A DNA stretch of 64,000 bases, taken from Micromonospora sp. NBC_00389. Its GTDB lineage: Bacteria > Actinomycetota > Actinomycetes > Mycobacteriales > Micromonosporaceae. The stretch covers positions 6,014,001-6,078,000 of the forward strand of contig NZ_CP107947.1 in NCBI RefSeq assembly GCF_036059255.1. Direction: 5' to 3'. This document shows positions 1 through 64,000 of the stretch, one piece after another. Every line of letters starts with the position of its first letter. The first letter of the stretch is position 1. The notes under the pieces were generated by a model. That model was not told the origin of the DNA. It worked only from the letters and a program-made list of their open reading frames with translations, and did not search any database. The translations under genes and the position numbers were made by a program.

Positions 1-469
1 GGTCGCCGACGGTCAGCACCGCCTCCTGCCGGGCGGCGATCGCGAAGCCGGAGCGGCGCAGCAGCGCGCGCAGCCGGGCGATCACCTCTTCGAGACTGAA
101 CGGTTTGGTGACGTAGTCGTCGCCGCCGACGGTCAGCCCGGCGATGCGCTCCTCGACCGCGTCCCGGGCGGTCAGGAAGAGCACCGGCACGGTGGGGGCG
201 TGCTCGCGCAGCCGTCGCAGCACCTGGAAGCCGTCCAGGTCGGGCAGCATCACGTCGAGCACCACCGCGTCCGGCTGGAACTGCCGCGCGGCGCTCAGGG
301 CCGCCATGCCGCTGCCGGCGCTGCGTACCTGCCAGCCCTCGTAGCGCAACGCCATCGACAGCAGGTCGGTGAGCGTCGGTTCGTCGTCGACCACCAGCAC
401 CCGGACCGGTTCGCCGTCGGGACGGCGCAACTCGATCCGGTCCGGTGCGGCCTGCCCGTCCATGACCAT
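1..469 (-). CDS. OmpR-type response regulator (C-terminal part outside window)
   Basis: Receiver domain of a two-component response regulator; the gene runs off the left edge, so the DNA-binding half is not seen. From the ATG chosen at 469, the acidic pocket is D28-D29-E30, the phospho-acceptor is D72 in VVLDVMLPDLDGF, the conserved Thr is T100 in FLTARD, and the switch Lys is K122 in VTKPF. The linker reaching RRSGF is typical of OmpR/PhoB regulators. A GGGGG stretch just upstream of the ATG at 469 supports that start; ATGs at 478 and 463 are in frame. The cognate kinase would be expected further left, outside the window. Confidence 0.9.
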   Translation of the reverse strand, partial: MVMDGQAAPDRIELRRPDGEPVRVLVVDDEPTLTDLLSMALRYEGWQVRSAGSGMAALSAARQFQPDAVVLDVMLPDLDGFQVLRRLREHAPTVPVLFLTARDAVEERIAGLTVGGDDYVTKPFSLEEVIARLRALLRRSGFAIAARQEAVLTVGD

Positions 470-582
470 GTCCCCCATCCTGGACACGACGTCTGTGCCA
501 CGCCCCTGCGTCGGCTGTGCGCCAGCTGTGCGGCCGGGCCGACGGTGGATGGGCGGCATGACCCGTCAGCCCAACCCGGAGG

Positions 583-813
583 TCACTCGGACACCCCGAA
601 CGCGTCGGTCCGCACGAATCGCATGCTCCAGCCGCCCGCGCCGTCCGGCTGGTCGCGTTCGTAGAGGTGGTCGGGGCCGGCCTGGGTCGGCCCGGTGCCA
701 TCCGGGTGTCGCATGATCCAGCGCGGTGGAGGGGCGCCGTCCGGCCCGGCCGGCAGCAGCCGGACCAGGCCGTTGGCGGGCCCGCCGACGAAGCGTACGG
801 TGACCTCGCTCAT
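583..813 (-). CDS. Hypothetical small protein
   Basis: A 76-residue soluble protein starting MSEVTVRFVGGPANG. The N-terminal VRFVGGPANG and central PDHLYERDQ stretches resemble small uncharacterised actinobacterial proteins that are mostly beta-strand. No membrane segment, signal peptide or catalytic motif is visible. It is divergent from the Ser/Thr kinase gene at 1013. Function unknown; it is called real because of normal codon use, a clear ATG and an isolated position not shadowed by another gene. Confidence 0.6.
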   Translation of the reverse strand: MSEVTVRFVGGPANGLVRLLPAGPDGAPPPRWIMRHPDGTGPTQAGPDHLYERDQPDGAGGWSMRFVRTDAFGVSE

Positions 814-1012
814 CGCGGCGTCCCCTCGGTGACCATGCCGGCACGTTCGGTGACACCGGCCCTGGCTCGCAAGCTACCGCACCCACCACCGCGCCGCAGC
901 GGGTGCGCGGGCTCGACCCGTGAGCGATTCTCGTGGCGGTTTGCCCAGCTCGGAGGCGGGGTACCGCGACCGGAGGCAACCGCCGCTGGCGGGTAAGAGC
1001 GAGGAGCGATCG

Positions 1013-1960
<948 letters not shown>

Positions 1961-2030
1961 CCGCAGGCCGCGCGGCGTTTCGCCGGGCGGCGGCCGGGTA
2001 GCCGGGCGGGTGAGCGACGGGAGGAACGCG

Positions 2031-2456
2031 ATGCCGGACCCGAGTCCCTGGCTTCAAGAGGCCACCGCGACCGCCGAGGGCGGCCACGTACGCACCGACG
2101 ACGGCGGGCTCTCGACCGCGCTGGCCTCGCCACTGGCAGCGCACTGCACCGGATTGAGGCCAGAGCAGTTGCTGGCCGCCGCCTTCGCCTCCTGCCTGCA
2201 CCACGCTGCGGTGGAGGCGGCCGGGGAGATCACCGATGAGGCGCACACGGTCCAGGTGCGGGCCGAGGCGAAGCTGGGGCGCGACGACGACGGCCGGTAC
2301 CGGGCCGACGTGCACGCCTCGATCTCGTCCGCCGGCCTGAGTCGTCAGCAACTGGCCGACCTGGTCGAGTACGCCGACCGGCTCTGGCCGTTCTCCAGCG
2401 GCGACAACAGCCGGCACCGGCTCACCGTCACCCCGGCGGAGAACGGCCGGCACTGA
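2031..2456 (+). CDS. OsmC/Ohr-family peroxide-resistance-like protein lacking the resolving Cys
   Basis: A 141-residue OsmC-fold protein. Ohr enzymes reduce organic hydroperoxides with two cysteines. The first is present as C55 in LLAAAFASCLHHA. The second, normally in a V/L-C-P context, is replaced: the aligned place reads YADRLWPFS, with W119 where Cys is expected. The protein may therefore be a one-Cys variant or inactive. The ATG at 2031 is preceded by GGGAGGA, favouring it over the in-frame GTG at 2010. It follows the kinase gene by 70 bases in the same direction. Confidence 0.88.
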   Translation: MPDPSPWLQEATATAEGGHVRTDDGGLSTALASPLAAHCTGLRPEQLLAAAFASCLHHAAVEAAGEITDEAHTVQVRAEAKLGRDDDGRYRADVHASISSAGLSRQQLADLVEYADRLWPFSSGDNSRHRLTVTPAENGRH

Positions 2457-2755
2457 GCCAGGCAACGACGCCGGCCCGCCCATCCACCGAACGGGCACGC
2501 CGGGACCTCCACCGTTCGGGGAGCAGGCACGCACCGTAAGGGTGACCCTTGGCGGTCGACCGAAACCGCCGCCGACCGCCGCCGCCGCGACCGGCTTGGC
2601 CAGGCGAATCGGGAATACCCGGCTGGCCCGATCGGCGAAGTTGAGAAGGTTAGCCAGCTTGCCATCCCTTATGGCGTGCAAGATCCGGGCAAATTGTGGC
2701 GCATGCCACTGTTCGGGCCGATGGCGTCGGCCGACCAGGTCTCTAGCCTCGGCGA
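2457..2755. other. Intergenic region upstream of secreted protein
   Basis: About 300 bases without a gene. The middle is a run of GCC/CGC repeats; the right half is relatively AT-richer around 2640-2700 and probably carries the promoter and leader of the secreted protein at 2756. A GGAAT occurs near 2612, but the next GTT lies 23 bases on, so it does not match the GGAAT-N18-GTT spacing seen at the two paralogous genes. No convincing riboswitch was recognised. Confidence 0.4.
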
Positions 2756-3601
2756 GTGCATGCCGACGACCCCTCCGACCAGAAGCTGACCAAGGCACTC
2801 CCGGCCACCCAGCCGGGCGACGCCGCATCAACCGAACGGACGATCGGCCGTCACCGGCTCCCCGATCCACCCCGCCGCGCCCTGCTGGGCTCAACCTCGG
2901 TCCGGGTGGCCCTGGCCACAGGTGTCACCTGCTGCCTCGGCCTGGCCGCGGTCGCCACCGCCCGGGGCGCCGAGGACACCACCCGCCCCGTGGAGCCGCT
3001 GGCCGAGGCGGTGGCCGACCGCGCCGCCATCGGCGACGAACGCGCTTCCCGGTCGCTGGACCGTGACGCCGCCCCCATGCGGGTCAGCCCCAGCCCGACG
3101 GCGAAGCCCACTGCCTCCCCCACCGTGGGCAAGGCGGCCAAGAAGCCGGTCAAGCCGCGCCGACCCCGACCGGTCGCCGGACTCGACCAGACTCAGATGG
3201 ACAACGCCAAGATCATTGTTGACACGGGCCTGGAGCTGAAGATGCCGCGCCGCGCCCTGGTCGTGGCGCTGGCCACCGCCATGCAGGAGAGCAACCTCTA
3301 CAACCTGGCCAGCGACGTGCTGCCCGAGTCGGCGGAGTACCCGCACCAGGGCAGCGGCTCCGACCACGACTCGGTCGGGCTGTTCCAGCAGCGACCGAGC
3401 AGCGGCTGGGGCACGGTGGCCGAGCTGATGCGCCCGTCGTACGCCGCAAGGGCGTTCTACACGGCACTCAACGAGATCCCGGGCTGGCAGGACATGAGCC
3501 TCACGGCCGCCGCCCAGGCCGTGCAGATCTCCGGCTTCCCCGACGCGTACGCCCAGCACGAGGAGCGCGCGAGCACCGTCGCGGCGGCGCTCACCGCCTG
3601 A
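2756..3601 (+). CDS. Secreted/membrane-anchored GLFQQRPSSGWGT-family protein (paralog 1)
   Basis: A 281-residue protein with an N-terminal hydrophobic segment (about residues 50-70, VALATGVTCCLGLAAVATA), a Pro/Lys/Ser/Thr-rich linker (about 105-145), and a C-terminal domain from about 150. The domain contains MDNAKIIVDTG, ATAMQESNLYNL, DHDSVGLFQQRPSSGWGT and FPDAYAQHE. This domain is common in actinobacterial exported proteins. An MQES motif followed by a GLFQQ block recalls lysozyme-like folds, but enzymatic activity is not established. Two paralogs are at 29701 and 34887. The start is a GTG at 2756 without an obvious ribosome site, so the N-terminus is uncertain. Confidence 0.8.
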   Translation: MHADDPSDQKLTKALPATQPGDAASTERTIGRHRLPDPPRRALLGSTSVRVALATGVTCCLGLAAVATARGAEDTTRPVEPLAEAVADRAAIGDERASRSLDRDAAPMRVSPSPTAKPTASPTVGKAAKKPVKPRRPRPVAGLDQTQMDNAKIIVDTGLELKMPRRALVVALATAMQESNLYNLASDVLPESAEYPHQGSGSDHDSVGLFQQRPSSGWGTVAELMRPSYAARAFYTALNEIPGWQDMSLTAAAQAVQISGFPDAYAQHEERASTVAAALTA

Positions 3602-3620
3602 GCCGGGGCCGCATCGGGTG

Positions 3621-4160
3621 TCAGCGACTGCGGGCGCCGTCCCCGGTCGGCGGCTCCGCTCCCGCGTCCACACCGCCGGCGGCCACCCGGGTCGCCGGCA
3701 CGCCCGTACCGGCCGCCGCGGTCGGCGTGTCGGCGGGTACCGGCTCGACGGTCAACCCGCTGAGGATCTCGTCGACTTGCGCCTCGCGTCGCCGGCGGGC
3801 GTACAGCGCCGCCTCGAAGTCGCGCCGGGCCTGCATGGCCTCCGCGTACGCCCTCTCCCGCACCTGCCGAGCCTCGTCGCGGGCCTCGTCCAGCTCGAAC
3901 CGGGCCTGGGCCAGGATCTCCGCCGCCTCCCGCTGCACCGCGTCTCCGGTGTGCCGGGCGACCGCGGCGTCGCCCAGGTCCAGCCGCTGGAGCAGCCCGC
4001 TGAGCCAGGTGGCCTCCTCGCGGATCTCGTCCCACTCCCGAGCCTCCCCGGCGGCGCCCTCCGCCCGCGCCGCCAGCCGGGACAACCGGATCCCCAGCTC
4101 ATCCAGGCAGGAATCGACCTGCCTCTGGTCATAGCCGATCTCAACGACGGAGAACCTCAT
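3621..4160 (-). CDS. DivIVA-like coiled-coil protein
   Basis: A 179-residue protein beginning MRFSVVEIGYDQRQVDSCLDE. It resembles the short N-terminal domain of DivIVA/Wag31 proteins (hydrophobic-x-x-x-x-GYD-x-x-QVD), which binds membranes and polar growth or division sites. Residues 25-130 are charged heptad-rich helix (many E, R, A), predicted coiled coil. The tail is Pro/Ala/Gly-rich and disordered. It is much shorter than a full DivIVA, so it is probably an accessory coiled-coil protein. A GGGGGGCGAC stretch lies just upstream of the ATG. Confidence 0.72.
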   Translation of the reverse strand: MRFSVVEIGYDQRQVDSCLDELGIRLSRLAARAEGAAGEAREWDEIREEATWLSGLLQRLDLGDAAVARHTGDAVQREAAEILAQARFELDEARDEARQVRERAYAEAMQARRDFEAALYARRRREAQVDEILSGLTVEPVPADTPTAAAGTGVPATRVAAGGVDAGAEPPTGDGARSR

Positions 4161-4272
4161 ACTGTCGCCCCCCAGGCAGCTGCTGTTACTTCCCCACCTG
4201 GATCCTCGGCCGCTACGGGAGCGACCGAGGGTGTTCGGGAAAAATATTCAGCATCCGCGCGCGCGGAACGCG

Positions 4273-4719
4273 TCAGGCGCGCTTGGGTAGCACGACCACC
4301 CGGCCGAAGAACTCGTCGATCCGGCGCACCACGTCGTTGAAGTCGTCCAGGCCGATCGGCTTGGTGACGTACGCGTTGGCCTGCAGGGTGTAGCTGCCGA
4401 CGATGTCGGTGTCCGCGTTGGAGGTGGTCAGCACCACGATCGGGATGGTCCGCAGGTCCTCGTCCTGCTTCACCGCACCGAGAACCTGCCGCCCGTCCAT
4501 CCGCGGCATGTTCAGGTCCAGCAGGATGACGTCCGGCCGGCGGGCCTCCGCGTGCCGACCTTCGGCGCGGAGGAACTCCATCGCCTCCTCGCCGTCGTTG
4601 ACCACGTCGATGACCTTCTCGACGTCCGAGTCCGCCAGCGCTTCCTCGATCATCAGCACGTCGCCCGGGTCGTCGTCGACCACCAGGATGCGTACCGGCT
4701 GCGGGCTCTCTGCGCCCAT
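4273..4719 (-). CDS. Rcp1-type single-domain response regulator
   Basis: A stand-alone receiver of 148 residues with no output domain, of the kind linked to phytochrome or other sensor kinases. The acidic pocket is in LVVDDDPGD (13-20), the phospho-acceptor is D68 in VILLDLNMPRMDG, the conserved Thr is in VVLTTSN and the switch Lys is K120 in YVTKPI. The extended ALADSDVEKVIDVVNDGEEAMEFL helix is typical of Rcp1-like regulators. The start at 4719 (MGAESPQP) places the family core near the N-terminus; an in-frame start exists at 4761. It lies next to the STAS/B12/PP2C block, so it may feed the same pathway. Confidence 0.9.
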   Translation of the reverse strand: MGAESPQPVRILVVDDDPGDVLMIEEALADSDVEKVIDVVNDGEEAMEFLRAEGRHAEARRPDVILLDLNMPRMDGRQVLGAVKQDEDLRTIPIVVLTTSNADTDIVGSYTLQANAYVTKPIGLDDFNDVVRRIDEFFGRVVVLPKRA

Positions 4720-4786
4720 CACTACCTGCCTCGAGTCGACGGACGCGGGACCGACGGTCACCGCGCTGGCGGGGAAATCTAGCCCA

Positions 4787-5134
4787 TCAGGAGGCGCTCT
4801 GGGACGCCGGGTCGGCCGTGTCGGGACGGTAGCGCAACACGTCGGCCAGACCGGTAACCCGCAACACCCGCTCGACCCGGCCGTTGGCGCCGGTGAGCCG
4901 CAACCAGCCCCCCTCGGCCGCGGCCCGGTTGTCCCCCCGGACGAACACGGCCATCCCGGTGGAGTCGCAGAACGCGAGGTCGGTGAGGTCGAGCAGCACC
5001 CGGTGCTCGCCGGCGTCGGAGAGCCGGTCGATCGCGGCGGCCAACTCGGCGGCGGTGCTCAGGTCCAGTTCACCGGCGAGCCGTAGGCAGACGACATCAT
5101 CCTCGCGCCCGGCGTGCCTGACGCTGAACGTCAC
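4787..5134 (-). CDS. STAS-domain anti-anti-sigma factor
   Basis: A 115-residue single STAS domain. In partner switching such proteins bind and inhibit an anti-sigma kinase when dephosphorylated. The phosphorylatable serine is S58 within LAFCDSTGMA, preceded by D57; the strand-turn GELDLSTAAEL is also conserved. The start is a GTG at 5134 with GGGGGAGAAC upstream. It lies just downstream of the cobalamin-binding and PP2C phosphatase genes on the same strand, the natural arrangement for a phosphatase and its STAS substrate. No HATPase anti-sigma factor or sigma gene lies in the window. Confidence 0.9.
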   Translation of the reverse strand: MTFSVRHAGREDDVVCLRLAGELDLSTAAELAAAIDRLSDAGEHRVLLDLTDLAFCDSTGMAVFVRGDNRAAAEGGWLRLTGANGRVERVLRVTGLADVLRYRPDTADPASQSAS

Positions 5135-5181
5135 CGTTCTCCCCCTAGCCCCACCGCTGAGTGGACGTTTGCAGTGCGGCA

Positions 5182-5187
5182 AGTATA
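5182..5187 (-). promoter_or_regulatory. Possible -10 element (TATACT) upstream of STAS gene
   Basis: On the minus strand a TATACT hexamer lies about 48 bases before the GTG start of the STAS gene in a very GC-rich surrounding. The upstream -35 region is weak. It suggests the STAS gene can be transcribed from its own promoter in addition to readthrough from the phosphatase operon. Confidence 0.3.
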
Positions 5188-5250
5188 CGCAGGGGCGTGC
5201 CGTCGGCCGAACGGCGCGGTGATCGATTGGGGATGCCGCCCGGCGGACGG

Positions 5251-6291
5251 TCAGCGGGCTGCGGCAGCGGCCAGGGCGGCCCGGCCCAGGGCCAGCGCGT
5301 GCACCGCCCGGGGGAAGTCGCGCAGCGCGGCGGCGTAGTGCGCCAGAGGCAGGTCCACCGCGGCGACGGGCACCCCGCGACTGGTCAGGATCCCCACCAA
5401 CCACTCGGCGAACTCGGTGAACAGCGAGGCGTCGTCGACGTAGAGCGCGGCGGCCAGGAAGTCCACAACGTGGCCCAGGTCGCTCACGGTCGAGTCGAGC
5501 TGGGCGGCTGTGTAGGCCCGGGCCGCCGGGACCCGTTCCCGCAGATCGGCCAGGGCGCTGTCGATCAGCTCACCCCGGCGCCGGACCAGGCCGGCGTACT
5601 CGTCGTCGGTCAGGTGGGACAACTGCGCCGGCGGCACCCGACGCAGCGCCCGCTCGTCGGCGATCAACTCGGCCGCCGACGGCGCGTCCGGCGCCCAGGC
5701 CGCGCCGAGCCGGCGCGCCCAGCGGCCGTCCACGCCGAACCCGCGCCCGCCAACCACCACCGGTACGTCCGAGCGGCGGCACGCCTCGATCATCCGGTGC
5801 GCCTGCGGCAGCCGCATCGGCAGCGCGCAGGCCAGCGCGACCGCGTGCGCGTCGTGCCGGTGCAGGTACGACACCAGGTGCGCCGCGGGCACGCTGGCAC
5901 CCAGGAAGGTCACCTGCCAGCCGCGCAGCCGCAGCACCTCGGCAACCAGCCGGGGTGGCAACGCGTGCCACTCACCGTCCATGCAAGCCACCACGACCCG
6001 CCCGCCGGCCGGACGCGGGTTGGCGTGCACGGCCACCGCCGCCACCACCCGCTCACTGATGTGGGTGGCCGCATGTTCCTGGGCGACGCTCCACTCGTTG
6101 CGCGCCCACCGCTCGCCCACTTCCGCCTGGGCCGGCGCGACCAGGTCGAGCAGCACCCGCTCGGCCGGTACACCCGCGTCGAGCAGGCCGAGCGCCACGT
6201 CGATCGCGGCGTACTCGTCGGCGTCGGTGAGGCAGTCCAGGTAGCTGGGGTAGGCGCCGATCGGCTCGGCGGCGGCGGTCGGGGCGGTCAC
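5251..6291 (-). CDS. Cobalamin-binding sensor protein with CarH-type W-x9-EH motif
   Basis: A 346-residue protein. Residues 15-95 form the helical cap that precedes B12-binding domains and contain W62-x9-E72-H73 (RWARNEWSVAQEH), the signature of light-sensing adenosylcobalamin receptors such as CarH. Residues 98-215 are the Rossmann-like B12 domain. It has a candidate lower-ligand His, H109, in DGEWHALP, where the classical DxHxxG becomes ExHxxP; VTFLGASVP and VVVGGRGF follow. The C-terminal 120 residues are helical and unassigned; no DNA-binding domain is present. The GTG start is 2 bases after the stop of the PP2C phosphatase gene, so the two are translated together. Light or oxygen sensing through cobalamin is inferred, not shown. 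Confidence 0.88.
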   Translation of the reverse strand: MTAPTAAAEPIGAYPSYLDCLTDADEYAAIDVALGLLDAGVPAERVLLDLVAPAQAEVGERWARNEWSVAQEHAATHISERVVAAVAVHANPRPAGGRVVVACMDGEWHALPPRLVAEVLRLRGWQVTFLGASVPAAHLVSYLHRHDAHAVALACALPMRLPQAHRMIEACRRSDVPVVVGGRGFGVDGRWARRLGAAWAPDAPSAAELIADERALRRVPPAQLSHLTDDEYAGLVRRRGELIDSALADLRERVPAARAYTAAQLDSTVSDLGHVVDFLAAALYVDDASLFTEFAEWLVGILTSRGVPVAAVDLPLAHYAAALRDFPRAVHALALGRAALAAAAAR

Positions 6292-6293
6292 AC

Positions 6294-8057
6294 TCAGGTC
6301 TCCCTCTGCTGGTCCGTGCCAGCGGGTGCGGGCACCGAGTGCAGGTGCCGCGACGGCCGCCTGCTCGGGCCGACCGCACGCACCGCCAGCACCGCGATGT
6401 CGTCGTGGTCGCCGTCCGCCAACCAGTCGCAGGTGACCTGCTCGACCCGCTCGGCCAGGGCGGGGGCCGGCATCCGCTCGCAACCGGCCAGCGCGGTGAG
6501 CAGCCGCTCCGGGCCGAACTGCTCGTCGCCACGACGGCCACCACGGGCCTCGGTCACCCCGTCGCTGTAGAGCAGGCAGGTCTCGCCCGGGGCCAGTTGG
6601 ACGGTCACCTCGCCGACGCGCGGGTCGGGCACCACGCCGATCAGCATGCCGGTCAACGGCACCGACTCCACCTCGCCGGAGGCGCGCAGCACCAGCGGCG
6701 GCAGGTGCCCGCCGCCGGCCATGGTGAGGGTGAGACCACCGTCGCGCTGTGGGCGGGCCACGCCCAGCACCATGGTGGCGAAACGGCCCTGGCCGTGCGC
6801 CAGGGTCGTCTCCAGCAGCGCGTCGTTGAGCAGCCGCAGCAACCGCCCGGGATGCGACTCCACCCGGTGCAGCGCCTGCAGGCACTGGCGCAGCTGACCG
6901 GTGAAGACGGCCGCCTCGACGCCCTTGCCCGACACGTCGCCGAGGAAGAACACCGAACCGCCGTCGGGGAGCTGGTGCGAACCGTAGAAGTCGCCGCCGA
7001 TCCGCAACCCCGCCTGCGCCGGCCGGTACGCGGTGCCCCACTGCACACCGGCGGCCTCGGCCGGCTCCACTGGCAGCAGGCTGGCCTGCAGGGTGTCGGC
7101 CACCTCCGCATGGTCGCGGTAGAGCAGCGCGGTGGTCAACGCCGCGCCGGCCCGGGCTGCGAAGGCGCGGACCAGCTCCATGTCGTCCTCGTCGTACCAG
7201 TGGGTGGCGCTGCGGGCGACCAGGAGCACCCCGACCGGGGCGTCCCGGCCCGGCAGCGGAACGACCCGGGCGGCGCTCTCGGCGTCGGTCAGGCCGGGGA
7301 GCCAGCCAGCGTCGACCGCCTGCTCCACCAGCCAGTCCAGCGCGTGCGGCTCGACCCCGGTCAGCCCTTCGGCGATAGCCACCGGCAGGTCGCCGCCGGC
7401 CAGCACGCCGCTGTCCACCAGCGGTGCCTCGTCGTCGGCCCGGGAGGCCCGCCACCAGCGGGCCCGTCCCAGGCGTGGGGCGAGCACCAGCACGGCCACC
7501 TCGGCCAGGGTCGGCACGGCGAGCCGGACGACCGCTGCGGCGGCCCGGTCGGGGTGCAGCGGGTTGCCCAGCTTGTCGCCCACCACGGCCAGGAAGGCCG
7601 AGCGAGCCCGCTCGGCGAGCAGCGAGTCGGCGCGGCTGACGCTCTCGGTGACGTCCTCGACGTACCAGCAGCAGCGGCCGCCGGAGAGCGGCACCCGGCG
7701 GGCGGTGAGCCGGCGCCCGCGATGGGTGAAGCCGCCCGGCCTCCCGTCGCTCAGCCCGGGTACGCCGGCCACGGCGAGCAGCTCGCCGGGCACCACCTCG
7801 GGCAGCAGCCGCTCGGCCGCCGGGCTGACGTGTCGCACCACGCCGTCGGCGTCGCAGACCACCAGGCCCTCGCGGAATTGCTCGACGACCTCGGACCAGT
7901 AGTCGGGCGCGGCCAGACCCGGGTCGGGGGCGAGCGGTGGCAGGGCGGTCACGGGCCGGGACGATGCGTCGGCGGACCACGCCGGGGCCGCTGTGGTGCT
8001 CGGCGTGGAGAGCCGTCCGTCGCCCGGGTCCCAGTCCCTGACGTCGGCGGTAGTCAC
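6294..8057 (-). CDS. PAS-GAF-PP2C (SpoIIE/RsbU-type) serine phosphatase
   Basis: A 587-residue soluble phosphatase. A PAS-like domain covers about 50-145 (VEQFREGLVVCDADGVVRHVSPAAERLL), a GAF-like domain about 165-325, and the PP2C/SpoIIE domain about 335-565. Metal-binding motifs are visible: GGDFYG, FLGDVSGKGVEA, LLYSDGVTEA and HDDIAVLAV. Such enzymes dephosphorylate STAS anti-anti-sigma factors. STAS genes lie both downstream (4787) and divergently upstream (8287), and a B12-binding protein is coupled directly to it. The start is a GTG at 8057. The signal could be its own PAS/GAF ligand, the B12 partner, or both. Confidence 0.93.
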   Translation of the reverse strand: MTTADVRDWDPGDGRLSTPSTTAAPAWSADASSRPVTALPPLAPDPGLAAPDYWSEVVEQFREGLVVCDADGVVRHVSPAAERLLPEVVPGELLAVAGVPGLSDGRPGGFTHRGRRLTARRVPLSGGRCCWYVEDVTESVSRADSLLAERARSAFLAVVGDKLGNPLHPDRAAAAVVRLAVPTLAEVAVLVLAPRLGRARWWRASRADDEAPLVDSGVLAGGDLPVAIAEGLTGVEPHALDWLVEQAVDAGWLPGLTDAESAARVVPLPGRDAPVGVLLVARSATHWYDEDDMELVRAFAARAGAALTTALLYRDHAEVADTLQASLLPVEPAEAAGVQWGTAYRPAQAGLRIGGDFYGSHQLPDGGSVFFLGDVSGKGVEAAVFTGQLRQCLQALHRVESHPGRLLRLLNDALLETTLAHGQGRFATMVLGVARPQRDGGLTLTMAGGGHLPPLVLRASGEVESVPLTGMLIGVVPDPRVGEVTVQLAPGETCLLYSDGVTEARGGRRGDEQFGPERLLTALAGCERMPAPALAERVEQVTCDWLADGDHDDIAVLAVRAVGPSRRPSRHLHSVPAPAGTDQQRET

Positions 8058-8286
8058 CAGCTGAGCCTCACTCCTTGTCGTCCACCCGACCCGACCCGGA
8101 ACGGGCGCTTGTGGTCGTCACTCTCCCGTCACCCTACGCCGGCACACCCCTGGCGGCACTGCACGGCAGCTGGCGGCCCGCGCCGCGGGCCCGACCGACC
8201 CGGCCGTGGATCGTTACGCTCGCCTCGTATCACCGGCCTGATGGCCCCCGGCTTGCGTTCGGCCCGTCGACTGGGAACATGAAGCG

Positions 8287-8625
8287 ATGTCCCCCCAGCT
8301 GTTGACCATTGAGATGACCCGGCTCGACGCCGGAGGCGTCCGTCTGCGGCTGAGCGGCGAGCTCGACTACGACACCGCACCCGAGTTGGTCGCGGCTGCG
8401 GCCGAGCTGCACGGCGACGGCCACCAGCAGCTGATGATCGACCTGACCGGGGTGAGCCTCTGCGACTCCTCCGGGCTCAGCGCGCTGCTGATGGTGCACC
8501 GCGCCGCCGGCGCGATCCGGCTGATCGGGGTCAGCCGGCAGCTCCAGGCAATGCTGGACCGCACCGGGCTGGCCCAACTGCTGGCAGTGGAGCCCGTCGG
8601 CGACAACGTGCGCGCCATCGGCTGA
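8287..8625 (+). CDS. STAS-domain anti-anti-sigma factor
   Basis: A 112-residue STAS protein divergent from the PP2C phosphatase gene. The phosphorylation site region is VSLCDSSGLSALL with D60 and S61. GELDYDTAPELVAAAAEL is the first conserved helix. It is distinct in sequence from the STAS protein at 4787, so the phosphatase may serve two targets. The ATG at 8287 is the first in frame. A strong hairpin terminator follows the stop codon. Confidence 0.9.
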   Translation: MSPQLLTIEMTRLDAGGVRLRLSGELDYDTAPELVAAAAELHGDGHQQLMIDLTGVSLCDSSGLSALLMVHRAAGAIRLIGVSRQLQAMLDRTGLAQLLAVEPVGDNVRAIG

Positions 8626-8658
8626 TCGGCGCCCACCGGGCCGCCCCGGGCAGGGGGT

Positions 8659-8691
8659 GGCCCCCGACCCTGGGACCTGGGGTCGGGGGCC
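8659..8691. terminator. Bidirectional hairpin terminator
   Basis: A perfect 12-bp stem, GGCCCCCGACCC paired with GGGTCGGGGGCC, with a 9-base loop. It lies between the ends of the convergent STAS gene (plus) and the hypothetical gene at 8702 (minus), so it can serve both. No U tract follows, as is usual in high-GC actinomycetes. Confidence 0.8.
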
Positions 8692-8701
8692 GGAGGAATG
8701 T

Positions 8702-9016
8702 CTAGGGTGCGGTCATCGGCTGAAGCCGGGGTCCGCTGTCACGAAGCTCGCCGGTCGGCGCGGGGTCGACGTCCGCGGGTTCCCCCGAATCGGGCGTCTG
8801 GTACAGATAACGGACGAAGTCCCCGCCCACCTCGTTGTCGTCCGCGCCCGGCCATTGGCCGATGCAGTCCATCCCGACCACTTCCCGACCCGTTCCGTCG
8901 GCTTCCTCCAGCAGCGCCCACAGGCTCACCGGGTAGCACCGGGTGGCGTCGGGCGTGAGCTGCCAGCGGGCGTACCAGCCGGGTCGGGCGGGGACGATCT
9001 CGACGATCCGTTTCAT
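8702..9016 (-). CDS. Hypothetical protein
   Basis: A 104-residue soluble protein beginning MKRIVEIVPARPGWYARW. It has a compact region with several aromatics (about residues 10-75, including LWALLEEADG and VVGMDCIGQWPG) and a Pro-rich tail. A GGAAGG ribosome site precedes the ATG at 9016, which decides the start over longer open frames. No known domain was recognised. Confidence 0.7.
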   Translation of the reverse strand: MKRIVEIVPARPGWYARWQLTPDATRCYPVSLWALLEEADGTGREVVGMDCIGQWPGADDNEVGGDFVRYLYQTPDSGEPADVDPAPTGELRDSGPRLQPMTAP

Positions 9017-9215
9017 GACGACCTTCCTTCCGCGTACCTCGGAAGAACTCCGGTCCTGGGCCGATCCTGCTGGTCGCGCGGGTGAGCGGCCCTCACCCGC
9101 GCCGGATGAAGCCCACCGAGTCCCGGCCGACCCGCCCGGCGGCGTCCGTTTCGGCTTCCGGGACGACGGGAAGGCGATGGGCGCACGCACGATCCCCAGC
9201 GAAAGGGGCGTCACC

Positions 9216-10193
9216 ATGCGCAAGCAGATGGAGGGCGACAACCAGCGGCGCCGGGCGCTCGCCCGGCAGGCCCGCGAACAGGGCCGCCAGCCCAGCGAGT
9301 TCGGCGCCAGCCTGAGCGCCTCCAAGCAGCTCACCAGCCTGGACCAGGGCAAGCGGACCGGCCCCGCACCGGCCGGACGGCACAAGCCGGACACCACGCG
9401 CGGTGGACCGGCCCCGCCGGCAGTCGGAGCCGCCGAGAATCCCCGGCCGCAACCGTCCGCCGGGGCCGGCGCGACCGGGGTGAACAGCATGGGCTACCAC
9501 GAACTGGTCGACGAGGTCCGGCGCCGGGCCGGGGTCGACTTCAAGACGGCCAAGGTGGGCACCGAGGCGACCGTCCTGGTCCTGGCCTTCGCCCTGGACG
9601 CGGCGGAGCGGCAGCTGCTGCTCACCGCGGTGCCGAACTCGCTGCACGACGTTCTGCCCGTCGACGGCATCGAGCGGCACCGGGACCTGCCTGGCTTCCT
9701 GGCCGAGGTCGGCCGGATCAGCGGCCGTACGCCGGAGCAGGCCCGATACCAGGCGGAGGCGACGCTAGCCGCGCTCGCCGACCACGACGGCGACCTGGTC
9801 GAGTCGTTGCACGTGCCCGACGGCCTGCGGGAACTGTTGAACCCGCCGGCGGCCGGCGGCGGCATCGTCGGCGCCTCCACCACCACACCCACCCTGGACG
9901 CGGACCAGCTGCGGGCGGCCCTGGACGACCTGCCGTACTGGGCCGGCGACAGCGTCGCCCTGTACCGGGTGGTCGCGCTGCCGCCGGACAACCTGGACCG
10001 GGTGCTCGCCCGGCTCGACCAGCTGCGCCAGGAGACCGGCCGTGGCCCGAGCATCGGGCGCCCCGGAGACACGGCCGCCGTGCTGACCGTGCGGACCAAC
10101 CAGGCCAACGGGGTGACCGCGCTGGACGTGGACCTCGCCCGCCAGATCGACGACGCGATCGACGAGGTGGGGGCCGGGATGGCCAGCGGCTGA
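9216..10193 (+). CDS. DUF2267 domain fused to a degenerate pterin-4a-carbinolamine dehydratase-like domain
   Basis: A 325-residue protein. Residues 1-90 are basic, Gln-rich and disordered. Residues 95-215 match DUF2267 (YHELVDEVRRRAGV, a helical repeat often found in stress-related actinobacterial genes). The C-terminal 100 residues follow the pattern of DCoH/PCD: LDADQLRAALDDLPYW, then VALPPDNLDRVLARLDQLRQE, then NGVTALDVDLARQIDDAI. The catalytic GHHP motif is replaced by GRGPSI and the later His is absent (VRTNQANGVT), so dehydratase activity is unlikely. The start at 9216 follows GAAAGGGG. The fused domain probably has a binding or structural role (inference). Confidence 0.78.
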   Translation: MRKQMEGDNQRRRALARQAREQGRQPSEFGASLSASKQLTSLDQGKRTGPAPAGRHKPDTTRGGPAPPAVGAAENPRPQPSAGAGATGVNSMGYHELVDEVRRRAGVDFKTAKVGTEATVLVLAFALDAAERQLLLTAVPNSLHDVLPVDGIERHRDLPGFLAEVGRISGRTPEQARYQAEATLAALADHDGDLVESLHVPDGLRELLNPPAAGGGIVGASTTTPTLDADQLRAALDDLPYWAGDSVALYRVVALPPDNLDRVLARLDQLRQETGRGPSIGRPGDTAAVLTVRTNQANGVTALDVDLARQIDDAIDEVGAGMASG

Positions 10194-10211
10194 CCGGCCG
10201 CACCGGCGCAC

Positions 10212-10255
10212 GCGGGCCGGCGGATGCGGGGCACCCCCCCGCTCCGCCGGCCCGC
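10212..10255 (+). terminator. Hairpin terminator after DUF2267 fusion gene
   Basis: A 13-bp stem, GCGGGCCGGCGGA with TCCGCCGGCCCGC, encloses an 18-base loop that can itself pair (GCGGG with CCCGC). It begins 18 bases after the stop codon at 10193. Confidence 0.7.
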
Positions 10256-10384
10256 AGCCGTGCCCGGCCGCGTCGACCCGGCCCGGCCCCGCGGCGGCAC
10301 CGCCGTCGCGGACCAGACGTCGCCCGGTGCCGGCTGGCCGGGCCACGATCGGCGCGCACCGGCGGCTCGGCTAGCGTGCCGGTC

Positions 10385-11179
10385 ATGAACCGCGCCGCCG
10401 ACCGGCTGGAGCTGGTCGCCGACCCGGTCCGCCGAACCGGGCGGACGCTGCTGTCCGCCGGCGTCGAGCAGTCGTACGTGGACGTCGAGGATCCTCGACA
10501 CCTGCACTTCGAGTACGTCCGCCGGATCGCCTCGGCGGTGGAGCTGGCGGCGCCGGCGGGCACCCCGCTGAGCGTTCTGCACCTGGGCGGCGGCGCGTTG
10601 ACGTTGCCCCGCTGGCTGGCCGCCACCCGGCCCGGCTCCCGGCAGCGTGTCGTCGAGCGGGACCGGGCGGTGGTCGAGCTGGTCGCCCGGGAGCTGCCGC
10701 CGTTGCCGCCCGAGGTGGAGGTGGAGGTCGCCGACGCCCGGGACGCGGTCGCGGCCACCCCGGCGGGCCGGTACGACCTGGTGGTCGCCGACATCTACCG
10801 GGCGGCCCAGATGCCCCGGCACGTACGGACCGTGGAGTTCGCCGCCGAGGTGGCCCGGACCCTGCGTCCGGACGGGCTCTACCTGGTCAACGTCACGGAC
10901 CTACCGCCCCTGGTCGGCACCCGGGCACAGGTGGCCACGCTGCGGGCGGTCTTCGGCGACGTGTGCGTGCTGGGCGACCGGCGGATGCTGCGTGGCCGGC
11001 GCTACGGCAACCTGGTGCTCGCCGCGACGCCCCGGCCCGGTGGGCTGCCGGTCGGCCGGCTGGCGGTGGCCGCCCTGCGCGACCCGGTGCCCGGCAGCCT
11101 GCTGCACGACGCCGCGCTCGATGCCTTCGTCGCCGGCGCCCACCCGGTCACCGACGCCGACCAGCCGGTCCAGCCATGA
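10385..11179 (+). CDS. Spermidine-synthase-like SAM-dependent methyltransferase
   Basis: A 264-residue Rossmann-fold protein. The SAM/dcSAM-binding loop is VLHLGGGALTLPRWL; the acidic strand end is RVVERDRAVVELVAREL; a later motif is YDLVVADIYRAAQMP, where polyamine synthases carry the catalytic Asp. The LHFEYVRRI stretch before the glycine loop is typical of the spermidine synthase-like group in actinobacteria, many of which are not true synthases. No decarboxylase partner is nearby, so polyamine synthesis is doubtful. The start is uncertain: ATG 10385 is used, GTG 10376 is in frame. Confidence 0.8.
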   Translation: MNRAADRLELVADPVRRTGRTLLSAGVEQSYVDVEDPRHLHFEYVRRIASAVELAAPAGTPLSVLHLGGGALTLPRWLAATRPGSRQRVVERDRAVVELVARELPPLPPEVEVEVADARDAVAATPAGRYDLVVADIYRAAQMPRHVRTVEFAAEVARTLRPDGLYLVNVTDLPPLVGTRAQVATLRAVFGDVCVLGDRRMLRGRRYGNLVLAATPRPGGLPVGRLAVAALRDPVPGSLLHDAALDAFVAGAHPVTDADQPVQP

Positions 11180-11282
11180 TCAGTTGACGCTCGACGGTGG
11201 GGATCCCCCAACACTCACGCACCGCCGGGTGATGAGCGCGGGAGCCGGGTTTCCGGAGGTGACCGCGGGGAAGGTGCGGCGG

Positions 11283-12383
11283 GTGAGCGACGCCGACACC
11301 CGGTTGACCGCCCGCCGGACGCTGATCGTGATCGGTCTGGTGCTGGCGACCGCGTTCGCGTTGGCCTTCGTGTACGCGACCCGCCGAGTGCTGGTCTGGG
11401 CCGTCGTGGCCGCCTTCTTCGCCGTCGCGCTCAAGCCGCTGGTGGACCGGCTGCAACGTCGCTTCGTGCGCCGGCGGGCGCTGGCCACGCTGCTGGTGTT
11501 CCTCGCCGCGTTCGTGACGCTGTCGATCCTGATCGCCGTCATCCTGGTGCCGCTGCTGGATGAGCTGGAGCGGTTCGCCGAACGGGCGCCGGAGCTGCTG
11601 CGCGACGCGCGCGCCGGTCGCGGCCCGCTGGGGAGTCTGCTGGAGCGCACCGGTGCCCTGCGGTACGTCTCCGGGCACTCCGATCAGCTACGGGACTTCG
11701 GCGACCGGCTGCGTCAACCCGCGGTCGGCGTGCTGCGCGGCGTCGTGGAGACGGTCGCCGGGCTGGTCACGGTCATCGTGCTGGCGTACCTCATGGTGTT
11801 GGAGGCGCCGCGGATCACCCGCGGCGTGCTGGTGGCGGCCGGGGACGGGCAGGCCGAGCGGCTACGCCGGGTGGGCCGGGAGGTCTCCCGCAGCGTCACC
11901 GGCTACCTCACCGGCAACCTGCTGATCAGCGTGATCTGCGGGTTGTTGACCTTCGTGGTGCTGACCCTCACCGGGGTGCCGTTCGCCGCCGTGATCGGCC
12001 TGCTGGTGGCGGTGGCCGACCTGATCCCGCTGGTCGGCGCGACACTCGGCGCGGTGATCGCGGCGGGGGCCGGCTTCGTGCACTCCCCCACCGCCGGGAT
12101 CGTGGTGCTGGTCTTCTTCGTGGTCTACCAGCAGGTGGAGAACCACCTGCTCCAGCCGCTCATCCTGTCCCGCGCGGTCCGGCTCAACCCGCTGACCGTG
12201 CTGGTCAGCGTGCTGCTCGCGGCGGAGCTGGCCGGCCTGCTCGGCGCGCTGCTGGCCATCCCGGCCGCCGGCATCGTCCAGACCCTGCTGCGCGAGTACG
12301 GCCCGAGCCGCCTGCGCGCCACCCCGCCGGCCACAGCCACCGACCAGCGACGCCGACCGGCCGGTCCCGCCCGCCAGGGCTGA
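11283..12383 (+). CDS. AI-2E family (PerM/YdiK-type) membrane transporter
   Basis: A 366-residue polytopic membrane protein. Two helices lie near the N-terminus (about 15-55), then a helix about 70-95, a soluble region (about 100-150), and a C-terminal block of four or five helices including PFAAVIGLLVAVADLIPLVGATLGAV and VVYQQVENHLLQPLILSRAVRLNPLTVL. The latter is the strongest family signature. Family members export autoinducer-like molecules or act as Na+/H+ antiporters; the substrate here is unknown. The GTG at 11283 has GGGGAAGG upstream; an in-frame ATG lies near 11232. Confidence 0.88.
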   Translation: MSDADTRLTARRTLIVIGLVLATAFALAFVYATRRVLVWAVVAAFFAVALKPLVDRLQRRFVRRRALATLLVFLAAFVTLSILIAVILVPLLDELERFAERAPELLRDARAGRGPLGSLLERTGALRYVSGHSDQLRDFGDRLRQPAVGVLRGVVETVAGLVTVIVLAYLMVLEAPRITRGVLVAAGDGQAERLRRVGREVSRSVTGYLTGNLLISVICGLLTFVVLTLTGVPFAAVIGLLVAVADLIPLVGATLGAVIAAGAGFVHSPTAGIVVLVFFVVYQQVENHLLQPLILSRAVRLNPLTVLVSVLLAAELAGLLGALLAIPAAGIVQTLLREYGPSRLRATPPATATDQRRRPAGPARQG

Positions 12384-12403
12384 CCGGCCGGATCGGGCGG
12401 TGC

Positions 12404-13705
12404 TCAGCGGGACCGGGCCGCGACCTCGGGTGAGGTGCTCTCCAGCGGAACCGCGTTCGCCGGGACCAGGCCGAGCTGGACCGCCGGCCGGGTCAGCGCC
12501 GCGTCCAACGCCCAGTCGGCGCCGACCCGGCTCCGGTTGCCCGGCATCGCCATCAGGTGGTACGCACGGGTGACCGCCTTGGCGGGCAGTCCGGCCAGCG
12601 GCACGTGCAACGGGTTCGCCGCCGCGTCCTTACCGCCCAGGTCGACCACCCAGCCCAGGTCGTGGTGCTTGTACGGCTTGCGCTGCCCGAACCCGTACGA
12701 CGCGGCGATGTTGTGCGCCGCGAGCTTGCCCTGCCGTTGGGCGTGCTGGGCGGTCATCGTGCAGACCTGGCCGGGGCGGGTCAGGTCGGGCACGGCGGCC
12801 GCATCGCCGCAGGCGTACACCTCGGGGTAGCCGGGGACGGTGAGGAACTCGTCGACCACCAGGCGGCCCTTCTCGGTACGCAGGCCCAACTCGTTGACGA
12901 ACGGGTCGGGGCGCACCCCCACGCACCACACGAGGGTGCAGGTGGGTATGTACTCGCCGTCGGTGAGCTTCACCCCGTCGGCCGTCGCCTCGGCCACCGA
13001 GGTGCCCATCCGCACGTCCACCCCGCGCCGGTCGAGCACCTTGTGCGCGGTCTGCGACATCCGTTTGTCCAGCTCCGGCAGCACCCGGGGCGCGACGTCG
13101 AGCAGCATCCAGCGCGGGCGGACGGTGAGCCGGGGCCGTTGAGCCTGCAACGCGTCGGTGAACAACTGCCCGTGCGCGGCGACCTCGGTGCCGGTGTAAC
13201 CGGCGCCGACCACCACGAAGGTGGATCGGGCCCGCTGCTCGGCCGGGTCCTCGGCCTGCTCGGCCAGCTCGATCTGGCGGACCACGTGGTCGTGCAGGTA
13301 GACCGCCTCGGGCAGGCCGCGGAAGCCGTGCGCGTACTCGGTCACCCCGGGGATGGGCAGCAACTTGTTGACGCTGCCCACGGCGAGCACCAACCGGTCG
13401 TACGCCAGCCGGTTCTTGTCGCCCTCCGGCTGGGTGAAGCCGACCCAGCGGTTCTGCAGGTCGACGTGATCCGCCTCGCCGATCACCACCCGTACGCCCT
13501 TCAGCGTCCCGGTCAGCGGCACCGCGATCCGCTTGGGCTCGACCACCCCGGCCGCCACCTCGGGCAGCAGTGGCAGGTAGAGGAAGTAGTCGGTGGAGTT
13601 CAGCACCACGATCTCGGCCCGGTCCCGGGCGAGCCGGCTCAACGTCTTCGCCGCGTGGTAACCGGCGAACCCGGCCCCCACGATCACCACACGAGGTTTC
13701 GTCAT
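12404..13705 (-). CDS. ndh: Type II NADH:quinone dehydrogenase (NDH-2)
   Basis: A 433-residue flavoprotein that oxidises NADH and passes electrons to menaquinone without pumping protons. The FAD-binding loop is VVIVGAGFAGYHAAK near the N-terminus. The NADH-binding loop is VVVGAGYTGTEVAAHG (about 165-180). The second FAD contact is VYACGDAAAVPD (about 310), and the quinone-site-like AQHAQRQGK follows. Its length fits the family. It is convergent with the AI-2E gene and separated by only 20 bases. The C-terminus lacks a long membrane anchor, like other actinobacterial NDH-2. Confidence 0.93.
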   Translation of the reverse strand: MTKPRVVIVGAGFAGYHAAKTLSRLARDRAEIVVLNSTDYFLYLPLLPEVAAGVVEPKRIAVPLTGTLKGVRVVIGEADHVDLQNRWVGFTQPEGDKNRLAYDRLVLAVGSVNKLLPIPGVTEYAHGFRGLPEAVYLHDHVVRQIELAEQAEDPAEQRARSTFVVVGAGYTGTEVAAHGQLFTDALQAQRPRLTVRPRWMLLDVAPRVLPELDKRMSQTAHKVLDRRGVDVRMGTSVAEATADGVKLTDGEYIPTCTLVWCVGVRPDPFVNELGLRTEKGRLVVDEFLTVPGYPEVYACGDAAAVPDLTRPGQVCTMTAQHAQRQGKLAAHNIAASYGFGQRKPYKHHDLGWVVDLGGKDAAANPLHVPLAGLPAKAVTRAYHLMAMPGNRSRVGADWALDAALTRPAVQLGLVPANAVPLESTSPEVAARSR

Positions 13706-13798
13706 TGCGGGCCGTTTCCCGTCGAAGGCCAGGACAAACGTCGAACAACCGGGCCAGCGGGCGCGGTGGGCGAACGGATGGCGCTGGCGGGCGGGAAC

Positions 13799-15955
13799 TC
13801 AGCTCGGCTGGAGCCGGACGTGGCCGGTGGTCCGCACCGCCTCCACCGCCCACAGTCGGCCGAAGGCGCGGACCCGTTCGGCGGTGATCCGGCCCAACTC
13901 TTCCGGAATGTCCGGATCGAGCATCAACCGTCCCTCGACCGGGTTGACGCCGAGCATGGCGCGGACCAGGGCCAGCGGGGTGCCGGCCGCCCACGCCTGC
14001 GGGCTGCACGCGGTCGGGTAGGGCACGGCGAACAGCAGCCGGTCCCGCGGGTACCCGCTGAGCGCCTCGGGCAGCCGGTGGCCGAACTGCTCGGCCGCGT
14101 CCAACATCGCCAGGCTGATCCGGTTCGCCTCCGCCCGGTAGCCGTACCGCGCCAGGCCGAGCACGGCGATGGAGTTGTCGTGCGGCCAGACCGTGCCGAG
14201 GTGGTAGCCGAGGGCGTTGTAGAGCCGCTCCTCCCGGGACAGCGTGCGGATGCCCCAGCCGGAGAACATGTGCGGCGACATGAGCTGGCGCACCACCGCG
14301 TCGGCCCGCTCCGGCGGCACGATCCCGCTCCACAGCAGGTGACCCATGTTGGAGGTCTTCGCGTCGACCGGGTTCTTGTCGCCGTCCAGCGCGACCGCGT
14401 AGTAACCGCCCCGCTCCTCGATCCAGAAGTCCCGGTTGAACCGCTCGTACAGGGTGCCCGCCTCGTCACGCAACCGCCGCGCCAGGTCGGGACTGTCCAA
14501 CGGCCCGTCGAACAGCTCGGCCAGCCGCAGCTTCGCGTCGTAGGTGTAGCCCTGCAGGTCGCAGGTGGCCAGCGGGAGCAACGGGATCCGGCCGTCGGCG
14601 AAGCAGATGCCGTCCGGAGAGTCCCGCCAGCACTGGTTGCCCAGCCCTTCCCGGGAACGGGTGGCGTACTCGACGTATCCGTCGCCGTCCCGGTCGCCGT
14701 AATCGTCGATCCAGCGCAGCGCGGCGAGCGCGTTGTCCCGCAGGTGACGCACGGTCTCCTGGTCGTGGGTCCACCGCCAGTACTCGGAGAGCAGGATCAG
14801 CCAGAGCTGGGTGGCGTCGGCGGTGCCGTAGTTGGGCGCGTACGGCTTGGCCCCGGTGCGGGTCAGCTCGCCGCTGCGCACCTCGTGCATGATCTTGCCG
14901 GGCTCCTCGTCGGTGAAGCCGTCGCACGCGTCGCCCTGGAGCCGGGCCAACGCGAGCAACGCCCCCTTGGCCAGCGCCGGCCCGGCGACCAGCGTCTGGT
15001 ACGCGGTGATCAGCGTGTCCCGGCCGAAGACGGTGAGGAACCAGGGCAACCCCGCACCGGGCAGCAGGATCCGCTGGCCCTTGACCTCCAGGTCGAGCCG
15101 CAGCGCGGCGATGTCGTCGCGGGACCTGCCCACCGTGCGTTCCAGGGCCTCGTTGTCGCTGCGCAACACCGCCCGGTCGCTGGTCCACCGGCGCCGCGGG
15201 TCGTCGGCCCGGCGGTGGATCACGTCGGCGATGTCACCCCGGACCGCCTCGACCACCCCGAACCCGGACGGCAACGGCACGTGCAGGTCGACCTTCCACT
15301 CCTGGCGCGGGTGCAGGTGCAGATCCCAGACCAGGTCGTCGCCCTCGATCCGGTCGGCCGGCACCGAGCAGCACACCCGGGTCTGCGCGGAGAAGTCTCC
15401 GTGGCGGTAGGAGAAGCACAGCTCGGACCCGTCGGCTGCGTGGTTGCGGGCGATCTCCGCGGACCGGTCCCGGACCACCGACTTGACCTCGAACAGGTCG
15501 GCGAAGTCGACGGCGACGGCCAGCCGCAGCTCCACCCGGACCGGCTCCGGCCGGAACGACGCCAGTTCCAGCCGCTCGTAAAAGCCGTCGCCGACGTAGC
15601 GCAGCCGCCGGAGGCTCAGACTGTCCGGGGGCAGCCCGGGCAGTTCCGGGTGGGTCAGCACGTACTGCGCCGAGTAGTGGTCGATGGTCGCGGCGCGCAA
15701 CACCAGCAGTTCGCCGCCGTTGAGGGTGACCGTCCAGCCGCTGACCAGCCGGGTGTCCAGATGCACGAGCCCACCGATGCTGCCCGGCGGCACGTCACCG
15801 GACGGGTTGGAGTACATGAACGTGGGCCCGCTGAGCACGGCGAGCGCGCCGTGGCCCAACTCGGGCGGCATGGCCCGCTGGTCACCGCCCTCCCCGGGCG
15901 CCTCCGCGAGCAGGCCCGGGTTCGGGTTCGTGGGGGTGGCGCGCACGACAGCCAT
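13799..15955 (-). CDS. Amylo-alpha-1,6-glucosidase / glycogen-debranching-like protein
   Basis: A 718-residue protein. The N-terminal beta-rich domain (about 30-230, with STAGGLVH-like sequence IGGLVHLDTRLVSGW) matches the GDE N-terminal domain. The C-terminal part (about 280-700) is an (alpha/alpha)6 barrel with LPWFLTVFGRDTLITAYQTL, PYAPNYGTADATQLW and GTVWPHDNSIAVLGLARYGY, typical of GH-type glycogen-debranching and trehalose/sucrose-related enzymes. No signal peptide, so cytosolic. The ATG at 15955 is used; a GTG at 15985 is in frame. Confidence 0.9.
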   Translation of the reverse strand: MAVVRATPTNPNPGLLAEAPGEGGDQRAMPPELGHGALAVLSGPTFMYSNPSGDVPPGSIGGLVHLDTRLVSGWTVTLNGGELLVLRAATIDHYSAQYVLTHPELPGLPPDSLSLRRLRYVGDGFYERLELASFRPEPVRVELRLAVAVDFADLFEVKSVVRDRSAEIARNHAADGSELCFSYRHGDFSAQTRVCCSVPADRIEGDDLVWDLHLHPRQEWKVDLHVPLPSGFGVVEAVRGDIADVIHRRADDPRRRWTSDRAVLRSDNEALERTVGRSRDDIAALRLDLEVKGQRILLPGAGLPWFLTVFGRDTLITAYQTLVAGPALAKGALLALARLQGDACDGFTDEEPGKIMHEVRSGELTRTGAKPYAPNYGTADATQLWLILLSEYWRWTHDQETVRHLRDNALAALRWIDDYGDRDGDGYVEYATRSREGLGNQCWRDSPDGICFADGRIPLLPLATCDLQGYTYDAKLRLAELFDGPLDSPDLARRLRDEAGTLYERFNRDFWIEERGGYYAVALDGDKNPVDAKTSNMGHLLWSGIVPPERADAVVRQLMSPHMFSGWGIRTLSREERLYNALGYHLGTVWPHDNSIAVLGLARYGYRAEANRISLAMLDAAEQFGHRLPEALSGYPRDRLLFAVPYPTACSPQAWAAGTPLALVRAMLGVNPVEGRLMLDPDIPEELGRITAERVRAFGRLWAVEAVRTTGHVRLQPS

Positions 15956-16073
15956 ACCACCCACCGTAGGAACGCCGAGCGCCACGAGTCATCACCCGGT
16001 TCGGGTGAAAGCCGTGGAACATCCACGTCCGGCGATGTAGACAGGTACTGCCATCGATGGAGAAGATGCCGGA

Positions 16074-17522
16074 ATGGGATCAGACGACACCGGCGACCGA
16101 CCCACGAGGTCCACCCGCCGCACCTTCCTGTCCGCCTCGGCTGCCGCCACCGCGGCGACCGCCGCCAGCGTGGCGGTGCCCGCGCTCGCCGCGCCGGCCG
16201 CCGCCGACGCCCCGCCCACCGGCCCCGGCCGCCCGACCCGCCCCCAGCGGCCCGACCGTGAGCTGCGCGAACTGCTGCGCCAGGTCGACCCCCGGCGGAT
16301 CGAGGCGATCGTGCGCCGACTCGCCGCGTTCGGCACCCGACACACCCTCTCCAGCCAGGACGACCCGCAGCGGGGCATCGGCGCCGCCCGGGACTGGATC
16401 TTCGCCCGGATGCAGGAGTACGCGGCCACCTCCGGCGGCCGGATGAGCGTCGAACTCCAGTCGTACGTCCAACAGCCGGCCTCGCGGATCCCCACCGCGA
16501 CCCGGATCACCAACGTGGTCGCCACCCTGCGCGGCCAGAGCTCCCCGAACCGCACCTACGTGGTGACCGGCCACTACGACTCTCGGGTCACCGACGTGAT
16601 GGACCCGGTCAGCGACTCACCCGGCGCCGACGACGACGCCTCCGGGGTGGCCGTGGTCATGGAACTCGCCCGGTTGATGGCCACCCGGCCCACCGCGGCC
16701 ACCATCGTCTTCGCCGCGGTCGCCGCCGAGGAGCAGGGCCTGTACGGCTCGGCGTACCTGGCCCAACAGCTCAAGGCGGCCGGCGCGGACGTGCATGGCA
16801 TGTTCAGCGACGACATCGTCGGCAGCAGCACGGCCGACGACGGCACCCGCGACCCGTACGCGGTGCGGCTGTTCGCCGAGGGAGTGCCGACGGCGGAGAC
16901 CCCGGCGGAGGCGAGCACCCGGCAGTCCGTCGGCGGCGAGAACGACTCACCGTCGCGGCAGCTCGCCCGCTTCGTCCGGGACGTGGCGGACAACGACGCC
17001 ACCGGCATGCGGGTGCGGGTGATCTACCGGCGGGATCGCTACCTGCGGGGCAGCGACCACATCTCGTTCCTGCGGGAGGGCTGGCCGGCGGCGCGGTTCA
17101 CCGAGCCGAACGAGGACTTCGCCCACCAGCACCAGGACGTCCGGGTGCAGGACGGGCAACAGTTCGGTGACCTCCCCGAGTTCTGCGACTTCGGGTACAT
17201 CGCCCGGGTGGCCCGGGTCAACGGCGCGGCGCTCTGGTCGCTGGCCCAGGCGCCCGGCACGCCCAAGGCCGCGATCATCGTGACCACCGATCTGACCAAC
17301 AACACGACGCTGCGCTGGCAGCGCGGCGACGAGCCGGACCTGGCCGGCTACGAGGTGCTGTGGCGGGAGACCACGGCCGCCGAGTGGCAGCGGGTGATCC
17401 CGGTCGGCGACGTCACCCAGGTCAGCATCGACCTGTCCAAGGACAACGTCTTCTTCGGCATCCGCGCGGTGGGCCGCGACGGCCTGCGCAGCCCGGTCGC
17501 GTTCCCCCGACCGGGTAGCTGA
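16074..17522 (+). CDS. Secreted M28-family zinc aminopeptidase
   Basis: A 482-residue exported peptidase. The N-terminus has a twin-arginine signal (STRRTFLSASAAA) followed by an Ala-rich hydrophobic stretch and AAPAAADA cleavage region. The metal site is recognisable: TGHYDS (first His), GADDDASG (bridging Asp), AEEQGLYGS (catalytic Glu-Glu), FSDDIVG, and GSDHISF (last His). A fibronectin-like beta domain follows at about 400-480 (TTLRWQRGDEPDLAGYEVLW). It is divergent from the debranching enzyme. Confidence 0.92.
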   Translation: MGSDDTGDRPTRSTRRTFLSASAAATAATAASVAVPALAAPAAADAPPTGPGRPTRPQRPDRELRELLRQVDPRRIEAIVRRLAAFGTRHTLSSQDDPQRGIGAARDWIFARMQEYAATSGGRMSVELQSYVQQPASRIPTATRITNVVATLRGQSSPNRTYVVTGHYDSRVTDVMDPVSDSPGADDDASGVAVVMELARLMATRPTAATIVFAAVAAEEQGLYGSAYLAQQLKAAGADVHGMFSDDIVGSSTADDGTRDPYAVRLFAEGVPTAETPAEASTRQSVGGENDSPSRQLARFVRDVADNDATGMRVRVIYRRDRYLRGSDHISFLREGWPAARFTEPNEDFAHQHQDVRVQDGQQFGDLPEFCDFGYIARVARVNGAALWSLAQAPGTPKAAIIVTTDLTNNTTLRWQRGDEPDLAGYEVLWRETTAAEWQRVIPVGDVTQVSIDLSKDNVFFGIRAVGRDGLRSPVAFPRPGS

Positions 17523-17639
17523 GCGGCGGGCGGCCGGGACGGTCCCGTTCGACCGCCCCGGTCGTCCCCTTGACGCCTCGCGACCGGCGAATTGGCGGCG
17601 CGACCTCCAGGCCGGCCGTGGAGCGGGACCGGCGGCTGT

Positions 17640-18167
17640 TCAGGTCGCCGTCGGCGCCGTGATCGCCCACCGCTCGTGGTCGCGCCACGCGCCGTCGATG
17701 AACAGGTAGTCCGGGGAGAAGCCCTCCAACCGGAAGCCCAGCTTCTGTGCGACCCGCCGGGACGGCTCGTTACCGGGCTGGATGTTCGCCTCCAGCCGGT
17801 GCAGCCCGAGCGCGCCGAACGCGTGGTCCATGACCAGGGCGATGCCCGCCGAGGCGTGCCCGGTGCCGCTGTACGGCTGGAACGCCGCGTACCCCAGGTA
17901 GCCCCCGCGCAGCGCGCCCAGCACGATCCCGCTGATGTTCACGTAGCCGGCGATCTCGCCGCTGGCCCGGTCACAGACCAGGTAGCCGGAGCTGTCCCGG
18001 CGCCGGATCCGACTCAGGTACCGGTCGTACTCCTCCGGGCTCTCCGGCGCGGCCAGCCACGGGTGGTGCAGCTCCCGGCTGCGCCGGGCAGCGGCGACGA
18101 ACTCGTCGGAGTCGGTGGGTCGGGGTCGGCGGATCGCGGCGGGACCCCCGGTACGCAGGTATCTCAC
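17640..18167 (-). CDS. GNAT N-acetyltransferase (RimJ/RimL type)
   Basis: A 175-residue acetyltransferase. The acetyl-CoA-binding region is LGYAAFQPYSGTGHASAGIALVMDHAF (the Q/R-x-x-G-x-G/A loop), followed by LGLHRLEANIQPGNEPSRRVAQKLGF, the signature of ribosomal-protein-type N-acetyltransferases. ELHHPWLAAP near residue 35 is also typical. Substrate unknown. The GTG at 18167 (VRYLRTGG) is chosen because the family core begins there; a GTG at 18212 is in frame. Confidence 0.87.
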   Translation of the reverse strand: MRYLRTGGPAAIRRPRPTDSDEFVAAARRSRELHHPWLAAPESPEEYDRYLSRIRRRDSSGYLVCDRASGEIAGYVNISGIVLGALRGGYLGYAAFQPYSGTGHASAGIALVMDHAFGALGLHRLEANIQPGNEPSRRVAQKLGFRLEGFSPDYLFIDGAWRDHERWAITAPTAT

Positions 18168-18279
18168 GGCCGACCACTCTGACCGACCAACCCGCACCCT
18201 GTCCAACCGCACACGCCCGTGCCGCCCGTGCCCGTGCCCGCCGCAAGATCGTGCTCGATGGCCGGGTGCGGCAACCTCG

Positions 18280-19014
18280 CTACCGGGGCGTCAACAGACC
18301 GAACTCGCCACCGTCGGGGTCGGCCATCGCCAGCCGGCTGGCGCCACCTTGGTCGGCGTCGATCCGCGTCGCCCCGAGAGAGAGCAGACGTTCGACCTCC
18401 ACCTGCCGATCGCCGTCGAGAGGTGGAGCGAGGTCGTAGCGCACCCGATCCCTGCCTCCGTTCGGCATGAACGGTGGTCCACCCCACGTGATCTTCGGGC
18501 CGCCGCGCGGCGACTGGATCGCGGTCTCCTGGTCCTGATCCCAGACCAGCGGCCACCCCAGCGCCTCGCTCCAGAAGTACCCGACCTCCTGCGAACCGTC
18601 GCAGGACAGCGCACCGATGAATCCGCAGTCGGCCAGGAACTTGTTGCCCGGCTCGATGACGCAGAACTCGTTGCCCTCCGGGTCGGCGAGCACCACGTGC
18701 TCCTCCTCCGGGAGCTGGCCGACGTCGATGTGCCGTCCGCCGAGTTCCAGTGCCCTGGCCACCGTCTGCTGCTGCTCCTCCAGAGAGCCGCTCGTCAGCT
18801 CGAAGTGCATTCGGTTCTGGACGACCTTCGGCTCCTGGCTCGGAACAAAGCGGATCCGGAAATCGGTGTCAGCACTGGGCAGGAGCATGACGCCGTCGTG
18901 CGGATCATCGACCATCTCCCGACCCAGGACCCCGGACCAGAACTGCGCGAGACGCAGAGGATGGCTCGCATCGAAGCTGACCGCGAACAGTTGAGAAGTC
19001 ATCGCTCTGCTCAT
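18280..19014 (-). CDS. Two-domain VOC/glyoxalase-like protein
   Basis: A 244-residue protein made of two VOC modules, about 5-115 (DASHPLRLAQFWSGVLG ... HVVLADPEGNEFCVIEPG) and about 130-244 (VGYFWSEALGWPLVWD ... RLAMADPDGGEFGLLTP). Such tandem proteins are common in actinobacteria and may bind antibiotics or act as lyases or dioxygenases; the ligand is not predictable here. It is followed by a GNAT gene and preceded by an ArsR operon on the other strand. Confidence 0.85.
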   Translation of the reverse strand: MSRAMTSQLFAVSFDASHPLRLAQFWSGVLGREMVDDPHDGVMLLPSADTDFRIRFVPSQEPKVVQNRMHFELTSGSLEEQQQTVARALELGGRHIDVGQLPEEEHVVLADPEGNEFCVIEPGNKFLADCGFIGALSCDGSQEVGYFWSEALGWPLVWDQDQETAIQSPRGGPKITWGGPPFMPNGGRDRVRYDLAPPLDGDRQVEVERLLSLGATRIDADQGGASRLAMADPDGGEFGLLTPR

Positions 19015-19205
19015 CTCCGATCCACTGACTGACCGATGTCGAGAGGGAGCCCTGTCAGCCCTTGGAGCGGAAGCCTAGGGGTGAGCCGGGTCGCCCGCAC
19101 CCGAGTATTCGGCGGTAGCCAGGGCATCCGCGCTGAGCGTGTTTCCGCAGCCGCTGGCAAGGGTCACGATCGTCATCTGACAAGACCCGCCTGATTCCTC
19201 CTGGC

Positions 19206-19231
19206 TTGACGCATGCCGATATGGGTATACG
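19206..19231 (+). promoter_or_regulatory. Promoter-like sequence before ArsR operon
   Basis: TTGACG (19206) and TATACG (19226) lie directly before the ArsR start codons at 19232 and 19241, in an unusually AT-rich patch. The spacing of 14 bases is short for a vegetative promoter, so the -35 may be the neighbouring GGCTTG instead. If TATACG is the -10, the message would be nearly leaderless. Confidence 0.35.
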
Positions 19232-19240
19232 ATGGCGTCC

Positions 19241-19582
19241 ATGGCACGAGCAGCGACGACGTCGGACGTCTTCAACGCGATCGCCGAGCCGCAGCGCCGG
19301 GAGATCCTGTTGCTGCTGCGAGCGGGTGAGCGGCCGGTGACCGAGTTGGCCCAGGAGCTGGGGATGACCCAGCCGGGGGCGTCCAAGCACCTGCGGGTGC
19401 TCCGGGAGGTCGGGCTGGTGCGGGACCGCAAGGCGGGCAAGCAGCGCCTGTACGGCCTTGACGCCCGCGGGCTGCGACCGGTCCACGAGTGGACCGGCGG
19501 GTTCGAGCGGTTCTGGAACGAGAGCTTCGACCGGTTGGACGCGTACGTGCAGGACCTGAAGCAGGCAAGGCAGGAGGAGTAG
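19241..19582 (+). CDS. ArsR-family winged-helix repressor
   Basis: A 113-residue HTH protein. The recognition region is ELAQELGMTQPGASKHLRVLREVGLV, the classical ArsR/SmtB helix-turn-helix, followed by the wing DRKAGKQRLYGLD. There is no metal-binding CxC, so it is probably not a metal sensor. Members preceding an SRPBCC (AHSA1) gene are frequent and are thought to regulate it. The ATG at 19241 is used; the ATG at 19232 adds three residues. It sits 3 bases before the SRPBCC gene. Confidence 0.9.
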   Translation: MARAATTSDVFNAIAEPQRREILLLLRAGERPVTELAQELGMTQPGASKHLRVLREVGLVRDRKAGKQRLYGLDARGLRPVHEWTGGFERFWNESFDRLDAYVQDLKQARQEE

Positions 19583-19585
19583 CTG

Positions 19586-20092
19586 ATGAGCGAGATGGGA
19601 CGAGGAGCGCCGGCGCAGTCCGCGACGGCTGACCGGGAGATCGTGATCTCCCGGGTCATCGACGCCCCACGGGAGCTGGTGTTCGAGGCGTTCACCGAGG
19701 TGCGGCACCTGTCGCGGTGGTGGGGTCCGGAGGGGTTCACCACGACCACGCGGTCGTTCGAGTTCCGCGAGGGCGGAGTCTGGGACTTCGTGATGCACGG
19801 GCCGGACGGGACGGACTACCAGGAGTGGATCTCCTGGACCGAGATCGTCCCACCGGAGGGGATCGCGCTGCTGCACGGTGAGTCCCGCGGCGACCCGAAC
19901 GCCTTCGAGTCGGTCCTGACGTTCGCGCCCGACGGGGCGGCGACCCGGATCGAGATGCGCACGGTGTTCCCCACCAAGGAGCTGCGCGACGAGGCGGTCG
20001 AGAAGTACCACGCGATCGAGGGCGGCCAGCAGACCCTGAGCAACCTGGCTGCCTACGTCACCGAGAACGTTCGGAAGGGAGCTGAGGGCTGA
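19586..20092 (+). CDS. SRPBCC (AHSA1-type) ligand-binding protein
   Basis: A 168-residue START/Bet v1-fold protein. Family marks are VISRVIDAPRELVFEAFTEV, HLSRWWGPEGFT and the C-terminal helix EGGQQTLSNLAAYVTE. The cavity ligand is unknown. It is the middle gene of a tight operon: 3 bases after the ArsR stop, and its stop overlaps the ATG of the DHFR-like gene (TGATG). AGGAG ribosome site precedes the ATG. Confidence 0.9.
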   Translation: MSEMGRGAPAQSATADREIVISRVIDAPRELVFEAFTEVRHLSRWWGPEGFTTTTRSFEFREGGVWDFVMHGPDGTDYQEWISWTEIVPPEGIALLHGESRGDPNAFESVLTFAPDGAATRIEMRTVFPTKELRDEAVEKYHAIEGGQQTLSNLAAYVTENVRKGAEG

Positions 20093-20712
20093 TGGCCGGG
20101 AAGGTGTTCTTCAGCGTGTCGATGTCGCTGGACGGTTTCATCGCGCCCGAGTCCCTCGGGGACTTGATGGGGCAGCAGTGGATGGAACTGCAGGCGTGGA
20201 TCTTCCCGCAGCGGTTCCTCCGGGAGAACCTGAAGCTTGGCGAGGGCGGCGAGGAAGGGCGCGACAACGACATCGTGCGGGAGACGTTCGAGCGCACCGG
20301 CGCGAGTGTGATGGGCAAGCGCATGTTCGACGCCGGTGAGCAGGCGTGGCCGGAGGAGGCGCCGTTCCACACGCCGGTTTTCGTCGTGACGCACGAGAAG
20401 CGTGACCCCTGGGAGCGGCCGGGTGGGACCACCTTCCACTTCGTCAACGATGGCATCGAGCCCGCGCTCGACCAGGCCCGCGAGGCCGCCGGCGACCGCG
20501 ACGTCCGCATCGCCGGCGGCGCCGAGACGATCCTGGAGTACGTGAACGCCGGCCTGATCGACGAGTTCTCGATCGCGCTGTCGCCCGTGCTGTTCGGCTC
20601 CGGAATCCGCCTGTTCGAGGGCGTGGACGCGGCCCGCGTGGCCCTGGAGCCGGTCCGCGCGGAGCCCTCCCCGAGGGTGACGCACCTGACCTACGCCGTC
20701 CGGGAGCGGTAA
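20092..20712 (+). CDS. Dihydrofolate-reductase-like (RibD C-terminal) protein
   Basis: A 206-residue NADPH-binding protein of the DHFR/RibD-C superfamily: VFFSVSMSLDGFIA at the N-terminus, VMGKRMFDAGE (about 80), and IAGGAETILEYVNAGLIDEF, the nucleotide-binding glycine motif, at about 140. It lacks the conserved residues that would identify it as folate or riboflavin biosynthetic, so its substrate is open. Its start overlaps the SRPBCC stop, implying translational coupling. Confidence 0.88.
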   Translation: MAGKVFFSVSMSLDGFIAPESLGDLMGQQWMELQAWIFPQRFLRENLKLGEGGEEGRDNDIVRETFERTGASVMGKRMFDAGEQAWPEEAPFHTPVFVVTHEKRDPWERPGGTTFHFVNDGIEPALDQAREAAGDRDVRIAGGAETILEYVNAGLIDEFSIALSPVLFGSGIRLFEGVDAARVALEPVRAEPSPRVTHLTYAVRER

Positions 20713-20767
20713 CTGTCTCGACCTCAGCGCTCCCCCGCCGAGGTCAGCAGCGCGGTGAGATCCTCGA

Positions 20768-20959
20768 CTATTCCTCGCCGACGGAGCGCGACAGCACCAA
20801 CGCTTGAGCGGCGATGACGCGTTCACCGTTGAAGGTCAGCGCCGGAGACCCGTACAGCTGATAGCCCTGGTCGAGAAGGCCGCTGACGCGGGCGCAGAAT
20901 TCAGCATCATCGGGTCCGGTGATGAGGCGGTAGCCGAGCGGCCCAGAGAGATCTGACAC
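20768..20959 (-). CDS. DUF1737 small protein
   Basis: A 63-residue protein. The pattern YRLITGPDDAEFCARV, LLDQGYQLYGSPALTFNGE, AAQALVL matches DUF1737, a small single-domain family of unknown function. The GTG start at 20959 has GC-rich surroundings. It is downstream of and on the same strand as the VOC gene at 21020. Confidence 0.82.
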   Translation of the reverse strand: MSDLSGPLGYRLITGPDDAEFCARVSGLLDQGYQLYGSPALTFNGERVIAAQALVLSRSVGEE

Positions 20960-21019
20960 CGACGCATTGTGCCCGACCGGCTGTGCCTGAGCCCAGTCGC
21001 GGCTATCGCTCCGTGAGCG

Positions 21020-21418
21020 TCAGACGTCGGCTTCGAGGGCGAAGGTATTGCCGTCCGGGTCCTGGAACCACGCGATACGTCCACCGCCGGCCCGAGCGGT
21101 GATCCCCTTGGCATCGTGCTCGAACTGGTCGTAGCGGGTGAACTCGACGCCGGACGCGACGAGCTCGTCAACGATCTGGTCGAGGTCGTCGACGTACCAC
21201 GTCGCCAGCGTCGCCTGGGTCTTCCCCGCAGTGACCGACTGGTACACATTCAGCGCCGGCCCGCCACCGGAACCATAGACGCGGCTGCCGTCGGCGATGG
21301 CGGCGCTGGGACCGGACCGCAGCACCGGTAGGGCCAGTTTGCCTTCGTAGAACGCGATCGCCTGCTGTATGTCGGACACGGCGATCGACGTTCTCACGTG
21401 ATACCTGCTCAACGGCAT
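21020..21418 (-). CDS. VOC-family protein
   Basis: A 132-residue single VOC domain: SIAVSDIQQAIAFYEGKL at the N-terminus, WYVDDLDQIVDELVASGVEF in the middle and AWFQDPDGNTFALE near the end. The final Glu of FALE is at a metal-ligand position. Substrate unknown. The start is the ATG at 21418 (MPLSRYHVR); upstream frame lacks family similarity. Confidence 0.85.
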   Translation of the reverse strand: MPLSRYHVRTSIAVSDIQQAIAFYEGKLALPVLRSGPSAAIADGSRVYGSGGGPALNVYQSVTAGKTQATLATWYVDDLDQIVDELVASGVEFTRYDQFEHDAKGITARAGGGRIAWFQDPDGNTFALEADV

Positions 21419-21559
21419 GAACCACTGTCTCACGTGGGCAGCGGGCCGGTTGAGCGTTTCGAGCGGCGGCAGCCTCCACCGGACTGACCTCGCGCGTGCT
21501 GTCACAGCTCCACCCCGGCCGGTGTCTCCATGCCGAGACCCATCCGACGAGGAGGAGAC

Positions 21560-22150
21560 ATGACCAGCAACACCCGGATTCCCCAGGCCGAGATCACCGG
21601 CCTCTACGGCGCCGTCCTGAAAAGATTCAGCAGAAAGATGCTCGGCCAGGTGCCGGACAGCCTCGGAGTGCTGTGGCACCACCGGCAGGTGCTCAAGTTC
21701 GGCTTCAGCCTCAGCCAGAAGGCCGCGAAGTGGAACGAGTGCGACAAGGACCTGAAGTCCTACGCCCACATGGCTGTGGCTTCCCTGATCGGCTGCTCGT
21801 TCTGCCTCGACCTGGGGTACTTCATGGCGCACAACGACGGGCTCGACGCGGCCAAGGCCCGTGAGGTGCCGCGCTGGCGGGAGTCCGACGTCTTCACGCC
21901 ACGGGAGCGCGACGTCCTGGAGTACGCCGAGGTGATGTCGCAGACCCCACCGGCCGTCACCGACGAACTCTCCGCTCGGCTGCTCAAGCAGCTCGGGGTG
22001 CCGGCGTTGGTCGAACTCACCGCCTGGATCGCGCTGGCGAACCAGTCCGCGCGTACGAACGTCGCCCTCGGCATCGAGGCCGAGGGTTTCGCGACCTCGT
22101 GCGGCCTGGCACCCCTGACACAGCCGGGCGGCGCCGCGTCGCGGGCATGA
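21560..22150 (+). CDS. Carboxymuconolactone decarboxylase / AhpD-like protein
   Basis: A 196-residue all-helical protein with a CxxC pair in IGCSFCLDLGYFMA, preceded by LKSYAHMAVASL: the AhpD active-site arrangement (E/K-x-C-x-x-C-x-x-H/D). AhpD-like proteins are thiol-disulfide reductants or peroxidases. The WNECDKD Cys is additional. AGGAGGAGAC before the ATG at 21560 is the strongest ribosome site in the window and fixes the start. Confidence 0.88.
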   Translation: MTSNTRIPQAEITGLYGAVLKRFSRKMLGQVPDSLGVLWHHRQVLKFGFSLSQKAAKWNECDKDLKSYAHMAVASLIGCSFCLDLGYFMAHNDGLDAAKAREVPRWRESDVFTPRERDVLEYAEVMSQTPPAVTDELSARLLKQLGVPALVELTAWIALANQSARTNVALGIEAEGFATSCGLAPLTQPGGAASRA

Positions 22151-22257
22151 CCGACGCGGTCCGTCGACCTCGCCCCGCGGACACACGTTCGCGGTCGCCT
22201 GACACCGGGCGCTGTCGATGGCCGGGCCGGATCCGTTGCGGATGCGAGGATCGACCG

Positions 22258-22902
22258 GTGGATGACGAATTGTTGGCCGCGATGACGCGGGTTCAGGACG
22301 CGTTCGTCCGGTACCCGCGCCGGGGGGTGCTGGACGGCTGCCCGCATTGCCGGGGCTCGGTTCTCGTCGACGAACACGACTTGTTCGCACTGACCATCAG
22401 CCTCGGCAATACGGTCGGCAGCCGCGACGACGTGAAGAGTCTGCTGCCGGTGCTGCTCGAGCGTCTGGTCATGTCAGGGGAGCTCGACCCGCACATCGTT
22501 TTCGGCAAGTTCTCCCACGAGGAGTGGCGTACCTGGCCACAGGTCGAGCAGGAAGCCGTCGACGGGTACCTCGACGCGGTGTGGCGGTCGGTGCTGGCAG
22601 GCCACCCGTCCCGGTTCGAGTCGTTCCTCGACGCGGTGACCTTCCTCGATGCGAGCCTTCTCATCGGCGAGAGCATCGACCGATTCCTTCACATCTGGGA
22701 CGTCACGCTCACCGCGTCGGCAGACCGTCACCTCGCCGAGACGGTGAACGGACTCAACTTCGCGGCCCAGAAGCCGAGCGCTCTTGGCGATTGGCTACGT
22801 CGCGACACGACCCGCGACCGGCTGTACCGTGCGTTCGAGCGTGACCACAATTCGGCCTGGGCGGATGATCTCGCGCGGGCCTACGATCTCCTCCGCGTCT
22901 GA
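22258..22902 (+). CDS. Hypothetical protein with N-terminal CPHC
   Basis: A 214-residue soluble protein beginning VDDELLAAMTRVQDAF. A CPHC motif near residue 28 could bind zinc or act as a redox pair, but no second pair is visible, so a zinc ribbon is incomplete. The middle (KFSHEEWRTWPQVEQEAVDGYLDAVW) and the end are helical. It resembles uncharacterised actinobacterial proteins. The start is a GTG at 22258. Confidence 0.6.
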   Translation: MDDELLAAMTRVQDAFVRYPRRGVLDGCPHCRGSVLVDEHDLFALTISLGNTVGSRDDVKSLLPVLLERLVMSGELDPHIVFGKFSHEEWRTWPQVEQEAVDGYLDAVWRSVLAGHPSRFESFLDAVTFLDASLLIGESIDRFLHIWDVTLTASADRHLAETVNGLNFAAQKPSALGDWLRRDTTRDRLYRAFERDHNSAWADDLARAYDLLRV

Positions 22903-22934
22903 AGAGGCCGCGCTCGGTGATGGCCCGCCTCGCG

Positions 22935-23228
22935 TCAGAGCGGGCCGGGGAACGTCTGCTCCATCGGCATCGGCACCTGGAGGAAGGTGGTGCCGCGCAG
23001 GTCCAGCCACGCCCGGTCGGGCCCGCGGACCAGCCGCAGCATCACCTCCTCGCAGGACGGACAGCGTGCGACCAGGCCCGGGGCGTGCGAGAAGACGTGC
23101 AGGCTGGCCATCGAGCCGGTCATCCCGCAGTTATCGCAGCGACCCGTCGCGGTGCTCAGGTCGACGGCGAACAGCTCGCGCAGCGGGCCGTCGAGCATGT
23201 TGCCGTCCAGGTACGACATCTCGGTCAT
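22935..23228 (-). CDS. DUF6510 zinc-ribbon-like protein
   Basis: A 97-residue protein matching DUF6510: YLDGNMLDGPLRELFAVD, then two CxxC pairs (RCDNCG and ARCPSCEE) that should bind zinc, then LRLVRGPDRAWLDLRG. It is the last gene of an operon with a ferredoxin-reductase-like and a sulfite-oxidase-like protein, 32 bases after the reductase stop. Function unknown; a role in that redox pair is inferred. Confidence 0.85.
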   Translation of the reverse strand: MTEMSYLDGNMLDGPLRELFAVDLSTATGRCDNCGMTGSMASLHVFSHAPGLVARCPSCEEVMLRLVRGPDRAWLDLRGTTFLQVPMPMEQTFPGPL

Positions 23229-23260
23229 CGGGTCTCCTCGGCGTTGGGTGGGCGACGGGC

Positions 23261-24040
23261 TCAGCCGGTGGGGCCGAAGCGTTCGGTCTTCACCCGCCGC
23301 GACGGGTGGCCCAGTCCCACCAGCAGGTCGGCCACGGCCTCCACGAACCCGGTCGGACCGCACACGTAGGTGAGCGGTTCCAGGTCCGGCGGCCAGCCGT
23401 GGGTGTTCACGTCGGCCAGGCCGATCCGGTGCGGCTCGCCGCGCCAGCCCTCGGGCGCCTCGCGGGTGTACACGTACGCCACGTCCAGCCCGAAGTCGTC
23501 GCGGACGCGGCGGCGCAACTCGTCGGCGTAGATCACGTCGTCCGGGGTCCGCACCGAGTAGACCAGCCGGAACGGCACCCGGCTGCCGGTCGCCCGGCGC
23601 GCCCGGATCATCGCCATCAGCGGCACGATGCCGGAACCGCCGGCGAGCAACTGCACCGGCGCGGTCTCCTCCGTCCGCCAGATAAACCAGCCGCCGAGCG
23701 GTCCGCGCACCTCCACCGGGTCACCGGGACCAAAGACGTCGATCAGGTACGGCGACACCTCGCCGTCGTGCACCCGCTGCACGGTCACCTCGATGCGCGG
23801 GCCGCCGGGACCGTCGACCACCGGCCCGGCGATCGAGTACGACCGGGCCGCCTGGTAGCCGTCCGGCGCGGTCAGCCGCACGTCGACGTGCTGCCCGGGC
23901 AGGTGCCCCGACCACTCCGGCACCTCCAGCACCAGAGTCTGCGCGCTCGGCGTCTCGACCCGGCGCTCCACCAGCCGGCCCACCTGCCAACGGATCGGGG
24001 TGCGCGCCGGGATGCCGGTCGCCACGGCGCGCTCAGTCAC
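23261..24040 (-). CDS. Ferredoxin-reductase-type FAD/NAD(P) oxidoreductase
   Basis: A 259-residue reductase. The FAD-binding RxYS is AARSYSIAGP (about 90), the NAD(P) motif is LLAGGSGIVPLMAMI (about 135), and the C-terminal YVCGPTGFVEAV closes the nicotinamide site. No 2Fe-2S domain is attached, so it needs an external partner. The GTG at 24040 overlaps the stop of the upstream sulfite-oxidase-like gene by 8 bases; a GTG at 24025 is an alternative. The neighbour is the likely electron-transfer partner. Confidence 0.9.
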   Translation of the reverse strand: MTERAVATGIPARTPIRWQVGRLVERRVETPSAQTLVLEVPEWSGHLPGQHVDVRLTAPDGYQAARSYSIAGPVVDGPGGPRIEVTVQRVHDGEVSPYLIDVFGPGDPVEVRGPLGGWFIWRTEETAPVQLLAGGSGIVPLMAMIRARRATGSRVPFRLVYSVRTPDDVIYADELRRRVRDDFGLDVAYVYTREAPEGWRGEPHRIGLADVNTHGWPPDLEPLTYVCGPTGFVEAVADLLVGLGHPSRRVKTERFGPTG

Positions 24041-24632
24041 CCTGGTACCGCTGTTCGCGCCACGGGTCGCCGTAGTCGTGGTACCCGGCGGTTTCCCAGA
24101 ACCCCGGCTCGTCCATCGTCTTGAGCCGGATGCCGCGTACCCACTTGGCGGACTTCCAGAAGTACAGGTGCGGCACCAGCAGCCGCGCCGGCCCACCGTG
24201 CTCGGCGGGCAGCGGCGCTCCGTCGAAGGTGTGCGCCACCCACGCCCGGCCGCCGCGCAGGTCGTCCAGCGGCAGGTTGGTGCTGTACCCGCCGTAGGAG
24301 TGCGCGAGCGCGAAGTGCGCGCCGGTGTCGACGCCGTCCAGCAGGACGTCCAGCGAGACGCCCTGCCAGGTGGTGCCGAGCTTGGACCAGTGGGTGACGC
24401 AGTGGATGTCGACCATCGGCGTCTCCTGCGGCAGCGCCATCAGCTCCTGCCACGACCACCGGTACTCGGTGCCGTTCTCCGCGGCGATGACGAACTCCCA
24501 GGTGTCCAGCGACACCCGGGGCGTCGGGCCGGCCGACAGCACCGGGAAGTCCTCGGTCAGGTACTGCCCAGGAGGCAGGGCCGGCTCCTGTGAGCGGGGC
24601 CGGCCCTGGAAGCCCGGTGACACGATTCCCAT
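24033..24632 (-). CDS. Sulfite-oxidase-like molybdopterin oxidoreductase
   Basis: A 199-residue protein with the molybdopterin fold of the sulfite oxidase/MsrP family. The molybdenum-ligand cysteine is in DIHCVTHWSKLGTTWQGV, and conserved substrate-side motifs are HSYGGYSTNLPLDDL, EHGGPARLLVPHLYFWKSAKWV and GFWETAGYHDYGDPW. It has no Tat signal, so it is probably cytoplasmic, unlike MsrP. The gene heads a three-gene operon with a flavin reductase and DUF6510. The substrate is not known. Confidence 0.9.
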   Translation of the reverse strand: MGIVSPGFQGRPRSQEPALPPGQYLTEDFPVLSAGPTPRVSLDTWEFVIAAENGTEYRWSWQELMALPQETPMVDIHCVTHWSKLGTTWQGVSLDVLLDGVDTGAHFALAHSYGGYSTNLPLDDLRGGRAWVAHTFDGAPLPAEHGGPARLLVPHLYFWKSAKWVRGIRLKTMDEPGFWETAGYHDYGDPWREQRYQGD

Positions 24633-24708
24633 TGCACAGTCGTACCACCCGCGTCGGCCGGGGCGGGAGCTTTCCCGCGTACCCCCTCATCGCCCCGGCG
24701 CGGCGTGG

Positions 24709-25731
24709 TCAGTGCCGCTCCGAAACCACCTCGCGGTCCTCGGGCTGACCACCCCGAGTGGCCCGCAGGCTGGTCATCGTGACCACCACCAACACGCCGA
24801 TGATCACAACGAGCGAGGCCAGGGTAGGGATCTGCGGAACGCTGTCCCAGATTCCGTGCGCCCAGTGCAGACCCAGCTTGAGACCGATGAACGCCAGGAT
24901 GATGGCCAGGCCGTAGCTGAGGTGCACCAGCCGGCTCAGCGCCGCGTGCAGGACGAAGTAGAGGGCACGCAGACCGAGCAGGGCGAACGCGTTGGTGGCG
25001 AAGACGAGGTACGGGTCCTCGGTGATGCCGTAGACCGCAGGCACCGAGTCGACGGCGAAGACCACGTCGGTGGCGAGCACCGCGACCACCACCAGGGCGA
25101 ACGGGGTGAGCGCCCGCTTCGCGCCCTGCCGGACGGTCATCCGGGTGCCGTGGTACTCGTCGACCACCGGCATGAACCTGCGGAGCAGCTTCACGGCACG
25201 CATGTTGTTGATGTCGACTTCCTGCTGATGCCCGGAGAGGGCATCGCGGAGCAGCTTCACCGCGGTGGCGATGAGGATGATCGCGAAGAGCAGGAAGGCG
25301 AAGTCGAGGGTCTGTAACGCGGCCGCGCCGAGGGCGATGAAGACGGCCCGCAGCACCAGCGCACCGGCGATGCCGTAGAGGAGCACCCGCTGGGCGAGCA
25401 CAGCCGGCACCGCGAACGCGGCCAGCAGCAGCATGAAGACGAAGAGGTTGTCGACGGAGAGCGACTTCTCCACCAGGTAGCCGGTCAGGTACTGCACGCC
25501 CAGCTCGGAGCTGTAGCGGGCCCAGATCCAGCCACCAAATGCCAGCGGCAGGGCTATGTAGAACGCTGACCAGCCGATTGCCTCCCGCATGGAGACCTCG
25601 TGCGGGCGGCGGGTCACCAGGAAGTCCAGCACCAGCAGCAGGAGCACGCCGGCGATGGTCACCACCCACAGAGTGGGCGTGCCGATCGTCGTCAGCTCAC
25701 TCGCGGCAGACAGATACGACACTTCGGTCAT
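24709..25731 (-). CDS. TerC-family membrane protein (probable Mn2+ efflux)
   Basis: A 340-residue protein with about eight transmembrane helices. Family motifs are VEKSLSVDNLFVF and VLATDVVFAVDSVPAVYGIT, each with conserved acidic residues inside the membrane, and a long cytoplasmic loop around 160-210. TerC proteins export or distribute manganese, and the gene follows a probable manganese riboswitch. GGAGG lies just before the ATG at 25731. Confidence 0.92.
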   Translation of the reverse strand: MTEVSYLSAASELTTIGTPTLWVVTIAGVLLLLVLDFLVTRRPHEVSMREAIGWSAFYIALPLAFGGWIWARYSSELGVQYLTGYLVEKSLSVDNLFVFMLLLAAFAVPAVLAQRVLLYGIAGALVLRAVFIALGAAALQTLDFAFLLFAIILIATAVKLLRDALSGHQQEVDINNMRAVKLLRRFMPVVDEYHGTRMTVRQGAKRALTPFALVVVAVLATDVVFAVDSVPAVYGITEDPYLVFATNAFALLGLRALYFVLHAALSRLVHLSYGLAIILAFIGLKLGLHWAHGIWDSVPQIPTLASLVVIIGVLVVVTMTSLRATRGGQPEDREVVSERH

Positions 25732-25741
25732 GGGGCCTCCT

Positions 25742-25862
25742 CGAACACCGTGTCATGTTCGAGGTCTCCTTCACCCACCGACAGGTGGACAACCACCCGA
25801 GGCGCGCCGGGCGCGCCGTACTGACCGGAATGGTTCGTGGGAAGTACTCCCCTCGCACGACA
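25742..25862 (-). promoter_or_regulatory. Probable yybP-ykoY (manganese) riboswitch
   Basis: Read on the minus strand, the leader of the TerC gene holds GCGAGGGGAGTACTTCCC at its 5' side and GGTGGGTGAAGGAGACCTC at its 3' side, separated by a GC-rich helix near GGCGCGCCCGGCGCGCC. These agree with the leader seen before actinobacterial TerC genes that belongs to the Mn2+-sensing yybP-ykoY class. It ends about 10 bases before the ATG, so control of translation initiation is likely. Assigned from sequence pattern only. Confidence 0.72.
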
Positions 25863-25947
25863 AGGTTAGGCCAGGCTCAATCGCCATGCCAAACCGGACA
25901 TAGGTGGTTGCCCTGGCCAACCGCTGTGCACTACCGGAGAGCCACCG

Positions 25948-26358
25948 TCAGCCGCGACGCAGGGTCGCGCCCGGGGCCATGGCCTGCTCGACCAGGTCCC
26001 GGTAGTCGCGCGGCAGTTGGGTCGCCACGTCGTCGAACTCCCCGCCGCTGATCGCCTCGCGCAGGGTCGTGAAGACCGCCCGGACCGCGTCGCGGGCGGC
26101 GGGCTCGTCCACACCGGCGCGCAGCGCGACCCGAGCGGCGAACTCGGCCGCCCCGAACCGGTCCGCCTGCTCGGTGCGCGGGCTCGGTTTCAGCACCAAC
26201 TGCAACGGCTTGGGCAGTTGGACGGCCAGGTCCAACACCTCGCCACCGGTCAACCGCTCCGCGAGCGTCTCCAGCACGGCCCGGGTCAGCTCGACCGACC
26301 GCTCGGACGGTGCCCTGGTCCGCTGGGAAACCTGGTCGATGAAGGTGTCGTAGTTCAT
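25948..26358 (-). CDS. DUF2267 protein
   Basis: A 136-residue helical protein with two DUF2267-like halves: MNYDTFIDQVSQRTRAPS ... TLAERLTGGEVLDLAVQLPKPLQ, then FAARVALRAGVDEPAARDAVRAVFTTLREAISGGEFDDVATQLPRDYRDL. The repeated 'ISGGE-x-x-D-x-A-x-QLP' in both halves is characteristic. Function unknown; such genes recur in stress-related actinobacterial clusters. AGGGAGTACGGG precedes the ATG at 26358. A relative is fused to a PCD-like domain at 9216. Confidence 0.88.
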   Translation of the reverse strand: MNYDTFIDQVSQRTRAPSERSVELTRAVLETLAERLTGGEVLDLAVQLPKPLQLVLKPSPRTEQADRFGAAEFAARVALRAGVDEPAARDAVRAVFTTLREAISGGEFDDVATQLPRDYRDLVEQAMAPGATLRRG

Positions 26359-26519
26359 CCCGTACTCCCTCGGGTCGGGCTCGCGCCGGCGCCTGCGGGT
26401 ACCCGCGGCGACGAGGCGGAAACGGCACCGATTCCTCCGCCGGAGCGGGCGTGACCCGGCAGCGGGCGGGTAACCGCCGCCGGTCGTGACCACATCAATG
26501 CCCCGAGGGAGCTCCTGCC

Positions 26520-26792
26520 ATGGCGAGCTACACCGAGGTCCTGCAGTACCTGTCGAGCCTGGACTACCCGGCCAAGAAGGCCGACGTGGTCCGCGAGGCC
26601 GAGCGGGAAGGGGCCCCGCCGGACGTGCTGAAGGCGCTGCGCGCCCTGCCGCCGGTGGACTACGCCAACGGCACCGAGGTGGCCCGGTCGGCAGGCATCG
26701 AGGCGGCCCCCGAGGTCGGCCCCGCCCAGCGGGCCGCGCAGGCCCGGGACAACAAGCCCAACCGGGTCTCGCAGCACCTGCGCGGCATCTGA
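26520..26792 (+). CDS. DUF2795 protein
   Basis: A 90-residue protein. EVLQYLSSLDYPAKKADVVREAEREGAPPDVLKALRALPPVDYANGTEVARSAG matches DUF2795, a short helical family of unknown role in which the same 'L-x-x-LDYP-x-x-K-x-D' pattern is seen. GAGGGAG lies 8 bases before the ATG at 26520. It is divergent from the DUF2267 gene and precedes the DUF1345 gene by 42 bases. Confidence 0.85.
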   Translation: MASYTEVLQYLSSLDYPAKKADVVREAEREGAPPDVLKALRALPPVDYANGTEVARSAGIEAAPEVGPAQRAAQARDNKPNRVSQHLRGI

Positions 26793-26834
26793 CCCGGCGG
26801 TGGCGGCCCCAACTCTGCCGCGCGGGCGGCGCGG

Positions 26835-27503
26835 ATGACCAACACGGGTCCGCTGTCCCGACCACCGGACGGGCACACCCCGGCCGCGTTCCAGCTCGTC
26901 CTGGTGGGGGTGGTCGGCGCCGTCGCCGGTGGTGTCTTCGCCGTGGTGGTGTCGCCACCGCTCGCCCCGCTGGTCGGCTGGGACGCGGCGGCCCTGAGCT
27001 GGCTGGGGCTGGTCTGGCGCAGGCTCTGGCCGCTGGACGCCACCCGGACCTCCCGAGTCGCCTCGTACGCGGACTCCAACCGGGCCACCCGTGACGTGGT
27101 GCTCCTGATCGCCTGCACGGCAAGCCTGCTGGCGGTGGGGCTGGTGCTGGCCAGCGCGCACTCCGCGCCGCCCGGGCCGGTCCGCGAACTGTACGGCGGG
27201 ATGGGCGTGCTCAGCGTGCTGCTCTCCTGGCTGGTGGTGCACACCGTGTTCGCCGCCCGGTACGCCCGGATCTACTACACCGGCCCGGACGGCGGGGTGA
27301 ACTTCAACCAGTCCGAGCCGCCCCGGTACTCCGACTTCGCGTACATGGCGTTCACCATCGGGACGACGTTCCAGGTCTCCGACACCAACCTGACCAGCAA
27401 CGAGATGCGCCGCACGGCGCTACGGCACTCGCTGCTGGCGTACCTGTTCGGCGCGTTCATCATCGCCGTGACGGTGAACCTGCTGGCCGGTCTGGCCAAG
27501 TGA
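26835..27503 (+). CDS. DUF1345 membrane protein
   Basis: A 222-residue polytopic membrane protein: five hydrophobic segments at about 20-45, 50-65, 90-110, 130-150 and 200-220. The signature of the family is YSDFAYMAFTIGTTFQVSDTNLTSNEMRRTALRHSLLAYLFG (read in pieces in residues 165-210). Role unknown; often near stress genes. It follows DUF2795 in the same direction, so they may be one operon. Confidence 0.87.
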   Translation: MTNTGPLSRPPDGHTPAAFQLVLVGVVGAVAGGVFAVVVSPPLAPLVGWDAAALSWLGLVWRRLWPLDATRTSRVASYADSNRATRDVVLLIACTASLLAVGLVLASAHSAPPGPVRELYGGMGVLSVLLSWLVVHTVFAARYARIYYTGPDGGVNFNQSEPPRYSDFAYMAFTIGTTFQVSDTNLTSNEMRRTALRHSLLAYLFGAFIIAVTVNLLAGLAK

Positions 27504-27765
27504 AAGTGAGTGCCCGCCCGACCTGACCCCGGATGCGACACGGGCGGTGGGCTGGAGCGCCGGGACAGGCGGGCGCCCCGGGGCCACGAACCGCGACCGG
27601 GGGCGCCACGCAAACCTGCCCAGGCGGTGAACCGCTCCCGAACCGGGTGCGATCACCAGGCGGTGGATGCCCGCTCGAACCGAGCGGCCAGCACTGCCGG
27701 GTCCAACCATACGACAGAACATCCTCCGTACGGTCAGATTTTGGCTAACTGTGGGCCAGCGCACG

Positions 27766-28437
27766 TCATGGCCGTCCGGTCACCTCCGCGTACCGGTGCT
27801 CCAGGTCGACCCGGGCAAGTGCCCCCACCAGCCAGGCCAGCCGCTCCGACTCCCCACCGCCGGCCAACCCGGCCAGGTCGTCCGCGGACCGGCCCAGCCC
27901 GAGCCGGCGGGCCGCAGCCAACGCCCGCCGATCGGCCACCGGGGCCACCTCCCGCCACAGCGCCTGCGCCTCGCGCAGGAACAGGTCAACCACCTGGCCG
28001 TCCACCCCCGGCAGCTCGGCGAGCAGCGCCCGCTCCCGTGCCGGGTCGTGGTGCGCCATCGCGCGCAACCGCCGCAGGTCGCCCCGGTACCGCTCGACGA
28101 CCGTGCGAGCCAGGTCGCCCAGCACGTCGGCCAGCGCGTCCACGTCGCCGCGCTGGCCGCTGTCGCGCAGCACCCGCACCCGGTCCTGGTGCAGGGAACG
28201 GGCCAGCCGGGCGGCGCTGTCCCACCCCTCGTCGCGCAGTGCCCGCGCACCGTCCAACGCCCGACGGAAGTCGCCTCGGCGGGCCAGCAGCACCGAGAGG
28301 TAGAGCACCTGGAACAGGCTCGCCGGGTTGTTGGTGACCCGGAAGCCGTACTGCTCGGCGAAGCCCCGTCCGCTGCCGGCGAGCCGGCGGGCCAAGCGCT
28401 TCCGGTCCTCCATGGGAGTGATCAAACTGGTCGCCAT
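27766..28437 (-). CDS. HhH-GPD-like (endonuclease III-fold) protein without the catalytic lysine
   Basis: A 223-residue helical protein. Residues 150-200 follow the endonuclease III pattern: LLAELPGVDGQVVDLFLREAQALW, then VAPVADRRALAAARRLGLG. In true EndoIII the helix-hairpin-helix reads PGVGRKTA with a catalytic lysine, and that position here is not Lys (GVDGQVV). The iron-sulfur cysteine loop is absent, and an Asp remains near VADRR. It may bind DNA without glycosylase activity. It lies just downstream of the pirin gene. Confidence 0.65.
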   Translation of the reverse strand: MATSLITPMEDRKRLARRLAGSGRGFAEQYGFRVTNNPASLFQVLYLSVLLARRGDFRRALDGARALRDEGWDSAARLARSLHQDRVRVLRDSGQRGDVDALADVLGDLARTVVERYRGDLRRLRAMAHHDPARERALLAELPGVDGQVVDLFLREAQALWREVAPVADRRALAAARRLGLGRSADDLAGLAGGGESERLAWLVGALARVDLEHRYAEVTGRP

Positions 28438-28540
28438 GTCGGCGACTACCCGCGCCGCCGTCGGTCACACGCCGGCTGCCCGACCCACCACCTGGCCGCC
28501 CACCGGCGGCCGGCGCTTCCGGCCCGGCCGGAACGTGGCG

Positions 28541-29512
28541 TCAGCCGTGCAGGCCACCCGTGCGGTCGCGGGCCTTCAGCCGGGTGGTGGGCAGGGCGGG
28601 CGCCGGCAACGGCGGCGCGGGATCATCGGCGACCACGCCGAAGCGGCGCCCGGCCATCCAGTCCTCCCGGGCAGCCACGACCTCCTCGTGCGAGCGGCCG
28701 ACGAAGTTCCACCACATCACCAGCGGCTCGTCGAACGGCGTCCCGCCCAGCAACAGCAACCGGGCCCCGGCCCCGCCCCGCACGGTCAACTCGCGGCGAC
28801 CGGAACCCAGGTAAAGCAACGCCCCCGGTTCGAACCCGACCCCGCCCGCCTCGGCAGAGCCGTTCATCGTCAGCAGGGCGTACTCGAAGTCGGGCCGCAA
28901 CGGCAGGGTGGTCGGCGCCGGCCCGCTCAGCTCCAGTTGCACACCGACCAGTGGCGTGTGCACCACCGCCGGGGACCGCTCACCGGCGAACTCGCCGACC
29001 AGCAGGGTGACGTCCAGTTCGCCCTCACGCCAGCGCGGCAGGTCGGCGTGGTGGGCGAAGTCCGCCGCGCCGGCCCGCGCCGGGTCCGGCAACGCCACCC
29101 AGAGCTGTACGCCGTGCATCACCGGCGGATGCGTGGCCGGCGACCGCTCGGAGTGGGCGATCCCGTGCCCGGAGGTCATCACGTTCAGCTGACCGGGCCG
29201 GATCGGCTGGACGTTGCCGAGGCTGTCCCGGTGCAGAATCTCGCCGTCCAGCAGCCAGGTCACCGTCTGCAGGCCGGTGTGCGGGTGCGGCGGCACTTCC
29301 ATGCCGGGCCGCTCCGCCACGTCGTCCGGGCCGAAGTGGTCCACGAAGCACCACGCGCCGACCATCCGCCGCGGGCGCTGCGGCAGCAGCCGCCGGACGG
29401 TCGTGTACCGGCCCAGCGGCACGTCGTGGCCGGGAAGCAGCACGCTGCCGGGATCGACGGCGGCCACGCCGGGCGGGCGGGTCTCCGCCAGCATTGATTC
29501 AGTACGCTCCAC
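28541..29512 (-). CDS. Pirin-family protein
   Basis: A 323-residue double cupin. The metal-binding motif PHPHTGLQTVTWLLDGEILHRDSLG gives the His and Glu ligands of pirins, and HGIAHSERS is the second conserved block. Pirins show quercetinase or regulatory roles; ligand unknown here. The start is a GTG at 29512; an in-frame ATG at 29494 is equally possible. Confidence 0.9.
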   Translation of the reverse strand: MERTESMLAETRPPGVAAVDPGSVLLPGHDVPLGRYTTVRRLLPQRPRRMVGAWCFVDHFGPDDVAERPGMEVPPHPHTGLQTVTWLLDGEILHRDSLGNVQPIRPGQLNVMTSGHGIAHSERSPATHPPVMHGVQLWVALPDPARAGAADFAHHADLPRWREGELDVTLLVGEFAGERSPAVVHTPLVGVQLELSGPAPTTLPLRPDFEYALLTMNGSAEAGGVGFEPGALLYLGSGRRELTVRGGAGARLLLLGGTPFDEPLVMWWNFVGRSHEEVVAAREDWMAGRRFGVVADDPAPPLPAPALPTTRLKARDRTGGLHG

Positions 29513-29640
29513 CGCCCGACTGTACGCTCGCGCCCACCCGCGCCAACGGCGCTTCCCACCCGCGGTCGCAGCGCGGTCGGGTGCACCTCACCCACTCACC
29601 CACTCACTTCCGGCGCGCGTGGTCGCCGACCAGAGAACGC

Positions 29641-29678
29641 CGCTGGCCGGCACCCCGGGTTGGGGGTGCCGGCCAGCG
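29641..29678 (-). terminator. Strong hairpin terminator
   Basis: A perfect 16-bp stem (CGCTGGCCGGCACCCC with its complement) with a 6-base loop, 22 bases after the end of the secreted protein gene at 29701. It is the strongest terminator hairpin seen in the window. Confidence 0.85.
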
Positions 29679-29700
29679 GTTCGTTCATGCGGTGCTGGGG

Positions 29701-30258
29701 TCAGCTGTTCCAGTACTGGCCGACCAGGTCGGTGGCCTGCTTCTCCCACTGGGCGTAGGCGTCCGGGTAGGCCGACACCTGCACGGTCTGCGCGGCGTCG
29801 GTCAGCGGCATGTCCTGCCACCCGTCAACCTGCTTCAAACCCTTGAGGAACGCGGTGGTCGAGTACTCAGGATCGGTGATCTGCTCCGGCGTACCCCAAC
29901 CCGAGCTCGGCCGCTGCTGGAACAGGCCCAGCGAGTCGTGGTCGTTCATGTCGCCGAGGTGGCCGAGGTTCTCCAGCTTCGACTCCTGCAGACTCGTCGC
30001 GATCGAGATGACCGCGGCCCGCTCCGGCAGACCAGCCTTCTTCGTCGCGGCGATGATCGCCTTCACGTTGGCGGTCTGCTCACCGTTCAGGTCGATGCGC
30101 GACTGCTCACCCTGCGGCTTGGCCGTCTGCACGGCCACGGCGGCGGGCTTGCCGTCGACGGGGGTGGCGGCGTGAGCGGCGATCGGACCGGCGAACACAC
30201 CACCGGCGAAGGCCAGACCAGCAACGGACAGCACACTCTTACGCATGATCGTGTTCAT
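29701..30258 (-). CDS. Secreted GLFQQRPSSGWGT-family protein (paralog 2)
   Basis: A 185-residue exported protein. The signal peptide is MNTIMRKSVLSVAGLAFAGGVFA with cleavage near AAHAATP. The mature part is about 155 residues with VKAIIAATKKAGLPERAAVIS, ATSLQESKLENL, DHDSLGLFQQRPSSGWGT and YPDAYAQWE. It is the shortest of three paralogs in the window and is essentially the core domain alone. The ATG at 30258 has GGAG upstream. It sits beneath four tandem GGAAT-N18-GTT promoters, suggesting strong stress-dependent expression. Confidence 0.87.
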   Translation of the reverse strand: MNTIMRKSVLSVAGLAFAGGVFAGPIAAHAATPVDGKPAAVAVQTAKPQGEQSRIDLNGEQTANVKAIIAATKKAGLPERAAVISIATSLQESKLENLGHLGDMNDHDSLGLFQQRPSSGWGTPEQITDPEYSTTAFLKGLKQVDGWQDMPLTDAAQTVQVSAYPDAYAQWEKQATDLVGQYWNS

Positions 30259-30410
30259 GGGGGTAGCTCCTTCACGGGGGTAAACACCCAAACCGACCGG
30301 GGGATCGGCATCACGGGTGCGAGCACCTCGTCCGGCGCTAACAAACAACAAGGGGGAAAGTCTTTTCGGCGGCCTACAAGCGGGGGGCTCGTGGCGCCGG
30401 GTCTGTGTGT

Positions 30411-30683
30411 AACGACCGCCGGGCCGACATCATTCCGGGCTGGCCCATCCGCCAGCACCCTGTCGAGCGGGGCGCGGGGGCGGTCGTTCAGGGGATCTGC
30501 AACGACCGGCAGGCCGAGGTCATTCCGGCATTGGCACCGGGTCGAGCAGGTGCCTGGTGCGGTCGTTCGGGGATCTGAAACGACCGGGCCAGGCCTGGCA
30601 TTCCAACCCCGGGGGGTCGGGGCGGCGGGCCGTGGTACTGCGATCGTCAGGGTATGTAACGACCCCGGGCCGGCCCCCATTCC
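30411..30683 (-). promoter_or_regulatory. Four tandem GGAAT-N18-GTT promoter motifs (SigR/SigH type)
   Basis: On the minus strand the motif GGAAT, 18 bases, GTT occurs at 30436-30411, 30526-30501, 30604-30579 and 30683-30658. This is the consensus spacing described for the Streptomyces SigR and mycobacterial SigH thiol-stress sigma factors. All four read GGAATG-N13-GGTCGTT. Three are followed on the same strand by AACGACC or a near copy 11-12 bases after the -10, forming a dyad across the presumed start of transcription. They point toward the secreted protein gene at 30258. Confidence 0.7.
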
Positions 30684-30725
30684 ACCGCACGGGTGCAGCC
30701 AGTCACACACCAGAGAGCCCCGATA
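30411..30725. repeat. Tandem ~80-90-bp repeat, four units
   Basis: Four units marked by AACGACC at 30411, 30501, 30579 and 30658 (periods 90, 78 and 79), each with CATTCC exactly 20 bases later. Sequence between the marks drifts, so the units are older or under selection only at the motifs. The first three carry GGTCGTT or CGATCGT near their right ends. Confidence 0.85.
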
Positions 30726-30963
30726 ACGGACATTCGGTGCCCGGAGCGCCCACCGCTCCCGGCGTCAGCCGACATTCGACGCGCTCGACAACCGCTCCCG
30801 TCACAGCCGGACATTCGACGCGCTCGGCCACCACTCCCACCGTCAGCCGGACAATCGACGTGCTCGACAACCGCTCCCGTCACAGCCGGACATTCGGCGC
30901 GGTCGGCCACCGCTCCCGGCGTCAGCCGGCCATTCGACGCGCGCTCGACCACCGTCCCGGCGC
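30726..30963. repeat. Tandem ~40-bp repeat, six units
   Basis: Six head-to-tail units of 38-41 bases with starts at 30726, 30766, 30804, 30844, 30883 and 30923. Each begins CAGCCGGACATTCG (the first begins CGGACATTCG) and ends near CCGCTCCCGGCGT. Units differ at a few positions, with ends alternating between GGCGT/CCGT and GTCA. It is non-coding and directly abuts the 80-bp family. Units are too similar, with no variable spacers, for a CRISPR array. Confidence 0.9.
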
Positions 30964-31210
30964 CAGCCCGGGCCGGCTGGCCATGGTCAACTCCAGATCA
31001 CCGACATGGGGGCATCACCGCGGCGGGAAACCGCGACATCGCCGACACCGAGTCGATCACCCCGAAACCTCGCGACCCGGCCCGGAGTCGGCAACACCGG
31101 TGATACCTCACGGGCATATTCATGCCTCACAGGTATCACGCCAACAACAGCGACCGACCGGGAGACGACGGCTCGGGCTGGGACCGCAGCCGGCGACCAG
31201 GACACACCGG

Positions 31211-31522
31211 TCAGTCCGCGAGTCGGGAGCGGACCTTGGCAGCGCAGGAGTCCAGCGCCGTCCTCGCATCCAGCCCCAGGCTCTCGATCGCCACCAACGC
31301 CGTGAAGGCGACATCGGCCAACTCCGCCGCCACGTCCTCGCGGGTATGAGTGACGCCCTTGCGCGGATTCTGCCCGAGCAGACCGATCCAGGCGGCCGAC
31401 GCCTCCCCCGCCTCCTCGGTCAGCTTGAGGATGCGGCAGGTCAGCTCGGTCTGCCCGGTGCCGTTCGCCGCGTCCAACCAACCCCGCGACGCCCGCGCCG
31501 CTTCCCAGATCGACTCGTCCAC
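31211..31522 (-). CDS. MazG-like nucleotide pyrophosphohydrolase
   Basis: A 103-residue all-alpha NTP-PPase. The metal-binding motifs are KLTEEAGEASAAWIG (E-E-x-x-E) and DVAAELADVAFTAL (E-x-x-D), as in MazG and RS21-C6-type dCTPases. It would clean non-canonical nucleotides. The start is a GTG at 31522 (VDESIWEA). Confidence 0.88.
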   Translation of the reverse strand: MDESIWEAARASRGWLDAANGTGQTELTCRILKLTEEAGEASAAWIGLLGQNPRKGVTHTREDVAAELADVAFTALVAIESLGLDARTALDSCAAKVRSRLAD

Positions 31523-31725
31523 GGCGACCAGTCAACCCGACCGATCCGCAGGGCCGCACAGCCGGGCCGCGCAGCCGAGCCGCGCAGCCGAGCCGCCCTG
31601 ACTGGCCGGTCAGCGTAGCCATTGACTCTGGTCGACGGCAGTCCTAGGTTCAGGGCGCTACCGGCCGGTAGGCATCCGTCCCGCCTGGTCGCCCCCGGGG
31701 CGACATCCGTCCGATGGGGAGCACG

Positions 31726-33093
31726 ATGCTGTCCTCACCCTTTCGTACCCTCCGCCGCCTCCTAGCCGCCACCGCGACGCTGACCCTGACGGTCGGCCCG
31801 ACTGCATCGCTGCCGGCCAGCGCCGCCGACCGCGACCCGGGGGGCAACCAGCCGCTGCCCGGCTACACCATCGAGAATCCGCCGCTGGCGCCGCTGGTCG
31901 TGGCCGGCAAACCGACGACGGTACGTCAGGGCGTACACCGCCACGCCGGGTACATCATCGAGGTCCCCGCCCGGTGGAACGGTGACCTGGTGCTGTGGGC
32001 GCACGGCTACCGTGGCCAGGGCACGGTGCTCTCGCCGGAGCCGCCCGGCTTCGGGCTGCGCCAGCGGCTGCTGGAGCAGGGGTACGCCTGGGCGTCGTCC
32101 TCGTACGACCGCAACGGCTTCGACATCCGCTCCGGCGTGCTGGGGACCAAGGAGCTGGCCGACCACTTCGGACGGACAGTCCGCCGGCCACACCACACCT
32201 ACCTCGCCGGGGTGTCGATGGGCGGGTACGTCATCGGCCGCTCGCTGGAGCAGTACCCCGGCTACTACGACGGGGCACTGCCCATGTGCGGGGTGCTCGG
32301 CGACCAGACTCTGCTCGACTTCTACCTCGACTACAACCTGGTCGCGCAGACCCTCGGCGGGGTGCCCGCCTACCCCACGCCGGCCGACTACCTGACCAAC
32401 GCCGTGCCCCGGATCCAGGTGGCACTCGGCCTGGCCGGGCTCACCCCCACCGGGCCGGACACCACCACCGACCGGGGCAAGCAGTTGCGGGCGATCACGG
32501 TGAACCGTTCGGGCGGGCCGAGGCCCGGCGCGGACGCCGCGTTCGCGGTCTGGAAGGACTTCCTCTTCTCGATCAGCGTGACCAGCGGTGGCGACTCCCC
32601 CGCCCAACGGCCCGGTCAACTCTCCACCAACCTGCTCACCCGCTACAGCCCGAACAGCCCGGTCAACGTCAACGCCACCGTGCCGCGGATCGCCCCGGAG
32701 AACGTTCGGCAGCGGCTCCTGCCGACACTGACCGAGGTGCCGCGGATCGCCGGCCGGCCCACCGCGCCGGTGCTCAGCCTGCACGGCCTCGGTGACCTCT
32801 TCGTACCGTTCAGCATGGAGCAGGCCTACGCCACCGACGTTGCCCGGCACGGCCGCAGCAAGCTGGTGGTGCAGCGGGCCATCCGGGCAACGCAGCACTG
32901 CGAGTTCAGCCCGGCCGAGGCGGGCGCCGCCTGGGACGACCTGATGTCCTGGGTACGCACCGGCAAACGCCCGGCCGGCGACACGGTGACCGATCCGGCG
33001 GTGGTGGCGCATCCCGACTACGGCTGCCGGTTCAGCGACCGGGCCGCGTACGCCGCCGGTGTCGGCACCCGCCGTCTGTACCCGGCGTGCTGA
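31726..33093 (+). CDS. Secreted alpha/beta hydrolase
   Basis: A 455-residue exported hydrolase. A signal peptide covers about residues 1-35 (RLLAATATLTLTVGPTASLPASA). The nucleophile elbow is LAGVSMGGYVIGRSLE (Ser), the acid is in LHGLGDLFVPF (Asp), and the base is in ATQHCEFS (His). LVLWAHGYRGQG precedes as the oxyanion region. Substrate unknown. The ATG at 31726 has GGGGAG upstream; the in-frame ATG at 31714 is an alternative. Confidence 0.88.
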   Translation: MLSSPFRTLRRLLAATATLTLTVGPTASLPASAADRDPGGNQPLPGYTIENPPLAPLVVAGKPTTVRQGVHRHAGYIIEVPARWNGDLVLWAHGYRGQGTVLSPEPPGFGLRQRLLEQGYAWASSSYDRNGFDIRSGVLGTKELADHFGRTVRRPHHTYLAGVSMGGYVIGRSLEQYPGYYDGALPMCGVLGDQTLLDFYLDYNLVAQTLGGVPAYPTPADYLTNAVPRIQVALGLAGLTPTGPDTTTDRGKQLRAITVNRSGGPRPGADAAFAVWKDFLFSISVTSGGDSPAQRPGQLSTNLLTRYSPNSPVNVNATVPRIAPENVRQRLLPTLTEVPRIAGRPTAPVLSLHGLGDLFVPFSMEQAYATDVARHGRSKLVVQRAIRATQHCEFSPAEAGAAWDDLMSWVRTGKRPAGDTVTDPAVVAHPDYGCRFSDRAAYAAGVGTRRLYPAC

Positions 33094-33190
33094 CCATGAG
33101 GCTGGCCAAACGGAACCGCCGTCAACTGGTCGGCGAACAAGCGTCACCGGGGCAGCGCAGCGGGCACTGTCGACGGTAAACACATAGACC

Positions 33191-34819
33191 ATGACGAACA
33201 CCCTCGACCGTCGTACCCTCCTGCGCATGGCCGGCGCGTCCGCCGGCACCGCCGTCCTGGCCGGCGCCACCCTCGCCGGCAGCGGCCCCGCCCAAGCAGC
33301 CGACGGCGCCTTTCGACACGGGGTCGCCTCCGGCGATCCGCTGCCGGACGGCGTCCTGCTCTGGACCCGGCTGACCCCGACCGCCGGGGCGCAGCCCGGC
33401 TCCGGCGTCGGCCCCGAGGTCGACGTGACCTGGCAGGTCGCTGCCGACCCGGACTTCACCGCGGTGGTGGCCGCCGGGACGCAGCACACCGGTCCGAGCC
33501 GGGACCACACGGTGAAGGTGGCGGTGACGGGGTTGGCCCCGGCGACCACCTACTGGTACCGGTTCGGTCACGCCGACGGCTGGTCGCCGGCCGGGCGCAC
33601 GATGACCGCGCCGCCCGTGGATGCCGAGATCGACCGGCTGCGCCTCGGCGTGGTGTCCTGCGCCAACTGGGAGGCCGGGTTCTTCGCCGCGTACCGGCAC
33701 CTGGCCGAGCGCGGCGATCTCAACCTGGTGGTGCACCTGGGCGACTACCTCTACGAGTACGGCACCGGGGAGTTCGACGCGGGCGGCACCGTGGTCCGCG
33801 CGGTGCGGCCGGCGCACGAGGTGCTCACCCTCGCCGACTACCGGATCCGGCACGCGCTCTACAAGACCGACCCGGACCTGCAGGCGTTGCACGCGGCGCT
33901 GCCCTGGGTGATCACCTGGGACGACCACGAGGTGGCCAACGACCAGTGGTCCGGCGGCGCGGAGAACCACACGCCGGGCACTGAGGGGACGTACGCCGAC
34001 CGGCTCGCGGCGGCCCGGCAGGCGTACCTGGAGTGGATGCCGGTGCGGGCCGGCGTGGACGGCGCGATCTACCGGCGGCTGCGGTTCGGGCGGCTCGCTG
34101 AACTGTCCATGCTGGACCTGCGCTCGTACCGCTCACAGCAGACGTCCGGCGCGGCGGTGGACGACCCGGGGCGCACCCTCACCGGGGACGCGCAGATGTC
34201 CTGGCTCAAGGCGGGGTTGGCCGCGTCGACTACCCGGTGGAAGCTGGTTGGCAACCCGGTGATGATGGCCCGGGTCGACGTCGGGGCGCTGCCCGCCTGG
34301 CTGCTCGGCCCGCTGGGCACCCTGCTTGGCATCCCGCAGAACGGGGCGGTGCTCAACGCCGACCAGTGGGACGGCTACAACGCCGACCGCAACGAGCTGG
34401 TCGACCACCTGCGGGCCAGTGGCACCACCGACGTCGTGTTCCTGACCGGTGACATCCACACCTCCTGGGCCAACGAGGTGACCACTCGCTCCACGGGCCC
34501 GTCCAACCCGGCCGCAGCCGAGTTCGTGGTGCCCTCGGTGACGAGCGACAACGTCAACGACTTCCTCGGTCTGCCGGCCGGCAACGCGCTCAGCGCGCTC
34601 GGCGCCGGGCTGCTCCGCTCGACGAACCCGCACGTGCGCTGGACGGAGTTGGACGGGCACGGCTACGGCGTGCTGGAGGTGACCCGGCAGCGGTGCCGGA
34701 TGGACTGGTACCACCTGGCGGACCGGACCCGCGCGGCCAGCACCAGCCGCTGGGTTGCCGGCTGGTCGGTGGGTACCGGCTCCGCGAAGCTGCGCAAGGA
34801 GGTCGCGCCGCTGGCCTGA
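33191..34819 (+). CDS. phoD: PhoD-type secreted alkaline phosphatase
   Basis: A 542-residue enzyme releasing phosphate from organic phosphodiesters or monoesters outside the cell. A Tat signal is present ([18 protein letters not shown]). The N-terminal beta domain carries [20 protein letters not shown]. The catalytic core has [55 protein letters not shown] and [14 protein letters not shown], the Fe/Ca-binding set of PhoD. It follows the secreted hydrolase on the same strand. Confidence 0.93.
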
Positions 34820-34835
34820 CCCCAGGCACGACGAA

Positions 34836-34867
34836 GCCGGCCGGTCCCCTCTCGGGAACCGGCCGGC
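34836..34867. terminator. Bidirectional hairpin terminator
   Basis: A 14-position stem (GCCGGCCGGTCCCC against GGGAACCGGCCGGC, one mismatch) with a 4-base loop. It lies between the ends of the convergent phoD gene and the GLFQQRPSSGWGT gene at 34887. Confidence 0.75.
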
Positions 34868-34886
34868 GTGCGTTAGCGCTGTCGTG

Positions 34887-35600
34887 TCACCAGAGCTGCT
34901 GGACGACGTCCGCAGCCTGCTCCTCCCACTGCGCGTACGCGTACGGGAAGGCGGAGACCTGAACGGTCTGCGCGGCGGCGGTCAGCGGCAGCTCCTGCCA
35001 GCCGCCCACGTTCTTCAGCGCGCTGAAGAACGCCGTGGCGGAGTACTCCGGGTCGGTGATCTGCTCGGGCGTGCCCCAACCGGACGACGGGCGCTGCTGG
35101 AACAGGCCCTGCGAGTCGTGGTCGTTGGACGCGCCGAGGTGGCCGAGGTTGTACAGCTTCGACTCCTGCAGCGAGGTGGCGATGCCGATCACCGCGCCAC
35201 GGTCGCCGACGCCGGTCTTCTTGGCCGCGTCGACGATCGCCTTGGCGTTGTCGAGCTGCGCGTCGTCGAGCGGGATGCGCGACTGGGCACCTTCGATGCC
35301 GTGCGGGATCAGTTCGTCGCGGCTCGGCTTGCCGGCCGGCGGCTTGCCGGTGGCGGAGCCGGTGGTCAGCCCGGACTCGACGGGCTGCTCCTCCTGGCGT
35401 GCCGAGGTGGCGGCGTTGCCGGTGGCGAGGTCGATGGCGGCGACAGCGCCCTGGTGCGGCCCGGAGGTGACCGGGGCTGCCGCGGTGGTCGGTGCGAGCG
35501 CCAGGCCGCCGAGGGCGGCAACACCCACAACGCTCAGCGCGGTCTTGCGGTACGAATCCTTAGCGATGGCGGGGAGCCATCGAGTGAAGTCGACCTTCAC
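34887..35600 (-). CDS. Secreted GLFQQRPSSGWGT-family protein (paralog 3)
   Basis: A 237-residue protein with a signal region (TALSVVGVAALGGLALAPTTAAA, about residues 20-42), a linker of about 65 residues, and the core domain from about 108: LDNAKAIVDAAKKTGV, ATSLQESKLYNL, DHDSQGLFQQRPSSGWGT, FPYAYAQWE. It is closest to paralog 2, sharing the GWGTPEQITDPEYS block. The GTG at 35600 has GAAAGGG upstream. A single GGAAT-N18-GTT promoter lies about 98 bases before it. Confidence 0.87.
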   Translation of the reverse strand: MKVDFTRWLPAIAKDSYRKTALSVVGVAALGGLALAPTTAAAPVTSGPHQGAVAAIDLATGNAATSARQEEQPVESGLTTGSATGKPPAGKPSRDELIPHGIEGAQSRIPLDDAQLDNAKAIVDAAKKTGVGDRGAVIGIATSLQESKLYNLGHLGASNDHDSQGLFQQRPSSGWGTPEQITDPEYSATAFFSALKNVGGWQELPLTAAAQTVQVSAFPYAYAQWEEQAADVVQQLW

Positions 35601-35697
35601 GATGGTTGCCCTTTCGATCGTGCGGAGCGCTCCGGGGTGAACACTCCTCGGGAGATGACCGCGGAAAGGGTTTGGGCTCCGGCGGTACGGGGGACAC

Positions 35698-35723
35698 AAC
35701 CAGGTTCACGTGTCGGGCATTCC
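35698..35723 (-). promoter_or_regulatory. GGAAT-N18-GTT promoter motif (SigR/SigH type)
   Basis: On the minus strand GGAAT (35723-35719), exactly 18 bases, then GTT (35700-35698). The spacing is identical to the four tandem motifs before paralog 2. The expected transcript start would leave a leader of about 90 bases before the GTG at 35600. Confidence 0.65.
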
Positions 35724-35853
35724 GGAAATGCCATGGCCCGGGCGAGCTGCGGCCCCGGTCACTCCGCGCACCGGACGGTCGTGACGTGGACGACCCGGAC
35801 GTGGGCAGGCCGGGCGAAACCGGACGCCCGTGACCTGCGGAACAATCGCGGCG

Positions 35854-36978
35854 TCAGTGGGCGTGCGGTGCGCCGTACCGGACCACGACGTGCCAGAGCT
35901 GCTTGAGGTGTTGGAGGGTGACCGCAGCCGGTCCCCGGTCCGCCCAGCGGTCCGGCTCGGCGACCACCGAGGCCGCTGCCCGACCGATCAGCGCGGCCTC
36001 CACCGGTTCGCCCGGCCGGGCGAACTCGCGGTGCAGCCGAGCTGCCAGCACCGGGATGGCCGGGCCACGGAACGCCGGATCGACCCGATCGACCGGTAGT
36101 GCGAAGCCCGGGTGCCACCGCAGCGGGAAGCCGTACCGCCGGGCGATCAGCTCCAGCGTCGCGCCGACCCGGGTGCCGGCGAAGGACGGGTCCACCACCA
36201 GCGCCTCGACGTCCCGAGCGAGGTCGAGGGTGCCGTGAATCTGGGCCTCCACGTAGTCGTCCAGCGCCCGACCGGCCGAAGGCGGCGTGGTGGGCACAAT
36301 CGGCCCGCCCAGCAGGATCCATACCAGTGTGCCGACGTCCATCCCGGCCCGTCCCAGGCATTCGCCGGTGGCGACGGTGCCGGCCAGGAGCGCGGCGAGC
36401 ACCGGTTCGAGTACGTCGGCGGTGCCCGTTGTCCGGGGGCCGAGGTGGCTGTCGCCAAGGCAGAAGGTGGCGCGGGCCAGCACGGCCGGGCGCAGCCGCA
36501 GGTGACAGGAGCCGAAGCGGGGACAGGCGCCGTCCGGATGGTCGAGCAGGTTCAGGCCGCCGTACGTGGGTCGATGCGCCGGCGCCGCCCCGGGGCGCTG
36601 GTACGCGCCGCCGAACATCCGTCGCTCCCAGCTGTCCCGGTCACCGCCGGGAAACGCGCTGAGGCCACCGTTGGAGATCCCGGTGACGAACTGACTGCGG
36701 TAGACCCCGTCGGCGGCCAGCGCGGCGGCAACCATCCGCCCGTCGGCGCACACCCGGTCGGGGTGGAAGTTGACGGTCAGCCGGCCGTACCTGACGACCG
36801 CGGCGAACAGCTCGTCCGGCTGGTGGCCGACGTCGGCCGCGGCCAGCTCGCGAGCGACGGCCGCGAGCGCTGCGGGACGCTCGGCAAACGCCAGCGACCG
36901 CACGTACGCCAGCGCCGCCGCCTGCGCTGCAGTGAGAGCAACGGCGGGAGGCCCACCGGGCTCAGTCGTCGCTGTCAC
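35854..36978 (-). CDS. DUF3626 protein
   Basis: A 374-residue protein matching DUF3626: LTVNFHPDRVCADGRMV, GVYRSQFVTGISNGGLSAFPGGDRDSWERRMFGGAY, YGGLNLLDHPDGACPRFGSCHLRLRP and the C-terminal LKQLWHVVVRYG. The fold and reaction are unknown; conserved His, Asp and Glu suggest an enzyme. It starts with a GTG at 36978 that lies inside the end of the VOC gene, a 17-base overlap, so the two are likely coupled. Confidence 0.85.
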   Translation of the reverse strand: MTATTEPGGPPAVALTAAQAAALAYVRSLAFAERPAALAAVARELAAADVGHQPDELFAAVVRYGRLTVNFHPDRVCADGRMVAAALAADGVYRSQFVTGISNGGLSAFPGGDRDSWERRMFGGAYQRPGAAPAHRPTYGGLNLLDHPDGACPRFGSCHLRLRPAVLARATFCLGDSHLGPRTTGTADVLEPVLAALLAGTVATGECLGRAGMDVGTLVWILLGGPIVPTTPPSAGRALDDYVEAQIHGTLDLARDVEALVVDPSFAGTRVGATLELIARRYGFPLRWHPGFALPVDRVDPAFRGPAIPVLAARLHREFARPGEPVEAALIGRAAASVVAEPDRWADRGPAAVTLQHLKQLWHVVVRYGAPHAH

Positions 36979-37429
36979 GTCCGGTGCCGAAGCCGTCCGC
37001 CCCGGTCCGCTCCTCCGGCGTACGCAGCTCCTGGAAGACGGTGATCTGGAGGTCAGCCGGGGCGTCGAGGCGGGAGTTGAGCGACTGCCAGGGCGTACGC
37101 GTGGGCGGCGCGATCTCGTTCGCCCCGGCGGCAACCAGACGGGCGGTGGTCGCGCGGGCGTCGTCCACCTCGAAGGCCACCCGGATGCGGGGCGCGACCT
37201 GTCGGCCCACCTCGACCTCGTCGATCATGCGCTTCTGCGCCGGGTTGGCGATCTCCAGGGTGGCGCGGCCGGCGTCCAGGATCACCACCCGGGCGTCACC
37301 CTCGCCGCTGAACGCCGCCTGCTCAGGCAGGCCGAGCGCGTCGCGGAAGAACGCGACGGCGGCCTCGTAGTCCGCTGCCTCCACCACAAGGCGCAGCTGA
37401 CGGACGGCGGGCGCGGGCTGCTCGGTCAT
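36962..37429 (-). CDS. VOC-family protein
   Basis: A 155-residue single VOC domain: LRLVVEAADYEAAVAFFRDALGLPE, RATLEIANPAQKRMIDEVEVG, IRVAFEVDDARATTARLVAAGA, and a C-terminal LQITVFQEL. The 'P-A-Q-K-R-M-I-D-E' insert is typical of a lyase-like subgroup. The ligand is unknown. It precedes DUF3626 with a 17-base overlap. Confidence 0.87.
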   Translation of the reverse strand: MTEQPAPAVRQLRLVVEAADYEAAVAFFRDALGLPEQAAFSGEGDARVVILDAGRATLEIANPAQKRMIDEVEVGRQVAPRIRVAFEVDDARATTARLVAAGANEIAPPTRTPWQSLNSRLDAPADLQITVFQELRTPEERTGADGFGTGRDSDD

Positions 37430-37480
37430 GCGCGCGATCCTAACGCCGCGCTCACGAGCGCGATGATCAGCCGACCGGCC

Positions 37481-38110
37481 TCAGTGGCCCCGCGCCAGCC
37501 ACTCCTGGAGGTGTGGAGCCTCCGCGCCGATCGTGGTGTCCTCGCCGTGCCCGGTGTGCACGACCGTCTCCGTCGGCAGGGTGAGCAGGCGGGTGCGGAT
37601 CGACCGGACGATGGTGTCGAAGTCGCTGTACGAGCGGCCGGTGGCGCCCGGCCCGCCGGCGAAGAGCGTGTCGCCGGTGAACACCACGCCCAGCTCCGGC
37701 GCGTAGAAGCTGCACGCGCCGGGGCTGTGCCCGGGGGTGTGCAACACCTGCAGCGTGGTGCCGGCCACCTCGATGCTCTGCCCGTCGTGCACCTCGCCGT
37801 GCGGCGGCAGGTGGGGGTGGACCATGTCCCAGAGCACCCGGTCGGCGGCGTGCAGCAGCACCGGAGCGCCGGTGGCCTGGGCCAGCTCGGGCGCCACCCG
37901 GACATGGTCGTCGTGCGCGTGGGTGGCCAGGATCGCCCGGACCTTGCGGTCACCCACCAGAGCGAGGATCGCGTCCACGTCATGCGGCGCGTCCAGGATG
38001 ACGCACTCACGGTCGTCGCCGAGCACCCAGACGTTGTTGTCCACCTCGAACGTCTGCCCGTCGAGGGAGAACGTGCCGGAGGTGACCGCGTGGTCGACCC
38101 GGGCGGTCAC
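37481..38110 (-). CDS. Metallo-beta-lactamase-fold hydrolase, partner of mycothiol formaldehyde dehydrogenase
   Basis: A 209-residue MBL hydrolase. The dinuclear metal site is ATHAHDDHV (HxHxDH), [19 protein letters not shown] and VHTGHGEDT, a glyoxalase-II-like arrangement. The GTG start overlaps the dehydrogenase stop (GTGA), so both are translated together. In mycothiol-using bacteria the same pairing occurs, and the hydrolase is a candidate for releasing formate from S-formylmycothiol. That role is inferred from context. Confidence 0.9.
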
Positions 38111-39195
38111 GGGAACACCACCACCGAACGGAGTACGTCGCCGTGGTGCATCCGGTCGAACGCGTTTTCGACCTGGTCCAACGCGATCTCCTCGGTGACG
38201 AACGCGTCGAGGTCGAGCCGGCCCTGCAGGTACAGCTCGGTGAGCAGGGGGAAGTCCCGACTGGGCAGGCAGTCGCCGTACCAGCTGGACTTGAGGGCGC
38301 CGCCCCGGCCGAAGACGTCCAGCAGTGGCAGCTCGACCGTCATCTGCGGGGTCGGCACGCCCACCAGGACCACCGTGCCGGCCAGGTCCCGGGCGTAGAA
38401 CGCCTGCTTCCACGTCTCCGGTCGGCCCACCGCGTCGATCACGACGTCGGCGCCGAAGCCGCCGGTGGCGGCGCGGATCGCCTCGACCGGGTCGGTCTCG
38501 GAGGCGTTCACCGTGTGCGTGGCGCCGAACCGGCGGGCCCAGTCCAGCTTGCGGCTGTCGGTGTCCACCGCGACGATCGTCGTGGCGCCGGCCAGCGCCG
38601 CCCCGGCGACCGCCGCGTCCCCGACGCCGCCGCAGCCGATCACCGCGACCGAGTCGCCGCGGGTGACGTTGCCGGTGTTCATCGCCGCGCCCAGCCCGGC
38701 CATCACCCCGCAGCCGAGCAGGCCCACCGCGGCGGGTCGGGCGGCCGGGTCCACCTTGGTGCACTGTCCGGCATGCACCAGGGTCTTCTCGGCGAACGCG
38801 CCGATGCCCAGCGCCGGGGTGAGCTCGGTGCCGTCGGTGAGGGTCATCCGCTGGCGGGCGTTGTGGGTGTTGAAGCAGTACCAGGGGCGGCCCCGGCGGC
38901 AGGCGCGGCACACCCCGCAGACCGCCCGCCAGTTCAGCACCACGAAGTCGCCGGGGGCGAGGTCGGTGACACCCTCCCCCACCTGCTCGACGATGCCCGC
39001 CGCCTCGTGGCCGAGCAGGAACGGGTAGTCGTCGTTGATGCCACCCTCGCGGTAGTGCAGGTCGGTGTGGCAGACCCCGCAGGACTGGATCCGGACGATC
39101 GCCTCGCCGGGGCCAGGATCGGGCACCACGATGGTGGTGATCTCGACCGGCGCGCCCTTGCTGCGGGAGATGACTCCCCGGACTTCCTGGCTCAC
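38107..39195 (-). CDS. mscR: S-(hydroxymethyl)mycothiol dehydrogenase
   Basis: A 362-residue zinc-dependent alcohol dehydrogenase that oxidises the formaldehyde-mycothiol adduct. Catalytic zinc: C in [18 protein letters not shown] and LGHEAAG. Structural zinc cysteines: [19 protein letters not shown]-binding loop: [17 protein letters not shown]. The insert [29 protein letters not shown] (in pieces) is characteristic of the mycothiol enzyme. AGGAGGCGAA precedes the GTG at 39195. It is followed by the MBL partner. Confidence 0.93.
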
Positions 39196-39383
39196 TTCGC
39201 CTCCTGCTGGTGGTGTGCGGCGGGGGCCGGATGCCGGGCAGGCGGTTCGCGCCGGGCTCGACGGTGGGCCCCTGGCGAACCTACCGCGACCGCCACTGCC
39301 GGCCCAGTCGGCTGGTCGGCGGGTTATCGCGGGTCCCGGCGGGTACGCGGGCCGCAGTCGAGCCACGGCCACCGGGAGTGATC

Positions 39384-39803
39384 ATGAAATTGGCGCATCT
39401 GCCGCTGCGGGTCAGCATCGGCGCGTTCGTCCTCAACTCGGGTCTGGGCAAACGGAACCTGGAGGGCGGTGCCGCCGAGGGCCTGCACGGGATGGCGGTC
39501 GGGGCCGTGCCGCAGCTCGCCCAGTTGGAGCCGGCGCGCTTCGCCAAGCTGCTGTCGTACGCCGAGATCTCCCTGGGGGCCGCGCTGCTCGCGCCGTTCG
39601 TCCCGGCCACCCTGGCCGGGCTCGGCCTGACCGCGCTCGGCGCGGGCCTGGTGCAGCTGTACCTGAAGACGCCGGGGTTGCGCGAGCCGGGCAGCCTACG
39701 CCCAACCCAGCAGGGCACCGGGCTGGCCAAGGACTCCTGGCTGCTCGGTGCCGGGTTGACCCTGGTGCTGGAGGGGTTGACCCACGGTCGGAAGCGCCAT
39801 TGA
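39384..39803 (+). CDS. Hypothetical small membrane protein
   Basis: A 139-residue protein with hydrophobic segments at about 8-20, 58-95 (LLAPFVPATLAGLGLTALGAGLVQLYL) and a short one at about 118-130. It resembles small actinobacterial DoxX-like or unannotated membrane proteins, but without the DoxX signature. GGGAGTGATC precedes the ATG at 39384. Function unknown. Confidence 0.7.
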   Translation: MKLAHLPLRVSIGAFVLNSGLGKRNLEGGAAEGLHGMAVGAVPQLAQLEPARFAKLLSYAEISLGAALLAPFVPATLAGLGLTALGAGLVQLYLKTPGLREPGSLRPTQQGTGLAKDSWLLGAGLTLVLEGLTHGRKRH

Positions 39804-39892
39804 CCCGACCGTGCCGTGGGCCGGCGCGCGCAACGCCCACCCCCGAGGTCGTTATGGTGTGGGCGACCCGGCGGCCGGCCTGAGGAGTTGCG

Positions 39893-41080
39893 TTGACCCA
39901 ACCCCGTTCCGCGCGGCCGTTCTACCAGCCCATGAGGCCCCGTCGCCGGGACGAACCGCACCGCTCCTCGACCCCGCTGGAGCTGTTCTTCGACCTGTGT
40001 TTCGTGGTGGCCGTGGCGCAGGCGGCCAGCAACCTGCACCACGACGTCTCCGAGGGCCACCTCGGCCACGCGGTGACCAGCTACCTGATGGTGTTCTTCG
40101 CGATCTGGTGGTCGTGGATGAACTTCACCTGGTTCGCCTCGGCCTACGACACCGACGACGACGTCTACCGGATCACCACACTTGTGCAGATCACCGGAGC
40201 GTTGATCCTGGCGGCCGGGGTGCCGCGCGCCTTCACCGACGGTGACTTCAGCATCATCACCTACGGGTACGTGGTGATGCGGCTGGCAGCCGTCGTGCAG
40301 TGGAGCCGGGCGGCCGCCGGCGACCCGGCGCACCGTGCGGCGGCCCGCCGCTACGCGATCGGCGTCACCGTGGTGCAGCTCGGGTGGTTGCTGCGGCTCG
40401 CCCTGCCCGAGGAGTGGGGCATCGCGTCGTTCGTGCTGCTGGCGTTGGCCGACCTGCTGGTGCCGGCGGTGGCCGAGCGCCCCGGAATGACCCCGTGGCA
40501 CCCCCGGCACATCACCGAGCGGTACGGGCTGTTCACCCTGATCGTGCTCGGTGAGGCGGTGCTGGCCATCTCGGTGGCGATCCAGACCGGGATCGACGCC
40601 GGCAACCACGGCCTCTGGTCGCTCGCGGCGGCCGGCGCGGTGATCGTGTTCGCACTCTGGTGGCTCTACTTCGACCGGTCGGTCGAAGCGCCCGACCAAC
40701 TGCCGTACTCCCTGATCTGGGGCTACGGCCACTACCTGATCTTCGCTGCGATCGCCGCGGTCGGCGCGGGCCTGGCCGTGGCGGTGGACCACGAGCGGCA
40801 CATCGGGCACCTCTCCGGGGTGGCGGCCGGCTACGCGGTGGCCGTCCCGGTCGCCGTCTACCTGATCACCGTCTGGATGCTGCACATCCGCCGCCAGCAG
40901 CACGGCGCGGTGGTCGTGGCCTTCCCGGTTGTCGCGCTGCTGGCGCTCCTCGCACCGCTGGGTCCGGTGCCGGTGCATCTGATCGCCCTGTTGCTCTTCG
41001 CCCTGGTGACGCTCACCGTGCTGCTACGCCAGCGGGACACCCTGCCGACCCGGGCGCCGGCCGGCACCGACCCGGCCTGA
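39893..41080 (+). CDS. LtrA-family low-temperature-requirement membrane protein
   Basis: A 395-residue protein with about ten transmembrane segments. The LtrA signature is at the start: STPLELFFDLCFVVAVAQAASNLHHD, then IWWSWMNFTWFASAYDTDD, and HITERYGLFTLIVLGEAVLAIS in the middle. The start is the TTG at 39893, with TGAGGAG nine bases before it; the nearest ATG would remove conserved residues. Function of the family is unknown beyond growth at low temperature in Listeria. Confidence 0.9.
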   Translation: MTQPRSARPFYQPMRPRRRDEPHRSSTPLELFFDLCFVVAVAQAASNLHHDVSEGHLGHAVTSYLMVFFAIWWSWMNFTWFASAYDTDDDVYRITTLVQITGALILAAGVPRAFTDGDFSIITYGYVVMRLAAVVQWSRAAAGDPAHRAAARRYAIGVTVVQLGWLLRLALPEEWGIASFVLLALADLLVPAVAERPGMTPWHPRHITERYGLFTLIVLGEAVLAISVAIQTGIDAGNHGLWSLAAAGAVIVFALWWLYFDRSVEAPDQLPYSLIWGYGHYLIFAAIAAVGAGLAVAVDHERHIGHLSGVAAGYAVAVPVAVYLITVWMLHIRRQQHGAVVVAFPVVALLALLAPLGPVPVHLIALLLFALVTLTVLLRQRDTLPTRAPAGTDPA

Positions 41081-41103
41081 CCCGCCGCCACACGATCGGA
41101 CCG

Positions 41104-42003
41104 TCACCCGCCGGCCACGTCGCCAGCCGGCGTCGGGGCGGCGGTGGTCGGCGCGGCGGCGGTCGCCGGGCGGTCGACGCCCCGGTTCAGACCGGTGACC
41201 AGCAGCCGGTTGTACGAGGCCGGCAACAGCCGGGCCAACAGGTCGGGCACCTTCGCCGACCAGCCGATCAGCACCCGCCCCCGGCGGCGCTCCACGCCGC
41301 GCAGGATCACCTCGGCGGCGCGTTCCGGCGCGATGGTGAGCAGCTTCTCGAACTGCGCCCGGCCGGCCGCGTACTCCTCCAGCAGGACGCCGCTGCCGAC
41401 CCGGGCGTTCTCGGTGATCCGGGTGCGGATCCCGCCGGGGTGCACCGAGGTCACACCGATGCCGTCGTCGACCAACTCGTGTCGCAGCGCCTCGGTGAAG
41501 CCGCGCACCGCGAACTTGCTCGCCGAGTAGGCGGTCTGCCCGGCCGGGGCGATCAGCCCGAACAGGCTCGACACGTTGACCAGGTGCGCACCGGGCTCCG
41601 CCTTCAGGTTGGGCAGCAGCGCGTGGGTCAGCTGCACCACGGCCCGGAAGTTGATGTCGATCACCCAGCTGAACTCGTCGTAGGTCACCTGGTCGAACCG
41701 GCCACCCAGGCCGACCCCGGCGTTGTTGACGAGCAGCCGGACCCGTGGGTGCCGCTGGCCGATCTCCGCCGCCACCCGGGCGGTGGCCGCCGCGTCGGCG
41801 AGGTCCACCAGGTAGGTGTGCAGCTCGCGGTCCGGGTGCTCGGCGCGGATCGCGGCGGTGACCGCATCCAGCCGTTCGGCGTCGCGGTCCAGCAGGACCA
41901 GGTCGCTACCCCGATCGGCCAGCGCGTGCGCCAGCGCGGCACCGATGCCGCTGGCCGCACCGGTGACCACAGCCGTTGCGCCAACGAAGGCGAATCTCCG
42001 CAC
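41104..42003 (-). CDS. Short-chain dehydrogenase/reductase
   Basis: A 299-residue classical SDR. The nucleotide motif is VTGAASGIGAALAHALA, the NNAG is LLVNNAGVGLGG, and the catalytic tetrad is VNVSSLFG...YSASKFAVRG (Ser, Tyr, Lys). An N-terminal D at VLLDRDAERL suggests NAD(H) preference, and the C-terminus has a hydrophobic part (about 250-280). It is 74 bases downstream of the monooxygenase gene on the same strand, so they form an operon, probably under the TetR protein at 43690. Confidence 0.9.
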   Translation of the reverse strand: MRRFAFVGATAVVTGAASGIGAALAHALADRGSDLVLLDRDAERLDAVTAAIRAEHPDRELHTYLVDLADAAATARVAAEIGQRHPRVRLLVNNAGVGLGGRFDQVTYDEFSWVIDINFRAVVQLTHALLPNLKAEPGAHLVNVSSLFGLIAPAGQTAYSASKFAVRGFTEALRHELVDDGIGVTSVHPGGIRTRITENARVGSGVLLEEYAAGRAQFEKLLTIAPERAAEVILRGVERRRGRVLIGWSAKVPDLLARLLPASYNRLLVTGLNRGVDRPATAAAPTTAAPTPAGDVAGG

Positions 42004-42077
42004 GATCGGTGCTCCTATCCTGGTTGGTCCTGGATACATGGCCGGTAGGGGACGGGGTGGCGCCGGGACGGACGGGC

Positions 42078-43577
42078 TCAGCCGGCCCGGGGACGGACGG
42101 GCTCGGCCGGCTCGGCGACGGGGCGGGCGTGGGAGAACCGCACGCCCTCGTCGGTGAGCCGGCCGTGCCGCATCAGCAGCACGTCGCGAGCGTAGTTCTG
42201 GTACAGCCGCCACGGCGCGGTCGCACCCTGCTTGGGCAGCGCGTCGACGCTGCGCAGCACGTAGCCCGACCGGAGGTCGATGAGCGGCACCCGCTCGTCG
42301 TCGGGCGGCGGGAGCGGGGTGACGACCTGCTGGCCGGTGCGGTCCAGGTGGCGCAGCAGCCGGCAGACGTATCCGGCGACCAGGTCGGCCTTGAGCGTCC
42401 ACGAGGCGTTGGTGTAGCCGATGGTCAGCGCGAAGTTCGGTACACCGGAGAGCATCATGCCCTTGTAGGCGACGGTGCTGGCCAGGTCGACCCCGGTGCC
42501 GTCCACGCTGAGCGTCAGGCCACCGAGGGCGAGCACGTTGAGCCCGGTGGCGGTGACCACGATGTCGGCGGGCAACTCGTCGCCGGATGCGAGTCGGACG
42601 CCGCGCGTGGTGAAGGTGTCGATGGTGTCGGTGACCACCGACGCCCTGCCCTGCTGCAGGACGGTGAACAGGTCGCCGTCGGGCGCCACGCAGAGCCGCT
42701 GGTCCCACGGGTCGTAGCGGGGTGCGAAGTGCCGGTCGACGTCGTACCCGATCGGCAGCCGGCCCTTGGCGGCCCGGCGCAGCAGCCGCTTCACCAGCCC
42801 GGGCGCACGCCGGCTGAGCTGGAAGTTGGCGGTGGACAGCAGCACGTTCTTCCAGCGCACCACCGGATACGCGGCCTTCGCCGGGAGCCAGCGCCGCAGG
42901 GCGTCGGCCAGCACGTCGCGCGACGGCATTGCGATGACGTACGTGGGTGAGCGCTGGAGCATGGTCACGTGGGCGGCCCGCTCGGCCATGGCCGGCACCA
43001 GGGTGACCGCCGTGGCGCCGCTGCCAATCACCACCACCCGTTTGCCGGTGTGGTCGAGGTCGTCCGGCCAGTGCTGCGGGTGCACCAGCCGGCCGGCGTA
43101 CGCCTCGACGCCAGGCAGGGGTGGGGTGTAGCCCTCGTCGTAGCGGTAGTAGCCGGCACAGGCGAAGAGGAACGAGCAGGTCAGCACGGTGGTTTCGGCG
43201 GTGTCGGTGCGCTGGGCGTGCACCGTCCAGCGGGCGGTGGCGCTGTCCCACTCGGCGCGCACCGCCCGGTGCTGGAAGCGGATGTGCCGCTGCACGTCGT
43301 ACTCCCGGGCGGTCTCCCGGACGTACTCGCGGATGGCCGCGCCGTCGGCGATGGCCTTGGGATCGGTCCACGGCTTGAAGGAGTAGCCGAGCGTGAACAT
43401 GTCCGAGTCGGACCGGATACCCGGGTAGCGGAACAGGTCCCAGGTGCCGCCGACGGCGTCGCGTGCCTCCAGCACCGCGTACGTCTTGTCGGGGCAGTCG
43501 CGGCGCAGGTGGCAGGCGGCGCCGATGCCGGACAGGCCGGCGCCGATGATGAGCACGTCGACGTGGTCGGAGGGCAT
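42078..43577 (-). CDS. EthA-like Baeyer-Villiger/flavin monooxygenase
   Basis: A 499-residue flavoprotein. The FAD loop is LIIGAGLSGIGAACHL, then YPGIRSDSDMFTLGYSFKPW. The Baeyer-Villiger fingerprint is YAGRLVHPQHWP, a fit to [FY]xGxxxHxxxWP. The NADPH loop is VVVIGSGATAVTLVPA. The layout resembles the EthA monooxygenase that activates ethionamide in Mycobacterium tuberculosis. It is divergent from an EthR-like TetR gene, sharing a 36-bp palindrome. Confidence 0.9.
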   Translation of the reverse strand: MPSDHVDVLIIGAGLSGIGAACHLRRDCPDKTYAVLEARDAVGGTWDLFRYPGIRSDSDMFTLGYSFKPWTDPKAIADGAAIREYVRETAREYDVQRHIRFQHRAVRAEWDSATARWTVHAQRTDTAETTVLTCSFLFACAGYYRYDEGYTPPLPGVEAYAGRLVHPQHWPDDLDHTGKRVVVIGSGATAVTLVPAMAERAAHVTMLQRSPTYVIAMPSRDVLADALRRWLPAKAAYPVVRWKNVLLSTANFQLSRRAPGLVKRLLRRAAKGRLPIGYDVDRHFAPRYDPWDQRLCVAPDGDLFTVLQQGRASVVTDTIDTFTTRGVRLASGDELPADIVVTATGLNVLALGGLTLSVDGTGVDLASTVAYKGMMLSGVPNFALTIGYTNASWTLKADLVAGYVCRLLRHLDRTGQQVVTPLPPPDDERVPLIDLRSGYVLRSVDALPKQGATAPWRLYQNYARDVLLMRHGRLTDEGVRFSHARPVAEPAEPVRPRAG

Positions 43578-43632
43578 CGCGTTCCTCCATCCGGGGCGGT
43601 GGACGGACCATATCCACCGTCATCGACAGCCG

Positions 43633-43668
43633 TCAACACCCTGTCGAGTGTCCTCGACAGGGTGTTGA
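43633..43668. promoter_or_regulatory. 36-bp palindromic operator of the monooxygenase/TetR pair
   Basis: A perfect 16-bp inverted repeat (TCAACACCCTGTCGAG and its complement) around a 4-base centre, in the 112-base gap between divergent genes. It contains TGTCGA, which also occurs in the published EthR operator. A palindrome this long fits a TetR protein binding as a pair of dimers. As it lies between divergent starts, it is a regulator site rather than a terminator. Confidence 0.85.
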
Positions 43669-43689
43669 GTACGGGTAGCATCAGCGGCC

Positions 43690-44355
43690 ATGACGACCGC
43701 CCGTACCGGCGCCGGGAGGGCGACCCCGCGCGGTCGCCGCGCCGCCCGCTCCACCGGCGACGACCGGGAGATGGCGATCCTGGCCACCGCCGAGCAGCTG
43801 CTGGAACAGCGGGCGTTCGGTGACATCTCGATCGACGATCTGGCCCGGGGCGCGGGCATCTCCCGGCCGACGTTCTACTTCTACTTCCCGTCCAAGGACG
43901 CGGTGCTGCTGACCCTGCTGGACCGGGTCACCGAAGAGGCCGACGCGGCCGCCGGAGACGTGCTGGTCCGGCTCGCCGAGGACCCCCGGGCCCGGTGGCG
44001 CGAGCTGATCCACCGGTTCCACGAGACGTTCGGCGCGCACCGCGCGCTGGTGCTCGCCTGCGCGCAGGTCCGTGGCACGAACGCCGAGGTACGCCGGCTC
44101 TGGGCGGCGGTGCTGGAGCGCTGGGTGCAGGCGATCGAGGCGGCCATCGTGGCGGAACGACGACGTGGCGCGGCCCCGGACGGGTTGCCCGCCCGGGACC
44201 TCGCCATCGCGCTCAACTCGATGAACGAGCGCGTCTGGTACGCCACCTTCGCCGGCGACGGACCGGCGGTCGCCGAGCAGGACGTGGTGGACGTACTGCT
44301 CGACCTGTGGCTGGCCGGCATCTACCGGGACACCACTCCCCCACCGTCGACCTGA
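43690..44355 (+). CDS. EthR-like TetR-family repressor
   Basis: A 221-residue TetR protein. The DNA-binding part is FGDISIDDLARGAGISRPTFYFYFPSKDAVLLTLL (about 42-75), whose 'RPTFYFYFPSK' matches EthR closely. The C-terminal ligand domain is helical. It is divergent from an EthA-like monooxygenase and probably represses both promoters through the palindrome before its own start. Confidence 0.92.
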   Translation: MTTARTGAGRATPRGRRAARSTGDDREMAILATAEQLLEQRAFGDISIDDLARGAGISRPTFYFYFPSKDAVLLTLLDRVTEEADAAAGDVLVRLAEDPRARWRELIHRFHETFGAHRALVLACAQVRGTNAEVRRLWAAVLERWVQAIEAAIVAERRRGAAPDGLPARDLAIALNSMNERVWYATFAGDGPAVAEQDVVDVLLDLWLAGIYRDTTPPPST

Positions 44356-44356
44356 T

Positions 44357-44815
44357 CTACTCCGCCGACTTGGCGAACGTCATGATCCAGTTGGTTTCCC
44401 AGGTGCGCTCGCCGTCGGTGGAGAACGCCTGCTCCCAGCGGGCGGTGGTCGCGGTGATCTCCGACCAGATGAACCGGCACCGGACCGGAAGCCCCTCATG
44501 CTGGTCGTCGGCGTAGAAGCGGCCGACCCCGTCGACGAAGCGGCCCACCATCGGCGGCTGCTCCAACTCGCCGCGATCGCTGTTCATCCAGTAGATCGAC
44601 CATTCCTGGCGCGCCGGGTCGAAGATCCTTATCGTGGCGCCGGCCGTGCCCTTGGTCGGGAAGGTGATCTCGTCGAAGTGGCCGCCGCCGCCGAAGAAGC
44701 CGTGGGCGACCGACAACCCCGGAAACTCCTCCCACTCGTCGGAGCCGACCAGCCGCTTGCGCAGCCGTCGGTTGACCACGTTCCAGGTGCCCACAAAGAA
44801 GTCGAAGTCGCCCAT
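44357..44815 (-). CDS. Hypothetical protein (DUF1579-like)
   Basis: A 152-residue protein beginning MGDFDFFVGTWNVVNRRLR, with IRIFDPARQEWSIYWMNSDRG and WEQAFSTDGERTWETNWIMTF. The repeated aromatic beta strands and 'F-G-T-W' start resemble lipocalin-like DUF1579 proteins, of unknown ligand. The ATG overlaps the stop of the upstream gene (TGATG), so they are coupled. Confidence 0.75.
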   Translation of the reverse strand: MGDFDFFVGTWNVVNRRLRKRLVGSDEWEEFPGLSVAHGFFGGGGHFDEITFPTKGTAGATIRIFDPARQEWSIYWMNSDRGELEQPPMVGRFVDGVGRFYADDQHEGLPVRCRFIWSEITATTARWEQAFSTDGERTWETNWIMTFAKSAE

Positions 44816-45294
44816 CAGCGGCCCACCGGCCCTTCCGCTCGCGTGTCCTGCAGATAACCGGTCAGATCGGGGCTCTCCGGCACCAGCATGTGCCGGACCC
44901 AGGCGGCCCGCTCGTGCTCCAGCACCGCCAACTCCCAGACGCAGCCCACCGCGGGGCGGCGCAGTTCGACGAAGTGTGCCGGATCCTGGTCGGGGCAGTC
45001 CAGTGCCGGCTGCCCCGCCGCCGCGGTGCGGACCTCCACCACGTTGTCCCACACCCAGGTGTACGCCAGCAGGTACGCGCCGGTGTCCCCGCCCCGGTGC
45101 AGCACCACCCACCCGGCGGCCGGGGTGCCGTCGTCCGCCAGGTCGGCCAGCAGCGCGGGCAGCAGGTCGTACGCGGCCTTCTCCACCTCCGGCTCGATCG
45201 GCTGCTCCGGCTGGTCGATGTGGTACCGCTTGAACTGCCGACCGTTCACCATGACCGGTCCCGGCGTTCGAAGTTCCTTGTCGCGAAATGCCAT
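44815..45294 (-). CDS. Hypothetical protein
   Basis: A 159-residue protein starting MAFRDKELRTPGPVMVNGRQ. It contains WVVLHRGGDTGAYLLAYTWVWDNVVEVRT and the end VWELAVLEHERAAWVRHML, a pattern recognised from uncharacterised actinobacterial proteins. No enzyme motif is clear. It is translated together with the DUF1579-like gene and divergent from the WYL regulator, which may control it. Confidence 0.75.
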   Translation of the reverse strand: MAFRDKELRTPGPVMVNGRQFKRYHIDQPEQPIEPEVEKAAYDLLPALLADLADDGTPAAGWVVLHRGGDTGAYLLAYTWVWDNVVEVRTAAAGQPALDCPDQDPAHFVELRRPAVGCVWELAVLEHERAAWVRHMLVPESPDLTGYLQDTRAEGPVGR

Positions 45295-45317
45295 GCCGGG
45301 ACGGTAGAACGACTCCC

Positions 45318-45334
45318 CTGACAGCTAGTGTCAG
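45318..45334. promoter_or_regulatory. Palindromic operator CTGACA-N5-TGTCAG
   Basis: A 17-base site with perfect arms CTGACA and TGTCAG, located between the divergent genes at 45294 and 45339 and ending 4 bases before the GTG of the WYL regulator. Its position suggests that the regulator binds it and controls itself and the divergent hypothetical pair. Confidence 0.65.
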
Positions 45335-45338
45335 TGAA

Positions 45339-46331
45339 GTGCGAGCCAGTCGACTTCTCTCCGTCCTGCTGCTGCTCCAGTCGCACGGCCGGCTGACCGC
45401 CGCGCAGCTCGCCGAGCGGCTGGCCGTCTCCCCGCGCACGATCTACCGGGACGTGGAGTCGCTGCACGCCGCCGGCATCCCGCTGTACGGGGAAGCCGGG
45501 CACGCCGGCGGCTACCAGCTGGTCGACGGCTGGCGGACCCGGTTGACCGGGCTGACCGCCGAGGAGGCCGACCGGCTCTTCCTGGCCGGGCTGCCCGGGC
45601 CGGCCGACGAGCTGGGCTACGGCGACGTGGTGGCCGCGCTGCAACTCAAGCTGCACGCCGCGTTGCCGGCGCCGCTGCGCGACCGGGCCACCCAGCTCCA
45701 GCAACGCTTCCACCTGGACACGCCCGGCTGGTACGCCGACGGCGACGCCTCCCCCGAGCTGGCCCGCACGGCCGAGGCGGTCTGGCGGCAGCACCGCATC
45801 GAGGTGCGCTACCGCAGCTGGAGCGGCGAGGTGACCCGGGTGTTGGAGCCGTACGGCCTGGTGCTCAAGGGCGGCCGGTGGTACGTGGTGGCCGACCGGC
45901 CCGGCCGTGGCGCACCTGCGACCTACCGGGTCAACCAGATCCTCGCGCTGACCCCGCTGGCGGAGGAGTTCGACCGGCCCGACGACTTCGACCTGCCGGC
46001 CTGGTGGCGGGCGCACGTGGTGCAGTTCCGCGCCCGGCTGCACCGCGACGAGGCCACCGTGCGGCTCTCCCCGGCCGGCCGGGCGCGACTACGCGAGATC
46101 GGCAGCGACCCGGTGGTGGCCGCGGTGGACGCCAGCGCCGGGCCGCCCGACGCGCAGGGCTGGGTGACCGCCGCGCTGCCGATCGAGTCGCTCACCCACG
46201 CCCACGGTGACCTGCTGCGCCTCGGCGCAGACGTGGAGGTGTTGACCCCGGTCGCGCTGCGCGAGCAGCTGGCCGCCACGGCGGCCGGACTGGCCGCCCT
46301 GTACGCCCCCGCCGAGCAGCCGGTCCGCTGA
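45339..46331 (+). CDS. YafY-type HTH/WYL-domain transcriptional regulator
   Basis: A 330-residue regulator. The N-terminal winged helix is LLQSHGRLTAAQLAERLAVSPRTIYRDVESLHAAGIPLYGE. The WYL domain is at about 150-230, with GLVLKGGRWYVVADRPG. A C-terminal WCX part follows. WYL domains sense nucleic-acid or other ligands. The start is the GTG at 45339, and the palindrome lies directly before it. It is divergent from two hypothetical genes, its likely targets. Confidence 0.9.
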   Translation: MRASRLLSVLLLLQSHGRLTAAQLAERLAVSPRTIYRDVESLHAAGIPLYGEAGHAGGYQLVDGWRTRLTGLTAEEADRLFLAGLPGPADELGYGDVVAALQLKLHAALPAPLRDRATQLQQRFHLDTPGWYADGDASPELARTAEAVWRQHRIEVRYRSWSGEVTRVLEPYGLVLKGGRWYVVADRPGRGAPATYRVNQILALTPLAEEFDRPDDFDLPAWWRAHVVQFRARLHRDEATVRLSPAGRARLREIGSDPVVAAVDASAGPPDAQGWVTAALPIESLTHAHGDLLRLGADVEVLTPVALREQLAATAAGLAALYAPAEQPVR

Positions 46332-46436
46332 CCGCACGCCCGACCCGGCCAATCTTCTCCACAGTGGAAGATCCGAGGGGCATCGACTCTCGGCATGGTG
46401 TGCCACCCTGGGACGGGTCACCAGCGGTCACCGGAG

Positions 46437-47069
46437 GTGAGGGTCACGCTACGGCTACGCGCACTGGTCGCCGTCCCCGGCACCGGGCCGGTGACTCTCG
46501 ACGTCCCGGCCGGCACGACGGCCGCCCTGGTGGCGCCACCCCGGGTCGGCACGGCCGTGGCCCGGGTGCTGGCCGGGCTCGCCGCCCCGGTCACCGGGCG
46601 GATCATGGTCGGCGACAGGGACGTCACCGCCCTACCGCCGCCGCGCCGGCAGATCGGGTACGTGCCCGCCGGCGGCGCGCTGCTGCCACAGCTCACCGTG
46701 CGCCGCAACATCGAGTACGGCCAACGCAAGCGCGAACGGGTGCACGAGGTGGCCGACGACTGGACGGCCATCGTGGTGGACCGGCTCGAGTTGGCGCCGA
46801 CGCTGGCCCTGCTGCCGCACCTGCTCTCCGACGCCCAACGGTTCCGGGTGGCCCTGGCCCGGGCGGCGGTCTGCCTGCCCGAGGTGCTCGTCATCGATCT
46901 CCCGGCCGATCCGGCCGGTGGCAGCCGCCTCGGTGACCTGCTGCCCCGACTGTCCCCACCGGACGCACCGGGGGTGGCCGTGCTGGTGTGCACCGCCGAT
47001 GCGGCCACCCTGGCCGAGATCCCGCGCCGGCACGAGCTGGTCACCGAGCCCGAGGGGATGCTCCGGTGA
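46437..47069 (+). CDS. Catalytically dead ABC-transporter ATPase-like protein
   Basis: A 210-residue protein that aligns with MalK-type ABC ATPases along its length but has lost every catalytic motif. Walker A (GPSGxGKS/T) reads APPRVGTA; the Q-loop (YVPQ) reads YVPAGG; the signature LSGGQ reads LSDAQ; Walker B and its Glu (DEP) read DLPAD; the H-loop (THD) reads TAD. The surrounding TVRRNIEYG and ALARAAVCLPEVLVIDL stretches are intact, so this is divergence, not frameshift. The GTG at 46437 is used; an ATG at 46395 adds 14 residues. It heads a tight operon with a binding protein, fused permeases and a STAND protein. Confidence 0.85.
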   Translation: MRVTLRLRALVAVPGTGPVTLDVPAGTTAALVAPPRVGTAVARVLAGLAAPVTGRIMVGDRDVTALPPPRRQIGYVPAGGALLPQLTVRRNIEYGQRKRERVHEVADDWTAIVVDRLELAPTLALLPHLLSDAQRFRVALARAAVCLPEVLVIDLPADPAGGSRLGDLLPRLSPPDAPGVAVLVCTADAATLAEIPRRHELVTEPEGMLR

Positions 47070-48346
47070 CGCCGGCCGGCCGTGCCACCCGGCGTACGCT
47101 GCTGCGCGCCGCCGCGGCCGGCGCCGCGGCGACCGCGGCCGGCTGCACCGGCGGCACCAGGTCGGTGCAGGTGGCGGTGGTGTGGAGCGGCAGCGAGCTG
47201 GACCGGTTCCGCCAGGTCGTCGCGGGCTACCCCGATCCGGTGCACGTGGTCAGCGCCGGCAACGACATCGACGCGTTCCTGCGCGCCCGGCACCTCGCCG
47301 GCACCAGCCCGGATGTGGCGATCCTGTCCCGTCCCGGCCTGGTCACCGAGTACGCCCTGCGGGACTGGCTGAGCCCGGTGCGCGCGTCGCCCGAGTACGC
47401 GGTGCCCACCGGGCTGAGCGACCTGCTGGTGACCGAGGAGCAGCGCTACGGCGTCTGGGTGAAGGCGGCGCACAAGTCGCTGATCTGGCACCTGCCGTCG
47501 CAGCTGCGCACGCCGCCACGCACCTGGGACGAGCTCGTCGCGCTGACCCGCCAGCTCGGCGCGATCGCCCGACGCGGGTCCGGTCCGGCGCCACTGGCGA
47601 TCGGCGCGGCGGACGGTTGGGTGCTCACCGACTGGTTCGAGAACGTGCTGGCCGACCTGGCACCCAACAGCTACGACGCCCTCACCCGGCGGGACGCCGA
47701 CTGGCAGGGCCGACCGGTGCGCGACGCCCTGGACCGGCTCGCCGAGCTCTGGAGCATCGATGGCGCGTTTCCCGGTGGCGGGCGCCGCGCCCTGCTCACC
47801 CAGTACGAGGAGTCGGTGATTCAGGTGGTGCGCTCCCACCGGGCGGTGATGGTCTTCGAGGCCGACTTCACCGCCGAGGTGGTCGGCACGTTCCGGCGCG
47901 GCTCGGAGGAGCCGGCGACCATCCGGTTCCCGAGCGCCCGGCCGAGCGGCACCGGCCCACTGATCGTCGGCGGGGACGTGGCGGTGGCGTTCGCCGGCGG
48001 CCAGGGCGGGGTGGAGCTGGTCGAGTGGCTCACCCGGGCCGACTCGTTCCGCCCCTGGCTACGCGCCGGCGGCTACCTGTCACCCAACACCAGGATCCCC
48101 CTGGACGACTACGCCGACCCGGTCCGCCGCAGGCTCGCCGAGGAGATGCGCGCCCCCGGCACCCTGCGCTTCGACCTCTCCGACCAACTGCCCGGCCCGT
48201 TCACCGGCTCCGACGGGGTGGGCATCTGGCGGATCATGCAGGACTTCTTCGCCGACGTCACCGACGGCGTGGCCGCCGCCGAGGCGGTCCGTCGGGCCAC
48301 CGGGCAACTCGCCGCGGCGGCGCGCAGCGCGGGCGGCGGCCGATGA
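47066..48346 (+). CDS. ABC-type extracellular solute-binding lipoprotein
   Basis: A 426-residue lipoprotein. The N-terminus has twin arginines (ATRRTLLRAAAAGAAATAAGC) and a lipobox ending in Cys near residue 29. The mature protein follows the sugar-binding-protein pattern: VAVVWSGSELDRFRQVVAGY at the N-terminus, then ILSRPGLVTEYA and GPLIVGGDVAVAFAGGQGG. The GTG start overlaps the stop of the ATPase-like gene (GTGA). The substrate is unknown; the family suggests a carbohydrate. Confidence 0.88.
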   Translation: MTPAGRATRRTLLRAAAAGAAATAAGCTGGTRSVQVAVVWSGSELDRFRQVVAGYPDPVHVVSAGNDIDAFLRARHLAGTSPDVAILSRPGLVTEYALRDWLSPVRASPEYAVPTGLSDLLVTEEQRYGVWVKAAHKSLIWHLPSQLRTPPRTWDELVALTRQLGAIARRGSGPAPLAIGAADGWVLTDWFENVLADLAPNSYDALTRRDADWQGRPVRDALDRLAELWSIDGAFPGGGRRALLTQYEESVIQVVRSHRAVMVFEADFTAEVVGTFRRGSEEPATIRFPSARPSGTGPLIVGGDVAVAFAGGQGGVELVEWLTRADSFRPWLRAGGYLSPNTRIPLDDYADPVRRRLAEEMRAPGTLRFDLSDQLPGPFTGSDGVGIWRIMQDFFADVTDGVAAAEAVRRATGQLAAAARSAGGGR

Positions 48347-50109
48347 CCCAGGTCCGGGTACTCGGCGAGTTGGCGGTGCTCGACGACGTCGGGCCGCCCC
48401 GCCGTGGCCGGGCCTACCCGGCGGCCGGGGCGACCTCAGCGCTGCTGCTGCCCGCCATGGTGCTGCTCGGCGGGCTGGTGGTGTGGCCGGTGCTGCGAAC
48501 CCTGCACGCCAGCGTCACCACCAACGGTCACTGGGTCGGCGCGGCACATTTCCGCACCGCGCTCGCCGCGCCGGGTACCGGCGCGGTGGTCGGCCGTACG
48601 GTGCTCTGGGCGGTGCTGGTGCCGGCGGTCGTGACGGCGCTGGGCTACCTGCTCGCCGCCGCGTCCCGCCGCTCCCAGGAGGGCGGGCTGGTCCGCCTGA
48701 TCCTGCTGGTGCCGGTGGCGCTGCCGCTGGTCGTCACCGGGGTGACCTTCCGCCTGATGTACGACCCCGACCCGACCCGGGGCCTGGCCACGCTGGTCGC
48801 GGCGCGGGTGACCGGCCGGTCCGCCGAGGACGCCCCGCAGTTGCTCGGGCCGGGCCTGGTCACGGTGGCGCTGATGTCGGCGTTCGTCTGGGCCTGGGTC
48901 GGCCTGGCCGTGCTGGTCTTCCGGGCCGCGCTGGACGCGGTGCCGCCGAGCCTGGCCGACGCGGTCCGCGCCTACGGCGGCGGTCGACGCCATGTGCTGT
49001 GGGACGCGCAGTGGCGACCGCTGCTGCTGCGTACCGTCGCGGTGGTCTTCGCGCTGGTGGCGGTGGGGACCAGCCGCACCTTCGACCTGATCCTGGTGAT
49101 GACCCCCGGCTCGGTGCGCGACGAGGCCGCCGTGCTCGCACTGCGGGTCTGGCAGACCTCGGGCGGCACCACCACCGGCGAGGGCGCCGCACTCGGTGTG
49201 GTGTGGCTGGTGGCGGTCGTCGGCGGGATCCTCGTGGCGGCGCTGTTCGTCCGACAGGCGTGGCCACCGCCGCGCGCCGAGACGCCGCCGGAACCGGACC
49301 GGGCGCCCCCGCCCCGGCGGGTGTTCCGGCTGCTGGCGGCGGGTGCCGCGGTGGCCTGGCTGGTGCCGCTGGCGGTGCTGGTCGCCACCTCGATGCACGG
49401 GCGGGTGGACGCCGCGGCCCGCGGCTGGTGGGCGGCCGCGCCGGGGGTTGCCTCCTACCGTGACCTGGTCGCCAACACCGAGCTGTGGCGGACGCTGGCC
49501 TTCACGCTGCTGCTGGCCACCGTGGTGACCGCCACGGTGCTGGTGGTCGCGCTGCTGGCCGCGTACCCGCTGGCCTGGCTGACCGGGCCGGCCGCGCAGG
49601 CCACCGGGCTGCTGCTGCTGGCGGCCAGTGTCGTGCCGATCCAGGTCATCGCCGGGCCGGTCAACGAGGTGCTGGGCCTGGTGCTCTCCTCCGGCACCGC
49701 CCGCGGGCTGGCCCTGGTGCACGTGGCGCTGGGCGTGCCGTTCGCGGTGCTGGTCCTGCGCAACGCGTTCGCCGACCTGCCGTCCGAGCAGGTGCGCGGC
49801 GCCCGGCTGGGTGGGCGGCGCTGGTGGGGCACCCTGCGCCGGCTCGCCCGGCACAACCTGCCCGCGATGGTGGCGGTCTCCGTGCTGGAGTTCGTCCAGG
49901 TCTGGAACGACCTGGTGGTGGGCCTGCTGTTCAGCGGGCCGGAGGCGGCGCCGCTGGGGCTCTTCCTGGCCGGGCAGACCCGCGGCTTCGTGAGCAACAG
50001 CGGGTTGCTGGCCGCCAGCTCGGTGCTCGCCTCGGTGCTGCCGGTGATGCTGGTGGTGCTCGCCCGGCGGAAGCTCGTCGCCGGGCTGGTCTCCGGGGGC
50101 GTCCGGTGA
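48343..50109 (+). CDS. Two ABC permeases fused in one polypeptide
   Basis: A 588-residue membrane protein in which two MalF/MalG-like permeases follow each other in one frame. The first half (about 30-315) carries VRLILLVPVALPLVVTGVTFRLMY and an altered EAA loop, LADAVRAYGGGRRHVLWDAQWRPLL. A linker of about 25 residues (PPPRAETPPEPDRAPPPRRV) follows. The second half (about 340-588) has EQVRGARLGGRRWWGTLRRLARHNLPAM as its EAA loop. There is no stop or start between the halves. The ATG overlaps the previous stop (ATGA). Confidence 0.88.
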   Translation: MTQVRVLGELAVLDDVGPPRRGRAYPAAGATSALLLPAMVLLGGLVVWPVLRTLHASVTTNGHWVGAAHFRTALAAPGTGAVVGRTVLWAVLVPAVVTALGYLLAAASRRSQEGGLVRLILLVPVALPLVVTGVTFRLMYDPDPTRGLATLVAARVTGRSAEDAPQLLGPGLVTVALMSAFVWAWVGLAVLVFRAALDAVPPSLADAVRAYGGGRRHVLWDAQWRPLLLRTVAVVFALVAVGTSRTFDLILVMTPGSVRDEAAVLALRVWQTSGGTTTGEGAALGVVWLVAVVGGILVAALFVRQAWPPPRAETPPEPDRAPPPRRVFRLLAAGAAVAWLVPLAVLVATSMHGRVDAAARGWWAAAPGVASYRDLVANTELWRTLAFTLLLATVVTATVLVVALLAAYPLAWLTGPAAQATGLLLLAASVVPIQVIAGPVNEVLGLVLSSGTARGLALVHVALGVPFAVLVLRNAFADLPSEQVRGARLGGRRWWGTLRRLARHNLPAMVAVSVLEFVQVWNDLVVGLLFSGPEAAPLGLFLAGQTRGFVSNSGLLAASSVLASVLPVMLVVLARRKLVAGLVSGGVR

Positions 50110-52484
50110 CCGGCCCCACGGGCGCCGGCCGGGGGCCGCGCTGGCCGGTGCTGATCGCGGTCGGCACGCTGGTCAGTGGGGTGCTCGGCAACCTGGCCAG
50201 CAACCTGCTCTCCGAGCTGGCGGCCAGCGTGCTCGGGCCGGCCAGCATCGTGCTGGTGGTCAGCGGCGGGGTCGGCTTCGTGGTGTTCGAGATGCGCCGG
50301 CGCCGAGCCGGTCGGGAGGTGAGCCAGGAGCCCACCGACGTCGTCGACGCACCGGCCACCGGCGCGTCGACGCTGCCCTATCCGGCCGGCTTCACCGGCC
50401 GCGCCGAGCACGTCGAGACGGTGCTCGGGCTGCTCAGCCGGGAGCACGCGGTGGCCGTGCTGGGCCGGCGGGGGGTGGGCGCCTCCGCCTGCGCCGTGCA
50501 GGCGGCGAACCTGTGCCGGGCGGACTTCCCGGACGGGCAGTACTACCTCGACCTGCGCCGCGGCGGTCGGCTCCGCTCCGCCCGGCAGGTGCTCACCGCG
50601 CTGGCCGGCGTCCTGGGCACCACACCGCCGACCTCGGGCCGGCCGGACGCCCTCACGCTCGCCGCCGACGCGCTGCGCCGCCAGCTCGACGACCGCAAGA
50701 TCCTGCTCGTGCTGGACAACGTCGACCGTCCCGAGCAGGTCCGACCGCTGCTGCCGCCCACCTCGCGGACCTGCCGGCTGCTGCTCGCCGGCGGCCCGGC
50801 GCTGAGCGGGCTGGAGGGCGTGGTCGCCCACTGGATCGCCGAGCCGGGCCCGGCCGAGGCGGTGGAGCTGTTCGCCGCCGCCGGTGGGGCGGCACCGGCC
50901 GCCCGGGCCCGCCGCGCCGACCCGCGTACCGACCCGGCGGTCCGCGAGATCGTCGAGCTGTGCGGGCAGCAGCCGCGCACGGTCCGGGCGCTCGGCTACC
51001 GCACCGCGCAGCACGGCTGGCGGCACGCCGACGTGCTGGACGTGCTCCGCCGCGCGGTGCAGACGCCGCCGCACCAACGGGTCAGCATCTCGCCGGCGGC
51101 CCGGCTGGTCACCGAGCGGGACACCGCGTACCGGGCGTTGACCCGCGAGGCACGTCGCCTGTACCGGCTGATGTCGCTGGCACCCGCGCCGGTGGACCGG
51201 CCGGCCATCGCCGCGTTGGCCGGTCGGCATCCGGAGCGGGTGACCGCGCTGCTCGACCAGCTGGCCGCCGCGGCGTTCGTGGTCGGCGCTCCCGGCGACC
51301 GGTACGAGATCCGCCCGCTGCTCGCCGGCAACGCCCGGCTGCACCTGCGGGACGCCGATCCGGCCGGGGCTCGGGTCGCCGCGCAGGCCCGGCTGACCCG
51401 GCACCTGGCGCGCCGGGCCGAGCGGCACGCGGCCAACCTGGCCGTGCTGGGCTCCCCACCGGACCGGGAGTGGTCACTGCCGCTGGACGACGACCCGTAC
51501 GGCTGGTTCGACCTGCATCAGGAGCTGCTGCTGGCGGTGGTCCGGGTGCCGGCCGGCGCCGCCGAGACGCTGCCCCGCCGGGTACGCCGGTGGTGGTTCC
51601 GGCTGGCCGTGGCGCTGTGCGGGTGGCTGGCGCACGTCGAGCGGCTGGACGAGTGGGAGCAGGTGTGCCGCACCGTGCTGGCCACCCCGACCGCCGACGA
51701 CCGACCGGAGATCGCTGGGTGGGCGCACAACGAGCTGGGGGTGCTGCGCCGGCGCCGACACGACCCGCAGGGCGCCGCCGCGGCGCTCACCCTCGCGGTG
51801 GCCGAGCGGGGCCGGCGGGGCACCGCCCAGGCCCGGATGAACCTCGGCCTGGCGCTGCTCGACCTGGGGCAGCTCGACGACGCGGTGGAACACCTGGAAC
51901 TGTCGCGCCGGCACCGCTCGGGAGCGGACCGGGCCGGGCTCGCGCTCACCGACCTGGGCCTCGGCGCGGCGCAGCTGGCCCGGGGGGACCTGGACAGCGC
52001 TCACCACCACCTCGTGCGGGCGGCGAACACCTTCCGGTCGGTGGGTGACGCTCGCGGCTACGCCGCGGCGCTGACCAACCTGGTGCTGGTGCACGCCGCC
52101 CTTGGCGAGCACCTGGACGCCGCGCAGGCGTGGCGCGCCGCGCTGCGCGAGTACGAGTCGGTCAGCGACCCGACCAGCCGGGCGGCGGCGCTGCTCAACG
52201 CCGGGGCGACGCTGCTGACCGCCGCGCCCGGGCAGGCCCGGGCGGCGTACGAGCTGCTGGCCGAGGGCCGGCGGCTACGCGAGGAGAGCCGGCCCACCCT
52301 GGGGCTGGCCCGGACCCTGCTGTACCTGGGAGACGCCGCCGCCGAGCTGGGCGACCGGGCCGAGGCGCGGCAGCACTGGGCGGACGCGGCGGCGGTGGCC
52401 GAGGAGGTCGACGACGCCGAAGGGCTGGCCGCCGCCGACAGCCGGCTGGAGGACGGCACGGACCTGTCGCCGGCTGACCCGTGA
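50106..52484 (+). CDS. Membrane-anchored NB-ARC/STAND-like protein with TPRs, Walker A lysine lost
   Basis: A 792-residue protein. Two hydrophobic segments are at about 13-62 (LIAVGTLVSGVLGNLASNLLSEL, then IVLVVSGGVGFVVF). The NB-ARC-like part is at about 95-330. Its P-loop reads GRRGVGASA in place of the usual GGVGKT, so the essential Lys is absent, while Walker B (KILLVLDNVD) remains. The C-terminal half (about 500-780) is a series of TPR-like helices (ARMNLGLALLDLGQLDDAVEHLELS and others). The GTG start overlaps the permease stop. It resembles AfsR-type STAND proteins without the DNA-binding domain; probably a scaffold or regulator rather than an ATPase. Confidence 0.83.
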   Translation: MTGPTGAGRGPRWPVLIAVGTLVSGVLGNLASNLLSELAASVLGPASIVLVVSGGVGFVVFEMRRRRAGREVSQEPTDVVDAPATGASTLPYPAGFTGRAEHVETVLGLLSREHAVAVLGRRGVGASACAVQAANLCRADFPDGQYYLDLRRGGRLRSARQVLTALAGVLGTTPPTSGRPDALTLAADALRRQLDDRKILLVLDNVDRPEQVRPLLPPTSRTCRLLLAGGPALSGLEGVVAHWIAEPGPAEAVELFAAAGGAAPAARARRADPRTDPAVREIVELCGQQPRTVRALGYRTAQHGWRHADVLDVLRRAVQTPPHQRVSISPAARLVTERDTAYRALTREARRLYRLMSLAPAPVDRPAIAALAGRHPERVTALLDQLAAAAFVVGAPGDRYEIRPLLAGNARLHLRDADPAGARVAAQARLTRHLARRAERHAANLAVLGSPPDREWSLPLDDDPYGWFDLHQELLLAVVRVPAGAAETLPRRVRRWWFRLAVALCGWLAHVERLDEWEQVCRTVLATPTADDRPEIAGWAHNELGVLRRRRHDPQGAAAALTLAVAERGRRGTAQARMNLGLALLDLGQLDDAVEHLELSRRHRSGADRAGLALTDLGLGAAQLARGDLDSAHHHLVRAANTFRSVGDARGYAAALTNLVLVHAALGEHLDAAQAWRAALREYESVSDPTSRAAALLNAGATLLTAAPGQARAAYELLAEGRRLREESRPTLGLARTLLYLGDAAAELGDRAEARQHWADAAAVAEEVDDAEGLAAADSRLEDGTDLSPADP

Positions 52485-52546
52485 CCACCTGGCCGGCGTG
52501 ATGTCGATCGCTCGCGTTGGGCGGTTGAACGGGTCTGCGAGAGTGT

Positions 52547-53170
52547 GTGATCGTGGATACGCTCTCGGTGCGGGGACTCAGCCGCAACTTCGGCAACCTG
52601 GTCGTGCTCGACGACGTGAGTTTCACGCTCCAGGCCGGCCGGATCGCGGTGGTGCTGGGCCCCAACGGCAGCGGCAAGACCACCCTGCTGCGCTGCGTGG
52701 TCGGCGCCGACCGGCCGGACGCGGGCGAGGTGCTGGTGCAGGGTCGCCGGGCCGACGAGACCGATCCCCAGGTGCGGGCGCTGGTGGCGGCCGCCCTGGA
52801 CGACATCGACTTCTTTCCCGACCTGTCCGTGGTCGAGCACCTGGAGCTGGTCGCGTACGCCCACGGGGGTAACGCCGACCCGGTCGACGAGGTCCTGGCC
52901 GAGCTGGGTTTGGAGCCGGCCCGCGACCAACTGCCGGTGACGCTGTCCAGTGGGCAGCGCCGCCGGCTGGCGCTGGCGTCCTGCTTCGTGCGGCCCCGTC
53001 GGGTGCTGATCCTCGACGAGCCGGAGCAGCGGCTGGACGTGCGCGGCCGGCAGTGGCTGGCCGACCGGTTGCGCCGGGAGCGGGAGGCGGGCACCGCCGT
53101 GCTGCTGGCCTCGCACGATCCGGAGCTGATCGACGCGGTCGTCGACGAGCGGATCGAGATCGGCCGGTGA
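52547..53170 (+). CDS. ABC transporter ATP-binding protein (intact)
   Basis: A 207-residue ABC ATPase with full motifs: Walker A GPNGSGKTT (about 38-46), signature VTLSSGQRRRLALAS, Walker B RVLILDEPEQ and H-loop LLASHDPEL. It is an exporter-type half transporter subunit, and its stop overlaps the start of the DUF6297 membrane protein (GTGA), its likely partner. It lies 62 bases after the STAND-like gene and could be part of the same transcript, but its motif content contrasts with the dead ATPase upstream. Confidence 0.9.
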   Translation: MIVDTLSVRGLSRNFGNLVVLDDVSFTLQAGRIAVVLGPNGSGKTTLLRCVVGADRPDAGEVLVQGRRADETDPQVRALVAAALDDIDFFPDLSVVEHLELVAYAHGGNADPVDEVLAELGLEPARDQLPVTLSSGQRRRLALASCFVRPRRVLILDEPEQRLDVRGRQWLADRLRREREAGTAVLLASHDPELIDAVVDERIEIGR

Positions 53171-54588
53171 CGGCCCCGCCGGCCACGGTCGCCGACGCGC
53201 CGGCCGGGGTGCCCACCGCCCGGCAGGTGCGCTCGCACCTGCGCCGGGCCCGCCGCCGGCACCACGACCACTCCCTCGGCGACGTGCTGGGCGACGCGTA
53301 CGTCATGGTCCTCTTCGTGGGCATGTACGGCTGGTTCGCGATCAGCGCCAGCCGCGACATGCTGGATTCGCCCACGGTGGGGCGGGCCGACCCGGGGGTG
53401 CGCTGGTGGCTGGCGGTCGCCGCGCTGCTGGCCGCTGCCGGGCTCGCCTGGCGCGGCCTGCGCGCGCTCGGCCCGCTGCTGGTCACCCCGGCGACGCAGA
53501 GCTGGGTGACCAGCGCGCCGGTCGACCGGCGGGCCTGGCTGGCGCCGCGCCTGGTCATCCTGCTGACGGGCGCGACGGCCGGCACCGCGCTGATCGGGGT
53601 GGCCGTGGCGGCGCTCGGCGGCGTCACCGACCTGGCCGTCCTGGGCTGGGCGGCGGCGGCCGGTGCGGGGTGGGGGGCGACAGCGCTGGCGTTCAGCGTG
53701 GTCGCCCAGGGCGGCCGACCGGGCCGGCGGTGGCCGACCCTCGCCGGGGTGGTGCCGCTGCTGGCGGCCGCCGCCGTCACGGCTCTGGTGGTCCTCGCCG
53801 GTCGTCTCGGCGACGGGCTGCCCCGGCCGACGGCGTCGCCGACCGCCGCGCTGGTCGTCGTCGGGGTGCCCCTCGCGGTCGCCGCCACCGTCCTCGCGTT
53901 ACGCGCGCTGCCCCGGGTGGACCGGGCCACGCTGACCACCGGCGCGCAGTTCGCCAACGCCGCGGCGACGGCCACCATCCTGCTCGACCCGAGCATGCTC
54001 GCCGGCCTGGTGGAGAGCCGGCGCTGGCGCCAGATCGGCCGGGTCCGCAGTCGCCGATTCCTGCCCGGCCCCGGCTGGTGGGCGCTGCTCCAGGCCGACG
54101 TGCGCCGGCTCCGCCGCCACCCCAGCGCCCTGCTGATCTGGACGGCGCTGATCCTCGTCCAGTACGCCGCCGCGCTCGCCCTGCCCGGCCTGGCCGGTGC
54201 CGCGCAGGTGGTGTTCGGCTACTTCGCCGCCGACCGGCTGACCGGCGGCCTCCGATCGATCAGCCGGTCCCCCGGGTTGCGTCGGGCGCTCGGCGGCAGT
54301 GACGCCGCGCTGCGCGGGATCCACGTGATCGTGCCCGCGATCGGCACGGGGCTGTGGTGGCTGCTGACCATGCCGACGGTCGACGGTGGGCCTCCCTGGC
54401 TGGGGCCGGCGCTGGCGCTCGGGGTGGTGGCCGCCGCCTGGCGGGCCGGCACCCGACCACCGATCGACTACGGCGGGGCGACGGTGAACACGCCGTTCGG
54501 GATGATCCCGGTCGACCTGCTCCGCCAGGGCTCGCGGGGGCCGGCGCTGCTCGCCGTGCTGGTCCTGGTCCGCCTGTTCCTGGGCTGA
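53167..54588 (+). CDS. DUF6297 membrane protein (ABC-2-type permease-like)
   Basis: A 473-residue polytopic protein with hydrophobic segments at about 45-60, 80-98, 130-150, 160-175, 195-215, 225-245, 330-350 and 400-450. DUF6297 family blocks are visible: GPLLVTPATQSWVTSAPVDRRAWLAPRL and ADVRRLRRHPSALLIWTAL. It is coupled to the intact ABC ATPase by a GTGA overlap, so the pair is likely an exporter. Substrate unknown. Confidence 0.82.
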   Translation: MTAPPATVADAPAGVPTARQVRSHLRRARRRHHDHSLGDVLGDAYVMVLFVGMYGWFAISASRDMLDSPTVGRADPGVRWWLAVAALLAAAGLAWRGLRALGPLLVTPATQSWVTSAPVDRRAWLAPRLVILLTGATAGTALIGVAVAALGGVTDLAVLGWAAAAGAGWGATALAFSVVAQGGRPGRRWPTLAGVVPLLAAAAVTALVVLAGRLGDGLPRPTASPTAALVVVGVPLAVAATVLALRALPRVDRATLTTGAQFANAAATATILLDPSMLAGLVESRRWRQIGRVRSRRFLPGPGWWALLQADVRRLRRHPSALLIWTALILVQYAAALALPGLAGAAQVVFGYFAADRLTGGLRSISRSPGLRRALGGSDAALRGIHVIVPAIGTGLWWLLTMPTVDGGPPWLGPALALGVVAAAWRAGTRPPIDYGGATVNTPFGMIPVDLLRQGSRGPALLAVLVLVRLFLG

Positions 54589-54611
54589 CCGGGCGGATCC
54601 GCCCGGTCAGC
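54584..54611. terminator. Perfect palindrome terminator overlapping the DUF6297 stop
   Basis: A 28-base perfect palindrome with arms GCTGACCGGGCGGA and its complement, leaving a GATC tip. The TGA stop codon of the DUF6297 gene lies inside the first arm (54586-54588). It separates that gene from the convergent DHFR-like gene and can serve as a terminator for either. Confidence 0.7.
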
Positions 54612-54682
54612 CCGGCGGCCCAGCCGAATGCCGACCTGGCGGATGCACCGCCGACCACACGGACCCACCTGGCGCGGCGGCT

Positions 54683-55327
54683 TCAGCCGTCGCGCCCGGC
54701 ACCGCGATCGGGTGCGCTCATGTCCCCCGTCCCGGGCGTCCCATCGGCGAGCCCGTAGCGCAGGTACACGGTGCCCGTCGGACTGGCTACCGGCGGTTCG
54801 AGGAGTCTGACGTTCGTGGGCACCGCGCCACCGTCGAACACCTTCTTCCCGACGCCGAGCACGATCGGGTGCACCCAGAGGTCGAGACGGTCGAAGAGCT
54901 TCTCGCGCAGGAGGGTCTGCACCAGGTTCAGGCTCCCGACGACCTTCACGTGCTCGTGCCGGTCACGGATCTCGCGCACCGCGCCAGCCAGATCCGGGCC
55001 GAGCTGGGTGGACCCGGCCCACGAGAGGTCGGGCCTGCCGCGGGAGGCCACGTACTTCGGGACGCTGTTGAAGAGCGCGGCGATCTCGTTGTCCTCGCCG
55101 CCCTCCTGGTGCGGCCAGTAGGCGGCGAAGATGTCGTACGTCCGCCGGCCGAGCAGAAGGGCGTCCGTGCCCTCGTACGCGGCACCGACCTGGGCCCCGG
55201 CGACCTCGTCCAGCAGAGGCGCCTGCCAGCCGCCGTACGGGAACCCCACCGGGTCCTCCTCGGGGCCGCCGGGCGACTGCCCGACGAGGTCGAGGGTTGC
55301 GAACAGCTCGATGTGGATGAGGCCCAT
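54683..55327 (-). CDS. Dihydrofolate-reductase-like (RibD C-terminal) protein
   Basis: A 214-residue protein of the DHFR/RibD-C superfamily: LFATLDLVGQ at the start (the usual Ser-Leu-Asp-Gly becomes Thr-Leu-Asp-Leu), LLLGRRTYDIFAAYWP (about 60), VVGSLNLVQTLLREKLFDRLDLWVHPIVLGVGKKVF (about 130-165). Function not assignable to folate or flavin synthesis. It is distinct from the second DHFR-like gene at 20092. Confidence 0.87.
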   Translation of the reverse strand: MGLIHIELFATLDLVGQSPGGPEEDPVGFPYGGWQAPLLDEVAGAQVGAAYEGTDALLLGRRTYDIFAAYWPHQEGGEDNEIAALFNSVPKYVASRGRPDLSWAGSTQLGPDLAGAVREIRDRHEHVKVVGSLNLVQTLLREKLFDRLDLWVHPIVLGVGKKVFDGGAVPTNVRLLEPPVASPTGTVYLRYGLADGTPGTGDMSAPDRGAGRDG

Positions 55328-55427
55328 GCCCTACTCCCGATGCCGACGGATCTTGAAGCGCGCAGCACGGTGCCCTGCCTACGCCACCCGGCCGGGACGC
55401 CGACCGGCACTCCCCGCTCACGATAGG

Positions 55428-56912
55428 TCACCGGCCGCGGCGGAGGACGGAAGCGATCGTCGCGACGCCGTCCTCGATCTCGGTCGCCGTACGGGCCGCG
55501 TAGCCGAGCACCAGCCCCGGCCGGTACGGCCGCTGGCAGTGCCAGGACAGTGGTTGCACCTTCACCCCGCGCGCCAGCACGGCCGCCGCCAGCTCCGTGT
55601 CCACCACGGCGTCGTCCAAGGTGATCATCAGGTGCAGCCCGGCCGCCGCGCCGTGCACCGTGGCGGTCGGCAGGTGCCGGGCCAGCGCGGCGATCATCGC
55701 GTCCCGGCGGTGGATGTGCCGGCGGCGTAGCAGCCGCAGGTGCCGCTCCAGCGCGCCGGAGGTCATCAGCTCCGCCAGCACCAGCTGCGGCAGCACCGCG
55801 TTGCCCAGGTCGGCGTTGCGCTTGGCGGCCACCACCGCCTCCCGGTGGCGGGTCGGCACGAGCAGCCAGCCGACCCGCAGCGCCGGGGCGAGCAGCTTGG
55901 ACACGCTGCCGGCGTAGCAGACCTGCTCGGGCAGCAGGCCGCGCAGCGCCGGCACCGGCGGCCGGTCGTAGCGGTGTTCGGCGTCGTAGTCGTCCTCGAT
56001 GATCAGGCCGCCGGTCCGTGCCCAGTCGACGAGCTGGCGGCGGCGGTCGCCGTCGAGCACCACGCCGGTCGGGAACTGGTGCGCGGGGGTGAGCATCACC
56101 GCGGGCACGCCGCTGGCGGCCAGCTCGTCGACCCGCAGCCCGGCGTCGTCCACAGCGATGGGCGGGGTGTCCACCCGCCAGTTGTTGAGGTGCTGCCGTA
56201 CGCCGAGTGAGCCGGGGTCCTCGACCGCGATCCGGTCGATGCCGGCCGAGCCGAGCGCCTGGGCGAGCAGCCCGAGCGCCTGGGACACCCCGGCCACGAT
56301 GATCACCTCGACGGGGTCGACGGCGATGCCCCGGCTGCGGGCCAGCCAGGCGGCGACGGCCTGGCGCAGCGCGGGGGCGCCACACGGGTCGCCGTAGCCG
56401 AAATCGGCCGCCGCGAGGTGGCGCAGCACGGTCCGTTCGGCGCGCAGCCAGTCCGCGCGGGGAAAGGCGGCCAGGTCGGGTACGCCGGGCGTCAGGTCGA
56501 TGGTCGCGGTCGCCGCGCGTACCGCGTCGAAGATGTCACTGCCCGGAGCCGGTGGGAAGAGCGCGGCTGGAGCCGGCGCGGCGGCCGGGGCGGGTGCCGG
56601 CGCGGCCGGTGCGGGCGGCGCGGCGACGACCACCGTCCCGGCCCGGCCCCGACCGGTGACGTGCCCCTCCTCGGTCAGCCGCTGGTACGCCTCGGTGACC
56701 ACGCCCCGGGAGACGCCGAGGTCGGCGGCGAGCAACCGGGTGGCGGGCAGGCGGCCCCCGACCGGCACCCGTCCGTCGGCGATGGCCTGGCGCAGCCGGG
56801 CGGCCAGCCAGTCGGCGCGCCCGCCGGGCGGTGCGTCGGCGATGGTCAGGTGCAGAAAATCCGACCCGGCCGATATGGACCTCTCGGATGCCCTTGGTTT
56901 GGCCCTGCTCAC
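55428..56912 (-). CDS. MocR/PdxR-type GntR-aminotransferase regulator
   Basis: A 494-residue fusion regulator. The GntR winged helix is at about 32-95 (GGRLPATRLLAADLGVSRGVVTEAYQRLTEEGHV). An Ala/Pro linker follows (about 100-125). The C-terminal part (about 135-490) is a fold-type I aminotransferase with YAGSVSKLLAPALRVGW, whose Lys binds pyridoxal phosphate. Such proteins sense PLP or amino acids. It is divergent from the LysE exporter, with which it likely shares a promoter region. Confidence 0.92.
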   Translation of the reverse strand: MSRAKPRASERSISAGSDFLHLTIADAPPGGRADWLAARLRQAIADGRVPVGGRLPATRLLAADLGVSRGVVTEAYQRLTEEGHVTGRGRAGTVVVAAPPAPAAPAPAPAAAPAPAALFPPAPGSDIFDAVRAATATIDLTPGVPDLAAFPRADWLRAERTVLRHLAAADFGYGDPCGAPALRQAVAAWLARSRGIAVDPVEVIIVAGVSQALGLLAQALGSAGIDRIAVEDPGSLGVRQHLNNWRVDTPPIAVDDAGLRVDELAASGVPAVMLTPAHQFPTGVVLDGDRRRQLVDWARTGGLIIEDDYDAEHRYDRPPVPALRGLLPEQVCYAGSVSKLLAPALRVGWLLVPTRHREAVVAAKRNADLGNAVLPQLVLAELMTSGALERHLRLLRRRHIHRRDAMIAALARHLPTATVHGAAAGLHLMITLDDAVVDTELAAAVLARGVKVQPLSWHCQRPYRPGLVLGYAARTATEIEDGVATIASVLRRGR

Positions 56913-56974
56913 CGGACCATCTTGGCAGCAGAGTGGTGATCAGGCAGCCCCGCCGAGCCCACCGGAGGACGACC

Positions 56975-57586
56975 GTGACAATCCCGTTCCTGGTCACCAC
57001 GCTGATCGTGGTGGTCACCCCGGGCACCGGGGTGTTCTTCACCCTGTCCGCCGGCCTGTCCCGGGGCGCCCGGGCCGGCGTGCTGGCCGCGTTCGCCTGC
57101 ACGCTGGGCGTGGTGCCGCACCTGCTGGCGGCGATGACCGGTCTCGCCGCGCTGTTGCAGACGAGCGCGGTGGCGTTCGAGGTGGTCAGGTACCTCGGCG
57201 TCGGGTACCTGCTCTACCTGGCCTGGTCGACCGTGCGGGACCGCAGCGCCTTCGCGGCGACCACCGCGACGCCGCCCCGCTCGGCGGCCCGGGTGATCCT
57301 CTCCGGGGTGCTGGTCAACCTGCTCAACCCGAAGCCGACGCTGTTCTTCGTCGCGTTCCTGCCGCAGTTCGTGGACACCACCGCGCCGGGCTCGACCCGG
57401 TCGATGCTCGCGTGCGGGGCGGTGTTCATGCTGCTGACCTTCGTGGTGTTCAGCGGCTACGGCATTTTCGCGGCCCGGCTGCGTGACCGGGTGCTGACCC
57501 GGCCGAGGGTCACCGACTGGCTGCGCCGGTCCGTCGCCGGCACGTTCGTCGCGCTCGGCGTGACGCTCGCTCTCACCGAACGATAG
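56975..57586 (+). CDS. LysE/RhtB-family amino-acid exporter
   Basis: A 203-residue membrane protein with six hydrophobic segments. The signature start is TTLIVVVTPGTGVFFTLSAGLSRGARAG, followed by VRYLGVGYLLYLAW and LVNLLNPKPTLFFVAFLPQFV. Its substrate is probably an amino acid or derivative. The GTG at 56975 has GGAGGACGACC directly before it. It is divergent from the MocR regulator. Confidence 0.92.
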   Translation: MTIPFLVTTLIVVVTPGTGVFFTLSAGLSRGARAGVLAAFACTLGVVPHLLAAMTGLAALLQTSAVAFEVVRYLGVGYLLYLAWSTVRDRSAFAATTATPPRSAARVILSGVLVNLLNPKPTLFFVAFLPQFVDTTAPGSTRSMLACGAVFMLLTFVVFSGYGIFAARLRDRVLTRPRVTDWLRRSVAGTFVALGVTLALTER

Positions 57587-57593
57587 GAGTCCC

Positions 57594-58340
57594 GTGCAGT
57601 TCCAGCATTCCGCGCAGCTCCGCGCGGCGTACCCGGACCTGGTGGCCGGAGTGGTCCTGGCCACCGGCATCACCCCCACGGCGGACGTGGCGCAGCAGAC
57701 CGCCGCGTACACCGCGGTCGCTCGCGATCGGCTGGCCGGCGGCGCCGAGAGCGGGTTCCCGGAGATCCAGGCGTGGCGGCGGGCGTACGCCGCGATGGGG
57801 CTGCGACCCACCCGATACCGGTGCGCCGCGGAGGCGCTGCTGCGTCGGCTCCGGCTGGACGACGAGCTGCCCCGGCTGCACCCGCTGGTGGACCTCTGCA
57901 ACGCCGTGTCGGCCGCGTACGCGATCCCGGTCGCGGTGCTCGACCTGGACCGGGTCGACGGCGACCTGGTGGTCCGGCCGGCCCACGGCGACGAGGAGTA
58001 CCTGAGCTTCGCCGGCGAGACCGAGCACCCCGACCCGGGCGAGGTGACCTTCGCGGACGCCGCCGGTCGCGCCCACGCCCGACGCTGGACGAACCGGCAG
58101 AGCGGCTGGTCGGCCGTGCGGGCGGGCACCTCGTCGGTGCTGATCGTCGCCGAGGCGCTGCACTCCGACGCCGAGGCGGACGTGACCCGGCTGGTCGCCG
58201 CGCTGGTGGCGGAGCTGAGCGAGGGATGGTCGGCACCGACGCGGGCCGCCGTGCTCACCGCCGCCGCACCCCGTTTCGACGTTCCGGCGGCCGGTGGCAC
58301 GGCCGGTCAGGCGGTGTCGCCCGGGACGAGGTGGCGGTAG
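57594..58340 (+). CDS. B3/B4-domain (PheT-like editing domain) protein
   Basis: A 248-residue stand-alone B3/B4 domain, as found in the beta subunit of phenylalanyl-tRNA synthetase, where it edits or binds tRNA-linked amino acids. Visible: EIQAWRRAYAAMGLRPTRYRCAAEALLRRL (about 55-85) and PLVDLCNAVSAAYAIPVAVLDLDRV. It starts 8 bases after the LysE stop, so the two form an operon. The last 34 bases overlap the end of the convergent MBL gene at 58307. Confidence 0.85.
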   Translation: MQFQHSAQLRAAYPDLVAGVVLATGITPTADVAQQTAAYTAVARDRLAGGAESGFPEIQAWRRAYAAMGLRPTRYRCAAEALLRRLRLDDELPRLHPLVDLCNAVSAAYAIPVAVLDLDRVDGDLVVRPAHGDEEYLSFAGETEHPDPGEVTFADAAGRAHARRWTNRQSGWSAVRAGTSSVLIVAEALHSDAEADVTRLVAALVAELSEGWSAPTRAAVLTAAAPRFDVPAAGGTAGQAVSPGTRWR

Positions 58341-58909
58341 CCGGGGATCGTCTCGCCGAACCAGCCGGCGACGCTGGCCAGGCCACGCTCGTTGATCTGC
58401 GCGTCGTGGATCGGGTACGCCCGATCGGCGCCCACCTCGCGGGCGAACCGGATCGCCTCGTCGAGGCGCAGCCAGGACCCCTGGGCCGGGACCAGCAGGG
58501 TGTGCACCGGCTCGTCCGGCACGTGCAGCGCGTCTCCCGGGTGGTAGAGCCCGTCGCCGATCAGGTAGCCGAGGTTGGGACAGTCGGGCTGGCCCTCGTG
58601 GATGGCGGCGTGCCGGCCGCCGTGCGCGCTGACCGCGATGCCGGCCGCGGTGAAGCGCTGCCCGGGGGCGACCCGGGTCACCGGCAGCGGGGCGAGTTCG
58701 GGCAGCCGGGCGCCCTCGGGGGCGTACACCGGGACGCCCAGGCCGGCCAGCCGCAGGACGTCCACGTGGTCGGTGTGCTCGTGGGTGACCAGCACCGCGT
58801 CCGCGCCGACCAGGGCACGCGGCTCGCTCCACGTGCCCGGGTCGACGACCAGCACCCCGCCGTCGTGCTCGACGCGGACGCAGGAGTGGGTGAATCGGGT
58901 GATCCGCAT
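58307..58909 (-). CDS. UlaG-like metallo-beta-lactamase-fold hydrolase
   Basis: A 200-residue MBL protein. Metal motifs: FTHSCVRVEHDGGVLVVDPG at the start, LVTHEHTDHVDVL (HxHxDH), and LYHPGDALHV. It is compact, lacking the long glyoxalase loops. Substrate unknown. The ATG at 58909 (MRITRFTHS) starts at the family core. Its 3' end overlaps that of the B3/B4 gene on the other strand. Confidence 0.88.
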   Translation of the reverse strand: MRITRFTHSCVRVEHDGGVLVVDPGTWSEPRALVGADAVLVTHEHTDHVDVLRLAGLGVPVYAPEGARLPELAPLPVTRVAPGQRFTAAGIAVSAHGGRHAAIHEGQPDCPNLGYLIGDGLYHPGDALHVPDEPVHTLLVPAQGSWLRLDEAIRFAREVGADRAYPIHDAQINERGLASVAGWFGETIPGYRHLVPGDTA

Positions 58910-58934
58910 CCGGCGACCGTACGCCGTCGGCCGG

Positions 58935-60467
58935 TCAGTCATGCTCCCCGTGGCCGCCATGTGCCGGCGGGCGGCCCGGCGCCTGGCCCGGGTCGACCAC
59001 CACGAACTGGCCCATCATCCCGCTGTCCTCGTGCCAGAGCAGGTGGCAGTGGAACATGTAGGGCAGGTTCGGGTCACTGTGGTCGGTGAACCGCAGCACG
59101 ATCCGCATCGGCTGGTGCGGTGGCAGGTAGATGGTGTCCTTCCAGCCGCCCATTTCGGGCGGTGGCGCGGCGCCGTCCACCGAGAGCAGTTGGAACTGCA
59201 CGTCGTGGACGTGGAAGTTGTGCGGGGTGCCGTCGGAGTTGACCACCTCCCAGACCTCGGTGGTGTCCCGGGTGGCGGCGAAGTCGATCCGGTCCATCCG
59301 CATCGACCGGCCGTTGATGTCCCGCCCCTGGAACTCCAGCCGCCGGGTGGTGGCTGCGGCGGCGGGGTCCAACCGGTCCACCGGCACCAGCGCGTCCGGC
59401 ACCGGCGGTGACGGGGTCAGGGTGCCGGCCGCGCGCAGTTGCAGCACGTCGAACCGGTCGGCTCCGCCCGCCGAGCGCCGGGCCAGCCCGCCGATGCCCA
59501 GATCGGGTGGGGTGCTGCGCAGTGTCACCCGCTCCCCCGGTCGGACGTCCACCACGATCTCGGCCCGCTCCCCCGGGGAGAGCCGCACCCGGGTGAGCCG
59601 GGCGGTCCGGGCCAGCAACCCGCCGTCGGTGCCGATCAGCGCGAACGACCGGTCGTCGGAGAGCCCGAAGTCGTAGGTACGCGCGGTGGAGGCGTTGAGC
59701 ACCCGCAGCCGGACCCGCTCGGTGCGCACGTCCAGGTAGGGGCCGACGGTGCCGTTGACCAGCACGGTGTCGCCGAGCGCGCCGATGCTGGCGATTGCGT
59801 TGCGGCTCTTGGTGAACTGACCGCTGCGGGAGAAGCTGCGGTCCTGCACGATCACCGGCACGTCGTCGACCCCGTAGCTGCGGGGCAGTGGCAGCGCCGC
59901 CTCCCGGTCGTCGTCGAGGATGAACATGCCGGCCAGGCCCCGGTAGACCTGCTCCTCGGTGGCGCCGTGCGGGTGCGGGTGGTACCAGAGGGTGGCCGCC
60001 GGCTGCTCCACCCGCCAGGTCGGCGACCAGGTGGCGCCGGGGCGGACCAGTTGGTGCGGGCCACCGTCCATCCGGGCCGGCAGATGCATGCCGTGCCAGT
60101 GCACGTTGGTCTCCTCGCCCAGCTTGTTGACCACGTTCACCCGCACCTGCTCCCCACGCTTGGCGCGCAGTGTCGGGCCGAGGAAGTCGCCGTCGAAGCC
60201 GGCGGTGCGGGTCAGCCGCCCATCGCCACGGAAGTCCCGCCGGCCGTCGCGGGCGAGCAGGTCGAAGACCCGGCGCCCCTGGTCGTCGAGCCGGGACTGC
60301 GCCAGCGGGGGTACGGCCAGCGGGCGGACGAAGTCCACCTCGCCGGCGGTGTCGGTGGTGCGGACCAGCGTCCAGGTGACCACGGCGACGCCGCCGCCGC
60401 AGAGCACCAGCACGCCGGCGAGCACGCCGATGAGCACCCGGACCAGGGGTCGTCGTAGGGTTGACAC
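58935..60467 (-). CDS. Multicopper oxidase
   Basis: A 510-residue exported oxidase. A hydrophobic signal or anchor lies at about 10-32 (VLIGVLAGVLVLCGGGVAVVTW). The four copper-binding boxes are visible: NVHWHGMHLP, LWYHPHPHGATE, PHNFHVHDVQFQ, and MFHCHLLWHEDSGMMG (with axial Met). It belongs to the CueO/bilirubin-oxidase-like group. GGAGGTGGATCC precedes the GTG at 60467, and a palindromic site lies 20 bases upstream. It probably oxidises Cu(I) or phenols outside the membrane. Confidence 0.93.
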   Translation of the reverse strand: MSTLRRPLVRVLIGVLAGVLVLCGGGVAVVTWTLVRTTDTAGEVDFVRPLAVPPLAQSRLDDQGRRVFDLLARDGRRDFRGDGRLTRTAGFDGDFLGPTLRAKRGEQVRVNVVNKLGEETNVHWHGMHLPARMDGGPHQLVRPGATWSPTWRVEQPAATLWYHPHPHGATEEQVYRGLAGMFILDDDREAALPLPRSYGVDDVPVIVQDRSFSRSGQFTKSRNAIASIGALGDTVLVNGTVGPYLDVRTERVRLRVLNASTARTYDFGLSDDRSFALIGTDGGLLARTARLTRVRLSPGERAEIVVDVRPGERVTLRSTPPDLGIGGLARRSAGGADRFDVLQLRAAGTLTPSPPVPDALVPVDRLDPAAAATTRRLEFQGRDINGRSMRMDRIDFAATRDTTEVWEVVNSDGTPHNFHVHDVQFQLLSVDGAAPPPEMGGWKDTIYLPPHQPMRIVLRFTDHSDPNLPYMFHCHLLWHEDSGMMGQFVVVDPGQAPGRPPAHGGHGEHD

Positions 60468-60487
60468 GGATCCACCTCCAGAAGATT

Positions 60488-60501
60488 GGCTACATGTAGC
60501 C
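60488..60501. promoter_or_regulatory. Palindromic site GGCTACATGTAGCC before the multicopper oxidase
   Basis: A perfect 14-base palindrome 20 bases before the GTG of the multicopper oxidase. Its core TACATGTA resembles half-sites of BlaI/CopY-family repressors. No such repressor gene lies in the window, so the binder must be elsewhere. A copper-responsive control is inferred. Confidence 0.55.
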
Positions 60502-60623
60502 TCTCTTCTTATGGACCCGACGGCCAGCCGGACGGGCCTCTTTCCGGGACCGGTCCGGGTTGTCCCCGAGGCGAATTCAGGCGGCGGGTCGGGTGCCGCG
60601 CCGCGGACGGGCATGATCGGGGC

Positions 60624-61052
60624 ATGCAGCGCTCGACGCAACGGGGGCACCGGAGCGTGCCGCACACCGCCGACGTGCGGATCGAGGCGTGGGCGCCGGA
60701 CCGCGAGGGGTGCCTGGCCGAAGCCGTCACCGCGCTGGTCGAGACGTTCGCCGACACCGCCGGCGCCCGGCCGCAGACCGACACCGAGTTCCGGCTGCCG
60801 CCCGGCGACGACGAGGACCTGCTGGTCGGCCTCCTGGACGAGGTGATCTTCCGGCTGGACACCGAGGGCACCCTGCCGCTGGACTGCGACGTGCGACCAG
60901 CCGAGGACGGCGGCCTGGGGGTGCGCTGGCACTCGACCGGCACCGACGCGGTGGAGCTGGTCGGCGCGGTGCCGAAGGCGGTGTCGCTGCACGCGCTGAG
61001 TGTCGGCCCGGACGCCGCTGGCTGGGCCTGCGCGGTGACCCTGGACGTCTGA
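60624..61052 (+). CDS. Archease, RtcB-activating protein
   Basis: A 142-residue archease. Family marks: HTADVRIEAWAPDREGCLAEAVTALVETFAD (with the metal Asp in HTADV) and the end VPKAVSLHALSV. Archease speeds up guanylylation of the RNA ligase RtcB. Here it is convergent with rtcB (gap of 39 bases). The ATG at 60624 is preceded by weak GGGG. Confidence 0.9.
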   Translation: MQRSTQRGHRSVPHTADVRIEAWAPDREGCLAEAVTALVETFADTAGARPQTDTEFRLPPGDDEDLLVGLLDEVIFRLDTEGTLPLDCDVRPAEDGGLGVRWHSTGTDAVELVGAVPKAVSLHALSVGPDAAGWACAVTLDV

Positions 61053-61091
61053 GCGCCGACGATCGGCGGTCCCGGGTCCCGCCCCGCGCGG

Positions 61092-62510
61092 TCAGCCCTT
61101 GACCACGCCGAGCGGCGTGAGCCGGGCGACCAGCCGGCACAACCCGGCCCCCCGGGAAGCCTCGACCACCGCCGAGACGTCCTTGTACGCCTCCGGCATC
61201 TCCTCGGCCAACCCCTTCCTGGACGCGCCGCGTACGGCCACGCCCCGCCCCTCCAGGTCACGCCGCACGTCCTGCCCCCGGGCGGCCCGGGTGGCCTCCC
61301 CCCGGCTGCGGACGCGGCCGGCGCCGTGACAGGTGGACGCGAAGGCCGGATTGCCGGCGACGCCGGTCAGCACGTACGACGAGGTGCCCATCGAGCCGGG
61401 GATGAGCACCGGCTGCCCGGCGTCGCGCAGGTCGCCCGGGAGATCCGGGTGCCCGGGCGGCAGCGCGCGGGTCGCGCCCTTGCGGTGCACGCAGAGCCGC
61501 CGGGTACCGCCGTCCCGCTCGTGTTCCTCGATCTTGGCGAGGTTGTGCGACACGTCGTAGACCAGATCCAGGCCGGTCCCGGCGACCCGGGCGAAGACCC
61601 GGCGGGCCGCCTCGGCGAGGAGCTGCCGGTTGGCCCGGGCGTAGTTCGCCGCAGCGGCCATCGCACCCAGGTAGGCCCGCCCCTCCGGCGATTCGACCGG
61701 CGCACAGGCCAACTGCCGGTCCGGCACCTCGATGCCGTGCCGGGGCATCACCCGTTCCATGATCCGCACATGGTCGGTGCAGATCTGGTGGCCCAGCCCC
61801 CGGGATCCAGAGTGGATCATCACGCAGACCTGCCCGAGCCGCAGCCCGAACGCCGCCGCGACCGGCTCGTCGTAAACCTCCTCGACGACCTGCACCTCCA
61901 GGAAGTGGTTGCCGGAGCCGAGGCTGCCCACCTGACCCTGCCCACGCTGCACGGCCCGGTCGCTGACCTGCTCCGGATCTGCGTCGGACACCACACCGCC
62001 GTCCTCGCAGCGGGCCAGGTCCCGGGGCACCCCGTGCCCCTGCTCGACCGCGTACCGGGAGCCGCCGCGCAGCACCGCGTCCAGCTCGGCCCGATCGGCG
62101 AGCTGCCAGACCGCGCCCCGACCCATGCCGCGCGGGACCGCCGGGTCCAGGCCGTCCATCAGCGCGTCGAGCACCCGGGAAAGCTCCGCCCGATCCAGCT
62201 CGGCGGTGAGCAGTCGTACCCCGCAGGAGATGTCGAAGCCCACCCCGCCGGGCGAGACCACCCCGCCGTCGGCGACGTCGGTGGCGGCGACGCCACCGAT
62301 CGGGAAGCCGTAACCCCAGTGCACGTCGGGCATGGCGTACGACGCGTCGACGATGCCGGGCAGCGTGGCCACGTTCGCCACCTGGTCCAGCGCGCGGTCC
62401 GTGCCGACCTCGGGCAGCAGCTCCGGCACGGCGAAGACCACCCCGGGCACCCGCATCGGTGCCGCCCGGTCGATCCGGAACCGGTACGGCGACTCCTGGA
62501 CCAGTTCCAT
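61092..62510 (-). CDS. rtcB: RNA-splicing ligase RtcB
   Basis: A 472-residue GTP-dependent RNA ligase joining 2',3'-cyclic phosphate or 3'-phosphate ends to 5'-OH. Key motifs: [25 protein letters not shown] (metal Asp/Cys), [50 protein letters not shown] and [13 protein letters not shown] (catalytic His that becomes guanylylated). Likely acts in tRNA or rRNA repair. The archease partner lies convergent immediately downstream. Confidence 0.95.
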
Positions 62511-62580
62511 GCCCGGCGGCTACCCACCGGGTCCACTCGTACACCCGGTTGGGCCGGTCCGGTCGGGGTAGTGCGGGAGG

Positions 62581-63387
62581 ATGCCCCAGCGATACCAGAA
62601 CTACCCGAGGGCCGCCGTCGTCACCGGTGCGGACTCCGGCATCGGCAAGGCCTGCGCGGTCGCCCTGGCCGAGGCCGGCTTCGAGATCGGCATCACCTGG
62701 TACGGCGACCCCGACGGCGCCGATCGCACCGCCACCGAGGTCCGCGCCACCGGGCGGCGCTGCGAGGTCAGCGAGGTGGACCTGACCCGGCTGCCGGAGG
62801 CCGCGACGGTGGTGGACGAGCTGGCCGATCGGCTCGGTGGCATCGGGGTGCTGGTCAACAACGCCGGCACCGGCGCCTCGACGCCGTTCGTCGACACCGG
62901 GTGGGAGCAGTGGCGGGAGGTGCTGGCCGTCGACCTGGACGCGCCGTTCCTGTGCGCGCAGCGAGCCGCGCGGCGGATGCGGGCCGCCGGTGCCGGCGGA
63001 CGGATCATCAACATCACCAGCGTGCACGAGCACGCGCCCCGGGTCGGCTCGGCCGCGTACTGCGCGGCGAAGGGCGGGCTGGGACTGCTCACCAGAGTGA
63101 TGGCGCAGGAGTTGGCCGCCGACGGCATCACCGTCAACGCGGTCGCCCCCGGCGAGATCGCCACGCCGATGACCGGTCAGGAGGACGTCGACCCGTACAC
63201 CCAGGAGCGGCCCGGCGTACCGGTGGGACGGCCGGGCGACGCCCGGGAGGTCGCCGCCGTGGTGGCGCTGCTCGCCTCCCCCGCCGCCAGCTACGTCACC
63301 GGGGCGTCCTGGCCGGTCGACGGCGGCATGCTGCTGATGGGCCCGCAGGCCGCCGCGTTGACCACCGACGACTGGTGGTCGATCTGA
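62581..63387 (+). CDS. Short-chain dehydrogenase/reductase
   Basis: A 268-residue classical SDR. VTGADSGIGKACAVALA, VLVNNAGTGAST, NITSVHEH, and YCAAKGGLGLLTRVMAQELA give nucleotide loop, NNAG, Ser and Tyr-x-x-x-Lys. The ending WPVDGGMLLM is typical of glucose/ribitol-type SDRs. Divergent from rtcB. Substrate not predictable. Confidence 0.92.
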   Translation: MPQRYQNYPRAAVVTGADSGIGKACAVALAEAGFEIGITWYGDPDGADRTATEVRATGRRCEVSEVDLTRLPEAATVVDELADRLGGIGVLVNNAGTGASTPFVDTGWEQWREVLAVDLDAPFLCAQRAARRMRAAGAGGRIINITSVHEHAPRVGSAAYCAAKGGLGLLTRVMAQELAADGITVNAVAPGEIATPMTGQEDVDPYTQERPGVPVGRPGDAREVAAVVALLASPAASYVTGASWPVDGGMLLMGPQAAALTTDDWWSI

Positions 63388-63534
63388 GCACTGCCCGTTC
63401 ACCGCGGACCTGCTCCGTGGATGAAACCGGCGGTCGCGAACGGGACAGCGCCCGGCAAAGCGGGCACGTATCCTCCGCATTCCGGTGATCAGCGGGCGGC
63501 CACGTGGGGCCGGCCGACGACGGAGGGGGACCGG

Positions 63535-64000
63535 ATGCCCGAGTGGGCTGGTCGGGGCGGCCGGCAACGACGCGCCTTCGGCGTCGGTGGGACGCTGCTC
63601 GGGGTCGCCGCCCTGATGCTGCTGGCTGCCTGGCTCAGCACCGGCTTCCTCAGCGACCTGTTGCTCAACCTCGGCGCCAGCGTGGTGCTCGCGGCCATCT
63701 CGTACGTCATCTTCGACCCACTGTTCGAGGAGGCCCGCAAGGCGCGGGTGCAGGAGCACCTGAGCTTCGACCAACAGGCGTTCGTGACCCGGCTGCAGCG
63801 CGCCGGCCGCCGGGTGCGGATCCTCGACACCTGGACGATCCTGCTGGAGCAGCGGCATCGCGAGGAGACACTGGCAGCGGTACGCGCGGCACTCACCAAC
63901 GGCTCGCAGGTGCAGTTGCTCCTGCTCGACCCGGACTGCACCGCCGCCCAGCAGCGCTCTGAGGAGCTGGAACGGCAGCGGGTGAATGTGCCGCGGCAGA
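63535..64000 (+). CDS. Membrane-anchored hypothetical protein (3' end outside window)
   Basis: The first 155 residues of a protein that continues past the right edge. Hydrophobic segments at about 18-36 (LLGVAALMLLAAWLSTG) and 42-62 (LLLNLGASVVLAAISYVIFD) are followed by a soluble part with VRILDTWTILLEQRH and ALTNGSQVQLLLLDPDC. The last stretch resembles proteins in which a phospholipase-D-like or TIR-associated region senses nucleic acid, but too little is seen to decide. GGAGGGGGAC precedes the ATG at 63535. Confidence 0.75.
   Translation, partial: MPEWAGRGGRQRRAFGVGGTLLGVAALMLLAAWLSTGFLSDLLLNLGASVVLAAISYVIFDPLFEEARKARVQEHLSFDQQAFVTRLQRAGRRVRILDTWTILLEQRHREETLAAVRAALTNGSQVQLLLLDPDCTAAQQRSEELERQRVNVPRQ

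Follow-up and report, generated by a model that had tools for sequence, protein, structure and literature searches.

A conserved four-gene cassette built from ABC importer parts without ATP motifs and predicted to act as a membrane solute receptor in actinobacteria

Four plus-strand genes in the genome of Micromonospora sp. NBC_00389 (7.87 Mb, one contig) raise the question of what function is served by an ABC importer operon whose ATPase lacks its catalytic motifs and whose last gene encodes a membrane NB-ARC/TPR protein. The genes lie within positions 46437 to 52484 of the window, by which we mean the whole stretch of 64,000 nucleotides that was analyzed (Table 1). The initial annotation had described them as joined by overlaps, and both the coordinates and the three 4-base overlaps were found again in the sequence: GTGA at 47066 (genes 1 and 2), ATGA at 48343 (genes 2 and 3), and GTGA at 50106 (genes 3 and 4). 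Among relatives, the overlap is kept in 45/53 loci between genes 1 and 2, in 49/52 between genes 2 and 3, and in 41/43 between genes 3 and 4. One locus with broken frames, L079, was left out of these counts as well as of the tree and the dN/dS estimates described below. Genome annotation would tally such a cassette as one more importer.

Table 1. Positions of the four genes and their diagnostic sequence features in the window.
Feature	Position	Strand	Basis or remark
Gene 1, pseudo-ATPase, 210 aa	46437..47069	+	ABC nucleotide-binding domain fold; catalytic motifs and C-terminal regulatory domain absent
P-loop remnant APPRVGTAV, residues 33-41	46533..46559	+	Walker A Lys lost; stretch varies among relatives
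Strongly conserved PAGGALLPQLTVRRN, residues 77-91	46665..46709	+	Aligns with VPQDYALFPHLSV of ModC 2onk
Gene 2, solute-binding lipoprotein, 426 aa, carbohydrate-type family	47066..48346	+	Pfam, structure-database similarity
Twin-Arg signal and lipobox-like Cys, RRTLLRAAAAGAAATAAGC	47090..47146	+	Sequence
Gene 3, two MalF/MalG-type permeases fused, 588 aa	48343..50109	+	Pfam and sequence
First EAA-loop position, DAVRAYGG for EAAxxDGA	48958..48981	+	Alignment
Second EAA-loop position, EQVRGARLGG, motif gone	49786..49815	+	Alignment
Gene 4, pseudo-STAND protein, 792 aa	50106..52484	+	Hydrophobic hairpin at the N terminus, NB-ARC-like domain and TPR repeats
N-terminal hydrophobic helices, residues 22-68	50169..50309	+	Predicted membrane anchor, low model confidence
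P-loop GRRGVGAS	50463..50486	+	Expected GxxGxGK[ST]; Walker A Lys replaced by Ala

The product of gene 1 has a MalK-type ABC ATPase fold (Pfam ABC_tran, 5.7e-13). In databases, it is named an ATP-binding cassette protein. The earlier description of an ABC ATPase without catalytic motifs was accurate for the P-loop GxxxxGK[ST], the Q-loop Gln, LSGGQ, the catalytic Glu, and the H-loop His, all of which are absent, but not for the Walker B Asp, which is retained (VLVIDLP). The same losses were found in an alignment of 105 rows, in which the window and 10 loci were combined with 94 of the 120 listed database matches (218 were found). Walker A, LSGGQ, and the Q-loop Gln each occur in 0/105 of the aligned sequences, and the catalytic Glu occupies its aligned column in 2/105; 8 of 10 distant loci read ED in place of DE. 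The H-loop His is likewise found at its aligned column in 0/105, with a His one column later in 7 relatives, and most rows retain the Walker B Asp (91/105). Since the losses recur in aligned relatives, they represent more than chance. The remnant of the P-loop is variable, with an entropy of 1.65 bits over residues 32 to 42 versus a mean of 1.47 over the whole protein. In MalK, the region corresponding to the strongly conserved stretch at residues 77 to 91 forms an edge of the coupling-helix cleft. This cleft for the permease coupling helix is carried by the helical subdomain of MalK (PMC3150292). Judged by sequence conservation, selection keeps the gene 1 surface near the permease cleft, which is the predicted docking side.

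The EAA motif of a permease is the contact by which the ATPase grips it, and the fused permease encoded by gene 3 (BPD_transp_1, 4.2e-9, in two stretches) has lost this motif in both halves. A search for EA[AV]xxDG in 50 cassette permeases returned 0/50, whereas the motif occurs twice in 21 of 25 outgroup importer loci, once in 3, and is missing in 1, which lies at a contig end. EAAxxDG is kept in both permeases of the 15 outgroup loci that entered the alignment; the motif count covers all 25. At the aligned columns of 17 representatives drawn from the 50 cassette permeases (L037, L042, L060, and L070 were left out because they run into contig ends), the Glu is present in 0/17 in either half, and the Asp in 0/17 in half 1 and 4/17 in half 2. 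The Gly is found in 15/17 in half 1 and in 11/17 in half 2. Because Gly and Asp are kept in part of the cassette rows, some role in ATPase docking or transport is conceivable. The half 2 loop is 2 to 4 residues shorter in the rows from Streptosporangiaceae and Thermomonosporaceae. The membrane helices are well conserved (VWNDL, HVALGVPFAVLVLRNAF), and the EAA loops may have diverged to grip another, unrecognized partner.

Assignment of gene 2 to the carbohydrate-type binding proteins is based on a Pfam match under the curated cut-off (SBP_bac_1, 3.5e-4) and on remote similarity to the glucose-binding protein 2b3b (5.7e-6). By a looser test, the pattern of a twin Arg and a lipobox-like Cys is present in 53/53 relatives of gene 2. 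A lipobox test with a hydrophobicity threshold was passed by 4/53, because Ala-rich signal peptides score under it.

The fourth protein contains an NB-ARC domain (0.0026, under the curated cut-off) followed by C-terminal repeats (TPR_12, 1.6e-12). When four of its distant relatives were scanned, NB-ARC was detected in only one (0.0021), and another, L078, matched no family at all. At a BLAST E value of ≤1e-5, the 47 fourth proteins are all linked into a single group, although five of the most distant have no direct match to the window protein at E ≤ 1e-3. Two outgroup loci, L107 and L108, had spurious fourth frames and were excluded. A hydrophobic stretch is present within the first 125 residues of 47/47 relatives. 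The position of the Walker A Lys is occupied by Thr in 46 of the 47 related loci, by Ser in 1, and by Ala in the window; in the alignment of 38 rows, the corresponding counts are 36 Thr, 1 Ser, and 1 Ala. The Lys is absent even from an otherwise perfect P-loop (GPPGIGTS), and all 11 of the other NB-ARC proteins of this genome (E ≤ 0.001), used as a control, read GxxGxGK[ST]. The Walker B Asp is kept, as D204 and N205 are invariant across the 38 rows. The binding lipoprotein, the fusion of two permeases, and the membrane NB-ARC/TPR protein whose Walker A Lys is missing, all proposed by the initial annotation, were borne out by sequence, Pfam, and alignments.

To find the four-gene order in other genomes, 79 lipoprotein loci of named genomes, chosen as the best among 126 relatives, and 30 loci from a search of the genus were compared with the four proteins; some loci of the separate sets coincide with named loci (e.g., L116 is L071 and L111 is L069). 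Of the named loci, 54/79 have an ATPase-like neighbor of the dead type, and in 47 of these 54 the permease is followed by the fourth gene, with a contig edge in 5 and broken frames in 2. The order recurs in three actinobacterial families, with named hosts in Micromonosporaceae, Thermomonosporaceae (Actinoallomurus), and Streptosporangiaceae (Sphaerisporangium, Acrocarpospora, and Streptosporangium). In the genus, 25 of 61 genomes carry genes 1, 2, and 3 together as close homologs, and gene 4 occurs in 24 of the 25; the other 36 have no close homolog of the cassette genes at the thresholds used. Weaker matches to gene 2, which are other binding proteins, occur in 58/61 genomes at E ≤ 1e-20. In the family, gene 1 was found at E ≤ 1e-25 in 15/150 genomes and 12/44 genera, one copy (G090) having an internal stop. 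A tree of 83 lipoproteins, rooted at the midpoint, with some rows on long branches, and built from rows of at least 330 aa without L001 to L025, places the 53 cassette members on one side of a single branch (100/100; 100% of 200 bootstraps).

Selection was compared by Nei-Gojobori dN/dS, using pairs with dS of 0.15 to 1.2 and sequences of at least 85% of full length. Purifying selection acts on the cassette genes, and of the four ratios that of the permease is the lowest. GC codon bias is uncorrected and the ratios serve gene-to-gene comparison, in which the pseudo-ATPase evolves faster than the intact ATPase; the lipoprotein exceeds each of the three neighboring controls (0.362 to 0.384 versus 0.079 to 0.278). 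A few copies are broken. The gene 4 match in G052, the one genus genome of the 25 not counted for gene 4, is limited to residues 1 to 54 (in the first 4000 bases of a 5150-base contig bearing the remainder of the permease), and this fourth gene is disrupted or misassembled; elsewhere, the pseudo-ATPase gene of G090 (L121) and the frames of L062 and L079/L025 are broken. One broken copy in 25 fits gain as well as occasional loss. The initial annotation had named intact homologs in related genomes, together with relaxed selection on this copy, as the signs of simple decay; instead, the losses are common to the orthologs, and selection on the genes is purifying. The cassette is conserved, with near all-or-none inheritance, and local decay is rejected. 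ATP motifs have been lost jointly in three of the four proteins, which stay under purifying selection.

Given that Walker A is gone from the ATPase and the EAA motif from both permease halves, ATP-driven import, whether by the cassette's own ATPase or by a borrowed one, is improbable. What has been kept, namely, the lipoprotein, the helices in the membrane, the side of the ATPase that faces the permease, and the NB-ARC/TPR partner, is the set that a receptor would need. We therefore favor, with a probability of roughly 0.55, the reading in which the predicted product of the four genes is a membrane complex, derived from a sugar-type ABC importer, that likely acts as an ATP-independent solute receptor signaling to the TPR protein. 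For the evolutionary form of this reading, the odds are about even: a whole importer would have become an ATP-free receptor, abandoning ATP binding and both coupling loops and passing its signal to a STAND protein without a nucleotide switch. The putative solute-sensing envelope signaling complex suggested by the initial annotation is the best remaining reading. In such a complex, the lipoprotein, whose family likeness is observed, would bind a carbohydrate-like ligand outside the cell. Once loaded, the lipoprotein could dock with the fused permease in the manner of MalFGK2 and alter the shape of the permease. The pseudo-ATPase, with its observed fold and cleft-side conservation, may sit at the cytoplasmic side of the permease as a fixed adaptor and relay this movement without hydrolysis. 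In response, the anchored NB-ARC/TPR protein would alter its TPR cargo, freeing or recruiting an effector. A Pfam scan of the four proteins found no kinase and no enzymatic output domain.

Several ways in which the cassette might move solutes with ATP have to be weighed against the receptor reading. It could still be an importer, energized by a shared ATPase of the MsiK type, with the dead ATPase as a placeholder or regulator. The genome encodes nine MalK/MsiK-like ATPases (E ≤ 1e-40), and many related Streptomyces loci have no pseudo-ATPase match beside the binding protein, which would fit a shared ATPase (an ATPase of unlike sequence could be missed there). However, a shared ATPase would need to grip the very EAA loops whose motifs are gone from the cassette permeases but kept twice in 21 of 25 outgroup loci, and the cassette's own dead ATPase, conserved on its docking side, would compete with it. 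Both the placeholder model, which we consider quite unlikely, and the earlier suggestion of an importer powered by another ATPase in general suffer from the missing EAA motif in both permease halves. An asymmetric machine, with the dead ATPase on half 1, an intact ATPase on half 2, and hydrolysis at one site, is suggested by EAA loops that are unlike each other, half 1 being better kept. Known exporters with one degenerate site still have Walker A in both ATPases, and they keep ATP binding and one working site, whereas in the cassette Walker A itself is gone. The half 2 loop is also the more degenerate one, and shortened in two families, and the cassette is not accompanied by a second ATPase gene. 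An asymmetric machine is very unlikely, even though exporters with a single degenerate site form an established class (PMC7756269) and resemble the cassette in retaining an ATPase that has lost catalytic residues.

Other explanations dispense with ATP or with a function altogether. An ATP-free passive carrier or gated pore, in which the pseudo-NTPases are structural, would account for the conserved membrane helices of the permease and for its low dN/dS. It leaves unexplained why a TPR/NB-ARC partner accompanies the permease in 24/25 genomes and why a binding protein is kept without an energy source, and we regard it as unlikely. The close resemblance of the cassette parts to importer parts could also mean that the cassette restrains other ABC importers, as a negative regulator or decoy whose dead ATPase or permease sequesters binding proteins or ATPases. 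The cassette, however, has a full set of parts of its own, and its divergent coupling loops would probably mix poorly with canonical subunits, so that a decoy has only a slim chance of being correct. Simple decay of an old importer operon might be read from the few broken copies and from the patchy spread through the family, but it is contradicted by the purifying selection, the near all-or-none inheritance, the kept overlaps, and the occurrence of the same losses in three families and one clade; it is extremely improbable.

If the cassette is a receptor, how does it relate to known systems? Like importers of the CUT1/MalFGK2 type (MalEFGK2 and LpqY-SugABC), it has a MalK-type fold and an exported solute-binding lipoprotein. 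It differs from them in an ATPase without Walker A, Q-loop Gln, LSGGQ, and C-terminal regulatory domain, in permeases that are fused and lack EAA in either half, and in the NB-ARC/TPR gene that travels with it. Compared with STAND and NB-ARC-TPR proteins such as AfsR and HaaT of cyclophane RiPP clusters, the Walker A Lys is replaced in all aligned cassette members, and gene 4 has an N-terminal membrane anchor and is encoded beside importer parts; a SARP domain was not found in it. By sequence, the cassette would qualify neither as a functioning ABC importer nor as a STAND NTPase bearing a Walker A Lys, although it descends from both. A parallel in outline is GlnH-GlnX-PknG of Corynebacterium and Mycobacterium, in which a TPR-bearing kinase is under the control of a binding lipoprotein and a membrane protein (PMC9769921, PMC8546545). 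The likeness is functional only, with a lipoprotein outside, a membrane protein, and a TPR protein inside; GlnX is a receptor-like protein with four transmembrane segments and PknG is a kinase, whereas the relay of the cassette is importer-derived and a kinase domain was not found by Pfam. A literature search, with most subscription journals outside its scope, returned no paper describing such a cassette. Were the receptor reading true, two pseudo-NTPases and a pseudo-permease would make up a new class of bacterial receptor. ABC parts would then have served as raw material for bacterial sensors, and the cassette would be a natural experiment separating the importer surfaces that transmit shape from those that serve ATP. 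Gene 4 is a clean case of a STAND protein retained without its Walker A Lys.

A search for the cassette across the class by an ATPase profile matched 358 of 394 genomes; because ordinary ATPases match the profile too, no prevalence in the class is given. Among 30 class loci that were fetched, both Walker A and LSGGQ are missing only in the window (L131) and in L132, and the aligned stretches of L141 and L145 contain LSGGQ and lack Walker A. For a role in anti-phage defense, PADLOC returned nothing beyond a generic TPR model on gene 4 (8.2e-6), with no match to genes 1 to 3. Two neighbors were rejected as cassette parts. An intact ABC ATPase at 52547-53170, a candidate motor, is partnered with a DUF6297 membrane protein and was found next to the cassette at 15/40 Micromonospora loci (some loci end early); among the loci compared for neighbors, its cluster is present only in the window, L031, L036 of M. 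lupini Lupac 08, and L121. An upstream WYL regulator was found in 25/40 Micromonospora loci, and its cluster, among the same neighbor-compared loci, is confined to Micromonospora (window, L031, L036, L045, and L055). Since neighboring genes vary between genera, the four genes are what is co-inherited.

Among the most diverged members of the four-gene cassette are two loci, L073 and L075, which sit on long branches in the lipoprotein tree. The P-loop of the pseudo-ATPase is better kept in these members (VGPSGFGGTT and IGETGFGGTR, respectively), with the Lys still missing, and their pseudo-ATPases are possibly closer to the ancestral state. Two Micromonospora loci, L026 (genome G048) and L027 (genome G006), encode a related lipoprotein with 33-34% identity and have permease matches close to it. 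No match to the dead ATPase was found in the fetched stretch of either locus, and both lipoproteins were placed outside the cassette clade in the tree.

Several copies of the cassette appear broken. In L121 (genome G090), the pseudo-ATPase gene is disrupted, with 89 aa called and one stop within the match, whereas genes 2-4 are still open; this cassette is a decayed copy. In L172 (genome G052, contig 216), the match to the NB-ARC/TPR protein follows the end of the permease and is limited to residues 1-54, and the remainder was not found within the 4000 bases read. L172 is either a disrupted or else a misassembled copy. Matches across two frames, which would reflect either sequencing error or decay, were obtained for the lipoprotein gene in L079 and L025 and for the NB-ARC/TPR gene in L062 and L079.

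The genes flanking the cassette were compared across relatives (see the table below). The downstream pair, whose ABC ATPase has an intact P-loop (GPNGSGKTT), adjoins the cassette in 15/40 Micromonospora loci. The upstream WYL/HTH_11 regulator is present in 25 of the 40 (at >60% identity) and may control the cassette within this genus. A gene run encoding a MoxR AAA ATPase, a DUF58 protein, and a TgpA-type transglutaminase lies, whole or in part, upstream of the cassette in L071, L113, L115, and L121, representing four genomes and three genera; the family scan of this run covered L071 only. Its recurrence beside the cassette suggests a common site or a neighborhood of ancestral origin.

Coordinates of cassette neighbors and of disrupted or truncated cassette genes
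Feature	Location	Remark
WYL/HTH_11 transcription regulator	window 45288-46331	3′ end 105 bases upstream of cassette
Intact ABC ATPase and DUF6297 membrane protein	window 52547-54588	two-gene pair, separate from cassette and immediately 3′ of it
MoxR AAA ATPase/DUF58/TgpA-type transglutaminase run	L071 88-5945	includes fn3-repeat protein
Disrupted pseudo-ATPase gene	L121 8357-8626	
Partial NB-ARC/TPR match	L172 745-918
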